Part shown: piece after piece, positions 1-64,000 of the stretch | How positions within the stretch are numbered: position 1 is the first letter of the stretch | Layout: every line of letters starts with the position of its first letter | Origin: Apostichopus japonicus | Lineage: Eukaryota > Echinodermata > Holothuroidea > Aspidochirotida > Stichopodidae | DNA length: 64,000 nt | Assembly (NCBI RefSeq): GCF_037975245.1 | Contig: NC_092566.1 | Span: 930,001-994,000, forward strand | Direction: 5' to 3' | Made by a program: the position numbers and the translations under genes | Notes under the pieces: generated by a model | Seen by the model: only the letters and a program-made list of their open reading frames with translations | What the model was told of the DNA's origin: nothing | Database searches by the model: none

Positions 1-2
1 AG

Positions 3-3000
3 CACTATGGCTGGCCGAAGACTCCGTGAAACTATTACCGATGTGAGTTTGAAGTATACCTCTAGTTGATTCAACTTTCTTTTTCAGATTCTGTAATACC
101 CTAGTACTTGGGAGTGATGACATTTTAAACTGTGGAATCCATTCAACATTTGAATTTAATTTCTTCATAATCTATTTTTATTAACAAGGAAACTTCAAAA
201 GCTTGAAATCAGAGTAACTTGATAGAGGTTATGATGTTTTAGTTGATCTTGTTTTCTGCAGTACCTTGAGAACGATGGACTAAGTGGAGCTGCAGCAGAA
301 ATAGTTGGCCTTTCTAATACATATTCAGACTATGTAGTCACAGAGGAAGAATACCAGGTAAGTTATCAAGGATGAAGAAGAGGGACCGGTAAGACCATCT
401 GAAGGGGGATGGCACAGGACCTCTGATGACAGGCTGTGGGGAAAAACCTGAGTCAAGGAAGGTGCAGTGTGGTACAGGAAGGGTGGAGGGTTACCCAAAG
501 GATATCAGATGAACTGTTGTTTAAAACAAACAGAAATGAAGGATGTTGTAGCATTTCAAAAGAGAGAGATCTGAAGAAAGGGGGAAAAAGGGAGGAGGGG
601 AGGAAGGAGGATTTACAAAGCCAAACTGAAGCATCAGTTTACCTATTGTTTCCATACATGAGTGAACTCCAATTTGTGAGGGGTAGGGGCAAGATCCCCA
701 TCATCGAGAACATTGGGGCAAACGGTTCCCCTCTCCCCTTTCAACCACCTGGTTGCATGCATCTAAATCTACTACGCATTGGTTGCCTCAACGGGAGAAA
801 CTGACATGAACTGATACGTTTCAGTCAGACTAATTTGCATACTACTGTGGTGATATGTAAATGTTATCATCAGGGAGTGATATAGTCTAATACATACCAA
901 TGTTTAGTATATTCTTTGACTGTCAAATCAATGGATATGTGAAATAGACTGCATGGACACCCACCCATTGGCTGTCTGTTATATTTATACCTACTAGTAT
1001 GCCCTCACCATCTTGGCCAATAGTAGTTTAAAGTGACACTGCTCAGGTGATAAAACTGTCAAAAAATAGATCAAAGTAACAGCAACAACAACAAGTTTCA
1101 AGCTTCTTCTCTTCCATATAACTATAAAGATAAGATAACAACCCTCAGAGCATTTTACTGCTCATTTAGACATGTGAGCTACAAAGATAAGATAACAACC
1201 CTCGGAGCATTTTACTGCTCATTGATACATGTGAGCTACAAAGATAAGATAACAACCCTCAGAGCATTTTACTGCTCATTTAGACATGTGAGCTACAAAG
1301 ATAAGATAACAACCCTCGGAGCATTTTACAGCTCATTGAGACATGTGAGCTACAAAGATAAGATAACAACCCTCAGAGCATTTTACTGCTCATTTAGACA
1401 TGTCAGCTACAAAGATAAGATAACAACCCTCGGAGCATTTTACAGCTCATTGAGACATGTCAGCTACAAAGATAAGATTACAACCCTCAGAGCATTTTAC
1501 TGCTCATTTAGACATGTGAATGTCTAACTAGACCCTTCTTCTATAGAAGATCAGATCCCCATGCTAGCAAAATGCTTTTGAAAAACTTCTAGCAATTTCT
1601 TGCATGCTAATATTTGGCCTCCATTTCTGATGACGAGCTTTAAGTCTCAATGTTAATTTTTACATCCTAGATAAGAGACTGCATATAGCTCCCTAGCTGT
1701 GTTGAAGTTTATTTGGGACTATGGCTAAGCAGTGAAACTGATTGTAAAACATCACATTTTCATGTAAATTTATTTTCACAGACTCAACGTTATGAAGCGG
1801 CTTCCACCATTTTTGGTCCTAACACACTACGAGCGTACCAGCAGCAATACACATACCTGTCTGAGAAGCTCATGGAGGTAAGTAGGGAGGTTTGAACAGG
1901 TTGGGGAGGTTTTGTCTTTATGTTTGATTTTCGTATGCTACTAATCCGCTGCCGTTCGTTGAGCTAATCTCCATGGTGAATTCTCTACTGATCCCAAGTT
2001 TAGCTGTAGTTATGAAATCTTTCATTAACTGTATCCTAGATGTACAACTTAAGTCTTATTTTAAGAAGGTGCTTATTTTAGTCTTGATTATGCCTCATGA
2101 TATTGATAATGAAGAGATGTTTGGAGAAACTTCTCTAAGTTTTTGAAAAGTGAGGAAAGTGTCAGCATTTGTTACAGAGGAACAGGCTATTTAAATTTTT
2201 TATTAATGTCAGTGACATCACAGCCCAAACATGATTTGGTTTTTTTTTAACCTGTGTTACCAGTCCCAACAGTCTATTTAAATACTTTATTAATGTCAGT
2301 GACATCACAGTCCAAACATGATTTAATATGCTTTTACCTCTGTTCCATTCCCAACAGTCTTTGTAAATACTTTATTAATGTCACTGACATCACAGCCCTA
2401 ACTTGATTTGGTTTGCTTTTACCTCTGTTACCAGTCCCAACAATCTATTTAATTACTTTATTAATGTCAGTGACATCACAGTCCAAACATGATTTGGTTC
2501 GTGTTTACCTCTGTTACCAGTACCATTCCTGTTTGCTTTCATACCATACATTCAGTACTGTGAGTGATTATTGTTGCATATTCATACAGGATCTTCAATT
2601 GTCCTCTCCCATGCATACCAAATTTTGTAGATATTTCAATTTTCACATTTTTTACCATACGTTGTAACATTTATTTTACATTTTAATTGCTTATTTACCT
2701 TACCTTATGTAACCGTGATGTTGTTTTTGGTTGTGTACCAATGCAGGGTTCGCAACCAACCCAGGGTCCCCCCATACCAAACCTCTTAGCTGAGATGGGA
2801 ACCACTCTTGCTGACCCTGAAGGGGATGAAGATGATGTTAATATAGTCACCGGCCTCGGTCCAAAGATCGGAGAGTTGATTATGGACACTGATGCCAAGT
2901 ATAGACAGGTGAGTAAAGATCAATAGAAATAATATCATTTTGGTGGAGCTAAGTGATTTACCAGAGTTACCACAGTGACCAGAGATACCATAGCAACCAG

Positions 3001-6000
3001 AGCTACCAAAGCTCTCATAGCAACCAGAGCTGCCATAGCAACCGGAGCTACCATAACAACCAGAGGTGCAACAGCAACCAGAGTTACCATATGTGCCATA
3101 GCAACCAGAGCTACCAAAGCTTTCATAGCAACCAGAGCTGCCATAGCAACCGGAGCTACCATAACAACCAGAGGTGCAACAGCAACCAGAGTTACCATAT
3201 GTGCCATAGCAACCAGAGCTGCCATAGCAACTGGAGCTACCATAACAACCAGAGGTGAAATAGCAGCCAGAGCTGTCTAAGCAACCAGAGTTGCCACAGC
3301 AACCAGAGCTATCATAATCATCAGATACCACAGGGCTACTAAAGCAACCATAGATAGACACTGGTTCTGCCAAAGATATCAGAGGTGTATTGAGTTGGGG
3401 TCAGTAGAAGGGTGGGAATTTCCACATGCTTGCTGCATTAGTTTAATAATTTTACAGGTTGATGTTACATTGAGTGGTCAGTTGTGTTCCCTTTCTGTCA
3501 GTAATTCTATTTTACATTTATCAGACACTAAGTTTCCAATGTTTATTTCTCAGGGAGGTGTTGCTATGGCAACTTTCATAGCAGGCAACCCAAGAAACGA
3601 TGTCTTTAGAATGGTAAGTTTGTTGTTTACCCTTTAAAATGGTACCCTGGGATGTTTTCTAACAATCCTTGACAAATTGTCTGAACTTTAAGGCATATTT
3701 TAGGTTCGCTTTGAATCGTCCCTTCTCTTAGTATTGAGTTATATGAGAACAAGTAATCAGGTACAAGCCAATACATAGAAGAAGCTATAGCCAATGTATA
3801 CTTAGGTCTAGTGCAGCAGTTACCTCACAAGTGTAGCAAGATTGGAGGTTCATCGTTATCTTTGTCTTAACTCTAAACTTCATCCTAACTCTAACCTTCC
3901 CATTCTGAGGACTAACTCTAACCTCCATCCTAACTCTAACCTTCCCCCATTCTGAGGTCAATTCTCACCCTTCACTATCAGTATATATTTCAAGACTGAC
4001 TACATTGTGTGAAGTACTGTATTTGTTTTGATGTTTCAGTTTGTATTATGTATAATATGCAAAGGATTTTATTACTTAATACTCCATTTTATTCTGTTAT
4101 ATGTCCCAATGGATGATTTCTGTTGTGATTTTGTCATAAAGGTAATTGCCAACTTTCCTAGTGAAGAATTGTTCATTATATTATTACTAAGAAACTATAT
4201 GAGAAGAATATTTAACTGTTAAAATAAAACGCACTCCTACAAAAAAGAAAATAGTGCTATTTGTCGAAATCAAGCTTAAAACCAGAGAATTATTTAACTG
4301 AATATGATCCTTGTTTCTGTGTGCTTTTAACTTATAGCGAGATGATACGTTTTTGAAAGTTCAGAGAAGAGTTGGTCTTGGCAACAATTGGAATGATGTG
4401 TACACCGATGCAGACTTTTGCACAAGGTAACGACAGAGTCATTAATTAGTTAACGATGGTTTCATTAAGAGAATCTTTGAGGGTTGAAATTGGTATTTTT
4501 AATCCTTTTCTATACGGGTAACCTTTGAGAGCTTATAATGTGACATTTTCTATTTTATTAATGATTGGAAGCAATTAAACTGACATTCTGCTTTGTATTC
4601 TAGTTTTGGTGAAAATTTTTGTTCGAAGAGGTGAACAATTTTAGCACAAATTTACGACAAGTGAAATGTGTCTTATTGATGACCATTTGATGGAAGAGTC
4701 TAGAGGTTGCCGAATTCTGAACCACAACAACACATGCTTGAAGCAAACATGGCATGGTCCAAAAAACTATATAGATGGAATTACAAAATTGTAACATGTC
4801 AGTTGGTTGTTTGTCATAGACATTGCACTAATTCCTTATGCATACCACTAAATATGCATCTTGCTATAGCAAAGCTGTGAAAATAGTCAATCCTGTAAAT
4901 TGCTGGTAGTTAACAATATATTAACAAGAAGTGACAACCCATTTCCTATATACATCTAGATCTATAGGGTGTTCTGAAAGTTTGTTCCGCCCTAGCGCCC
5001 ATCTTCCCTTCAGCATCTCAGCCATACTACAATAGCCCCCTCAATTTCAAACCATCTGTGATACTCGGTACGAATAGCCTACGGAACACACACTGTAATG
5101 AACTCAGTGAATAATTAACTTTTTTTGTACGGACACACAACGCACACGTGGTGAATTGAATAGGTACACGAACCTCAACGCATAACAATATGGCGCCTAA
5201 GGGAAACAACAGTGGCTTAGAAAAGGAGAGGGGACTTGCTAGGGAATAGCGGAAGAAAGGGAAATCAAATAAAGAAACTGACTCTCCTACATCTATACAT
5301 ATATATGTAGCCTATATAAAACAATAACAATTACCGTATGCATGGTGTTAGTGTAGCTTTAAACATCTTTAAAAAAAAAAAAAAAAATCTTTCATACTGA
5401 ATGGAAGATGGTATTATTTCCGGTTGAGGTGAAAGGTCATTTAAAATCTTCACAGGTCAAAATGTGAAAGCTTTGTAAACATGTGTGACATCTCGAGCTG
5501 GACATTGGGGAAATATCGATGGAATATCCATGATTGAGGCGATTGGAGCTTTCTGTGTTTAGTTCATGTCAAAGGTTGTTAATGCTTATCTTCCATAGTA
5601 ACAGCTGCTTCTTTTGTGAAATTGCTATGCTTCAGTATAGTAGCTACTTTCCACCAAGGAAATATCAAAATTCTTTCAGTATTCACTTTCTTTCATTGTC
5701 CAAACCTCGATAATTTTTGGCTCTCTGGATGTCTTCTTTACCAGTGAAAAATTGAGAGGCCTAAGTTGCCTAACCTACCTTTTTGATTCCTTGCAGAAGG
5801 CAAAAGGAATCTATGTGATGGTGATGGCCTGTGTGTGTGTGTGTGTGTGTATGCGTGTATGTATGTATGTGATACCAAAGCTTGTTAACAGGATAATTCC
5901 AAACGTACATCTTCGTTGAAGTTAATGCTTGGTATGTAGACACCCCTAGGAGAGTAAAAGAATCTTATTGAACGTGGTGGAGGAGGAAGTTATTTGAGGT

Positions 6001-6663
6001 CAACAGAATACAAAGCCAGAAAACCTTGTAAACACAATATCTTTAGAAGTGCATCTTGCACTTTTTGTATATATCTTCTTTAATGAGAACAAGATCCCTA
6101 TTGAGATTGGTAGAGGTCAAAGGTCATTTGAGGTCAACAGAGATCAGAGTCTGAAACCTTGGGAACCGCAGACTTGCCAGTAAAACATGAATTTACTTGA
6201 TATCTGATATGCAGGTATACATTATTGCAACTATCTTGCTGATCACTTGAAGCCAGTGATGGTCAGCAATTAAAAATCTTGCGGCCTTACTGATGAATGT
6301 TCTCTTATGAAGTACGGCAAAGAACCACTATCTAAAGTCAGTTAGGCTTCCTGGTTGATTTGATGTGGTATATTGTCTTAATACACTTTGTCTGTTGTTG
6401 TTGTTGCTATAGTGATTCATTGTTTACTCAGGTTCCTTTGGGATCGTGCTTCTACATCCAGAAGAGGAGGGTCGGTCAGCCATGCTACTGTAGTCTGGGA
6501 TATCCCATTGGATCAAACTCTAGGCGATTATCGACTCGCTCACAAAGGCTACAGGAAGGATTCTGTCAAAGGGGATATATTCTGTTACGAAGAAAGCTAT
6601 TCCTCTGCCTTTGAAGTGGTGTCGGCTAGCTACACAGAGGATCGTACCTCAAGTAGTTCTTGA
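3..6663 (+). CDS. Neutral ceramidase, copy 1 (3' part only)
   Basis: Seven coding exons: 3-42, 262-357, 1782-1877, 2747-2908, 3554-3613, 4338-4426 and 6432-6663 (stop TGA 6661-6663). Bases 1-2 (ag) look like the acceptor of the first visible exon; all earlier exons lie outside the window. The product is the C-terminal part of neutral ceramidase, the amidase that splits ceramide into sphingosine and fatty acid at neutral pH. Visible landmarks are TMAGRRLRE, the SNTYSDYV segment that carries the conserved metal/active-site tyrosine region, QRYEAAST(I)FGP, and the C-terminal beta-sandwich with TDADFCTRF, WDIP and SSAFEVV. Exon lengths 40, 96, 96, 162 and 60 are identical to those of the downstream copy; only the last two differ (89/232 against 92/223). 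The tail ends in Ser residues (RTSSSS). It is intact as far as seen. I am very sure of the family; whether the missing 5' half is intact is unknown. Confidence 0.9.
1125..1518 (+). repeat. 57-bp intronic minisatellite
   Basis: About seven copies of a 57-bp unit beginning AAAGATAAGATAACAACCC lie in an intron of ceramidase copy 1. Two variants alternate (CTCAGAGC...TTTAGACATG and CTCGGAGC...TTGAGACATG), so the true higher-order period is 114 bp. Because 57 is a multiple of three the array reads as a long open frame, but it is not coding. Confidence 0.93.
2188..2530 (+). repeat. ~85-bp intronic tandem repeat, four copies
   Basis: Four copies of a unit containing TTATTAATGTCAGTGACATC followed by CCAAACATGATTTGG and ACCTCTGTTACCAGTCCCAACA. 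Each unit holds the near-palindrome TGTCAGTGACA. The array lies in the intron between the 96-nt and 162-nt exons of ceramidase copy 1. Confidence 0.88.
2955..3330 (+). repeat. Hierarchical intronic minisatellite (AGCAACCAGAGCTACCAT type)
   Basis: A short unit of roughly 15-18 bp (AGCAACCAGAGCTNCCAT) is repeated about 20 times, and a block of about 100 bp (including GGTGCAACAGCAACCAGAG and GTTACCATATGTGCC) is itself repeated in tandem. It starts about 45 bp after the donor of the 162-nt exon of ceramidase copy 1. Several overlapping open frames on both strands come from this periodicity and are not genes. Confidence 0.9.
5427..5439 (+). promoter_or_regulatory. DR1-like nuclear receptor half-site pair
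   Basis: AGGTGA-A-AGGTCA, an imperfect direct repeat with 1-bp spacing, with another AGGTCA at 5454-5459. It lies in the last intron of ceramidase copy 1. A match this short can occur by chance; listed because a stronger site lies about 700 bp downstream. Confidence 0.2.
5828..5871 (+). repeat. TG/TATG microsatellite
   Basis: A (TG)n run passes into TGTATG-type repeats inside the last intron of ceramidase copy 1. Confidence 0.95.
6114..6136 (+). promoter_or_regulatory. Three AGGTCA half-sites with DR1 and DR4 spacing
   Basis: Three perfect AGGTCA half-sites at 6114-6119, 6121-6126 and 6131-6136 have spacers of 1 and 4 bp. These are the spacings used by RXR heterodimers/HNF4 (DR1) and by LXR or thyroid-type receptors (DR4). 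The site is about 300 bp upstream of the last exon of ceramidase copy 1. The surrounding GAGGTCAACAGA sequence also occurs at about 5995, so it may be part of a dispersed repeat. Function is inference only. Confidence 0.3.
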
Positions 6664-6817
6664 ATATAACAATTTCTCTCGATAAAATTTGTATCTGTTT
6701 TTAAATTGTTAGTCATAATAACCCCTTATGTATACTCCAATATATTAAGTCTGGGTAAATTGTCTTTGTTCTTTTACACAGTTACAAGTGTATTGCTTTT
6801 GCCAAACAAAGTGTTAT

Positions 6818-6823
6818 AATAAA
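6818..6823 (+). terminator. Probable poly(A) signal of ceramidase copy 1
   Basis: AATAAA lies 155 bp after the stop codon, followed within about 20 bp by GT-rich sequence (ACAATGTGTGTTCTT). Confidence 0.6.
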
Positions 6824-8393
6824 GTATTTCACAATGTGTGTTCTTAGCTTAGAGATGACCATGTATGATTAAAATAAAACCAAACTTTTGAAAAGTTGGG
6901 TCAGCAAATGGGAAAGGGGAGGACAGGAGGTGGTGGAAGGAGGATCAGAGGGGGATCAGAAGGGGCCAGGTACAGAGGAACAACCTTGCACCAGAAAATA
7001 ATTGATTTCACGATGTTGTGTAAATATGTGTTTATCATGATAACAGCTTCGTTGTTGTTATTTCATTTTTTTTTCATGAATTACTGGTGTCAGTGCCTAA
7101 ATAGAATTGCTATTAGTTTGCTTTTGAATAATTTCAAGAACAATTTTGATTACTGTTGCTGTTAGCCATGACATATTAGGTCATTATGATGACAAGGATA
7201 AGAAAGTATTTCTTCAAAGAAGTAGTTTTGACCTTTGGAAATATCATGTTTGATCTATAATAATTTATAAATAAATACAAATGATGAGCAACAAATTTGA
7301 GAATTTTTCTATGCTTTACCTTTCTTTCTTGTTTTTTTGTGTGCTATATCTTTCCTTCAAGGAGAAAAAACAATTGAAGTTAAAACATGTTATGGTAGTA
7401 TAAGAAAGGGATCCATTGCTTCATGGCTTGCTCCGTTAATTAGATATGAAATAATTACACTTTTTAAGTCCTTTTGTTTTTAAACAGCCCATTGTACAAT
7501 TATCTCTCATAACACATAGGACCAACACAACAAGTTGCTTTGTTGTTCTTCATTTTATGAAATTGCCTTTGTTATCCTTCATTATTATTATTTTTTTAAT
7601 GCAATCAGGATTTGATGACAAATTTAAACCACCAGTTAATTCTCTCAAAGTTGATTATTTTACCTAACTTCAATTCAACAAAATGTTTTCCCATATAGAA
7701 TTCCACTAATATACAATTTTTTTTATTATCACTTCAATATTGAAAGAAACTACCTTCCCTAGGGGATTATGTACAAAGACCACACATACAAATACAATTC
7801 TCAAATTCATGAATTAATCCATAATTTGTATTTTGAGGTGCATTCTTCATATGATTTGAACATAAGAAACCCCTCTCCCTATGTCCCCATTCTATCTTCT
7901 TACACAAGCTATTATATAAGATAGCTCTTGTACAAAAGATTCACATCTTTCATAAAATGCTGATGTACCACAAGCATGCAAAATTAATTGCCTCCACCAC
8001 AAAAAAAAAACATTGCTTGCTGAGTGGGTGGGGTGGTGAGATTGTTTAAGTATCAAGTTAGTTGCCCAGGCTCCTGTACTGAACCCTTCACAAATTTCGT
8101 AACCATTCTTGATCATTAACGCCAAATTCAAAGATCTGCCGTAGTGAACGCGCTAGCTACATATCGTGTCTAACAATGGTCAAACTATATGGCGATTCGA
8201 AACCTCCGTACATTATTATAAAGTTGTGTGGATGGCAGTTACATGCCCCCGTACGACAGCATCAGATTTGTCAGCCCGGGGAAATATTGTAATAATCATC
8301 GCTAAGATTGTTTGGCCAACTGTTGGATCTACTCTTTACGTCTGGACCAGGTTTTTAGTTCTCTTATTCGTCCTGTTTGATAATCTATCAAAA
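6824..8393. other. Intergenic region between the two ceramidase genes
   Basis: About 1.5 kb of AT-rich sequence without a recognisable gene. It should hold the promoter and 5' UTR of ceramidase copy 2. TATATAAG-like sequence occurs at about 7912-7920, but I cannot place a transcription start. An in-frame ATG at 8232 is discussed with the gene. Confidence 0.6.
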
Positions 8394-11300
8394 ATGCTCC
8401 GAGAGGTTTTATTTTGCTGCCTGTTGGTTGTTGCTGTGACAGCCCAGACACCAAACTACTATGTTGGGGTCGGAATGGCAGATGTAACCGGACCCGCAGC
8501 GGATGTGCAAATGGTAGGAAAACTGTTTCTGTTAGGCATGAAAAGTTTAATGTTTTTCCAACTTTGGCATTAGACCTACATGTATCGTTACATCGAAGCT
8601 TGAATTGCGTATGTCCTCCTATCACTGATGATTGAATAATATATTTTGCAATTTGTTTTTATGGAAATTTTGCATGAAATTAGTAATCCTGAGCAAGGAG
8701 ATCATGTAAATACCCTGTCATATATTTACCGTGTATTTGGATAAGGAAATTTGGGTAACATGCCACATTCCAAATGTTTCTGCTACATTGTAAAACTTGA
8801 CATGGTGATTGCAATGGAACAAGGTCCACTGTATTACTTTAAAAGGGAAGCACTTAGCCTATATGCATCACCAATTACTGTAGAAATGAGTCTAATTGTT
8901 CCCTACCAATGTGATCAGGTTTTAATTAATGAACTGTCAAATCTAAAAGTGTTTTGACTGTTGTTGCTGACAATGACTGTGTAATTCTCCTAACACCTCT
9001 ATCCTTAACCTCATTAACCACCCTTACTTCCATGTGTCTAGAAACAATGGTAGCCTACACAGTAAAATGTAAACAACACAGGTGAATATTTAGAAACCAA
9101 TATCATTTTTGGCCAGTAAACAGTTGACCTTTGACTAGTATACATTACACTATCCTTCTCACCACAGTCTTTGGAATAGAGATTCTAGAATACGTGCAAA
9201 GTCTTACAATAAAACAATAATGCCTGAAAGATCTTCAGTTCAGTAATGGTTCCCTCTAGTTTTGTTTTCAATAAACAGGTGGGAGGACCAACATTTTATA
9301 TCATAAACTTTTGGTTTGGAAATACACCACTTTTATCTATTCTAAGTATCTTTGCTTTCTGTGTTTCTTTTCTTCATCTCATGTTCTAATTATCAAGAGT
9401 TTCCAGCCTGTATTAATTAAGGCATTTCTGTTTTGCTTTCTACAGATAATACTTTAGTCTAAGTTAGTATATATCATGTGTGCATTGACATGGCATAGTC
9501 TACTGTTTATGTGGATTATGTATTATGCATATTAATCCTTGTTAGTTTAATTAGCAGTTCAGTTCTCTGTAACCATTAAGTTCAAATTCCAAAGGTTTGT
9601 ATAAAAGTAGAACTAATTTTCTCTGTAAACAAATATTCAAGTTGCTGATTATCAGCTTTAACAGCCAATCTGATATTTTGATCTTTTCAGATTTCATGCT
9701 GCTAAACGGTTATCTTTTCTCCTTTAACCTAATTAAGTACTGTATAGGCAAGATTTGTTTACATTTGTTGGACTTTAACAACCAACCACCCTACTACTAT
9801 CAATCCATACCAGATAAAATGTCAATACTCTTTACCCAGTGACTACTACGTACCACTTGCTAAATTCTAATGTTCAGGATTTTGATAACAATCTAAACTC
9901 TAGGGGGGGGGGGACTGGGAGAGGAGGGGCAGGGGATAATTGATGCATGAATTATGTTGGAGAATGAATGAATGAATGTTGGGGAAGAGGTACTGTACAG
10001 TAGTTGCATAATACCCCATTAAAGTTACATGACAAAAGTAAGGAGGCCTATATGTATCAGTTTCTGTTCTTAAAGACCAGACATATTGAATTTACTAAAA
10101 AGAAGAAAGCAGTTCATCAAATCAAGACATAGATCTACCTCACTATTCTTCAACAAATAAATTTATATTGGGTGGTGATGGGAGGGGGTTGGCTAGATAC
10201 TTAATAATGCCATTTTATTTTAATAATGTCATTGCATAATTGTTTTTATGGTTGTAATATTCACATGACAAAATTTGAAAGCTTTCAATATATTATCATA
10301 TTATTTGAAATGTAGCAACATTAGTTGTGACTGGTGTGTTATGATCCCATATTTTATTAGAAGCAATCATAATTCTTAATATTTACTGAGATACTCCAAA
10401 AAGTTCTTTGAAAGACTTTTGTTCACTTAGGATCCAGTTTAACTCCCTAATTGGATAAATTATTCTTCTCTTTGTCATTAGATGGGTTACGGAAATCCAG
10501 CCCAGACAACTAGAGGTATCCATATGAGACAGTTTAGCAGAGCCTTTATCTTCTGCGATATCAACGACCACTCGGACTGTCAGGTCTTTGTGGTGGTTGA
10601 TTTTGGCATGTCAGACAGTGCTGTGACATTAGGGGTAAGTATTGAAATGATGACATGGTAAGTCAGTATTTACCAGGTTACTTTGTGAGTCTGAGGCGTG
10701 AATACATTAATCACATTAATCTCAGGACATGTGACTCTGGAAAGTGTTTCTGTAAGGTTGGACACAGAAAGTTAAATATCTAGCACAGTTGAGGATGCTT
10801 TCAAAAGTCAAACTTTAGTAAAAGATGATTACATGGCTATTAAAGAGAACCCTGTAATAAATGCATTTCTTTTTGGTCTTCCAAAAAAACTAAAGAGTCC
10901 ATAAATTGTGCCATTTTGTTACTAATTTTGTTCCTGTACTACCTATGTGTCTTATAACTGTTTATGTTTTTAGAAATTTAGGGTACTGTGTGATACATTA
11001 ATAGATAGTCACATGGGTAGAAGGATAAAGAAGTCCTCTCCTGCAACCCCTTTCCCCCCATATAAAATATATTCCATGAGGACGCACTTATAATAAAAAT
11101 GCTCAGCAAAAAGATATGATTGGTTCCATACTTCTCATTGATGTTTACACAGGTGCTGGAGAGTCTATGGAGAGCCTATGGTTTTATATACGACAAGAAG
11201 AATGTGTCCTACCCCCCTCCCCCCCCCCCATGACATACATGTACGCCATGACAAACAATGGCAAAAGCCTAGTTATTGATTTCCCACACAGGTGCTGGAG

Positions 11301-14089
11301 AGACTGAAGACAGTCTATGGTGATATGTATCATGAGAAGAATGTGGCAATCAGTGGCACCCATACTCACTCAGGCGTGGCAGGATACTTTCAATACTTCC
11401 TCTTCACTATAACTTCATCTGGCTTTATCCATGATTCATATGATAATCTGGTAGATGGCATTTATAGAGTATGTACAATCATCTTTGTTTCTTTTATATT
11501 TGTGTGTTTTCTTTTAAGTTTGTTTTATTAATGTTTCTCATTGTTAAATATTTTTTACCAGAAATGTTAATGTCTTTCCAGCATTTCAAAAGTGAAATCT
11601 TGAACATTAGGCTAGCTTTGCTGTTTGGGTTATTTGGGTTTTAAGGGAACAGTTCTAAAATGGTTAGTATTTGACTCTAGACATTAAGAGTGCAGTAGTT
11701 GTGTGGAGACATGGAGAGGCATGAAGTTACTTTCTGGACGCTTTCGTTCTAGTAAAGAGAAACTAAGCCTGATAGTAAACATTTCTAGTTCCATACAAAC
11801 TTGTAGACATGATACAATAAATGTTTTAGAGGTTCAAGGCCCACTTACTTTTACACATTCTCTTACACAGGCTTTTTAGAGGATAAGCAGTTTGCCAACA
11901 GTTGTTTGTTTTATTTTAATTTTATTTAGGTTTCACAGATGGCAGCATTTCTAAGCTACCTCTGTTCAAACCTTACAACTTTGTAGTCCGTTATTACTAA
12001 TTTAGCCTAGCCTGCATGCTGTCCTTCTTATGTTTTTTGCTGCCTCTTCTCCAGGTCTCCATCTCACCTTTATTGTCCCCTCTTTGCATCCCAGGAAGGA
12101 TACAAAGAGATAATTATTTACCTCTCCACTCATACAGTCTTAATACATTTCTATGTGTTTACATGAAATAAAAATTTAAAAAGTTGTTTGTACTTTCAGA
12201 GCATTCATAGGGCACATGAGAATAGAGCCCCCAGTAATGTCTATTACAATATCGGGGAACTATCTGGAGATATGAATGCAAACATCAACAGAAGTCCTTA
12301 CGGATATGAAGCTAACCCAGCCACTGAGCGAGCCAAGTAAGATTCAAAACTTTTTCATTTTCTCAATAATTTGTAATCAGTATCAATCATTCCTTTGTAT
12401 GGATAGCTCCTCATGTGTGATTAGTTGCTTAACGCTGAAAAGTAATTATCATAAATTGAATTGTAGTTTACAGATGTGTAGTGTTTTACCTAGTTATAAT
12501 GAATAATGTTACTTAAAACAAAGTTCTCTTACTGGTATGTGAAACATCTAATGGAAGAGCAAATAATGTCAAATATATACAAAACTGTTAACAAACTACA
12601 CTGTAAAAACCTGCGTAAGTGAATATATAAGACCCATAGGGCCCAAATATTACGATCCTGATTGTAGAATTCTCTTCAGAGGCTAACTGTTAGCCACTAG
12701 AGAAACTAATTTGTTAGTTTATTGCATAATTTATGTCACAAATTTCATTAAATGTTTTGAGGAAGTAAGTTACTTCACAAAACACTATACTTACCTCACA
12801 GCTTCATATCATCAGATGTACCTCACAAGACTACACAGACATGTATACAAGAATTAGTACTTTTATTAAATTTGTACACATATTCTAGTCTAGTTGCCAG
12901 TACTTGCAGTTACCCTCATAGAATGGTTCCCATACTCATCTCAGACATTTGGAAATCTATTACAGAAACAAGTGTAAGATAAGGTTATGATACCCCTGGT
13001 CACACCGGTACCAAGGGGAAATTCTACCAGTACTTATACTCATAGTCGTAGGAGCCCAATTTGATTTGGGGGGCTGTAATTGTAATGACTTGCCCGAAAA
13101 ATATAACCAAAATTTTTCGCGGACTCCGCGCGCCTTCAACATTTAAATGTGTGCTCATTTAGGCATGCATCGATTATTGCATCGCATGTCAATAAGATAC
13201 AATAATTTTCTGTGTTATTACCCTTCTATATTGGTTACAATTATTGGGGTAGTCGTTACAATAATAATGCTAATAATAATATCAGTTTAACCATTGAAAA
13301 ACACATTGCAAATTGTTTTCTTTCAGTAGGTGCCCAAAAAATTCCCAGCATATTGCTTGAATTTTCAAAAACATTTTTGGTTGAGGGGCTGCAGCCCCCC
13401 CCCCCCCCCCCCCGTCTCCTATGCCTATGCTTATTCTCTTGCTGCTGCACTCTTTCTAAAAGTTTGTAATCAAAGATGAAGCAATTATATTGACATTAAT
13501 TCATGTAAGTAATTAATGTTGACAAGATGAAACAATTCACACAGAGCGGCATCCAGCATCTTACAAAAGTGTTATTACCCTTCTATATTGGTTACAATTA
13601 TTGGGGTAGTCGTTACAATAATAATGCTAATAATAATATCAGTTTAACCATTGAAAAACACATTGCAAATTGTTTTCTTTCAGTAGGTGCCCAAAAAATT
13701 CCCAGCATATTGCTTGAATTTTCAAAAACATTTTTGGTTGAGGGGCTGCAGCCCCCCCCCCCCCCTGTCTCCTATGCCTATGCTTATTCTCTTGCTGCTG
13801 CACTCTTTCTAAAAGTTTGTAATCAAAGATGAAGCAATTATATTGACATTAATTCATGTAAGTAATTAATGTTGACAAGATGAAACAATTCACACAGAGC
13901 GGCATCCAGCATCTTACAAAAGTGATCTGAGTTCATGAGATGGACATTTAAGTCGGTGATGTGAAAACTTTTCCCAAACTTTTCTTTGACAGTTACCAGT
14001 ACGATGTCGACAAGGATATGACGCTCATAAAAATTGTTGGAGAGAACAACAAAGACAGAGGTCTTATCAGGTAAGATTGGGTTCGGTTT

Positions 14090-14122
<33 letters not shown>

Positions 14123-17100
14123 ATGTAGTAGTAGTAGTAGTAGTAGTAGTAATAGTAGTTTATTGCATCTCATTTCGTGGCCCAAAGACCAATTACAGAA
14201 GAGTAACAGTGAAAAAAAAAACAGTAAATAAAGTTATGTTCCTTTAGCAAGATAATGTGACCTGTTCAGGAATGAGAAAAATAGTCCACACTGCTAGGTG
14301 AAAACCACCTCTCCATATCTGGTTCCTAACTCTAGATATTCAGTATTGTTGTTTGAAGATGACTTAAGTTTCCCAGATAATGTTTCCCTTGCTCCAGAAA
14401 GTGGATCATAGTGGGTGATCTGTGATGTCTTTATGGCACATGTGCTGCAGAAGCTTTACATTTTCTCTTGCACACAATAAAAAATGAATAATAATTTTCT
14501 TTTCATTCGGTGCAAGTTTTTCTGACAGCTTGTCTTCCTATGCATGCACAGGCATATCAAAATTTGTAAGAATTATTTGATGACCATGTTATACATTTTT
14601 CATTTTCTATAATTATTAATGGTATTTATTTATTCCACAATTTCACCTCGCAGTTTCTTTGCGGTACATCCCGTGTCTATGAACAGTACCAATCGTTTGA
14701 TTAGTGGTGACAACAAGGGTTATGCCTCCTATATGACTGAAATGGACATGAACCCAGGAACCTTCCATGGTCAGGTAATAAATGTAAATGTATGGTAACT
14801 AATAGTGTGACATACTCAATGTTTAGGTCAGGTTGTTAATCTGAATTACAATTGCAGTCAGGTTTCAATTGGCTAATAAAGAGGAAGGTTACCCAAACAC
14901 ATGAACAGTGCTGTAGCTAGGGTTTCAGGGGGCCCAATTCAAGAGTAAAGGCTGGGCCCTTCACCTATACTGCACCTGCACTTGACTAAAGCCATCATTG
15001 TAACTACCACAAGTTCTGCTTGGCTATCTTTACTTGAATCCGATAGGTCAGATACGTTGGCTCGAAACGTTGAAACCAACCCTTGCTGCCCGGACATTGG
15101 GGGCCTCCCTACATTGAGAGCCTCCAGACATTGGGGCCTCCGGACATTGGGTCCCCAGAGATTTGGGGCCCCGGACATTGGGGTGCCCAGACATAGGGGC
15201 CCCCTGACATTGGAGGCTAGATTTTTGGGGGCCCCGGACATTGGGGCCCCAGACAATGAACCACTTACCTATTGCTTATCTTTTGCTGCATTTTCATATG
15301 GGAAGGAGACAATAGGAGTTTAAAAGGGCCTGTAGTATTAATAAAGTTGTTGATTAAATTTACACACATCACATACATATATGATACCATTACTGATGAT
15401 AGTAATGATAGTTTTGTTTTTATTTATCAATATAACAACTTTGATGTTTCTATATGAAAGCTACTTAATAACCTATAATCATAGGCATAGTAGGCGGGGG
15501 GGGGGGGCTGGGGGGCTGCAGCCCCCCAACCAAATTTTTCTGCAAAAATTCGGGCAATATGCTGAGAATTTTTCGGGCACCTACTGAAAGAAATATAATT
15601 TGCAGTGTGTTTTTCAATGGTTAAACTGATATTTTCATTATTATTATTATTGTAACAACTTCCCCAATATTTATAATTAATATGGAAGGGTAATAACACG
15701 GCAAATGATTGTATGTTATTGGCATGCAATGTAATAACCGATGCATGCCTATATGATATGCACATTTATATGTTGAACGCGCACGGAGGTGCGAAAAAAT
15801 TTTGGTTATATCTTTCGGGGCAAGTTGTTACAGCCCCCCAAATCAAATTAGGCTCCTATGCCTATAATTGCTCTGATTTATATTATACATACAACACTCT
15901 TTGTATTTTCTTTAGGGAGAGTTTGTTGCTGCCTTTCCCAGCTCAAATTTAGGTGACGTTTCACCCAACTTGAACGGCCCTAGATGTAAGGATACAGGAT
16001 TACCGTGTGAGCGAAAAACCAGTCAGTGTGGTAACAGAGTAAGCAACTTTTACTCTCATCAAATTTTATATGCTAATATGCTGTAATATTCAACTTACAA
16101 TCCAGACTAGACAACATGTGTCATTTGTTTCCTCTTATTCTCTGATTGAGAACTATTATAAATATTTTACACACTCTATGTCCTTCCTCACCCCATCCCC
16201 TTGCCCCTCCTATCAACCCTCCCTCCCCCTCCCCCCTCATTCTTGCCAAAATGTATTGCTCATTTCAAGTTTACTTGTGTTTCTTTTAATCACAGACAAG
16301 TTTGTGTGTTGCTTCTGGACCTGGTAAGGACATGTTTGAAAGCACAAAGATCATTGGAGAAAGACTAGCAACCAAAGCAAAGGTAAGGAGTGAATGTTGG
16401 ACAATAATAAACATGGTTGATTCTCAGGAATGTTTTGAACGTGAACCATTGTCAGCTGTGCCAGAAACTGAAGTTTTGCTTACAATTGAAGCTTTGATTA
16501 GCTCAATTATTACTTTGTGTTTGGGTCAAAGCAGGGTGCAAAATATGATTGTTTACTACAAAGTATTTAAAAAAAAATGAATAAGAGCTATGAAATGGGT
16601 ATCACTTTGGTTATAATGGAATAAACATGAAGTTATTATGTAAATGAGCAGAATTTAAGTTAGGCCCAACTGCCCAGGATTGTATACTATATTTCTATCT
16701 CTATGAAAGATGTGAAGCAAGGTTTATTTTTGGATGAAGAAGATAGGAAATTGGTTGTGACATTTTATGATATTTCTGATGTTAAATTAGAGTTCAGTTC
16801 AGTGAAACTGTTTGAGATGTTATGGTTTAATTTTCTCTTGAATTTTCAGGAATTGTACGCTGATGCAACTGAACGTCTTGAAGGGCCGATTGGATTTGTC
16901 CATCAGTTTGTAAATATGACCAATTATGAAGTAAATCTGTCAGATGGTGGAACGGTAAGTAGATGAAATCTGTCTCTTAAAATATTAGATACAATAAAAC
17001 TGAAACTTTGAACTTCTAAAGTTGCATTTTCCATTGGGAAGTATACAGCATTTTCCATTGGGAGGTATACAGCATTTTCCAATGGGAGGTATACAGCATT

Positions 17101-20100
17101 TTCCATTGGGAGGTATACAGCATTTTCCATTGGGAGGTATACAGCATTTTCCATTGGGAGGAATACAGCATTTTCCATTGTGGGGTATACAGCATTTTCC
17201 ATTGGGAGGTATACAGCATTTTCCATTGGGAGGTATACAGCATTTTCCATTGGGAAGGTATACAGCATGTCTACTTGGTTCCTCAGTTCCCATCGCACAC
17301 ACTCTTCTTTTCCCTACAGGCATATCCAGGTTATGACAAGTATCACTAAAATAAGATATTAATTAAACCACATATTGTAGGTGATTTGTCCATTCCCTGG
17401 CAAGTTATAATATTTAGATTTTATGAGGAAACAACAGAATTGGTAAAACCAAGCATCAGTTGGACAACGTTATGATAACCTCAGATTTTCAGGCAGCTGT
17501 ACGAATCTGTTAGATACTCCAGATGACGGTCTCATTCGTTTCCTTTCATTTGCAGGCAACGACCTGTTCGGCAGCTTTTGGTTATTCATTTGCTGCTGGT
17601 ACCATTGATGGGGCTGGTGCTTATCCTTTCTTCCAAAGTAAGTGAATCTCAGAATTGAAGGCTTTAGAAGTCATTTTTGGGGGGGGGGGCGGGTGGGAGG
17701 TGAGAGGGAGGGATGGGAGGAGAGGGAAGTTATTTTATTGAACGTAAAACTTCATTAAGCTACTGTAACGATCAGATCAGAGGTGAAATGTTTCAGGTTC
17801 AAATAAATCTTTTGTCCTGAAAGTTTAATTAGTGTGATCTATTAAAGATTTTTTTTTTTGTCAACATGGCAACAGATGTTTAGACTTGCATCTAATCCAT
17901 TACATTGTTTTTAAGAGTCCATTTATTGCTTCAGAGCAACCAGCCTTGTTTGCAGCATAGCTTCCAGCATCACACTGCAGCATAAAATATGAGCAGTCTT
18001 GGCCTATTAAATTGTCCATATGTACCAGTGTTGAGCCTGCAGTGTATTGTGTGTTAATCCATTTTCTTATAGCTGTGTTACCTCTTACATTGTGTGTTCA
18101 TCCATTACCTTATAGCTGTGTAACCTCTTACATTGTGTGTTCATCCATTACCTTAGAGCTGTGTAACCTCTTACATTGTGTGTTCATCCATTACCTTATA
18201 GCTGTGTAACCTCTTACATTGTGTGTTCATCCATTACCTTATAGCTGTGTAACCTCTTACATTGTGTGTTCATCCATTACCTTATAACTGTGTTACCTCT
18301 TACATTGTGTGTTCATCCATTACCTTATAGCTATGTAACCTCTTACATTGTGTGTTCATCCATTACCTTATAACTGTGTTACCTCTTACATTGTGTGTTC
18401 ATCCGTTACCTTATAGCTGTGTAACCTCTTACATTGTGTGTTCATCCATTACCTTATAGCTGTGTAACCTCTTACATTGTGTGTTCATCCATTACCTTAT
18501 AGCTGTGTTACCTCTTACATTGTGTGTTCATCCATTACCTTATAACTGTGTTACCTCTTACATTGTGTGTTCATCCATTACCTTATAGCTGTGTAACCTC
18601 TTACATTGTGTGTTCATCCATTACCTTATAGCTGTGTAACCTCTTACATTGTGTGTTCATCCATTACCTTATAGCTGTGTAACCTCTTACATTGTGTGTT
18701 CATCCATTACCTTATAACTGTGTTACCTCTTACATTATGTGTTCATCCATTACCTTATAGCTGTGTAACCTCTTACATTGTGTGTTCATCCATTACCTTA
18801 TAGCTGTGTAACCTCTTACATTGTGTGTTCATCCATTACCTTATAGCTGTGTAACCTCTTACATTGTGTGTTCATCCATTACCTTATAACTGTGTTACCT
18901 CTTACATTGTGTGTTCATCCATACCTTATATCTGTGTTACCTGTTACATTGTGTCTTCATCCATACCTTATATCTGTGTTACCTGTTACATTGTGTCTTC
19001 ATCCATACCTTATAGCTGTGTAACCTCTTACATTGTGTGTTCATCCATTACCTTATAACTGTGTTACCTCTTACATTGTGTGTTCATCCATTACCTTATA
19101 GCTGTGTAACCTCTTACATTGTGTGTTCATCCATTACCTTATAGCTGTGTAACCTCTTACATTGTGTGTTCATCCATTACCTTATAACTGTGTTACCTCT
19201 TACATTGTGTGTTCATCCATTACCTTATAGCTGTGTAACCTCTTACATTGTGTGTTCATCCATTACCTTATAACTGTGTTACCTCTTACATTGTGTGTTC
19301 ATCCATTCCTTATAACTGTGTTACCTCTTACATTGTGTGTTCATCCATTACCCCATAACTGTGTTACCTCTATCATTCTGTGTTCATCCATTACCTTATA
19401 GCTGTGTTACCTCTATCATTCTGTGTTCATCCATTACCTTATATCTGTGTTACCTGTGTTCATCCATTACCTTACAGCCATGTTACCTCTTACATTGTGT
19501 GTTCATCCATTACCTTACAGCCATGTTACCTCTTACATTGTGTGTTCATCCATTACCTTACAGCCATGTTACCTCTTACATTGTGTGTTCATCCATTACC
19601 TTACAGCCATGTTACCTCTTACATTGTGTGTTCATCCATTACCTTACAGCCATGTTACCTCTTACATTGTGTGTTCATCCATTACCTTATAGCTGTGTTA
19701 CCTCTTACATTGTGTGTTCATCCATTACCTTATATCTGTGTTACCTGTGTTCATCCATTACCTTACAGCCATGTTACCTCTTACATTGTGTGTTCATCCA
19801 TTACCTTACAGCCATGTTACCTCTTACATTGTGTGTTCATCCATTACCTTACAGCCATGTTACCTCTTACATTGTGTGTTCATCCATTACCTTATAGCTG
19901 TGTTACCTCTTACATTGTGTGTTCATCCATACCTTATATCTGTGTTACCTCTTACATTGTGTGTTCATCCATACCTTATATCTTTGTTACCTGTTACATT
20001 GTGTCTTCATCCATTACATTACAGCTGTTTCATTGTGTGTTCATCCGTTTATACCTGTCTCATACATCTTTCATTGTGAAGTCATCTGTTTAATGCCTTA

Positions 20101-23100
20101 CAGGTGCTTGAACCTTTCATATCTGACTTCTCATGCTTATGGTCATCTACAACTCATCCAAACAGACTTGATCTCTTTAATGGAGTCTATACAAGCGGTA
20201 ATTAGACCCATTGCCTAGTTTCCACTATGTTAATTAGTCTGTGAGTCTTTGAACACTTTTGCTTATACCATTCACATCCAATCATATGTGAGACTTTTAA
20301 GCCACCAATTATCATGTCTTTACTGTTAATTTTAAGACCATTAAAACTTGCTTTCTTTTTACCATGACATTACTTTAATCCACAAGGCAGTCAATAATTT
20401 GGTCAGACCAGTAAGACTAGTTACGAGGAACTATCATTATTTGAGTCTGCAAGATCATTAAGACCCATGTTCTTACTATACAATTAATTTATTTTGCAGA
20501 CCATTCAAATTTCACAACAATATTTACATTGGGTATTAATATTCCCAATTTATCATGAGACTTTTTTGTCATGTATTGATAATTTTCTTCTTTTTTTGAG
20601 CCATTAATGTTGAGGCCATAGAATGTGAGAAGTGACCACCAAGGACTTCAAGAATATTCCTATATTGACGATCTTCATCACCACCGCCTTTAAAAATACT
20701 GTTGATGTTAATTTTATTTTATTTTTGTTAGCCTAGTAAATATTTATCGTTACTTGTTTACTAAACATGTCTTTTTGTTCATTCGTTCCATCTAGCTCAG
20801 TTATATTCTCTGCCTCTCGTTGATAAGTTTCGTGATGTCGTCCTCCATGAACCTTCCCCTGAGATGATTGCTTGCCAAGCTCCAAAGCCAGTTTTGCTCC
20901 CAGTTGGGGAGGTATGTAGTATCATGATGAATCTTCTGTTTTGCCTTTCATGGTTCTAACTTCTTAATATCAGCAATTGTTTGAATCGTGCAAAGACATA
21001 TTTAGGCCAGAAGGGGATTTGAACCAGTGAATTCAGATTAGTTCAGACTCCATTCTAGCAATTGTTGTTTGCACCCTGTATAAACAACTGCTCCTTTGGT
21101 CATAGTTATATCTAGGTCAGTCCACCCCCCCCCTTCCCCTCCTTTACCCAAAGAGCCATATTATTCTGATGTATTCAAAGTTGTAGAATAGAAGTGATAG
21201 CAAACTTGACATACCTCACTCATAATTCTACAAATACTCAGAGATAACTTTAGAAACACATCACAATTTCTAAATTAAAACCTGAACTTTTCTAAATAAT
21301 TCAAAATGTCTAGTACTTACCTTCAAAATTGTTGTTTTATATTTTCTGGTTTAGATGAAGATTCCTTGGGAATGGATTCCAGCTATTGTAGAGACACAGA
21401 TCCTCAGGATTGGTCAGTTTGCCATCATCCCTGTACCTTCAGAGTTTACGTAAGCCATATTTCACGATCCTGTTGTGAGCTTAACTTCAGTAGATCTTTC
21501 TGGTATTCTCAAATATTTTGTATGATCTTTTATTATATATCTGTTCATGAAAAAGATAAATCTGGAACCAAAGATACTGTAAATTAGAAATAAAAAACAC
21601 ATTGAGCATGAAAAGTTTGCAAAACTCATACTGCTTGGAATTGTCTAACTGGATTGGAAGAGTCTTCTTTGCAAAAATTCAAGTAGTTTCTCTGGAAGAC
21701 AAACAAGTAAACACTTTCTTGAATTACCGAAATATGATTGAACTGACCTGGTTGACTAGAATAATCCTGCAAAGTAGAAACCCTATGCCATTACCACATT
21801 TAGGCACAATGTCAAAAGATAATTTGCATATTCATTCTTTTTAAATTCACTCATGCTATTTTGTAAAGGCAGTACACCACTGTCAAAGCCTATTTTCCCG
21901 ACAGTTATAAAGCCATCTAATATACTCTTATGGCTTCTTATTTCACAGCACTATGGCAGGCCGAAGATTGAGAAACACTGTTAGAGATGTACGTTGATTC
22001 GACTCTTGAACTATTCTTCAGTGAGGCCTTACAGGGCCCTTCCTAAAATATCACTAGTATTGCCTATGCAGGCTCCAAGTGAGCCACGGAGAACGTGAAA
22101 TAATGGTCACTCATTCTCAAACTTGAACAATCAATTTACTGTCATCCTCAGTGTATTGTACCTAACTGATAATTTTATTAATCAATATTAACACTCCTCG
22201 ATATCAGTACATGTCTCGGAGGGTAAATCCTCTTGGAAAGTAGGTTTGAAACACTTGTAACAATTTAACATACTTGACATGGAGGCTAATAGTACTGACC
22301 TTTGACCTCTCGCTCTGACTACTCATGAGATAGTAGACACAGACTGTAAAATCATCTCCTTTCACATAATTAACCAACATCTTGACCCCCCCACCCCCCT
22401 CCTACATCCTGGGTGGTTACTTGCCATGTCTGCAAAGTTGAATTTCTTTATGCAATTTTTGGCATTACTTTGGTTACTTTTTCACAGGATTAGGTACAAA
22501 ACTTTAGTAATGATACATTTTGTCAGCTTAAAATGTTGACTTGTTACAATCTTACCACAGCAAACCACCATGCCACCAAGTACAAACTGTGTCTAAGTTC
22601 AGGCACGTAAGATGTATAAGGCTGTTAAGACATGGATGAGTATACTTAATATCTATTGTTAAAATGTCAAGATTATAAAACTGAAACTTTCTATGAATAA
22701 TATTTAATGTCCTTCATCTGTCAGGTACTTATAGAGGAGGGTCTGACAAACGCTAAAGTACAGATTGCTGGACTCTCAAACACTTATTCTGACTACGTTT
22801 CAACCATCGAAGAATATGGTGTAAGTCCTTCAATATGAAGAATATCCTTGGGAAGGATTCAGGTGCTGGGGGTGGGGATGGGGGGGGAGGTAGTTGGATG
22901 GGTACTAACTGGCAAACATGATGTCATTGATCATTAAACAAGTTACAACCATGATGCATTTGAAGTAACTTTCTGGAGTGTGAGGGACATTTAAGTCCAT
23001 CGTCATGGTAACTGTCAGTGAGGTTTGTCCATAGTACCCCTCAATTACCCTTGTTGTTTACAGCCTACACACAATGCTGCAATTGGATGGTTATTGTCAT

Positions 23101-26100
23101 GTATAGGTTTAACTTCAAGATGAGTACAATTCTGTCAGATTTGAACACACATTGAATTTTTATTTGGTCGATGTTGTTAAAGGACACTATATTTACTAAT
23201 AATAAGATACATAGATGATTTTATGTGTTTACATCAGTTTCTAAGTACCCTTTGTTTCAAACTGGATAAACTCATTTGGTTTGCATTGATCATCCAGGTT
23301 CAGAGATATGAAGCTGCCTCTACAACGTACGGACCACACACCTTAGAAGCTTATCAACAGCAGTATACAATGCTGGCTCAATACCTAATGGCTGTAAGTA
23401 TGCCACTGGAAGTATACAATACTGGCTGTAAGTATGCAGCTGGTAGTATGCAATACTGGCTGTAAGTATGCAGCTGGTAGTATACAATACTGGCTCAACA
23501 CCTAATGGCTGTAAGTATGCCGCTGAAAGTATACAATACTGGCTGTAAGTATGCAGCTGGTAGTATACAATACTGGCTCAACACCTAATGGCTGTAAGTA
23601 TGCCGCTGGAAGTATACAATACTGGCTGTAAGCATGCAGCTGGTAGTATACAATAGTGACTGTAAGTATGCAGCTGGTAGTATACAATACTGGCGGTAAG
23701 TATGCAGCTGGTAGTATTCAATACTGGCGGTAAGTATGCAGCTGGTAGTATACAATACTGGCTCAACACTTAATGGCTGTAAGTATGACACTTGTATTGG
23801 CAGTATACAATACTGGCTGTTAGTATGCTGCTGGCAGTATACAATACTGGCTGTAAGTATGCAGCTGGTAGTATACAATACTGGCTCAACACCTAATGGC
23901 TGTATGACACTTGTACTGGTAGTATACAGTACTGGTTGTAAGTATGCAGCTGGTAGTATACAATACTGGCGGTAAGTATGCAGCTGGTAGTATACAATAA
24001 TGACTATAAGTATGCAGCTGGTAGTGTACAATACTGGCTCAACACTTAATGGCTGTAAGTATGACACTTGTATTGGCAGTATACAATACTGGCTGTTAGT
24101 ATGCTGCTGGCAGTATACAATATTGGCTGTAAGTATTCAGCTTGAAGTATACAGTACTGGCTCAACACCTAATGGCTGTATGACACTTGTACTGGTAGTA
24201 TACAGTACTGGTTGTAAGTATGCAGCTGGTAGTATACAATACTGGCTCAACACCTAATGGCTGTATGACACTTGTACTGGTAGTATACAATACTGGTTGT
24301 AAGTATGCAGCTGGTAGTATACAATACTGGCTCAACACCTAATGGCTGTATGACACTTGTACTGGCAGTTTCTTAGCTGGTCATAAGGTGTCACATGCAA
24401 TCGTGTATGATTAGAAGCCTAGAAATTTCTTTGACATGGCACCGTGGAGGGGGAGGGGGTATTCTAAAAGCTGTTTCTTCAAGGATTAAGTGCCAAATAA
24501 CAGTTAAAAACCATTTGTTTTGACCCTCATTAATTCAGTGCCTCAGGAGAGTATTAATCAGTAAAGTGTGGACACTGTGCAAAATAGCATAAAGTTGAGA
24601 TGGAGAATGAGATGGAGATATGTTGGTTCTGGACATGAAATGGCTGAGATACTGCAATTAAATGCAACCTCAGGCTAATGGCAATCATAGTGTCAATGAT
24701 AATTTCAAATACCATACCACACAGAGGGTGATTTCCTGGTGTACAGCCACCACTTATAAACACTAAGTGATGTTGTCATTTCTTCATCCTGCTAGCTCAT
24801 TTTGACGTCAAATGCAATTTTTGAAGAAAGCTTAAATCCTAATTTGATGTAAATCTGTCATATTTGAAGGGCACCCAACCTGGCCCCGGTCCTGAGATGC
24901 CTAATCTCTTAGGTGATCAAGGGAGCACCCTGGATCCATCAGAGGGGGATGCTGATGACATCAACCGCATCACTGGTCTAGGAAAACGGATCGGTGATAT
25001 CGTCATGGATGTAGATGCCAAGTATAGACAGGTATGAATATGTAGTCCTCTTTATGAATATTCATGAGGTCATTATTCCCAGTTCTGTTTTGAGGCAAAC
25101 AACAGTTCCTAGTAAGCCTGTGAATCATTTTTCGGAGAATGATGAAACAAGGAAACAATAGCAAAATCAGGTTAGTTAATTCTAGAATTAGAGAATAATA
25201 AAGATTAAGAAAGATTTTAAGTGTAGAGTTACTATATACCACTGCACATTATTAGATTTGATGAACTTATTGATTGGTCAACCAGTGATGTGATATAGAA
25301 ACCATCAAACATGATAGGTGGACATTAATTGTTTCTATACTCACATTGAAAAGTTGAGATTTTATAAAAACTCATACTTGAAGGGAAAGGTAGTTGCTCT
25401 GCTTTCCTGAAAATTAAAAATGTAATATTTCATCACAAAATAAGAAAACTTTACAAAACGGTGCTATAAGTTGTTTTTGTTTTGTTTTTACAGGGAGGAG
25501 TAGCCGAGGCATCATTCATAGCTGGTAACCCTAGAAACGATGCTTACAGAATGGTAATCAGTACTACAAAGTGTCTGTTAATGTGTTAAGGGATTTCCCA
25601 TTTGCGTGACAGTGTTTCTGCACTGTTCTTCAAAGTCTTCTAACGTAATAAACAACTTTGGTGGTGTACATAACCATCTCAAATTTCATTTTGTGTGAAA
25701 TTAAATATGGAATGCTGACAGCTTCATACTCATTAAAAACATAGTCGTAAGATTAAAGCTTCCTGTGCTTCTTATTTTCAATACACTTTTTGAGATTTTA
25801 GTTCAAACTTTAATTTCTCTTTATAACTCATCACTAACATTTATTAGCAAAGGAAATACAGATTAAAACGATATCAGTATTAAGCCTCCCTCAAGCTTTT
25901 ACCCCAGTGTTGAACCCAGCAGATTTAGGGGTGAGAGGGAGGAGGTGGGGTCTGGTGAGGGAAGGGGGCTGGGGTAGGATAATATGAGAATGCAGAAAAA
26001 TCTGTTAATATTGATGATTTAGATAGTCTTTAAGTTACTCTAGCGCACTCACCCCATTTATTTTACTTTTTTCAATGCGAAGTATTACTAACTACTTTTG

Positions 26101-27070
26101 GGATGTCCAGTTTTCACTCTATCCTAGCTTGCAATTGGTTCTCCTGCTGTCACTCAACAGAGTTCTTGTCTCAATAACTGAGCATTTAACTAGAACTTTT
26201 AATGTTCAGTTAACAACTTTTGCCACATGATCATTTAACATCCTTTTTCTGAAGTATACATACGGTTTAGTTTTAAACAGTGAATAAAACTGAAATGGAT
26301 TATACAATCATGGAAACAGCCTAGAGGGGCTGTAAAATATTTTCATTTTTAATATTTCTGCCAAATTTTACATTCTCCAGAGAGAAGATACCTTCTTAGT
26401 GGTAGAAAGACAGACACGTGCGCTGCCCCAAGAATGGGAAATAGTTTATACCGATGCAGATTTTTGTACCAGGTCAGTAGGATTGCCTTCATTTGTCTTT
26501 TAAAAAATAATTTCTAACACCCATCAATTGATAATTTTGTAGCACTTCACCTGTCATGTTCTCAAAATGTCAGCATGTTTAAGGATTTTCCATGGTAGTA
26601 TATCCTTTCTTCACTCTAGTCGCCCCTCCCTCTTGTAGAATGCAGACCAAACTGGAGTAGGCTGCTTTAAAGCTACCTTATCTTCACTTCTGACTATAGT
26701 TATACAGGATCATCTCAAATTAAACACAATTTGGAAATCTGGATTTTAGTCAGCCAATTGCAGAATACAGACGAAACTTCATTGATATGCTTTAATAACT
26801 TTGAGAGATGTAGGTTATTGTTTGTTTTCATAAATTTTCACCCTCAGATTTAAGTGGGATAGATCTTCAACTTCCAGAAGAGCTGGCACAGTTAGTCACG
26901 CTACCGTACAATGGGATATTCCATTAGCCCAGCAGGTTGGAACTTACAGGTTGGGTCATAAAGGATACAAGAAAGATCCAGCATATGGTGACATCAGTTG
27001 CTATGGATTGACTTATTCATCCTCCTTTGAAGTGGTAGAATCTAGTTACCAAGAAGTACGATCCATTTAA
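8394..27070 (+). CDS. Neutral ceramidase, copy 2 (complete, 720 aa, secreted)
   Basis: Nineteen coding exons: 8394-8513, 10482-10634, 11292-11468, 12200-12336, 13993-14070, 14654-14774, 15916-16038, 16296-16382, 16850-16954, 17556-17637, 20796-20911, 21355-21449, 21949-21988, 22725-22820, 23298-23393, 24870-25031, 25494-25553, 26381-26472 and 26848-27070 (TAA). All phases agree. It hydrolyses ceramide to sphingosine and fatty acid. Residues 1-17 (MLREVLFCCLLVVAVTA) form a signal peptide, followed at once by the catalytic domain YYVGVGMADVTGPAAD, so the Ser/Thr-rich mucin box of vertebrate enzymes is absent and a secreted enzyme is likely. Active-site landmarks are GTHTHSG (His115/117), AVHPVSM (His227), GDVSPN (catalytic Ser278), PSEFTTMAGRR (Glu463) and SNTYSDY (Tyr499/502), matching the family's zinc ligands and nucleophile. 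The usual Pro after THTHSG is Val here. A C-terminal Ig-like domain follows. The start at 8394 has A at -3; an in-frame ATG at 8232 would add 54 residues. Confidence 0.95.
9902..9942 (+). repeat. G-rich tract
   Basis: A G-rich stretch (nine or more consecutive G, then GGGGAGAGG-like sequence) in intron 1 of ceramidase copy 2. Similar poly-G/poly-C tracts recur in other introns of the window. Confidence 0.7.
11153..11215 (+). pseudogene. Vestigial duplicate of ceramidase exon 3
   Basis: Directly upstream of exon 3 (11292) is a second acceptor, TTTACACAG, followed by GTGCTGGAGAG as in the true exon. Translated in the exon phase it gives VLESLWRAYGFIYDKKNVSY against VLERLKTVYGDMYHEKNVAI in exon 3. 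The similarity stops where a poly-C tract begins (about 11212), before the HTHSG zinc motif, and no donor follows. It looks like a tandem exon duplication that has lost its 3' half. Confidence 0.75.
11839..11898 (-). repeat. Dispersed 60-bp repeat, copy 1
   Basis: GGCCCACTTACTTTTACACA through GATAAGCAGTTTGCC matches, in inverse orientation and with only a few differences, bases 59738-59797. At the second site the sequence continues into GACGTTTCGATCC and TCTTCTTCAAAGGC, a motif typical of the ends of Penelope-like or related retroelements. Element identity is inferred. Confidence 0.6.
13042..13428 (-). mobile_element. MITE family A copy 1 (ATAGGCATAG ends)
   Basis: A 387-bp element in intron 4 of ceramidase copy 2. 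Its ends are ATAGTCGTAGGAGCC and, inverted, CTCCTATGCCTAT, each next to a GGGGGGCTG/CAGCCCCCC tract. It matches the copy at 15481-15865 across the whole length in inverse orientation (shared internal stretches include GGTGCCC, TTTAACCATTGAAAAACAC and TTCAACAT). There is no open frame of note, so it is non-autonomous. Confidence 0.8.
13212..13923 (+). repeat. 357-bp tandem duplication carrying half a MITE
   Basis: Bases 13212-13568 and 13569-13923 are nearly identical, differing mainly in the length of the poly-C run. The unit contains the right half of MITE family A plus about 140 bp of flank (AAAGTTTGTAATCAAAGATG to CATCTTACAAAAGT). The near identity points to a recent duplication or an assembly artefact. 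It ends 69 bp before exon 5. Confidence 0.93.
14090..14159 (+). repeat. (TAG)n trinucleotide repeat
   Basis: About 22 AGT/TAG triplets with two interruptions begin 20 bp after the donor of ceramidase exon 5. The adjoining open frames on both strands (poly-Ser, poly-Leu) are products of this repeat. Confidence 0.97.
15096..15258 (+). repeat. GGACATTGGGGCCCC minisatellite
   Basis: About nine degenerate copies of an 18-bp unit (GGACATTGGGGCCCC plus spacer) in the intron before ceramidase exon 7. The sequence upstream (GATAGGTCAGATACGTTGGC, then TCGAAACGTTG) resembles retroelement end sequence, so the array may sit in an old element. Confidence 0.8.
15481..15865 (+). mobile_element. MITE family A copy 2 (ATAGGCATAG ends)
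   Basis: A 385-bp element begins with ATAGGCATAG and ends with CTATGCCTAT (perfect 10-bp inverted termini). Both ends continue into GGGGGGCTG / CAGCCCCCC tracts. It lies 50 bp upstream of ceramidase exon 7 (15916) and so may supply part of that exon's upstream splicing region. It is the inverse-orientation relative of 13042-13428. Confidence 0.85.
17021..17268 (+). repeat. 24-bp intronic minisatellite
   Basis: Ten or so copies of CATTTTCCATTGGGAGGTAT plus ACAG lie in the intron after ceramidase exon 9. The unit length is a multiple of three, which makes open frames on both strands; none is a gene. Each unit holds a potential donor-like GAGGTATAC. Confidence 0.95.
18060..20035 (+). repeat. 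~2-kb minisatellite of 43-bp units
   Basis: Roughly 45 copies of a 43-bp unit (CCTTATAGCTGTGTAACCTC followed by TTACATTGTGTGTTCATCCATTA) fill most of the intron between ceramidase exons 10 and 11. Variants cluster: TAGCTGTGTAA and TAACTGTGTTA types on the left, ACAGCCATGTTA types at 19470-19870, and shortened units near 18920-19010 and 19450. This shows local spread of variants. Open frames here are repeat artefacts. Confidence 0.97.
23394..24370 (+). repeat. Minisatellite built from an exon end plus its splice donor
   Basis: The array begins exactly at the donor of ceramidase exon 15 (23298-23393, ending ...CTGGCTCAATACCTAATGGCT followed by GTAAGTATG). It repeats that junction: short units of 34 bp (GTAAGTATGCAGCTGGTAGT plus ATACAATACTGGCT) and longer 49-bp units that also carry CAACACCTAATGGCT, the exon's last bases. 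About eight copies hold the exon tail and more than a dozen hold GTAAGTATG. In-frame stops appear within two units. Confidence 0.9.
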
Positions 27071-27260
27071 AACTTATCCTCATACTTTGGAAAACAAAAT
27101 ATTTCAGAGTCTGTAAAATGATTCATTATTTTTTTTAAAAGGACTTCTTTAATTTGAGACTCTTTGGTTAATTCTCTTGATATAGGTACAGTGTCTTGTT
27201 CAATCATCAGCATAACATTATTGACAGTATTGAAATGAAAGAAAGCCCACAAGGTTAGTA

Positions 27261-27266
27261 AATAAA
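27261..27266 (+). terminator. Possible poly(A) signal of ceramidase copy 2
   Basis: AATAAA lies 190 bp after the stop codon. No transcript evidence; other AATAAA-like sites exist further on. Confidence 0.4.
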
Positions 27267-27921
27267 CACCTTGTTAAATTTAGTATAGCATTTGTCCATT
27301 AGAATAATGTATAGGAAAGTTAGGCTTGTCCACTGCAAGTTTGTAACAGTTGAACAAGGTACATATTAGAGAGCTGTGGCTAATTATCAGTTACAAATTT
27401 GGACTTGTTTATGAATTTCCCTATCAGATGACACTACATACACAAGAAGATCTACAGAGTAGGAATAGTCATTTATACAAGTCACTTGATTTTACCGTCA
27501 AGTGTATTATCAGTCAATGTTCCTCTCTTAATTGGAGTCTTTGACTTGGAGGTACCATACTTCTTGAAATTAGTAACTTGTGTGATGAACTGTAACTGGG
27601 AAAAGGTAGCAGGAAAATGGTCAGTATCAATAAAATTCAAAATTAACGTGTTTCCATCAACAAATGGCAAATTCTGTTCTAAACTACTCTAACCTTAATT
27701 AGCAATCAAACTGATTCTTCTTTGAAGTTCCAAGAAAATGTAACAGAAATGAGAAACAACAAGATATTAATGATGTAATGCTGAGTAGAGGTTTATTAAT
27801 AGATCTATGCTATCAAGCTAACAATGCATGCTATTGTCAAGATTATTTTGAAAGTGTGTCATATTGTATGTGTCCATTGGTGAGGATTTCTGGTGGTTAA
27901 ATGAGTTATAAGAGGTGGAGT

Positions 27922-28330
27922 TAAGGCCCGGTCACACTACAGCGATATTTTATCGGAATACGGTCCGATTTTTCCGATTTTAGGCCGAAGAGTGAGGTTT
28001 GCGATAGTGAATGTAATGGGTGCAGTGGAATATTCGAATACCTACTCCAAATCTGAGGGGTTCTGGAACGGACTACATTCTGAAGTGACATCACATCGAA
28101 AAACGATAAAAATCGGAAGAGAAATCGGATAGCTAACCGATAAAAGGGAACGAAGTCAATATCAAAAGTTAGGAGAGGGCTATTCCACATCGGAATGGCT
28201 CAACAGATAGCAAATCAGGTCCTTTATCACTGTGGCTAGAAGACCCGGACGAAAAACAGGCTGTTTCGATTCCTCCGGGAAAATCGGATAGTATTCCGAT
28301 AAAAAATCGGTATAGTGTGACCGGGCCTTT
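27922..28330. mobile_element. MITE family D (GGCCCGGTCACACTA ends)
   Basis: An element of about 408 bp has long inverted ends: the left runs AAGGCCCGGTCACACTA, then GATATTTTATCGGAATAC and TCCGATTTTTCC, and the right mirrors it (GGAAAATCGGATAGTATTCC, then TAGTGTGACCGGGCCTT). The arms total about 55 bp with a few mismatches. GGCCCGGTCACACTA is a terminal motif seen in many animal MITEs. No coding capacity. It lies between ceramidase copy 2 and the Crypton-like gene. Confidence 0.85.
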
Positions 28331-29629
28331 AGAGTGGGCCCGCAGGCCACATGTGGCAAATATTCTGTGACCCTGGAGAAGATTTCACAACTGTTAATTC
28401 GACCCACAGACCTTTATGGCAAGAAAAATACAATATTATATGCATATTTGAGGAGCTGGTGTAGAAACCTCAGGCCACACACTCTTGATAGGCCTGTAAA
28501 ATTTTCTGATCTTTTATTTGACCATATAATTTAAACTTACTATTTCACAGAAATAGGTATCAGCAGTAGAGAGTGTAATGGCTAGTGTGGCCTGCCTAGA
28601 TTAACTGCCCTCCCCCCCCCCTGCAGGTTATACTCATGGTAAACCTAATATGCTTAAATCTGCCAAGTCACAGAACAATTAAAGTGAATTATAAGCTTAA
28701 CGATGCATATTAATGGAGTACATGTTCCAATGTAAAAATTCAATGTGTGTGTTTCAAGCTATCTAAAGTAAGTATAAATTTGTGTTTTATTTAAACACAT
28801 CAAAACGGGTCAAATTCTATCTAAAACAGGTTTAAAATTTGTTCAATAAAATTTAGACCAACGTTTGTTCGATAAAATGGCAAAGCCAGAAAATCCAGAA
28901 AGAAATGATCAACTAGAGTCAACAGAATTGGTTTACTCAGTAATACAAAAATGATTTTTCAGATAAGAATAATAAATTAATATGTAAGAGATTTTGACTG
29001 TTTTCTTTTATAGATTCTATATGTTGCAATGTCTTCACTGCTTTGATTAAACTCTGTCCTAGTCTTCCGCAACCATCCCCTGCAATGCAGTGTATGTACA
29101 AGAATAAACCACAATATTCTCTTGAAACACCCATTTGGGTCAATGCTGGCTCTACCAGCCTAGAAACCAACACCCACCCCCCCCCCCCTCCCCCTCAAAA
29201 CCAATATAATATATATGTCCCTGAAATGATCTCTTTCTTAAGTACATGCTATATCTCTGGCAAATGACCTCTCATTTAAATTGATTTCTTCTAACAATGT
29301 CAGTTTGTTATAAAAGGAAATTAATAAACTGATCTGCAGCACCGCTATCCTGCAAACAACTATGTAGCAACTTTTAACCAACTTGTCTGCAATCATCTCT
29401 TGTATTCACAGAACCAGTGTAGGAGCTACAAAAGAAATATAACCCTAAAACATCTTGAATTGAATCAAGGTTTTCTCCCTCTGACCAAATGAGATGTCTA
29501 CACTCCTGCCTTCAAGGCCAACCCCCCTCTTCAATATCTCCCACCCCTTTAATATCCCCCCATCCTCCCTCCCAACAACAGCCATGGCATGTGCTACACT
29601 GGCTCTTTTTCTCTCACTTTTACTCGTCG
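28331..29629. other. Region 3' of the STPR/Crypton-like gene
   Basis: About 1.3 kb with no recognisable gene. It should contain that gene's 3' UTR on the minus strand; AATAAA on the minus strand occurs at about 28783 and 28515. A poly-C tract lies near 29166-29190. Confidence 0.5.
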
Positions 29630-32600
29630 TTACTCAGCATCTTGCAATGGGTGGTCCCTGCCTTCAGCATCTTGCAATGGGTGGTCCCTACCTTCAGCAT
29701 CTTGCGAAGGGTGGTCCCTGCCTTCAGCATCTTGCAATAGGTGGTCCCTACCTTCAGCATCTCGCAATGGGTGGTCCATGCCTTCAGCATCTTGCAATGG
29801 GTGTTCCCTGCCTTCAGCATCTTGCAATGGGTGGTCCATGCCTTCAGCATCTCGCAATGGGTGGTCCATGCCTTCAGCATCTTGCAATGGGTGGTCCTGG
29901 TCTTCTTCATCTTTACCGTCTAACGCTGGATAATTTTCCTTCCGCTGGACGATGCTCGGTTTTCTTCTTGATGATGTGCCTTGCCTCTCCTTGTCTCCAA
30001 GAGTTTTCAAGGATGAGGCCAGGACAGCATCCAGCCTTCTTCCCTTCTCGTGTCTTTCAGAGTTTAAACTACTACTGGCCACTGAGAGGAACCCATCCTC
30101 CTCTAGCCTCTCTCCTACCTCGGGGTGCATAATCGTATTAGGTCCAATCTGTGGCAGAGCGTCGTCTGGGTACGAATCGGAGATGCAAGAATTGTAAATA
30201 TTCAAAAGATGCTTCAAAAAGTCGACATTATTCTCAAACTTGCCCAACATTTTGAGATTATTCCAATCTGGCAGGATCTTGCTCCACATCACGCAATTCA
30301 AGTGGTTGTCCAGATCGCTCAAGGAACTGACGAGTCCCAGTGGGAGCTGATTACCAGCAACGAAGGATTCCGCCAAACTTATAGGTTGGTTTGTGTTTTG
30401 CTGTCGGCTTTGGTCTTGATTTGGGAGCAATGAAAAATTATCCGGGCCGACAAATGAGAACTGAAATGAAAGAGGAGGAAAGTGCTAGGAGTATTGGTGA
30501 ACCTGTAGGGAATCTGAACGAAATGAAGAAAATATCTGATTGTTTCACTTAAACCATCAATTTCCACCACATTCACTCCAGGAAAATAGCTACACTTTAT
30601 TTCAGTCCAGATTCTTCTATGCAAATTAGGTTAGTCCGAGGTGTATCTGCTATGTTAGTGTTGTAGGCTAAATGTTGATGTTTGTTTACAAAACATACAG
30701 ATATTCTTTATGGATGCATCCACATCCTTTGTGTATTTTATTATATAACACAAAACTTAATTAAAACTCTGCCAAAGTATAACTCAAAATGAATAGGCAT
30801 TTTAGTGTTACAAGTATAATCAGCTATATTAACTTACAGAATTAATATAAAAATTATCTTGAAGTTGCTAAAACAAACTGGTCCATTTTGCTGCAATTTG
30901 CACTTTGTACATACTGTAGTACAAAACCTTAACTGAAACCTTAACTGGTACTAGTTTAGTTTTCAATTGTTAATAAAATGTAATCAAAGAAAGAGGCTCA
31001 ATAGTGTGGAAAACATTAATATTTTAAATAGTAAAACAATGTAGATCATGACCCTGGAAACAACTAAGCATAAAGATATCTTTCGTTAGATGAACCTGAA
31101 CATACTGCGATAGATTAGACCTATGGATCAGTTAGCTATTAAGATGAAGAGGTTACACAGATATACTAATACAGACAGAGGCTGGACTGCAGATATCCCA
31201 GCAAGTGTTTGCTTTATTTATTCTTTTGATCACAAAGTATTCCTCAGTTTGTTGATTTCAGGGATATTGTATCAGTGTGTAGAAATATTAATTAGGTGTG
31301 ATGTTTCTCTCTTCTAAAGTGTTATCTCTTTCCTCCATATTTGTTTTGCAATCTGTGATTAACAAACCTAACTTATTTATCTGTTTGAACACTTCCTGCT
31401 TATTTCCTCACATCTTCTTTTAATCCTCAGACATGTGCTCTTGTTTACCAGAACAAAGCCATCATTCTTATTGTCATTTCAATTTATTGTGGTTTTTGAG
31501 TCTTGCCTTTTAGAAAGAATTTCCAGCTCTTCTCAATCAGTACTAGTTAATTTAGAGGAAACAGATTTCGTTTAGGGGCAGGAAAGTATCCAGCTATCCA
31601 TGAACAAGTTGTTGTATTTGTCCTAAATCGTCTGTAAGACTTCAGAACCTTTGTTGTGTTCCCATCTTCTTGTCAATCCTTTTCCAGCTATAATGTGGTT
31701 GCAGCCAAATGTTTGCCAAAGTGCTTAAAGTGTAGGTTACTAAATTCCTCCTGGTGTGTTGGAATTAATAAAAAATTTTAAAAACTTTTAACAGACACTT
31801 TGACAGATGGACAAGCCGACACACTTAAAGCAAACCATTGACTGATGGGATACATAAAGCAATGTTTCAACTCAATGAATTAAATTGTGACCATTTGTAT
31901 ATTACACTCCGAGGGACAGACAGACAGATAATTGAATAGAAGCATTTTAAGTTTAATTTGAGTTAGATTCTGGTTACTTCGCATAACATAAAGATTTAGG
32001 AAATTAAACTCATCACCAATGACAAACTAGACATACCATATCTTTGACTGCACGTAAAGCATCATTCATTGTTTCCAGGGGAGTCTGTTGGATGGATAAG
32101 TTGGAGTAACATGTTCCAAGACCAGCTTCTTGACTCAGTTTTTCCATAAAATATTGAATCTTTCTACTGCCCATGGGAATGTTCACCTGGTACCAGACCT
32201 CCATGGTACTGTAACTGGCAAGAGATCTTCTGATTGGATGCTGCCAAAGACTACTGGAGTCTGAACTTAGTTTGGCAAGATACTTATTGAGGTTGGAAAC
32301 AGGACAAAGAGAGTGACCTGCAGAGATGAAGAAAAATGTGTGATGCATATTCATTGATTACTAATATATTAGGTAGTGTTATAATACTTCTCCAACACAC
32401 CACTGTGTATCCCTTACCTAATAATTCTGGCATTCTGTCCTGGTATGTGCTCTGCCATGCTGCATATTCATTGATTACTAATCTATCAGGTAGTGTTATA
32501 ATATTTCTCCAACACACCACTATGTGTCCCTTAACTACTAATTCTGATCTGCCATGCTGCATATTCATTGACTACTAATCTATTAGGATATGTATAACAA

Positions 32601-35600
32601 TACTTCTCCAACACACCACTGTGTGTCCCTTAACTACTAATTCTGATCTGCCATGCTGCATATTCATTGATTACTAATCTATTATGTTATGTTATAATAC
32701 TTCTCCAACACACCACTGTGTGTCCCTTACCTAATAATTCTGGCATTCTGTCCTGGTATGTGCTCTGCCATGTTGCATATTCATTGATTACTAATCCATT
32801 AGGTTATGTTATAATACTGTGTATCCCTTACCTACTAATTCTGGCATTCTCTCCTGGTATGTGCTCTGCCATGCCACATACTCGTTGTTCTGCTCATCCG
32901 TCTCGAAGAGAAAAGTTCCTTTGTCCATCAGCCTCATTGACTCAGACAACCCATGGGTGATACTTTGGCACAGATAGAAAATCACATTGAACATGCACAG
33001 ATTGAGCAGACCCTGTGGGTGACTGGGTGTCATGTTAGGGGACTGGAAGAGAGTGATAAGGTCCTGGCATGTAATCCCTCCAGGTACTGGTTCTACCTCA
33101 AGTGGTGCACCTTGTAAATGTTGTTCTAACTTAGTCATGTTAGCTTTACAGACCCTGTTGGCAAATTCAAAGTCTGGATCATGAATAATGTCAACGTTCA
33201 TCTTAGTTTTGATATGGTGGGCAAGACGCAAGCGTAAGATTCGATAAGGTTCTGGAAGCGACTTCTGAGGAATCATCTTAGCGTAGACATAAAAGCCATG
33301 AAGAGCTTCGATCAAACTCTCTTTAGTGAAAGTTTCAAAGTTGATATTTTTACCCTGGTGCACCAAATACTTCTGGAAGAACTGTACTACCCTCATGGTG
33401 ACCTCTTCATCTAACACCAACAGGGTTTCTGAAGCCTCCTTCAAAGCTTCACCATTCTTTGCTGTTCCCTCAGAGTTTTGTGGATCGGTCTTCTGAAGCA
33501 GTGTCTCCAAACGCCTAACAAATGCAGTATTGGCCTTTTCGAATGCTGGGTCGTTTATGATATCCGTTTGAAGGAAATCTCTCATGAAGCAGGCCAATCC
33601 TTCCTTCATTATTACCAGAAATTCTGTCATCTGTAACCCCATCCACGGTAGCTGTTCTACTTTAGAATAAAAACCTGCTAAGAGGTCATTCACGGTCGCT
33701 TTATCCAGGCATTCAAACTCTTCGGTCTGATGGGTGTCGAAGCAAAACCTTCTAAACTTATGGACGGCTTTGTAGACAATCTGAAATGGTTTCTGAATAC
33801 CAGCTGGGAGAATGGCTCCTGAATGGTTGCTGTCAACCGGTAAAGAATCTAATTGAGGAAAGGTCCCTCCATATCTTTGGTTATCTCCTGAAATAAAGCA
33901 GTCATGGATTAGTCCATGGAGATCAAACCATAACTAAGTATTAAGAAGCATATTACATACACTGATTTGTAATCAAGTTTGCAGGAATAGCCATTTTAGA
34001 ATGTGGGGAGCAGGGAATTAAATATTTCCCCACAAAGTTCTATGTTACGGCATGAACCTTTATGTGAAGGCATGTAATGAACGAAGGAATTTTTGAGAGG
34101 AGGGTGACCATGGAGTCCTGAGTCCTGTGTAAGAGGTATGGGAAAATCCCCTAGAAAATTTTTAGAAATGTTGAGACGTCACGTCCTCTAATGGTCCATT
34201 CTGAGGAGTAGTTAGAATATAAATCAGATCTTCCATAAAATTTTCTTAAATTTTTGTGTGAGTTTTGCAAAAAGGGTTGTTTTAGAGCAGTGGTCTCATT
34301 CTTCACTGACTGAATGAAGAAAATCCATCGACTGAGTCATATTCCTGACTGGCAGTGGAGGGCCACAGAGCCCCTTGAGCCCCAACCCCTTTACACACAC
34401 CACTGGTGTTGAGTGGAAGTACTGTAACCATCCCTGAAATATATGTCTCTACTATCACCCACAAAAATGTCTGAACAAATGTACCTAATAATCTATGCAG
34501 GCAAGTAAAGTGATAGGCTTACGTACAGAGGGAGAATATAACATTCCAGATTTGCCATGCAACTTGAAAACACTGCAATTGAAGGAATCATAAAATCATT
34601 CACATCTGGTGAATTGAAGGTCACGTCATGCAGTATCTGCTGTATATTCTGACCATTCCTCAACAGCTAGATATTGTCAATTTAGGAAGTGATTTTGCTA
34701 GAACTATCCATGTATTTTGCCTGGATAATACTCAATTCACCTTCTTGAGGTAGACTGTCTATTAGACTGGATTCGGTTTCTGATTGGTTGGTTAACTGCT
34801 GGGCCACCTGACTTCCATCTGCATCAATCTCTTGTTTTGTGACCACTGAATGTCTGCTTCCCTATCAAATGAATTGAAAACAAATTTGGAAGAAATCTTC
34901 AAGCACTGAGTGAAATTTCTGTGAAAATTCAAATAATTGAATTTGGCCAACATTTTAGTTTGGAAGACAGGTACTAATTAGGTATGCAGGATAAGGATAG
35001 GTAATGTTTATGTATGACAATGATTCAAGACAACTGAATGAACCACCCAAACTGAATGGATCTGGTCAACTGGACAACATATCGTTACTAAAATATAACC
35101 TATTGCTCTTAACATGGTACAGTGAGACTGTGAAACCGTAAAGTGAGGAGTGAAGTAAGATGACAACATGCCAATAAATTGCTAGATTTAAGTTCCCGAA
35201 TCGATTCTCCTTGAGGTTCAACTCTCCGAGTTATTCTCAGATAACGAAGGGGGTTGAATTGGACAACAGTCTCAGTTAAAAAAATAATCTGAAAAATGCA
35301 GCTAATAATCATTGGTTGGCATATCTGGGCATAGCACAATGAACACATATATCACTTTATTTTTGGCATTCAAGTTTTCATTACATAGCAAAGATATTGG
35401 AATTTATTGTTGACTATTAAAAGCAAAATAATGAAAGGCAATGAATATATTTGTTCTCTCTTGTCAAATGTCAACATCATCTCCTTATATTCAAACTTGA
35501 ACGAAAAACTCCCACTCCCCCTCCCTCCCCCATATCTCCCTCGTCTCAAAAAAAAAGAAAAGAGAACAAGAATAATAAAAGAGTTGACAAATTAATTTGT

Positions 35601-38600
35601 GAAACCTAAAACTATACATTACAGCTAATAATATACCTCTGCAACATTAGACAATGAGTTCACTTGATCATTGAGGGGCGTTGGAAACGCTGGCAAAGTG
35701 AGAAGTTTTTCGCTGCTCATGGATTGGTCGATGGTGGAGGCACAGTTAGTTATATTCTGCTCTGAACCAGCCTGGAACATTGTGTAAGAAGCCCACGCTG
35801 AAAACAAACAAAATTATGACAAAAGAAGACCATTAGTATGTGTGAAACTTTGTCAAAATGTCACAGAAAGAAAATAAATACGATCACAGGTCACAGAACG
35901 GGAGGCAGAGCCGGGTGTGGCCAGGTGGAAAAATTACTTCCCCAGTTTGACCAAAAAAAAATCCTAAAAAGTGTCCTTTTCTATTTTGTTGTAGAAAGTA
36001 CCCTTCAGTCCATTTTGTCATGGAGGTAAAACAGATTTTGTCAGGACAGTTTTGAGGCAGTTTGTGGTTTATTTCCTGAAAGTAACATACTGGATGTATT
36101 TCATGTTAATCTTGATCTGGAGAAACTCCCAGGCTTTAACAAGTGACTGGTCTCTACATCCTGTTATTTGTATAACATCCTGAGTGTAACCAGGGAGTTG
36201 TTGTTTCCATAACAATTCTCCCGGTAACTAATACCAATTGCCTCTGACTCTTCTCCCCTTCATCTCTCAGGTGGTATTTTAATTTGTAGACACCTGTTGT
36301 ATAATATTGTTGTCTAGCAGTGAGTAACCAGGCACTTTGAATACAGAAGTCAAAAAGTGCAACAACTTCCAAACTTTATTTCCTCTCCTGAGTCAGATTT
36401 TGTATCAAGTTTGTTATAAGCATTTACTGGTTACTATTTTAGTTATTACCAAGAAAGGTATCATCTACATTCATTAGTTATTTTATTCATTCAACCAATA
36501 TCATACACACATGACGCTCATGTATTTGGGACAACATGCGTGCATGATTGGAGCAGAGGAAACTGAGCAATACAAGTAGCCAATAACTTTGAGAGATAGA
36601 ACTTCTAGTCAAGAATTTTCAGATTATCTTGCTAAATTTAAAGTGTGGTATAATAAGAGACACACGTACAGACACACTTTAAAAGTATACTCCAGTGGTC
36701 AAGTGCATTGTTGGTAATTTTTGGCATTTTATTGCTGAAAACCAATCATAATATTTTTTAAATTCAGACAAGTTTTCCTAATTATGTATCTGCATGGCAA
36801 CAGAAATTTTTGGGGGGGTTGAAAATATCAACATTGATCATGATGCAAAAATTATTTTCTTTAAAAAATACATATAGTATAAACACATTGCATTGTTTTA
36901 GAGCCTTGAATGCAGAGGACATTGACATTTAAAAGGTGTGAAGACTCAAGCAAAAGGAAACATCTAATGCCGGTAATCTGGCCTTGTTTCGAATGAGGTG
37001 TAACAGAAGTGTTAGACACCAGTGTACAGTCAGTACATACAGCTGAGGTCAATACCAACAGCACAGTGTACAAACAATACAGCCTAGCGATGGACATCTC
37101 AGGTCCAGCTAAAGATAACAAGGTATCACGTTTCATTACTGTACTGTCTGCAATTTACAGTGACTCTTGCAAAACATCACTTGCAAGCAACAGAAAGTTA
37201 ACTTTTTCAGATGGCCGCACGCAGTTTGGGGCGAGTCTTCAAAGCCTTTAGGTAAAGACATCACTCGTTGACAAAATTATGAAGTGAAAATGAAAGCGGT
37301 GAAATTCATAGCCACGATCACATCATAAAACAAATACTGTGATCTATTTCCTGTAGTAATCAAGGATTTATCTGGCACAAATATGTAAATTACAACTAAG
37401 TAACCATATATCTAAGGCAAAGAGGTAAGCTGACATGAGTTAGGATTAAGATATCAAGGTGGGGGATGATTTAACTCAGCACTGTGAAAATTCATATTTT
37501 TCTTCCTCTCTGTAATTGTCATTTTATCTGAGGTCTCTAAAAGACTTATATCAAGATGAGAAAAGATAACAGCATCTTCTCAAGCAATAAGTACAGAATT
37601 CAGAGTGCAGCTATTGAATCCATCATCTCCCACTTTAAATCAAAGGAATGTTTTCTACATCTTTCTATTTTGTCAGCCCATGGAGCTATTTATAGCTCCA
37701 TGCATGGTCAGCCCTTCATCTGTCCTTCAAAATAGAACAACTCTCTTTCTTTCTGTGAGAACCTTTTCTCCACCCTCCCTCAGGACTTCCTGTGACAAGT
37801 AACACTCTTATCTGGAAGAGATTACCTGCAGATTAAAACAGCTAATTAACTTGGTATTCTCATTGAATCATGGAGCTATAAACAGATTGACTTGCAAGGT
37901 CGACTGCATCAATTATTTACACCTATACAGTAACACCTTCTTAAAATCCCACAAGTTTTAAGTTACTGTGAGAAATGTCCAAAGGCAAACAGGATTTAGC
38001 AAATATCAACTTCAACACATCCCAATATAGGCAGACACATATAAGCCATTGCTACCTTTACTATGGTTTACTGTATTAAATGCTCCCAATCCAGCAGACA
38101 AGTAGACACATTGAAGTCTTAAAATATAATCCACATTTCCTGTACAGTAGGGTACAAACAGAACTAATGTGTAACATATTTATAATTGGAATATCAGTTT
38201 ATGAAAAAATTCCTATTGCAATTACATTGAAAGGGATGTCTAGGAAAAGTGGGCTGTAGAGGGGAGGGGTAAGAGAGGGAATGAGTTTGAGAGGGGTGGG
38301 GTTAGAGGTTGGGGAGGATATGGAGGACAATTAACAGAACCAAAATTATTCATATAATGTGCCATGGTTTAATCATACTTCCTTTGACTTCTGTTGAACT
38401 TTGACTTCAACCAAGCAATCAGCATCCACATATTATGTATGAAATATGTTTATGTTCACATAGATTTACACCCTTTGATCTCTGTTGACCTGCCATGACA
38501 TACTGTGTGTCACTCCCCCAAAAGTAAAAAAAAGTTTGCAGAATTCAGTACTGGGAATCCACCTACAGATATTACGTTTGGGGATTGTCATGTTTACAAT

Positions 38601-41600
38601 GTTGGTACAGTATATCACACACACACACACACACATACACATACATATTAGGGTTCTTACAAAGAAAACTGATTTAACCAATCTTAGATGTTCAAGATTT
38701 AGGCCCAGCGGGAAACATTTTTCACAAGCTGGGCTAATTGAACAATGGGGCCTATACTGAATAAGTGCATGTAGTTTAAAATGGTTTCTCAAGGATTATC
38801 AGCCTCTAAGGCAGACAAGGAAATATGATTTGTTACATGACGATTTGCTAGCATTATTTTGTTGAACATAAATAACATAGTCAACTTTGAGAAACTTCAA
38901 ACTGACCTCCTGGGAACCCTGTATCTTGATGTTTACGAGTCCGATACTCTCTGGCTTTCTCCCGATTGTAAGTTCTTAGTCTCGCCTTCTCCTCTTCTGA
39001 TAAAGAAGCTCTCTTTTCCTTCATTTGGATCCTGACAATCAAAAACAAGAATAAAGGATAAAGTACTAACAGATAAATTTGATTTCAATCCATACCTCCC
39101 GTCATCCAGATCAGAATTTTCTCTAGCAATATAATTGCTACAAGATAACATCACAAATACAATGTGCTTTGTTACAGCTAGTACAAAAATTAACTTTCGA
39201 GTACATTTTTTTAAATCAATATTTACGGTACTGTGTGTTTAATGTTAATGTTAATAAACCTTCCCTCAGTCCAGCTTTCGCTGGTTCCTAATCGCAGGGT
39301 TCAATCAGTATGTACATTGCAATTCGGACCCAGAACTATGGGTTCAACACTGCTCATTCTGATGTGTACTATACATGGCACTAGAACTACTACCTGTTAC
39401 ATGATCTGTGAAGGGATTAAAGGCATTGAAGACTCGCCCCAAACCGCGTGCGGCCATCTGAAAAAGTTAACTTTCCGTTGCTTTCAAGTGACGTTTTGTT
39501 CCTGTCGCTACAAAATGCAGACAGAAATGAAACCTCATACCTTGTTATCTTTAGCTGGACCTGAGATGTCCATCGCTGTATTGTTTGTACACTGTGTTGT
39601 GGGTATTGACCGCAGCTGTATGTACCGACTGTACACTAGTGTCTAATTACTGATGGTAGCAAGCTGTGTGTGTATTTTCTGGGATCGATGGTGGTGTTTA
39701 ACACTTCTGTTACACCTCATTCGTAACTAGGTCAGATTACCGGTATTAGACAGGTTTTTTTTTTGTGCGAGTCTTCACACCCTTTAATTTTGAATTGAAT
39801 TGGGGCAGGCAAGCTAACAGAGGTTAAGTTACAGTGTTACACCATCAGGTCTGGAGGTCAAACTTAATGATCATAACTGGCAGTGTAAATAAATTCATCT
39901 GAAATTAAAAAATCTGAGTATCTGGCTAGGTCTACAGTACTCCATACTGTGTATGTGCTGACACAGGGTTGTCCCTAAATTCTGCTTATTAATCAATTAT
40001 TTTATGTAACAACCACCAAAAACCTCTATATCAAGGACCTATCAGCTCTGCTTTGATGATCACTTGTTGGTAGAGACTTCATAATTCCGAATTATAAGCT
40101 ACATATCTCTATTTCAAAGGCTAGTCCAGAGGAAAATATATTTACCACTGATGAGTGAGGAACTTATTCTTAACAATTCAAGGTGCCAGGTCAAACAATA
40201 AATTAAAAATATAAAGACAAACAGACATTGGATCAAAGTCTCTTATTTCCCTGGTTGTGTTGTTCCATTTATTTATTGGGTATTTTACAGCAACACAAAA
40301 TACACACATGTGCTTGTTGTTATTTACAGAGATTATTCAGAAAATGACAAGGACATATATTTCACATCCCTTAATTATTTTAATTTTTGATTTAAAGTTT
40401 GTGAGAGAGTTTACCATAGGTTACCTCATCGTCAGGTGTGTTTTTTTTTTCAAAGAGCGACAATTTTGTTTAACTGTAAAATACCCCTAATAAATAAATG
40501 GAACAATCCAACTGGGGATATAATAGACTTGATCCATTTTGCTATTATAATGCAACTATGACGTCACACCTGTTTGCTTAAAGTTACCTCATGATACAAA
40601 CTGTGACAATTTCAACTATCAATATATTGGAAATTCAATGTAGGAATTGCTTACAAGTTTCACCAGAAAGCTAGTATATGTTTTTCTTTCATTAGTAAAT
40701 CAATAGTTTTCCTGGACCATATATGCCTTTAATGAAGGGAGCCCTACCTACTGTTTTACTTGGATATAGCTGCAGCTATATCCAAGTAAAACAGTAGGTA
40801 AAACAGATTTATTTTCTTACAAACCTGGATATCCAACCGGTTGGATATCCAGGTTTGTAAGAAAATAAATCATCTTGTTTGAAGTCATACTTACTTCAAG
40901 TGAACAGTGTATACACTGTTAGAGCTCTGTTTATAAATAAGGACAGTACCTAAGTAGTAGCCTACAAAGTATGTGGCATCGCCAAGGGGTGGCCTAGGGG
41001 GCATGCACGTGCCCTCCCAAAATAATTGTGCCCCCTCAGGTTCCCCCCAAGAAGGGATCTGTAGTGTTCAAAAAAAGTTTTTTGACAAAGGACGAAATGA
41101 TTATGTTCATCAGTTAAACTTCTTTCCAGCAACCATCACAATAACCAGTTGTTTTCTCCCTGACAAGGTCACAGAGGCCCCAGCATGAATGGCTAGTGCT
41201 TATAAACTTCACTACTTCCCTGCATAAATTTCAATTTTAATTTTCAACACTCTTATTTAAACACATTATCAAAGCAAACAGGTTCATTTCCATGTTTGTA
41301 TAACATTTTCATCCGCCTCAATTACAAACATAAATATCGGACAGACTAAAAAGAAAATTCTTGAACATAAAGTTACTTCAAGTTGCAAAATATAGCACCA
41401 GATTGCATCTAAGGACCCATATTAGTCCAAAATTTCTCAAAGGGGAGGGGACACCCCTTAGACCCCTCCCCCAGGACGGCAATCACAAATAAGCATTGTG
41501 CCCCTAATAAATGCTGTGCCCCCCCCCCCCCAGATTGAAACGTCTGGCGACGCCACTGAGCCTGTATAATTTGTAATACCACTCTTTATACTTTCAAACA

Positions 41601-42314
41601 TTACATTGTAAAAGAAAATTGCCCCGATAACTGAACTATATGTTTTGTGCCAAAAGTGAAAATTTAAAAGAGATGGAAAATAAGTGGCACCATAGGGCCT
41701 AGGCTAGGTCTAGTCCATTTTGCTACTAGCTGTACATATATATATAATCAAAGACAACCCTGGAACTAGACCAATACCCGAGGATGGCACTCAATTTGAC
41801 TCAGTGTCAGTTACATAGTCCATCGATTCCCCACCTTTCCCCCACATTTTCTAAGCCCATGCACCAATTAGTTACATTTGATCTTGCCCTACCTCCATCT
41901 CTCACGAAGTCTTGATTTTTCTTCAGGTGTCATTTGAGCACGTTTCCTTGCTAGTCTCTCTCTTTGCTGCTTGCGGATTAGTTCTTTCTTCTCTTCTGGT
42001 AGGTACATTCTCTTCAGTCTGACTCGCTCCCTGTTCTTTTTGTTTTCTAATTCTTTCTCTTTGGGCGTCATGAATGCCCTTTTAAGAGCCATGTACTCTC
42101 TTCCTCTTTTGCGCTCCATTTCTAGTTTATCAGTTGGCATGTAGGCCCGGCGTATTGCAGCACACTCCCTATTTCTCTCTCTACTTTGGTTTAACTTTTC
42201 TCCTGGAGAAAGGTTTGCCCCTTGAATTTCTTGCAAGCTCCTTGGCAGGTCCCTGATGTATGCCCCCTGACAGATCGGTGGAACTACTCTAGTCAGCTGT
42301 CCCTGTTCCATCAT
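29630..42314 (-). CDS. STPR domain plus domesticated Crypton recombinase (DUF3504-like), 998 aa
   Basis: Seven minus-strand exons join in frame: 42314-41893, 39031-38907, 35797-35637, 34861-34741, 33887-32832, 32317-32037 and 30460-29630 (TAA). Residues about 43-175 form 5-6 copies of a basic 23-residue repeat (for example RERLARKRAQMTPEEKSRL), matching the STPR DNA-binding domain of FMBP-1 and ZNF821. Residues about 320-410 and 435-525 are two related helical blocks (IINDPAFEKANTAFVRRLE and IIHDPDFEFANRVCKANM) like the N-terminal core-binding part of Crypton-derived DUF3504 proteins (QRICH1, ZMYM2-4, KIAA1958). Then come LLNLCMFNVIFYLCQSITHG, CPVSNLNKYLAKL and, near residues 680-705, WYQVNIPMGSRKIQ and YSNLSIQQTPLE, where active families have a YxNHSxRxT-like catalytic motif. 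His and Arg are replaced, so recombination is unlikely; a DNA-binding regulator is plausible (inference). The tail has nine DHPLQDAEGR-type repeats. No zinc finger is seen. Confidence 0.8.
29632..29905 (-). repeat. 30-bp coding minisatellite
   Basis: Nine copies of a 30-bp unit in the last exon of the STPR/Crypton-like gene encode (D/E)HPL(Q/R)DAEG(M/R). The stop codon TAA falls directly after the last QDAE. The plus strand is also open through the array, which gives shadow frames. Confidence 0.93.
32335..32831 (-). repeat. Intronic tandem copies of the end of exon 5 with its donor
   Basis: Downstream (minus strand) of exon 5 of the STPR/Crypton-like gene, the last ~60 bp of that exon plus its GTAAGG donor recur about four more times at ~100-bp spacing, with matches near 32725, 32635, 32525 and 32410. 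Two copies keep coding-like sequence (NEYAAWQSTYQDRMPELLG against NNEYVAWQSTYQERMPELVG) and a donor; two have a ~24-bp deletion and GT changed to TT at the donor. Confidence 0.88.
36933..37247 (+). mobile_element. MITE family E copy 1 (TTAA-flanked)
   Basis: A 315-bp element in intron 2 of the STPR/Crypton-like gene begins AAGGTGTGAAGACTCAAG after TTAA and ends GGGGCGAGTCTTCAAAGCCT before TTAG. Internal stretches (GCGATGGACATCTCAGGTCC, AGCTAAAGATAACAA) match the copies at 39421 and 43147. It is shorter because part of the right arm is missing. The open frames here come from the element. Confidence 0.85.
38614..38646 (+). repeat. (CA)n microsatellite
   Basis: CACACACA run with TACACATACATA at its end, in intron 2 of the STPR/Crypton-like gene. 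Confidence 0.95.
39421..39783 (-). mobile_element. MITE family E copy 2 (TTAA-flanked)
   Basis: A 363-bp element in intron 1 of the STPR/Crypton-like gene starts AGGCATTGAAGACTCG and ends CGAGTCTTCACACCCT, with TTAA on both sides (39417-39420, 39784-39787). It is in inverse orientation to the copies at 36933 and 43147. A 137-codon plus-strand open frame across it is a shadow. Confidence 0.88.
40745..40800. repeat. Perfect 56-bp palindrome
   Basis: Two 28-bp arms (TACCTACTGTTTTACTTGG then ATATAGCTG, followed by its exact complement) have no spacer. It lies in intron 1 of the STPR/Crypton-like gene, five bases before a second perfect palindrome. Confidence 0.98.
40806..40871. repeat. Perfect 66-bp palindrome
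   Basis: Two 33-bp arms (GATTTATTTTCTTACAAACC then TGGATATCCAACC and its exact complement) have no spacer. A further 18-bp perfect palindrome, AACAGTGTATACACTGTT, follows at about 40903-40920. Nothing coding is seen in it. Confidence 0.98.
40974..41563. mobile_element. Possible non-autonomous element (GTGGCRTCGCCA ends)
   Basis: The left end GTGGCATCGCCAAGGGG and right end CTGGCGACGCCACTG are inverted relatives (GTGGCRTCGCCA). Both are next to G/C-rich tracts (GTGCCCCCTC, CCCCCCCCCC). The interior includes AGCACCAGATTGCATCTAAG and GGGGACACCCCTTAGACCCC, which also occur in family B elements. Boundaries are approximate and it may be two fragments. Confidence 0.55.
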
Positions 42315-42346
42315 TTCGCCAAACTCAGCGCTACTTCTGCGGCCAT
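42311..42346 (-). promoter_or_regulatory. 11-codon upstream ORF overlapping the main start
   Basis: On the minus strand ATGGCCGCAGAAGTAGCG begins an 11-codon frame that ends in TGA at 42313-42311. That TGA overlaps the two adjacent ATGs (AAATGATGG) that start the STPR/Crypton-like gene. Both the uORF ATG (G at +4) and the second main ATG (A at -3, G at +4) have reasonable contexts. This is a termination-reinitiation arrangement if the 5' UTR includes it. Confidence 0.45.
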
Positions 42347-43146
42347 CTAAGCTGCTAATGATCTACCTTCTATTTGGTTAAAAATATCTCCTTCAAGTTG
42401 TTTTTCTCTGATAAACTTAGGCTAGAGTGTAATACTATCACGGGGGTTCAGTACTTGGTGATATGCACGGAACCAACACGTCGCAGTTACCGTCCGCATG
42501 ATATTAGGCTACTGTACAGCACTGTTGGTATCGATGGTTACTTGCATTCGTATACGGAGAGCGCTCTGAACACTTCTACTTTGTAGGCAAAGTAACAAAG
42601 GCGGCGTACCGACAGACAGACTGACACTAGCATAAATTACTGACGCACATACATCAGACTTTGAGATCCAGTCGTTCGATATAATACATTTAGATCTGCT
42701 GTATATAACCAAGTCATTCAAAACAAACCAATTTTTCTTTTTTAGTGATTATTTATATTGGTTATATAATAATAAATTTTTCTATTCCATATGAAGCGGA
42801 ATGCACATACCTATTGTAAGTTCTCCATTTTGGAGGACTTCATCAGTTGTGAAGTCTACCAATATTGTTGCCATAAACAATTTAGCTGAATTTTTAGCTT
42901 GCAAGCGTGTACCTCGATTTGGTAACAGCTATTCATATTTAATGTACGGGCCTCATTGCATTGAAGGTAGCAGCCACTAGGAGCAGACACTAACAGCAGT
43001 CACTAAGAGAAAAAGAACAGTAAGACATGGCACACAATATTGCCACTGCGGTCGCGTGTGTGTATTATGCAGATATCGCGGTCGTGTGTGTGTTGTTCAA
43101 TTAGTGCATAAATACCATAAGAAAGGTATCGTTTTCTCTCGATTAA

Positions 43147-43597
43147 AGGGTGTGAAGACTCGTGCAAAAAAAAAGAAACGTCTAATGCCGGTAATTTGAC
43201 TTAGTTTCGAATGAGGTGTAACAGAAGTGTTAGACACCACCATCGATCCCAGAAAATACACACACAGCTTGCTATATCGTCACTAATCAGACAGTGTACA
43301 GTTAGTACATACAGCTTCAGTCAATATACCCAAAGCACAGTATACAAACGATACAGCGATGGACATATCGGGTCCAGCTAAAGATAACAATTCAGGTATC
43401 ACGTTTCATTACTGTCTGCATTTTGTAGGGACACGAACAAAACGTCACTTGCAAGCAACATAAAGTTAACTTTTTCAGTTGGCCGTACGATGGTGGTGGG
43501 ATCGATGGTGGTGTTCAACACTTCTGTTACACCTCATTCGAAACTAGGTCAAATTACCGGCATTAGACGTTTCTTTTTGGGCGAGTCTTCACACCCT
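43147..43597 (+). mobile_element. MITE family E copy 3 (full length, TTAA target site)
   Basis: A 451-bp element has TTAA at 43143-43146 and 43598-43601 and starts AGGGTGTGAAGACTCG and ends CGAGTCTTCACACCCT. The inverted termini extend about 100 bp on each side with few mismatches, through CGAATGAGGTGTAACAGAAG to CCATCGATCCC. A TTAA duplication is typical of piggyBac-type transposition. No transposase is encoded. Confidence 0.92.
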
Positions 43598-44159
43598 TTA
43601 ATAATACGTTGTATTGGCCCCAAATATGCTAGATATTCAAATATGGCCACTTTTGGTCAAAATTCTTAAACTGTTTTTATTACAACCTTCAAGGACATTT
43701 TCCTCACTGGGACATTCAGTCATCTTGTGTGTTCCTAAAAAAATGTCTGAGAACAATTTGGAGAGTAAAGACCTCCAGGAAAGTACTTAATTATAGCCAT
43801 AACAACTCCCTGATTATAGCGTGCTATAACCCCGATACCGACCTCTCCAAAATGGCGGTATATACGTAATGTGTAAAAAAAAATTTCCTTCAAAATCGAT
43901 TAATTTGAGTTATCGGGCTGTATATAAGTAATGTGTTATGATCTAAAAAGGTTTCTTATTTTCAAAATCGATTCATTTGAGTTATCGACCTAGATAAGTT
44001 CGGTTAGCACCACATTAAAGTAGAAAGGTTCCTCTTTCACGTGGTATATCTTTACTATCGGTTACAAAGCCGATTTCTCGACCAAATGTTTGTCGTTATG
44101 GCATCGTGGGGTCTATGAGTTTGAGAAATCATAGAAAAGCTGCTTTTAATAGAATAAGG

Positions 44160-44640
44160 AGGTAAACATTAAAACGGCTTGCTATATGCCATAAGTAGCC
44201 TACGTTGAAGAGGTATCCTGGGCTAGTTTCAGGATTGTTGCTTGGTTTGTTGAATTTCTTGACTTTCTTTGATCTACCAACTTTCGCTTCGTGACCTATT
44301 TTGCCACACTCGTTGAAGGCTTTGTTTTTAAACAAAGTGGTGAGTTATTCGTACCCCGGCAATGATAACAGACAGTCCTTTGCCCGGCCTTGCGATTTGT
44401 CTTTCCGCGTTTCCTTCGTCCATTGGGAATTAATTGTACGCGCTCTCCTCAGAAGTTTCGACGTCAGTCGCTTGCTGAAATGTTTGCTTCAAGTCGTCCG
44501 CATCTTTCGATGCAGTCTCTAGGCCTATAGCAATTTCCAATGCCGGTCGAATTTGATAACATATTTCTTTGGAAGCCGTCATTGTTAATTCCACAAACCA
44601 ATCTACCTCGAAGTATGTTATTTTAAAGTTGTGCTTTATA
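44160..44640 (-). pseudogene. Decayed Ty3/gypsy gag fragment
   Basis: Read on the minus strand in shifting frames, this contains GRLVCGINNDGFQRNML, then (another frame) ALEIAIGLETASKDADDLK and a stop after SEESAYN, then CYHCRGTNNSPLCLK, then FNECGKIGHEAKVGRSKK. This order (VCGIN...Q, ALE-A--ETASKDA, two CCHC-like knuckles, basic run) is that of gypsy-like Gag proteins. At least two frameshifts, a stop and replaced knuckle cysteines show that it is dead. No pol or LTR was recognised nearby. Confidence 0.75.
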
Positions 44641-44682
44641 TACTGCTATACAGCTCTTAATTCCGCTACGTAGAAAGAAACG

Positions 44683-45037
44683 GAGGGGAGGGGGTGTCCC
44701 CCTCCCCTTTGGAAATTTTTTGCATTTCCAGGTGGCCTCAGATGTAATTTGGTGCAATATAGCACACTTCAACACCCACTCCATTTTGTAAATAATTTTG
44801 CATTTTCACCTGGCCTTAGATGCAATTTGGTGCTCCAAATGAGATTTTTTTCTGCCAAAATGTTCTGAGCACCAAGGGCAGTTAGTTCCTAAAATGACGA
44901 ATGTGGTTATCATTTATTGAGAAATGAAAAAGGGGTTTTCTGACTTGCGAAGCGAGGGGGGGGGGCGGAATGATACTTCCGCCCCCATATTTTTCACTGG
45001 GGGCTGGCGCCCCCAGCACCCCGGTTCCTTCGCCCTT
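44683..45037 (+). mobile_element. MITE family B copy 1 (left end damaged)
   Basis: Shares with 52227-52577 the segments TTTTGCATTTCCAGGTGGCC, AGATGCAATTTGGTGCTCC, AAAAAGGGGTTTTCTGACTT and GGGCTGGCGCCCCCAG, ending GGTTCCTTCGCCC. The GGCGTAGGAA left end is not intact. Confidence 0.8.
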
Positions 45038-47193
45038 GGTTAAACTCGTCTAATTTTACAAATAGCCGGGACATTTTGACAAAAAACAGATATTGAAATT
45101 ACACTGGAAAGAATCTCGTCGCCAATTTATGTAACATTCCCGTTTTAAAACACCACATGAAATCACACTAAAGAATGTAGGTATTTTGTGCAGGCACGTC
45201 TAATGATCTATTTTAGGGTTAAATCACAAGTGAGTTAAAACGTGTATATCACATGAAAGAACAACATATCATCTCTATTATGGTACAATTTTTGGCTATT
45301 TACAGTATGCATAGCGTGAGTAAGGAAAAGGAACAGTCTTGGTATTATCTGCTAATATAGTTGCTGCCCAGTTTCCCGCCACAGCGTACACAGCGCTCGT
45401 CACAGTGTGCAAACATCAGTGTCCAACCTCTCGTAACGTTGATGTATACACTATAGACTGCTGAAAGTGTCTACTGTTATTGGCTGCTACCTTCAAACAA
45501 GTGCACATCAATAACACAACCAGTAAATACTATAGTAGACCTGGTTCTAGTAGTAACATATCTCAATCCCAGGTAAAATCATCACAACCAAGCATTAAAC
45601 TACCCGTGTACGTACAGTTATTTCCTTACATGACTTTTACTCCTGAAATTCAGACGAGGTTACATCTACTATTGTGTCTTTCTGGCCACAATAGCTGTAT
45701 AACATATGTGTCCACTGTCCAATCGATTTCATTTGTGTAGGACTAACTGTTGCCTACCAAAAGCAAATATTATCTTCGCTGTAACTAGCTAGGCTAGGCC
45801 TAAGAACTAACTTCAGTGATGTATTGCAAGTACATATTGACATTTACTACTTACTTACTCTTAAAGTCTAAGGAATGGGAATAACACGGTATGTATAGAC
45901 GGTATGTCTAAAAAGCTTTACCCCAAACAAGTATCGTCGTTGAAGTAAAGAATTCTTTTTGTAAATTGCCTATGCATAGCCTAGGCCTAGATCAATATGC
46001 CTAGGCCTTACGAGTATGCTAGCCTACATCAAAATTTTCAATGTTTCCCTATAAGTATTACCGTTTAATGTTAGGCTAAGTATTATAAGCTTCCTCACAC
46101 ATGTCAGTGAAGTCTTAAAGTCTTTAAGTTTAGCACTAAAGCAATTGCAACCGAAGCTAGCCAGGGCAAAAAATATGTTTGACCTCTAAATTTAAAGCTA
46201 CAATTTGCTTTGATGTTAACAAGGTCCAAAACAGTGCAAATAACTTACTTATTAAAGTTGACATATAAACACCTCCTCACACCCAGGTAGCCAGTACAGC
46301 TTTAAACTAAATCAACTAAACATACTGACTTTTTCCTGACCACCTATGAATGGATATGGCTGGAGATGAAATGTTATGAATTGTTAGTCAAATTAGATGA
46401 GGGATATTGGCCTGTCTGAACTATTGTAGAATCAAGGAATAGAATGAGATAGAGTGGTTTAAATAGTGAATGACTGGAGATGTATAAATGGATTAATAAC
46501 AAGGTTTTAATGTTTGGTCTCTCTGATCAAGCCATGTAATATTCTGACAAGTTGTAGAGACACTCGAGAGAAACGCAACTTTACACCATGGTAGTGTATG
46601 CTCTACTGATATATTTATTCCTCTTGCATCTTCACAAACAGTTGACCAGTTGACCCTACAAAGTGACCAGACATTAATGCCAAGAGACTAAATGTGGTTT
46701 ATATGACTGCTCCTAGTTATTGAGTAATTATTATAGATTAACCAGTCCAAAAAATAAGTTTGTGGCCCAAATATTTTATTTCTTAATCAAGTTGATCCTA
46801 TAGCCTGAGCTGAGTTATTTCATAGTAGCAACTACATGTCCTATCCTTGATTTAACATGTATCGGTATGGTATTGCCAGATAACAGCAAAAACAGCATAA
46901 CAGTAAACCATGTATATCATACCTGTGACAACAATCAGAGTTGCACGGTTGTAGGGTTGCCAAAGGATCGCTGTCCAGATTAATCTAAGCATCTACAGGT
47001 GACGAAACAAAACTGTCTGCATTGCAAATACTTTGACTGATAAAATAAATGTCTGATTTAATTGATTATTAACATTTTCTTAAAATATCTTATATTTTGG
47101 GTTAATTGCAGTTCATAAACCAATATATGTTGAGGCTTGCAGAACAGATGACTAGATGAGATAATATAACATATAAAATATTTTCATCCTCAG

Positions 47194-49859
47194 ATCATGG
47201 CACTGTTTTACATAATTTCTATTTTGGTTGTGGCTGTTCTTGCAATCCTGTACCAAGTGGAATTGAATTATGACCCATTGCTTGCCTCTGCTTCCGTCAC
47301 GCTCATGAGGAACAGGGAAGATTCGTTCAAGTATGCCACAAATATACCACAGTATGAAAAGGTAAACTACTGTACAGTAGCAGAGACAAACACAATTATG
47401 TTGAGACATTGCAGTAGTACAGATAGTCTGTACAATTTTGTCCAATTAAGAAAAAAAAAGAGTAAAATAATTTGTCTCACTAATAGTGTTTACATTATTA
47501 AAACATCAGAGGTAAACAAATGAGACCTCTTTGATAAAGCTAATTCTTGATTGCCTTCAAGTCTGTATGAGAAGGGGGAAAAGTCAAAATATCAAAGATT
47601 ATTTATTGTGTTTATCAGGTAATAGATGATATCATATTTCCCCATGACAAGGGATTGTATCCTACATCTCTTTTAATATTGCTTATAAAGGCTAGTTGGA
47701 TTTTCTGCATATTTGTAAATTTATTTCACTCTGACCAAACTATGAAATATTCACCAATAATTGAACTCCTATCAATCCAAAGTGCTAAGAGATCTCAGTG
47801 GTTGTAATGAAATAGGCACTCAAGATTAGAGGGTTATTATTATGGTTAATCCAATATGCATCTTTTTTGTGCCTCACAACATAAATGTATTTATAAGGTT
47901 TGCGTGCTAACATTTTGCCAGCTTATATTATTCCTGGTACAACTAAGGGAACATATGGGAGAAAGGTTTGGGAATAGGTTTGCGTGCTATCAAACATTAT
48001 GCCAACTTATATCAATCCTGGTACAACTAAGGGAACATATGGGAGAGAGATTTGGGAATAGACAGGTAACATTAATCTGCAAGTAGGATTATAAATGTAT
48101 AATACTTGAAAACAAGTTGTTAACATTTTTCGTTTTGATCATCTATCCTAATTCTCTTCCTTTTGTACTTTTGTATTGTTTCAGTGGACCTTGATGATAT
48201 CAGCAGCAGAGGAAGTAAACAAATCTCGTTTATCGATGGGAAAGACTTTTAATCTTTATTCTGATATTCCGCTCATTGGGAGGCAGGTGATCCCTACAAA
48301 GGTTGTTGTGTACAAACCGTATCATAGATTAGACCTTCAGACACATGCAAAATTTCTCGAGATGAGGATATCTATGAATTTCACCGACAAACTAAGGGAT
48401 GACTTTCCATTCACCAAATTAGATTGCTCAATACACTCCAAGAGAAGAAGTCTATTATACTATGTGAGTATCAATCATAAAGACAAGGGATAAGATTAGA
48501 TCAGATTGGATTATCTGAAACTAGAATAGATTGTGGGGATTAGATTAGATTGCCAAATAAAAGCAGTTTACATACTTGTGAACAGTTGCATCAGAGATTA
48601 GATAGGAGTAAAGCATTTCTTTAATCCATTGATCAAGTTGACAGCGGAGGATAAATGCTACATGACTCCTCTCCCATAATCCTACATTTTCCCTCACTGG
48701 TCCAATCACAGGTATTTAGATGAAGATTATGGTACCATGGTGCACTCGCTTCACAGTGCACCTACCATCACCAGCAGTGGATAGTTTTAGGGTGCAGGGT
48801 TCCACTCCGGCCATGGTTTCACTCCCACCATGGTTTCGCTCTGGCCATAGTTTCACTCCCAGCACAGGTCCACTCCGGCCATGGTTTCACTCCCACTACA
48901 TTTACAGTATTTAGAGGAGGATCAAGATTGTATCGTCCATTCCCATTGTCATTCAGTTCTTTTCACGATTGCAGTCTTACTCCTATCATGTTTCTACCTA
49001 AAAGTGGTGTCTTAAAAAAAAAAAAATTCTTGTTGATCCAGTAAATCCAGTAAAAGTTGCAGTACATTCTCATATTTTCTGTGTGGGTTCTGTTTGGGAT
49101 AGTACACACTCCATCATGTTGTGCCATGTCCAAATAATATTAAATTCTTAAATTTACCTTAAATACTTTACTTACATATTACTTCTCTTACTAAATTTTC
49201 ATATTATTTTCTCCGCAAGTTTAAAAGTTGTTGCATGTGAATTTGCAAGTATTTGTTAACCGCATATTTGTTGAAAACCGCATGCAAATGTGACTTGATT
49301 GAGCCGATCTCAGTTTTTAATCATGTGGCCTTATGAGGATTCACAGATTTAGTTTTAGGCAGTAGAAACAAACAGAGCATTTCACAGCAGTTTATCTCTA
49401 TTGTTTAATATTGTATCAACTGAAATTTAGAATTTTTTTTCGTATCCAGTAAAACTTGTCAGTACCAGCAAAGATAACTGATAGTTATTACTAATATTAT
49501 TTAATGCATATATTGTTCGATCAAATATGCCTTTGCTTCACCATAACCATGAAAAATTTGACCCCTCCAGGCTTCAATTATAAGGTTTGCTTCTGTCTTT
49601 TGAAACTTTCAGTGCTTATGAACTTACAAAATAGTATCAGAGCAGAGTATTAAAGGAGTTGTTTCTGTATATCAAATACTTCTTATTTACTTATTATATC
49701 TTCAAAATTAATTTTGAACAATGTTATGTCATGTTAGTTTTCTAATAATTATCTGCGTGTTGTTTTTCACAGAGTACAGTTGTCCAAGGCCTTAGGTTTG
49801 TTCTCAGGCAACAGCTGAGGGGATCGTTACTTAACATGAAGTTATTCCTACAGACATGA
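47194..49859 (+). CDS. Unrecognised 176-aa single-pass membrane protein
   Basis: Three coding exons: 47194-47361 (ATG at 47197, three bases after the acceptor, so at least one 5' UTR exon lies upstream), 48185-48463 and 49773-49859 (TGA). Residues 2-20 (ALFYIISILVVAVLAILYQ) form an uncleaved signal anchor or transmembrane helix. The rest is soluble and probably beta-rich: LNYDPLLASASVTLMRNRED, IPLIGRQVIPTKVVVYKPYH, FLEMRISMNFTDKL and a hydrophilic C-terminus ending GLRFVLRQQLRGSLLNMKL. I do not recognise the family; resemblance to seipin or ciliary TMEM proteins was considered and is too weak. The consistent phases and consensus splice sites make it a real gene. The 3' UTR may run to AATAAA at 51962. 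Confidence 0.75.
47897..48065 (+). repeat. ~86-bp tandem duplication
   Basis: Two copies of AGGTTTGCGTGCTA...GGTACAACTAAGGGAACATATGGGAGA lie in intron 1 of the 176-aa membrane-protein gene, 120 bp before its second exon. Confidence 0.92.
48780..48905 (+). repeat. Short minisatellite (GGTTTCACTCCC type)
   Basis: About seven degenerate copies of an 18-bp unit (CCATGGTTTCACTCCCAC / CCATAGTTTCACTCCCAG) in intron 2 of the 176-aa membrane-protein gene. Confidence 0.85.
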
Positions 49860-52800
49860 GATGTCCAGCAAACTGAATCGATTCTGTCAGTTAGCTTTGA
49901 GGGAGTTTCAAATGGTGGAAAGAGGGTGAAAAATCAACAGAAAGCAATATTTTAAACGAGTACTAAAACTAAACTTTGCATCGAAGATCAGTTGAAATCC
50001 TCACTTCCATCATTATGTTTATGTCTTCTTAATTTTCAAAATCTGTCAATTTTTTTTTGCCTCTTTGGAGTTCTCTTTCTGTGATGGAAGTTTCTGCTTT
50101 GGTTGAGATAAAAATAGTTTGCTGTTAAGTAGAAGAGAAAACTTTTGTGTAAATTATCCCATAATGCAATATTCTTTCAAAAACCCAAAATCTATACTGG
50201 GCAAAGTGACTTCTATTATTGTGATAAAACATAGATACACATAACATATTTGTTTGCCTTGTTGCTTGCTACCGGGAGAGGGTGACAACCTGCAACTTAA
50301 AATGTATCAAACAATTGAATATCTAGGTAAAGTTGCATTGAGATTTCTAATTTCATGAGGACTTATGGAGCAAATTTTCTTTGCTCAAGTCAAAATGATT
50401 ACAAATCACCTTGAAACCTCCATTTACAAACAAAGTCCTCATTTGTGTTTTAATTTATGACCAATTTAAGTTTTCAGCTATCATAAGAGGGACAGATATG
50501 AAAACAGCAGCACTAACCAACAGAACTATATCTGCATTTGGGTTTATTTCTCTTTTGATGTATTATATTGTATTCAAACATTTGTGTTCGTCTTCTTATT
50601 GTAACCTTTGGTTTTAAGTTATTTATTTATATATTCAGGGTTATTGTAACTCTAGTTACTTATCTGTACCTTGCCATGGATTAAACAATAGTGTGCTTAG
50701 TGTATTCCTTGTCTGGGTTTTAGTTGTGCAATCACTTTGTTGTTAGTATTTTATCTATTTAGTGTGCAAGAATTCAAGTTGTTTTGAAGATTCCAGTTGT
50801 TCTTTGGAGTGACATAAATGGATCTTCTGGTGTGGTTTCGTATCTGATGTGTTTTTGTGCTTTTCATATTTTGCCACTTTGCCTATGTCATAGTTTTCAT
50901 CATGAAGTCAACCAAAATTTCTGCCCATTTTTGTGACATTCTGTTTTTATTTCTTTGGTTTAAAATGCTGCATGTCTAGTTACTTTGTTGAACAGAGGCT
51001 GAAGTATGGTTTGGTTTGCGTGTGTGTTATTATGGATGGCTTTCCCTGAGTAGTATAGATTAACAAAATTTGATATTATTATTAATTAAGATGAAGCCAG
51101 AGGAGAAATCTTCACTTCAGTCATTCTAAGTGCAAAAAACCCCACAAAAGTGTGTCATGTGACATGTCATGTGATAGTCTTGTCTATGTCGTCTGTGTTT
51201 TGAAATAACCCAGTGTTTCACTTGGCATTTCTATAAACACCTTTTATATTATGCACACAATTTACAAATTCAATACGACATTACCAAATCAATGTTGTGG
51301 ATATGCACTAGTAGGCCAAAGTTGATTTTGTAAGATGATAACAATTTACATAAAAAACAGCATTTGGAAAATGTCAGATTTGTACATGAGGGTTTTTGAA
51401 ATAGAATCTATAATTACACTTGGTTTAACATTCATCATTAAAACATTGTCGGCAATGAGTTTCTTACTTAGATCAGTTGAGATCTGACTTGTCAGTACTA
51501 ATCGTGGGATTTGATAAACTTTTCGGAACAGATATCGAACTCATGTATCTGCTTTTAGACATTAATTGAGTAATCCATTTAAAGATTTACATGCCCTGCT
51601 TTTTTTTTGTTTTTTTTAATTTTGCATGAATAATCATGACATTTGTATAAAGTCTTGTCTGTTATTCCTGTTAAATAAAGCATCTTCTTTTGATAGTTGT
51701 TTATTAAAATCATCAGAGCTGGAAATGAGAACTAACAGATATTTTAATATGTACTTAACAATAGAGAGTATGTGACTTTCTTGAGTTGTATTCATAGCAG
51801 TGTACGTAACGCTCATTGGGTGAAAAATGTTTTGCTGGTAACTTGTTGTGTTTTCCTATTTTCCTACTGCCTTATAAGTGAATTATGCTTAAAGCAGCTT
51901 TCGTAGGTTAATTTTTTCGTGAACCATCAGATTGTTTGCCTTACTATGACTATGTTCATTGAATAAATTTTGTGATATAATCAAGCCTGTTTTGGATACT
52001 TTTTATTTGAATTTTTTTTATATCTGATAATGATGAGGAATGGGGTGGACATCAAAGAGTCGAAATTTTTAAACTCCTACCTCAGCCACCATAGCATGCA
52101 CAAAACTAAAATTCTTCAGGTGAAAACCCCCAGGCCTCAACGGTTTTCTGCCCCTCACTTTCTGATAGCTTCCTACACCTCTGGTGTAGATGGAAACTCA
52201 TGAAAAAATACACAGGAGTATAAGCAGTGGCGTAGGAAGGTACTTTTGAGTGGGGGGGCTGAAGACCGATGGCCGGCCTGGGGGAGGGGTCTAAGGGGAG
52301 GGGGCCCCCTCCCCTTTGGAAATTTTTGCATTTCCAGGTAGCCTCAGATGCAATTTGGTGCAATATAGCATACTTCAACACCGAATCCATTTTGTAAACT
52401 TAATTTTGTATTTTCACCGGGCCTTAGATGCAATTTGGTGCTCCAAATGAGATTTTTTTTTCTCATTTGAAAATGAAAAAGGGGTTTTCTGACTTGTGAA
52501 GCGGGGGGGCGGAATGATACTTCCGCCCCTCCACATTTTTCACTGGGGGGGCTGGCGCCCCCCAGTTCCTACGCCCTTGAGTATAAGTGAACAAGGAATG
52601 AATCATTACTACACATATAACTCATTGTGAAAGGCTCAATATGAATGAACTTTTGGAGGTAGGTGGTGACCAAGGTTATACCATACCCGTAGGTTTATTA
52701 CTGACTCTAACTCAACTTGCATCGACAGTATAACACAAGGCTTCTCTCGATTCTATGTATAAAGAAAGCTAAAATTGGACTTTGGTACACGCACAGATGA

Positions 52801-53643
52801 ACTAAAAGAGAGGCTGTTTTGCTAAGTTTACTGTTTTATTAAGTTTCATGATGTAGGGTGTTCAGCGTCAAATTTCTTGCTGTTTGTTGCCTGTGTAAAT
52901 AGTTTTGCTCGTTCCCGACCCCCCCCCCCCCCAAAGAGGAAAGATGTTCAATATAGTACTTTGTTAAAGAGCGCCACTCGCTCGTACACTTGAGTTACAA
53001 ATAAGATCGCGAGATAACATTCAGTATTAAATTTATAATATGTCTCGTAAACATTTTCTTTACAGAAAGTATATTGAAAAGAGCCAATACTCGCCCGCTA
53101 GATTTAAGTAAGTTATATTTCGTTGTATACACAAGTAGGATAAAAAATCCTTTGAAAGGAGTGAAAATGTACACGACGGTAAAAGAGATTCTACATAAAA
53201 TACTTATAAAGTACGAAGACTTCGCATCTCGTCGTAATTTTATTCAAAATTTTCTTGGAGAAGTCGGAATTGCTCAAATGTATCGTCCTTTGAAATGTGT
53301 GACTATGTACAAGCAATCTCGAAGTTGAGAGTTACACCTAACTTCTGTTCTACTGGCACTAGAAGGTCCGAAGTCGAATATAGAGTTATGTACTACCACT
53401 GGTTCCTATAGAAACACATGTAATCAATGTCAGCTGTTGACGAACGTGTCAATGTAATTGTATCCTAGTTTAGTAAGTATTAGTAGTTAGACACACAATA
53501 GTTCCTTATCCTAGTGGCCTAGCTAGTAACGGGCCGACGTAGACTAATTAGGTTACTAGATTTTGATTATAGCAACTTGTATGTTTAGTAAATATACCCA
53601 AAGATTCCAAACTGACATAGGACAAACTTCATAATCCCGGTAA
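49860..53643. other. 3' UTR and intergenic region
   Basis: About 3.8 kb without a further gene. The first 2.1 kb is probably the 3' UTR of the 176-aa membrane-protein gene, with AATAAA at 51962-51967. A MITE lies at 52227-52577 and a poly-C run at about 52918-52932. An 84-codon Lys-rich frame at 53074-53328 shows no recognisable domain. Confidence 0.5.
52227..52577 (+). mobile_element. MITE family B copy 2 (GGCGTAGGAA ends)
   Basis: A 351-bp element runs from GTGGCGTAGGAAGGTAC to GTTCCTACGCCC, so its termini are inverted GGCGTAGGAA. It is rich in G/C tracts (GGGGGAGGGGTCTAAGG, CTGGCGCCCCCC) and matches 54735-55049 along its length in the opposite orientation. Confidence 0.88.
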
Positions 53644-56600
53644 ATGGCTGGAGATACACTAGGTTTGAGTCGAAGTTCCGACTCCCTGAACAACCGCGGT
53701 CAGGTTCGATCATCACGGAGCATAGACCAGCTCTCTGATGCAACATGGATGACAGCAGGTGGACAACATTCAATGGGGAAGGGACAACGCTTATTTACCG
53801 GTAACGCGACTGTTTAATTGTAATTTAGTATGTTTATTAAATATACTTTGATTAAATAATAGTAATTTGATAAAGCCTAGGACTCGTTGCTACAGTATGC
53901 TATGCAAAATGGGCAAATTGCTATACAAGTGTATAGGTCCTAGCCGTTTTTATACACATGAACCTTAGTATTTCGTAAGGGAATGTTCAGAGCTTTCAAA
54001 ACTGCAACACATAATTTGAATACTAAATATTTCCCTTCATATGTGTGACTATGAGGTGGGCCAAGATGAAATTTAGAAAGAACATAGGGCTAGCTTTGGT
54101 TCCTGAGTCCTAGCCTAATGTTTGACCGATATGTTGCTTGACTTTGAACAAGTGTATCATCTCAGCCAATGTTAATTTAGTGGTGAATTTGTTGGGTTTC
54201 TACTTTACTGTATTCCTTTAGACCTGAACTAATACTTAACCTGTTATATATGCCAAACTGCTAGTTCCCATACGTCCCCTGTTCAGTATGTGCTTTGATA
54301 AATTGTTTTATATCTCAAACTAAGCTTATGGTATACATTCATTTATTCTCAATGTTCTCTCTTTTTGGTTGATTGTTATGCATATGACACAATTTAAACA
54401 TTTTCTTGGCAATTACTTCAAATTAGAAGATAATTTCCCCTTTAGACCTTTCAATTAGTGAATTTTCCCTCTATATTACAGGACCTGGTGGAGTTCGAGA
54501 TTACCGTGCACATGTAGTGACAGATGACAGGATGGTTGGTATAGGAACAATGTCACCGGAAGGTACAAGTGAACTAAGATACATATGGAGAGGAGCCACT
54601 GGTACACCGCCTCCAAAACCAAGGTCTAAGTGGGTCGGTGAAATTGGTTGGTTTATGCCATTTACAGATATTCAGAATATGAGAACTGGACACCAAATCA
54701 ATGTAAGAACAGAATCTTTCTGTGTTGTTTACAAGGGCGTAGGAACAGGTGGGGCGGAAGTATCATTCTGCCCCCCGCTTCGCAAGTCAGAAAACCCCTT
54801 TTTCATTTCCAAATGAGAAAAAAAGTCTCATTTGGAGCACCAAATTGCATCTAAGGCCAGGTGAAAATGCAAAATTATTTACAAAATGGAGTGGGTGTTG
54901 AAGTGTGCTATATTCCACCAAATTGCATCTGAGGCCACTTGGAAATGCAAAAATTTCCAAAGGGGGAGGGGGACACCCCCTTAGACCCCTCCCCCAGACT
55001 GGCCATCAGTCTTCAGCCCCCCCACTCAAAGGTACCTTCCTACGCCACTGGTTGTTTTACTTTCTCTATTATGCTCATTGCTGTGTACTAGAAACAGTGT
55101 TTTATGTTTGTGATTTCAATTTTCTATTTTTCTTTTTTTCATATCTCAACAAATTAATCTCTGACACTGAGATTGATGATGGCCAGTGTACATTTAATTA
55201 ATTTTAACTCGTAAAACACTATATTGATGGATTCATCATTAGTTACCATCCACAGTCACGAGACATGAAGCATTGATGCATAGTATCCTTTGTGAACAAT
55301 TTCACATTTAACTCTTCTCATCATTCCACTTGCAAAGCAACCATATTAAAAACATAAATAATTCATTATTAATTAACAGTTTATGCTCTGTTTCTTTTAG
55401 CTGGCAACTTTTAGACATGCACAGGAGGACAAGTACACTCACCGATTTCAGGAGCCATGGTATGAAACCGATTCTAGTTTTTCCTTTATTTCAAAGTATA
55501 GAAAATTAAAGGGTATTTTTTTGGACCATGATAGTAGTTAATGTTATTGGGCAAAGAATCTGTTGATTTCTTAGCAATGTAATAATAGCCCAGCATGCAC
55601 AAGGAACAAAGAAAGCAAAAGAAAAATCTGTTATTTTCTGGTTTTAGTGAGAAAGATCAATGAAACCTAACTTTGACCAGGAAAATTATAACTCTACAAC
55701 AATTTCTTTCAGATAGTTTTCAGAGAATTAACATCTGTCACACTCTTTTTCTTCTAGGTACCCTTCACCAAACCATCCAAACTACAGCAAAGGTTTCCCA
55801 TTCACCAAAGGACGACCCACATCTACTGTCTTCCAGAACTCATCGCAACCAAATTATGCACAATCTAAACATGTACAGCGCCCTCATACTGTGGCTAGTT
55901 TCCACTCTACTGATGGAGGAAGGGTTACCCCAAATGCTAACAACAGTGCGCAGACTATTGCTAGTTACCATAGTGACCATACTGGCTCTTCTCAATCCTT
56001 GTATAGACCAGCCTCAGGCAGCCACGTGTCTGCCGTAAGTGTACACTCTGGTGACTACAGTTACTTTAAGCCTCCTAGTCACCATAGCAACAGTGCTCCA
56101 AACAGTCGACCGGTAAGTGGGGGCTTACGGAAAACCAGTACTCCACATAGCATTACAGAACATCCACCAAGTGTACATCTAAGCAATACTTCTCAATTGG
56201 ACGCGTTAGGGCAGCGCCCTCTATCTGGTAGTAGTTCTAAATCAGTTCCCTCTAGTATCTCTCATTCCAGTTATAATGGTAGAAGTGGTTATAATTCACC
56301 GATGAGTATCAAGTCATCACATTCCAGGCAGAGTTTCAACTCCAGAAGTCATGGTGGAAGTCGGTTAAGTTCTGGTCGTTCTTCGGTGTCAAGACGTGGC
56401 ATAGTGCCTGCAGCTACTAGTATATACAGGTAAGCTTATGTACAGGATATGTAACAGGATATTATGTTATCTGGAAACAGATCTTGGGCCAAATTTTGTT
56501 TCCTGTAAAATATATTGCTGTAAATTTTCTTCACATGTAGATGAAAACTTCAGTAAATTCTGAGGGCATTCATTCTATGTTTTAGCAAAGTAATGAGCGT

Positions 56601-57558
56601 TTATATTTTGGTGAATTTTTATGAAATTATCTGGTAATTTGAGGTTTCCAGTTATGGTGGGATCCAAAATAAAACAGTTGCGTGTACTTACAATGTAACG
56701 CTTCTCTCATCTTGAACTCAATTGAGTACAGGCTGTGGAATTGATTTGAATAAAACTTTTGATGCCCCTGGATACATAAATGTTGTTAATTTGTAGGTCT
56801 TAATCTAGACAAGTAAACTTAAATTTAGTAATAAAATAAACGTGAAAATGTTTGGAACATTTTACAATTTATTTTATATGTCATTAATAGCGTAATGGAT
56901 AAAAAATATTAGGTGACATGATTTTATCAATTACCATCTTACTTTGAGAATTGATTGAAATCTGTTGACCAAACACATATGAAGCCATGTAAACCCAAAA
57001 TTGTTACGATGTTTACATTAATGTCATACATATCGTTAGAATATTGGCAAATGTCAAACAAATACTAATATCTAGTGGAAAACGTACCATACAATCCTGG
57101 CAAATGTACTTACAGCCTATCCTACTTTGAATATAAGAATTGAGGCTGAACTTTTGACTTTGTTTCTATGGGCAAGAATAAACACTTCATATAGTGTAAG
57201 AATGTTTAAAAATTGAGTAAACCTGCAGAAAAATGGACTATTGGTTATGAAACGTGAACAGCTTCTCCTAGGGATTTTATTTACAAAGCCAGTCACAGTA
57301 ACAGAATGACTAGAATACCGAGTCTGTTATACAGCAAATTTTTTAGTATAAATACAATTTATTTTGCCCTATAGAGTCCTAACAAACTTTGATGAACTAT
57401 TCAGAATTCACAAAAGTTAGAGAACATATTTTGCACAGAAATATGAATGTGATCATTGATAAACTATTTTTCAGTAGATAGTTTAAGTAAAGTGTGAAAA
57501 TTAATGGATAAACCTTCCTCTTTTTCTCAACAGGCCTCCACCAAAACCAGAATATTAG
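53644..57558 (+). CDS. SPMIP2: Sperm microtubule inner protein 2 homologue (377 aa)
   Basis: Five exons: 53644-53800, 54482-54702, 55401-55459, 55758-56429 and 57534-57558 (TAG). All phases agree. The conserved core, residues about 45-155, has RLFTGPGGVRDY, ELRYIWRGA, KWVGEIGWFMPF and a following (D)KYTHRFQEPWYPSPNHP segment. It parallels vertebrate C4orf45/SPMIP2 (LFTGP..., DLRYLWRPA, VSEIGW, THRYQNPWQP). SPMIP2 is a luminal protein of sperm axonemal doublet microtubules, so this product probably acts in the flagellum or cilium. Beyond the core is a tail of about 220 residues, rich in Ser, His and Asn and with low complexity, much longer than in mammals, ending RPPPKPEY, which echoes an internal TPPPKPRSK. 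The start is supported by Kozak-like TAAATGG; an unseen 5' exon is possible. Confidence 0.8.
54735..55049 (-). mobile_element. MITE family B copy 3
   Basis: A 315-bp element in intron 2 of the SPMIP2-like gene, only 32 bp after the donor of exon 2. It starts GGGCGTAGGAACAGG and ends CCTTCCTACGCCAC, and is inverted relative to 52227-52577. Two open frames that run from exon 2 into it are spurious. Confidence 0.9.
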
Positions 57559-57872
57559 TCTGAGCTTTCCTCAAATCTTGGATACAACTTTGTTCACAAT
57601 AACATTCCTAAGTTAAATTTGATAACTTTGTTAATACTTGGAGGTGACAGTCCTGTGAGTAAATTGATTCTAAAAACATGTGACCACAGAAAACAGAATT
57701 AATTTGTAGCGTAATTTTGTTGTGCCTCTTCGCTGTTTTCATTTTCTCCCTTTCCAAGGAATTTGTCAAGAAATATTTTAGTATATTTCCTTTGCAATCT
57801 CTAGGCTAGTAATGTAGGACAGCCTTACTGTGTATTTATTTTGTAAAGGATGTATGTGTAAATCCATGGGTC

Positions 57873-57878
57873 AATAAA
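57873..57878 (+). terminator. Poly(A) signal of the SPMIP2-like gene
   Basis: AATAAA, 315 bp after the stop codon, followed by GTGTGTAGAATGTTGATGG (GT-rich). Confidence 0.65.
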
Positions 57879-58433
57879 GCCTAGTGTGTAGAATGTTGAT
57901 GGTCTTAAGACTTTTAGAAGCATTTATCAACTAGAGGATGCTTAGCTTTTTGAAACCTGAAAAGTTTCCTGCTCAACATTTCCATCATTTTAATGAGCCC
58001 AGTAACTATGCAAGTAATAATAATAATAATGCCGTTTATTAGACAAACTGCATCATAATTTATAAACTGAGTTTTTTAACTTTTGTAATGTTTAAGTACA
58101 GCAATCCTACAGCAATAGGGATATTTTACAAATATTTTTTAATATTTCTTAACGCTTGCAATAACTATTTCAAACAATTGATTAAGCATATTAATTAATG
58201 TACTTTCTGTATGAAGTTGGTCAGCATATTTTCTTAGCACTAGTCCTACACATTACAGTAGCATGCACTACTGAATTTCATCATATGTCTGTAGCATTTA
58301 CCTGGGATGTTGTGATCCTGGGGTTATCATGGGTCTTGGTGTGTCTTGAGAGGTTAGGCTGGACAGAAAAAATGCTGAGTTAATAAAACCTGCGCCACAC
58401 TGCCCCTATGATCAAAACCCAACTCAACTTGAC

Positions 58434-58575
58434 TGTCGTGACCCAGTATTCAATTGTCATGACCCAGTATTCGATTGTTGTGGCCCAGTATTCAATTGTT
58501 GTGACCCAGTATTCGATTGTCGTGGCCCAATGTTCGATTCTCGTTGGCTAGGTAGTCGATTGTGGTGATCTTACA
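58434..58575 (+). repeat. 21-bp minisatellite
   Basis: About six copies of GTCGTGACCCAGTATTCGATT with C/T changes. The flanks (CTGCCCCTATGATCAAAACC on the left; GTTGGGTCAAGATCGGTTGG then GCAG on the right, to about 58848) are loosely inverted, so the array may lie inside a further inverted-repeat element. Confidence 0.8.
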
Positions 58576-59737
58576 ACTGATCCTGTACACTGAACGACTG
58601 ATGAGCATACACGATAACACTTCTCTGTTACAACCGGTAATCGTTGAGGTCACATGCAAAATTACATTCCCATGATTGGCTTTATTTGTTAAGACTGGGC
58701 AGTTTTAGTCATGAACTTAACGGGACAGGACCCAAAACTGGCAAAATGGTGATCATGTGGTCTTAAGCACAGGCACACTGCCTGACTATCCACAATGTTC
58801 CACATAATGATGGTCAAGTAGTTGGGTCAAGATCGGTTGGGCAGACTTACACTTTATATTCAAATTTATGCCTATATTCACCCGTGTCTCCCAACTATTT
58901 TCTATTAATTTGTATTTAATAAGCTGTAAGCAATAGAGACAGAACACACTTGAGTTTCATTTCACTAATATTTTCAATCGTGCAATTGATTTTAAAAAAA
59001 GAGACAAAAGGGAATAATGTCAGACATAGTTCAGATATTTGTGTATTGATAAAGAAGGCTTAATTAGTTACAGACAAAACGAGAGATGTTTCATTCAAAA
59101 GCCTTCATTACTGATTCTGATGTAAATCAATAGATTGTTTAAGAATAGATAAGCACACAACAAGACATTGTACTAGAAACCAAAGACAGGTTAATGATAT
59201 GAAAATTCTTTTAAATGTTTTCCAGTCAAATTTGTGATGTACAATAAATGAGAAAATAATAAGAAAGTCAAACCAATTTGACTGCCAAGGCAGATAGATG
59301 GTAGGCAAGTTTCTTGCTAACCTCAAAATGTATTAAAATTAAGTTTGTGTAGACTAGTTTACATGCTGACTTCCTCAGATAAAAAAGGATTAATTCAACC
59401 TTCAGACAAGTTAGATCATGGAGGTAAAAACCTCCATGGTTAGATCAAGTCCTGAAAACAAATGACACCACACCACTTTATAATAATAGTAACTGTATCC
59501 ATTTAACAAGGGCATGCTGGTCAAAGGAACGGATTAACAGTTCTACAAGACAATGAAGAATTCTATGAAAATTTTAGGTAGCATTGCAATCATTTACTGT
59601 TTGATGGTTGGGAACACCGACTTTAATAAACACAAGATAAAGTTGGGAATTTCAATGTTTTGGTCTGTCACAAAGCATGTTTTCTTCATTAACTGACTAA
59701 TTAGAAATACAAAATAAAATAATACTCTGTTAGCAAA

Positions 59738-59830
59738 CTGCTTATCCACTAGAGAGCCTGTGTAAGAGAATGTGTAAAAGTAAGTTGGCCTGACGTTTCG
59801 ATCCTAACAGGATCTTCTTCAAAGGCTAAT
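59738..59830 (+). repeat. Dispersed retroelement-like fragment, copy 2
   Basis: GCAAACTGCTTATCC through GTAAAAGTAAGTTGGCC matches 11839-11898 in inverse orientation. It continues into CTGACGTTTCGATCC and AGGATCTTCTTCAAAGGC, a motif common at the ends of Penelope-like or similar retroelements. No coding part was found. Confidence 0.6.
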
Positions 59831-60494
59831 TAGAAATACATCTGTTCATCAAGCATCAATTATAAATAAATAACATTTTTGTTTTTGTATCAAACCTGCT
59901 CTCCAGTATTAATGACTTTGTAGTTGTTATTAATCCACATCGACCTGCAAAGTTTATTGGCACCAAAAGTATGAGATATAATTATTTTTTGTTATCTTTA
60001 TGGTCTTCCTTTTCCTCTCACTTAGGAAATTAAATAATAAGACAAAGATGTCAGGTATCTTAAAGATCCATGAAGATGTGTTTACTTTAGTTGCTATACT
60101 ATTGCCTCAGTATCAAATGATTCATTCATCAAACTGTAAATGATTAATGATGTTACAATGATGTCACATTCCTGTATAAATTTAACCATTTTCACAAACA
60201 AGAGTACCAAATAAGCTATGTTTTATTTCTACCTTTGCACATATCTATACACCTCTTCCATTTCAAACATCTGTGAAATCATGTTTTCTATTTTGTTATG
60301 CAATATTAATTTTATACAATATTTCTACATTCTATAAATAAAAGGGTTAATTAAAACTACCGATTGGAAAATATGAGTATTGATTAGTTCTTTTTGAGTT
60401 GCTTTTTATAATATTTAACTATTTTGTCCATTAACTGATATTTAATGGCTGTCTTTGTGAGACTACTGACATTGTTGTGGGACTTCTCAGATAT

Positions 60495-60720
60495 ATGACC
60501 TTTAACCCCATTATGGAAGAGTTACAAGGATGCCTCCTTCCTCCCCCCTCCTTCCCCCACCCCCAGCAGGACTTCATACAGTAAATATAACATTCACTGT
60601 TGTCATGGGAACTCCTTGACCTTTAAACCCCATTATTGGAGAGGAGTTACAGCATGAGCAGGACCTCATACTGTACAATGATAATAAGATTCACTGTTGT
60701 CATGGGAACTCCATTATTGA
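60495..60720 (+). repeat. Imperfect ~110-130-bp tandem duplication
   Basis: GACCTTTAACCCCATTATGG ... AGCAGGACTTCATACAGTA ... ATTCACTGTTGTCATGGG occurs twice in succession with small indels. Confidence 0.8.
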
Positions 60721-62046
60721 AGCTTTACCAGCATGCTCATGAGCTTGGCTTGGCTTAAACCCGTAAAAAAGCTGTCTTCTTTATCTTACTAGTCCTCAAG
60801 CTCTTTGATGAAAGTTTATTTCTGCTGTAGCTACTTCATTAGCTAAGATAAAGAAGACAGATTTGGATACTTCGTAGATCCTGTGATACCCGGAAAATTG
60901 ATATTTTTATCCAGGTATAAACCAAGCGAGGGCTAACCAGGTTGAACTCGTAATGCAGTACATACTACTACAATCCTAACCTTCTTTAATCTTTCAGAAA
61001 CTGTTAATCCAGTCTACTACTGATATTCTTGCACTAGAAGAAATCTGCATAAATTGAACTGTTAGAAAAGTCAAAATGAGACCTTTCAATGTTGTGAACC
61101 CTAGATTCAATATTCCACCTGACTCTAAAGTCTGACTACAAAATAACTTTACTCCATTCTACCTTCTTTCCGATTGATCGATGATATCTTTCCAGTCATA
61201 AGTTCAGTAGACTTATTTACCATTCAGGCTTCATTTTACACTCAAATTAAATTAATTTTTTCTTTCTTGTTATTTCTGGCAAAATTGTCTGTTGTGATAC
61301 AGTTAGATAAGGATACTTTTCTGTGATTAATATTTTGGTGTAATCACTCTTAAAGTAGTGGCTAGCAATTTGGCATACTGACGCATACATTAAAGCAATG
61401 ACAAGTATATAAAACACAGACCCTGTGACTGTATGAGTATCTTGTTAATAGACCCTTTCACCATAGTATGAAGCATCAGATTGTCATAACAATACTGCAA
61501 ACTATTCAGGCTTTTAAAGCAATTCTAACAGACACACAGACTGACACACGTAACAACTAAGGACTATACATATTTACAAACATGCTGACACAAATTGTGG
61601 AACTTCTGATTTACTGACAAATTACATGTAACATGCATCTGATATATTAAAGATAAACACAGTCTTTTTAAATGAAAAAAAAAGAGAAATTGCTAGGTGC
61701 AAAATAATATTTCACTGATATTTTTGTGAATAACACGTCAGCCTAATGATAAAAAAAAAATTCCACTTTTGATCCCCTCATGCAATATTCATGAAATAAT
61801 ATTTCAATAAATGGACATAAATCAGCCTCCACATTGTTACCCCAATTACAGTTAAATTAATATTCCCAAATACCTTATGGTTCCATTTTAAGGATAAAAA
61901 TTTTGTTTACTCTTTGTCTTAAAAATGTGGCCCAATTAAAGTCAAGGTTACTTTATGGATAGAAATAGTGGGTTAGAGTGTTAGTTACAATAACAAAAAT
62001 ATGTTAGTCATGAATATTCATTTTCTCATTAGGACAGATTGCCACT

Positions 62047-64000
62047 TTATGTGACTAATGCTAACATTATCTTCTTGTAGTCCCCAGAACAGTCGCCCTG
62101 TGGAGAGACGAATAACGAATAAATTAAATTTCTATTCATACAAATCCTTTCTACAATATAATGTTGAATAAGTAAAAAACCTGAGTTTCTGCACACACTT
62201 TCCAAACTCTGTATTGGCTTTTGTAAGATTTACTGGATCAATGACAATAGTTTTTAAATTCCCCTAGGCGGTAGGCCAGAGATGGGGGATCATGACACTT
62301 AGCTTCAGGTCCCAGGGTCAATCAGGGGCAATGTGAGATGAAGAAAAATACATCATTATTAAACATTCATATCTCACATGAGTGCAAGGTGGGGTGTGGG
62401 GAGGGGGAAGGTGGGCTCTTCATTAGCGTGATCTTTAGCAGACGATTGTTTGAGATGGATATAAAGTAATTCTTCACAAACCTCAATGAATTTTTCCAGC
62501 GTTTGGTTGTACTGAGTTTTGAATTCCTGTTTGATCTCCACCATATCGATTTCACACCTGGAGACAATCACCCTTACCAGGGTGTCATCGTCTGTTCCCA
62601 GGCCCTGCAGGATGGAGAATCACCAAAAACATATTAAAATAAAATAGTTACCTGCTTCATTGAAGTACACGTTATTCAAATCACAATTTTAATAGAATAC
62701 AAAGTGATCTTAAGAAACATCCTTACAAATGTTACAGTGATGTTCATCACACTTTGAAGGAAAAAAATCAGAACCTAATTGTGGTACAAATTTATGAATA
62801 TAGATATATATAAATCATATCTTACTCTAAAAGCATACCTGGTTTAACGATACCATAATTTAACTGAAACCTTTCAATGACTTACCTTCATTGATTTGTA
62901 TAGTTTGGAAGCAAAATATTTTCCTGCATTACGGACACATTCCACTGAAAGAGAGATAGAAACAAAAGCATTATAAAAGTAAAAGTAAATCCAATAGTTT
63001 TGGTATCACAGAGCATTTCAGAATACAAGAAAACTTCTTTTCGAAGAACTTTTAAGATACGACCAGTTAGAGATAGATACTACTAGAATTCCTTTTGTAC
63101 CAAGCTGAAACAAGTTCCATCTACATGATACTTTAGGGTTCCACTTGAAGCCGTTATATTGACGATTAGAGCATCACGAATATACTGTTTCTATTAGATA
63201 AGAATATTAGATTAGATTATGTTCAGAACTGTTGATTTCCCCGAACAATGGTGCATGATCTAAAAGTACCGTGTCGTGTGATCAATACTAGCGTTACTAC
63301 ATTGTTCCAATTGGCTGTTCTTTGCTGTAAAATTCATTACAACATCATAATGAGAACTCCTGAGAAGGAAGGAGCAGAATTTTCAAAGGGGCATTTTTCA
63401 CAAAGGGAACATTATTACACTTAACAGAGTGCCATATCATAAGAGTATTGTATTACGTAGCAGAGGAAGTTTCAGGGGAAAGTTTGAGAAGGGTCGCTTA
63501 GCTTCCTTCCACCTGGAAAGAGGGCTTTAATGATATTTCCTGCTTTTAGTTAAATATAATTTTCCGGGGGACTCAAAGGGGGGAGGGGGAGAACAATCAC
63601 TTTCACTGCTCCCCCTGGGTACGCCCTCGATTCGGTGGAACATTAGTGAATAATGTGAACAGAACTTGCATAAGAAAAGAAAAGAAAAAGAAAAAAAACA
63701 CTTGCATACTTCCCTTTTACTTACTCTGATAAGCAAATTTAAGGGCGGATTTAAAACAGTAGATTACATGACATCATATTCTGTCAACATGTTTTGTTTT
63801 CTTTCATAGAAGGAGAGAATGAGCCAGATCAGTAGAATCATATTTTATCTTCAGAAAACACTTTTCTGGAATCCCCTAGGAGGAAGATACTTGTCAAAGA
63901 GTCACCTACCTATTGTTAACATGCCTTTCTCCAGGTCTCCAGACATCTCACGTTTTATGGATTGTTCAATGCTGTATTTACCAATCTTGCTGTATTCCTC
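62047..64000 (-). CDS. Annexin, C-terminal part (repeats III end and IV)
   Basis: Four minus-strand exons: from beyond 64000 down to 63910, 62944-62886, 62604-62482 and 62097-62047 (TAA). The phases agree. The protein reads EEYSKIGKYSIEQSIKREMS, then GDLEKGMLTIVECVRNAGKY, FASKLYKSMK, GLGTDDDTLVRVIVSRCEID, MVEIKQEFKTQYNQTLEKFI and E, then GDCSGDYKKIMLALVT. Annexins bind acidic phospholipids in a calcium-dependent way. Repeat IV keeps the type II calcium site: GLGT and, 38 residues later, Asp in GDCSGDY. The last coding exon is only 51 nt and is easy to miss: reading through the weak donor (GAG|GTTTGT) gives a spurious tail ending at 62374. The 5' part, including repeats I-II and any N-terminal head that would name the subfamily, lies outside the window. 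Confidence 0.9.

Follow-up and report, generated by a model that had tools for sequence, protein, structure and literature searches.

A seven-exon gene of Apostichopus japonicus that probably joins a basic 23-residue repeat to a degenerate Crypton recombinase

A minus-strand locus in Apostichopus japonicus raises the question of whether a single host gene can unite tandem 23-residue repeats of the STPR type with a dead transposon recombinase, and what such a protein would do. The locus (42314–29630, denoted gene A) lies within a 64-kb stretch of DNA, the whole of which is referred to as the window. The features of gene A are collected in Table 1. The seven exons were joined in phase to give exactly 998 amino acids, with the stop codon at 29630–29632. 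The six introns are all of the GT-AG type (12/12 canonical splice dinucleotides), and the original prediction of seven exons encoding 998 residues with no phase conflict is borne out by these introns and the joined frames. In a leave-one-out test of coding score, exon 1 exceeded 3000 of 3000 intron windows, whereas one of 3000 windows scored as high as exon 2 and none of 3000 as high as exon 3 or exon 4. Exon 5 has 352 open codons (chance P of 6e-11).

Table 1. Positions of the features of gene A and of its paralogue (window coordinates unless another sequence is named)
Feature	Position	Strand	Description
Exon 1	41893..42314	-	start codon; degenerate repeat (residues 35-57), three full repeats (58-126), most of the fourth (127-149)
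Exon 2	38907..39031	-	remainder of repeat 4 and repeat 5 (38938-39031)
Exon 3	35637..35797	-	acidic linker, without known domain
Exon 4	34741..34861	-	acidic linker
Exon 5	32832..33887	-	both core-binding blocks and first part of recombinase domain
Core-binding block 1	33487..33792	-	residues 309-410, charge about neutral
Core-binding block 2	33103..33396	-	residues 441-538, basic
Exon 6	32037..32317	-	second part of recombinase domain; preceded by phase-1 intron
YSNLSIQQT	32082..32108	-	replaces the HxxR catalytic motif
Exon 7	29630..30460	-	C-terminal domain, acidic repeats, stop; no clear counterpart of the catalytic Tyr region
C-terminal domain	30173..30334	-	residues 765-818
30-bp minisatellite	29634..29897	-	encodes acidic 10-residue repeats
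CpG-rich stretch	42001..46000	.	at exon 1 and upstream from there; obs/exp of 500-bp steps, 0.53-1.15
Paralogue B	G000 C6:13518900 to beyond 13526499		exon model built here from sequence alone

The recombinase part of gene A was compared with the Crypton copies of the same genome. An E value of 1.6e-17 over 253 columns was obtained with hhalign for residues 441–722, and the score of 123 compares with a maximum of 21.4 among 100 shuffles. As judged from these alignments, this segment is derived from a Crypton tyrosine recombinase. Pfam DUF3504 marks nine places in the genome, six of which are found by the gene A protein (best E of 4.3e-14), and the best Crypton copy, L002, matches PF12012 (DUF3504) and PF00589 (Phage_integrase). 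A Pfam search with the gene A protein and two of its pieces gave no DUF3504 match even at an E of 10 and nothing else of relevance, and the link to DUF3504 is therefore transitive. The original prediction had named the absence of a significant DUF3504 match as evidence against it; the protein by itself gives none, but the transitive and profile evidence outweighs this result, and the proposed resemblance of the middle region to Crypton-derived DUF3504 proteins holds by way of the Crypton copies. A PDB sequence search with the recombinase part returned nothing relevant. The Crypton alignment gave only weak matches to QRICH1 (E of 0.018), XerA (0.046), and Int (0.13). The mean pLDDT was 39.5 when exon 5 alone was modelled with AlphaFold2 without an alignment, and no relative of exon 5 was found in the viral contigs.

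The catalytic Arg, HxxR, and Tyr of the Crypton copies are gone from gene A in the alignment. The segment YSNLSIQQT aligns with YTNHCVRATT of the Crypton copies, and thus His and Arg have been lost. The HxxR segment had been predicted to be degenerate, and the whole R-H-R-Y tetrad is in fact missing. The core-binding block is present twice, as had also been claimed: 29 of 96 positions are identical between residues 316–408 and 442–535 (blastp E of 2e-8; 0 of 2000 shuffles scoring as high), and block 1 gives a weak match by profile comparison (probability 41.7%). A tree of nine core-binding domains, unsure because of its long branches, has no starred branch and places genes A and B on the same side of a branch at 86/93. 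The two blocks of gene A group at only 56/27 in this tree, which consequently does not date the doubling.

The N-terminus of gene A gives 44 self-matches at an offset of 23, relative to a shuffle mean of 12.1 and a maximum of 26 (5000 shuffles). The 23-residue period continues unbroken over the exon 1/2 junction, and the five units are strongly basic, with a pI of 10.6 and a net charge of +20.9 over 131 residues. Tandem basic 23-residue repeats are likewise described for the STPR proteins FMBP-1, with four repeats and a pI of 11.4, and ZNF821 (PMC4821344); relative to these two proteins as presented in that source, the gene A repeat lies at the N-terminus and, in the seven-exon model, is followed by a dead recombinase. 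The tandem period of the original prediction was recovered, and the STPR label is based only on that period and the basic charge. A Glu-Arg pair five residues apart, as in the Glu4-Arg9 salt bridge of STPR, occurs in at most two of the five repeats per column, the register relative to FMBP-1 being uncertain. The repeats matched no relevant Pfam model (only DUF1104, at an E of 6.9), and searching PDB sequences with them gave nothing relevant. Two genomic matches to this region were rejected: that in C15 (E of 0.019, and 0.54 in a second search) sits in a different acidic minisatellite, and that in C20 (E of 0.04) has four internal stops. The other matches are in C10 (E of 0.8) and C9 (E of 2.5, inside a 581-codon open frame). 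The gene A repeat seems to be the sole STPR-type domain of the genome. No paper naming Crypton and STPR together was found in a literature search.

Codon statistics favour a single transcript for the repeat exons and the recombinase exons. The alternative is a pair of neighbouring genes: the first would encode a 190-residue STPR-like protein and stop within an extended exon 2, and the second, derived from a Crypton, would begin at exon 3, 4, or 5. Read-through of the exon 2 donor meets a stop 8 residues on, and ATTAAA is found at 38373, about 0.5 kb past exon 2, but no AATAAA occurs within 2 kb of that exon (the next is at 36733). Exon 3 carries an in-frame Met with A at -3; exons 3 and 4, whose product has a pI of 4.05, have no homologue that could be found, and the phase fit of such short exons is weak evidence for joining. 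These two exons are nevertheless code-like in the required frame, and the splice sites exist. Paralogue B, described below, has no detected repeat, as a separate gene would allow. The CpG-rich stretch at exon 1 may be a promoter region free of methylation and would also be consistent with a single gene, since the largest 1-kb obs/exp value over 29–42 kb is 0.54. This evidence is only supportive because single 500-bp steps within gene A rise to 0.71 at 39.0–39.5 kb, a step partly made up of a repeat copy, and to 0.61 at 30.0–30.5 kb, and CpG-rich segments also occur elsewhere in the window (0.69 at 28–29 kb and 1.07 at 53–54 kb). The CpG-rich stretch itself contains a repeat copy at 43167–43601. 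Two separate genes are considered unlikely.

Paralogue B is located 12.5 Mb from gene A and encodes a degenerate Crypton domain in which HxxR is lost. Paralogue B has a phase-1 intron at the very residue where one precedes exon 6 of gene A, and a phase-0 intron behind the recombinase part is common to both genes; the Crypton copy L002 reads straight through the site of the intron inside the recombinase part of gene A. The C-terminal domain occurs in this genome only in gene A and paralogue B (score of 119 versus a shuffle maximum of 62 in 5000). Paralogue B differs from gene A in its single core-binding block, its long low-complexity tail, and its strongly basic recombinase part (+6.5 per 100 residues), and no 23-residue repeat was found when it was searched. 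Exon 4 and the first exon of paralogue B look alike by eye, but this similarity was attributed to chance (shuffle p of 0.43). The last ~90 residues of gene A are encoded by the 30-bp minisatellite, and the protein may therefore vary in length.

The known DUF3504 genes considered for comparison are WOC/ZMYM2-4/QRICH1, KCTD1 isoform b, and KIAA1958 (Kojima and Jurka 2011, PMC3212892); the same source also names tunicate and lancelet candidates. According to that account, most of the tetrad is missing from the domesticated proteins, many of which are regulators. Gene A resembles them (PMC3212892) as a probable Crypton-made host gene with lost catalytic residues, which would likewise be joined to other domains. 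It differs in its two core-binding blocks, 23-residue repeat, own C-terminal domain, and lack of a direct Pfam match. The phase-1 intron site that gene A has in common with paralogue B lies before the Cys-Pro-Val motif, whereas KCTD1 and KIAA1958, given as single-exon in PMC3212892, are without it and the local ZMYM/QRICH1-like gene L013 carries the motif inside an exon. From the absence of this intron in all three, gene A looks like a domestication separate from the known DUF3504 genes. A genome search with the gene A protein gave no match to L013, and the Pfam QRICH1-domain model has no match in gene A and finds only the C21 gene in the genome. A dead tyrosine recombinase that acts as a DNA-binding repressor is known in MrpR of phage SPbeta (PMC10516654). 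The recombinase fold and the loss of catalytic residues are common to MrpR, whose activity is lost, and gene A, but MrpR is described there as a bacterial prophage repressor with one core-binding domain and no added repeat, and the analogy is one of mechanism only.

The catalytic half of the tyrosine recombinase fold makes many of its DNA contacts. In gene A the recombinase half carries -3.2 charges per 100 residues; four Crypton pieces range from +3.3 to +7.7, and the ZMYM/QRICH1-like gene, at +0.5, is near neutral. The charge is +5.3 per 100 for block 2 and -1.1 for block 1; three of four Crypton core-binding pieces have +4.8 to +5.9, and the fourth +0.9. This charge argument is post hoc and concerns one protein, paralogue B having stayed basic. 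An acidic recombinase half beside a strongly basic repeat suggests that the repeat would bind DNA and the dead recombinase would bind partners. By analogy with STPR in FMBP-1, the N-terminal repeat may also bring the protein to the nucleus; the dead recombinase could serve multimer or partner binding, with block 2 perhaps adding a DNA contact, and the acidic linkers and tail may recruit the transcription machinery. Gene A is thus probably a Crypton-made host gene whose product would regulate chromatin or transcription and would no longer be an enzyme.

The recombinase-derived part might instead still read DNA, the repeat being merely a basic helix or nuclear signal. The basic block 2, like three of the four Crypton core-binding pieces, would fit this, as would the strongly basic recombinase part of paralogue B, in which no repeat was found, and the origin of the ALOG plant regulators from core-binding domains of other tyrosine recombinases (PMC3537659). 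The acidity of the catalytic half and the slightly negative block 1 make such a role improbable for gene A. A decaying Crypton copy or pseudogene, which the missing catalytic residues, the minisatellite in the last exon, and decayed copies of the end of exon 5 in intron 5 might suggest, is very hard to reconcile with the open frame of exon 5, the intact splice dinucleotides, and an intron that interrupts the recombinase where L002 reads through and recurs at the same site in paralogue B.

A working host gene therefore remains the preferred reading. At the level of sequence, the case is established for Crypton homology, duplication of the core-binding domain, loss of the tetrad, and an intron-bearing paralogue. 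The original description of a domesticated transposon gene turned DNA-binding regulator stands as to Crypton origin, doubling, catalytic loss, and open frames, from which alone, in one genome, selection was judged; its regulator part is conditional. A broader proposal, somewhat short of an even chance, is that an animal Crypton was independently domesticated once more, in addition to the four lineages reported in 2011, and that this event gave rise to a family of two genes, seen here in one echinoderm genome. Gene A would have acquired both an STPR-type domain and another core-binding domain, with DNA binding passing from the recombinase to the repeat, and its sister would have kept a basic recombinase and no repeat. 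On several occasions, hosts have turned transposon recombinases into regulators. How labour is then split between the former recombinase and a newly joined DNA-binding domain could be tested directly in this paralogue pair, since the added repeat is present in gene A and apparently missing from paralogue B. Gene A would lengthen the short list of animal Crypton domestications.

The genome searched comprises 671,581,487 bases in 35 contigs, and the window lies at C6:930001-994000. As predicted, the seven exons of gene A, which encodes an N-terminal repeat and a degenerate Crypton recombinase, join without phase conflict into 998 residues, with GT-AG borders in all six introns. Exon 5 contains 352 open codons (chance 6e-11, given 0.065 stops per triplet as in the introns). 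Exon 7 contains 276 (chance 1e-8) with its minisatellite included in the count and 187 without it (chance ~4e-6 at the same stop rate). The codon test took every exon in its own frame and scored it using a model built from the remaining exons and from paralogue B, a related gene of the same genome; exon 7 was taken without the minisatellite, and 3000 random windows, mostly outside exons, served for comparison. Scores as high were obtained for 0/3000 windows with six exons and 1/3000 with exon 2. Among stop-free windows the counts were 1/262 (exon 2), 0/127 (exon 3), 0/260 (exon 4), and 0/9 (exon 6). Coordinates are collected in the table.

Features of the gene A region and related loci (window positions unless a contig is named)
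Feature	Position	Strand	Description
Gene A exon 1	42314-41893	-	phase-consistent joining
Gene A exon 2	39031-38907	-	phase-consistent joining
Gene A exon 3	35797-35637	-	phase-consistent joining
Gene A exon 4	34861-34741	-	phase-consistent joining
Gene A exon 5	33887-32832	-	phase-consistent joining
Gene A exon 6	32317-32037	-	phase-consistent joining
Gene A exon 7	30460-29630	-	phase-consistent joining
Upstream frame MAAEVALSLAK	42311-42346	-	stop overlaps gene A start codon
Minisatellite	29634-29897		30 bp, 8.8 copies, in coding frame of last exon
Intron 5 tandem repeats	32341-32816		~99-bp units
Repeat family copies	36929-37250, 39418-39764, 43167-43601		introns 1 and 2, and upstream of exon 1
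Ceramidase-like N-terminus	8157-8570	+	PF04734, E 0.0019, below cut-off
Paralogue B	starts C6:13518900		12.5 Mb from gene A
Weak repeat match	C9:23669796-23669978		E 2.5
L013	C21:18734500-18744499		QRICH1 domain E 1.6e-25; DUF3504 in three open pieces

The minisatellite encodes acidic HPLQDAEGRD-like repeats reaching the stop codon and is likely length-polymorphic. The tandem units of intron 5 include decayed 3' ends of exon 5 with the splice donor (protein identity 70-73% across 22-25 residues), which are possible alternative donors. The small upstream frame may exert translational control of gene A. Elsewhere in the window, the N-terminus weakly matching neutral ceramidase possibly marks a neighboring gene.

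Residues 58-172 of gene A form five 23-residue repeats, preceded by one weak repeat. The 44 self-matches at offset 23 (shuffle mean 12, maximum 26 in 5000) bear out the repeats originally proposed, and the exon 1/2 junction is supported because the period runs unbroken across it. By period and charge alone, the region is assigned as a putative STPR, the basic DNA-binding repeat of FMBP-1 and ZNF821. FMBP-1 has four 23-residue repeats with a pI of 11.4, which bind an AT-rich motif and aid nuclear entry (PMC4821344); gene A has five and a pI of 10.6 over residues 50-180. No second convincing copy was found in the genome in two protein searches with gene A's own repeats as queries. The weak consensus match on C9 lies within an open frame of 581 codons, which may represent a second gene with 23-residue repeats.

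The proposed likeness to DUF3504, the Pfam domain of Crypton-derived proteins, holds by way of Crypton copies and not by direct match: the gene A protein alone gives no DUF3504 match even at E 10. Nine places in the genome match DUF3504, and 6/9 are also found by the gene A protein (best E 4.3e-14); the three missed all lie within a single ZMYM/QRICH1-like gene on C21. Crypton pieces occur at ten loci (L002, L003, L004, L005, L006, L007, L008, L009, L010, and L011), which fall into two or more subfamilies by identity; several have open frames and retain the HxxR motif. L002, the best of these elements, contains a frame of 381 codons matching DUF3504 (3e-13), Phage_integrase (3.4e-6), and the QRICH1 domain (5e-4, below that model's cut-off). 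A profile of the ten pieces, seven used after filtering, was aligned using hhalign with gene A residues 441-722, which include core-binding block 2. The probability was 98.9% and E 1.6e-17 over 253 columns; the score was 123, compared with a maximum of 21.4 among 100 shuffles and 15.7 on reversal. Block 1 alone was weak by profile (41.7%, E 2.7e-4; score 31.8 versus at most 22.9 in 100 shuffles). The two blocks are 30% identical (E 2e-8), and the predicted duplication stands.

The catalytic motifs CRRGREGL, NHCVRATT, and SGHR..Y are kept in L002. Gene A has CQSITHGL and NLSIQQTP in place of CRRGREGL and NHCVRATT, the latter replacement bearing out the degenerate HxxR-like segment originally proposed. 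In the alignment with the Crypton copies, SGHR..Y has no clear counterpart in gene A, and ~13 residues around ATKNHPGD are also missing. Domesticated Cryptons have as a rule lost most of the tetrad (PMC3212892).

A single predicted gene containing both the repeat and recombinase exons is favored over two by the exon 3 and 4 codon scores, by the CpG richness of the region from 42 to 46 kb, and by the 2 kb following exon 2, which contain no AATAAA. CpG content is weak evidence here: the 42-46 kb region includes the upstream repeat copy, and 500-bp steps within the gene go as high as 0.71 and 0.61. An ATTAAA also lies 0.5 kb after exon 2. The repeat family copies are 85-96% alike and partly palindromic, and look like a non-autonomous DNA transposon.

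Paralogue B, with at least four exons in a predicted exon model, has one core-binding block and TNMSLVLT where Crypton has TNHCVRAT. Its hhalign match to the Cryptons has an E of 5.7e-10. A C-terminal domain is common to both genes (score 119; the highest of 5000 shuffles was 62). In each, a phase-1 intron precedes the Cys-Pro motif, and its residue position is identical; a second, phase 0 in both, follows the recombinase part and in B lies ~six residues later. The exon flanked by these introns is 281 bases in both. The common intron site, 281-base exon, and C-terminal domain therefore make descent from one intron-bearing domesticated gene seem likely. No 23-residue repeat near paralogue B was listed by genome searches, with the upstream 20 kb read as open frames. 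The repeat and second core-binding block seem to be either gains in A or losses in B after common ancestry.

The charge per 100 residues of the recombinase half is -3.2 in gene A versus +3.3 in L002; the pieces in L003, L005, and L010 have +3.8, +4.1, and +7.7. In gene A, block 2 has +5.3 and block 1 -1.1; the values are +6.5 for paralogue B and +0.5 for the C21 gene. The gene A repeat has a charge of +20.9 over 131 residues; both linker and tail are acidic. The simplest reading of these charges, made post hoc, is that predicted DNA binding passed from the recombinase to the N-terminal repeat, and the dead recombinase would serve as a multimer or partner module. A precedent by analogy is MrpR, a dead tyrosine recombinase that acts as a repressor (PMC10516654).

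A 2011 survey (PMC3212892) lists four animal domestication events of Cryptons. The vertebrate genes KCTD1 and KIAA1958 carry the domain within a single exon there, whereas genes A and B have an intron before the Cys-Pro motif. L013, the C21 gene and local ZMYM/QRICH1 relative, is similar to QRICH1 of the solved structures 9hjt/9hju (E 5.9e-33), and its Cys-Pro-Val motif lies inside an exon, in contrast to the phase-1 intron of A and B. Compared with KCTD1, KIAA1958, and L013, genes A and B thus appear to represent a further domestication event; the survey also names candidates from tunicates and lancelet. Among the openly available papers searched, none mentions both Crypton and STPR; subscription papers and annotation databases lie outside this scope. 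The titles and abstract openings of the domesticated-Crypton matches listed gave no fitting case, and "STPR" is absent from the available part of the sea cucumber genome preprint (PMC13228809). The observation on gene A is real and coherent, and the predicted architecture is unusual among domesticated Crypton genes.
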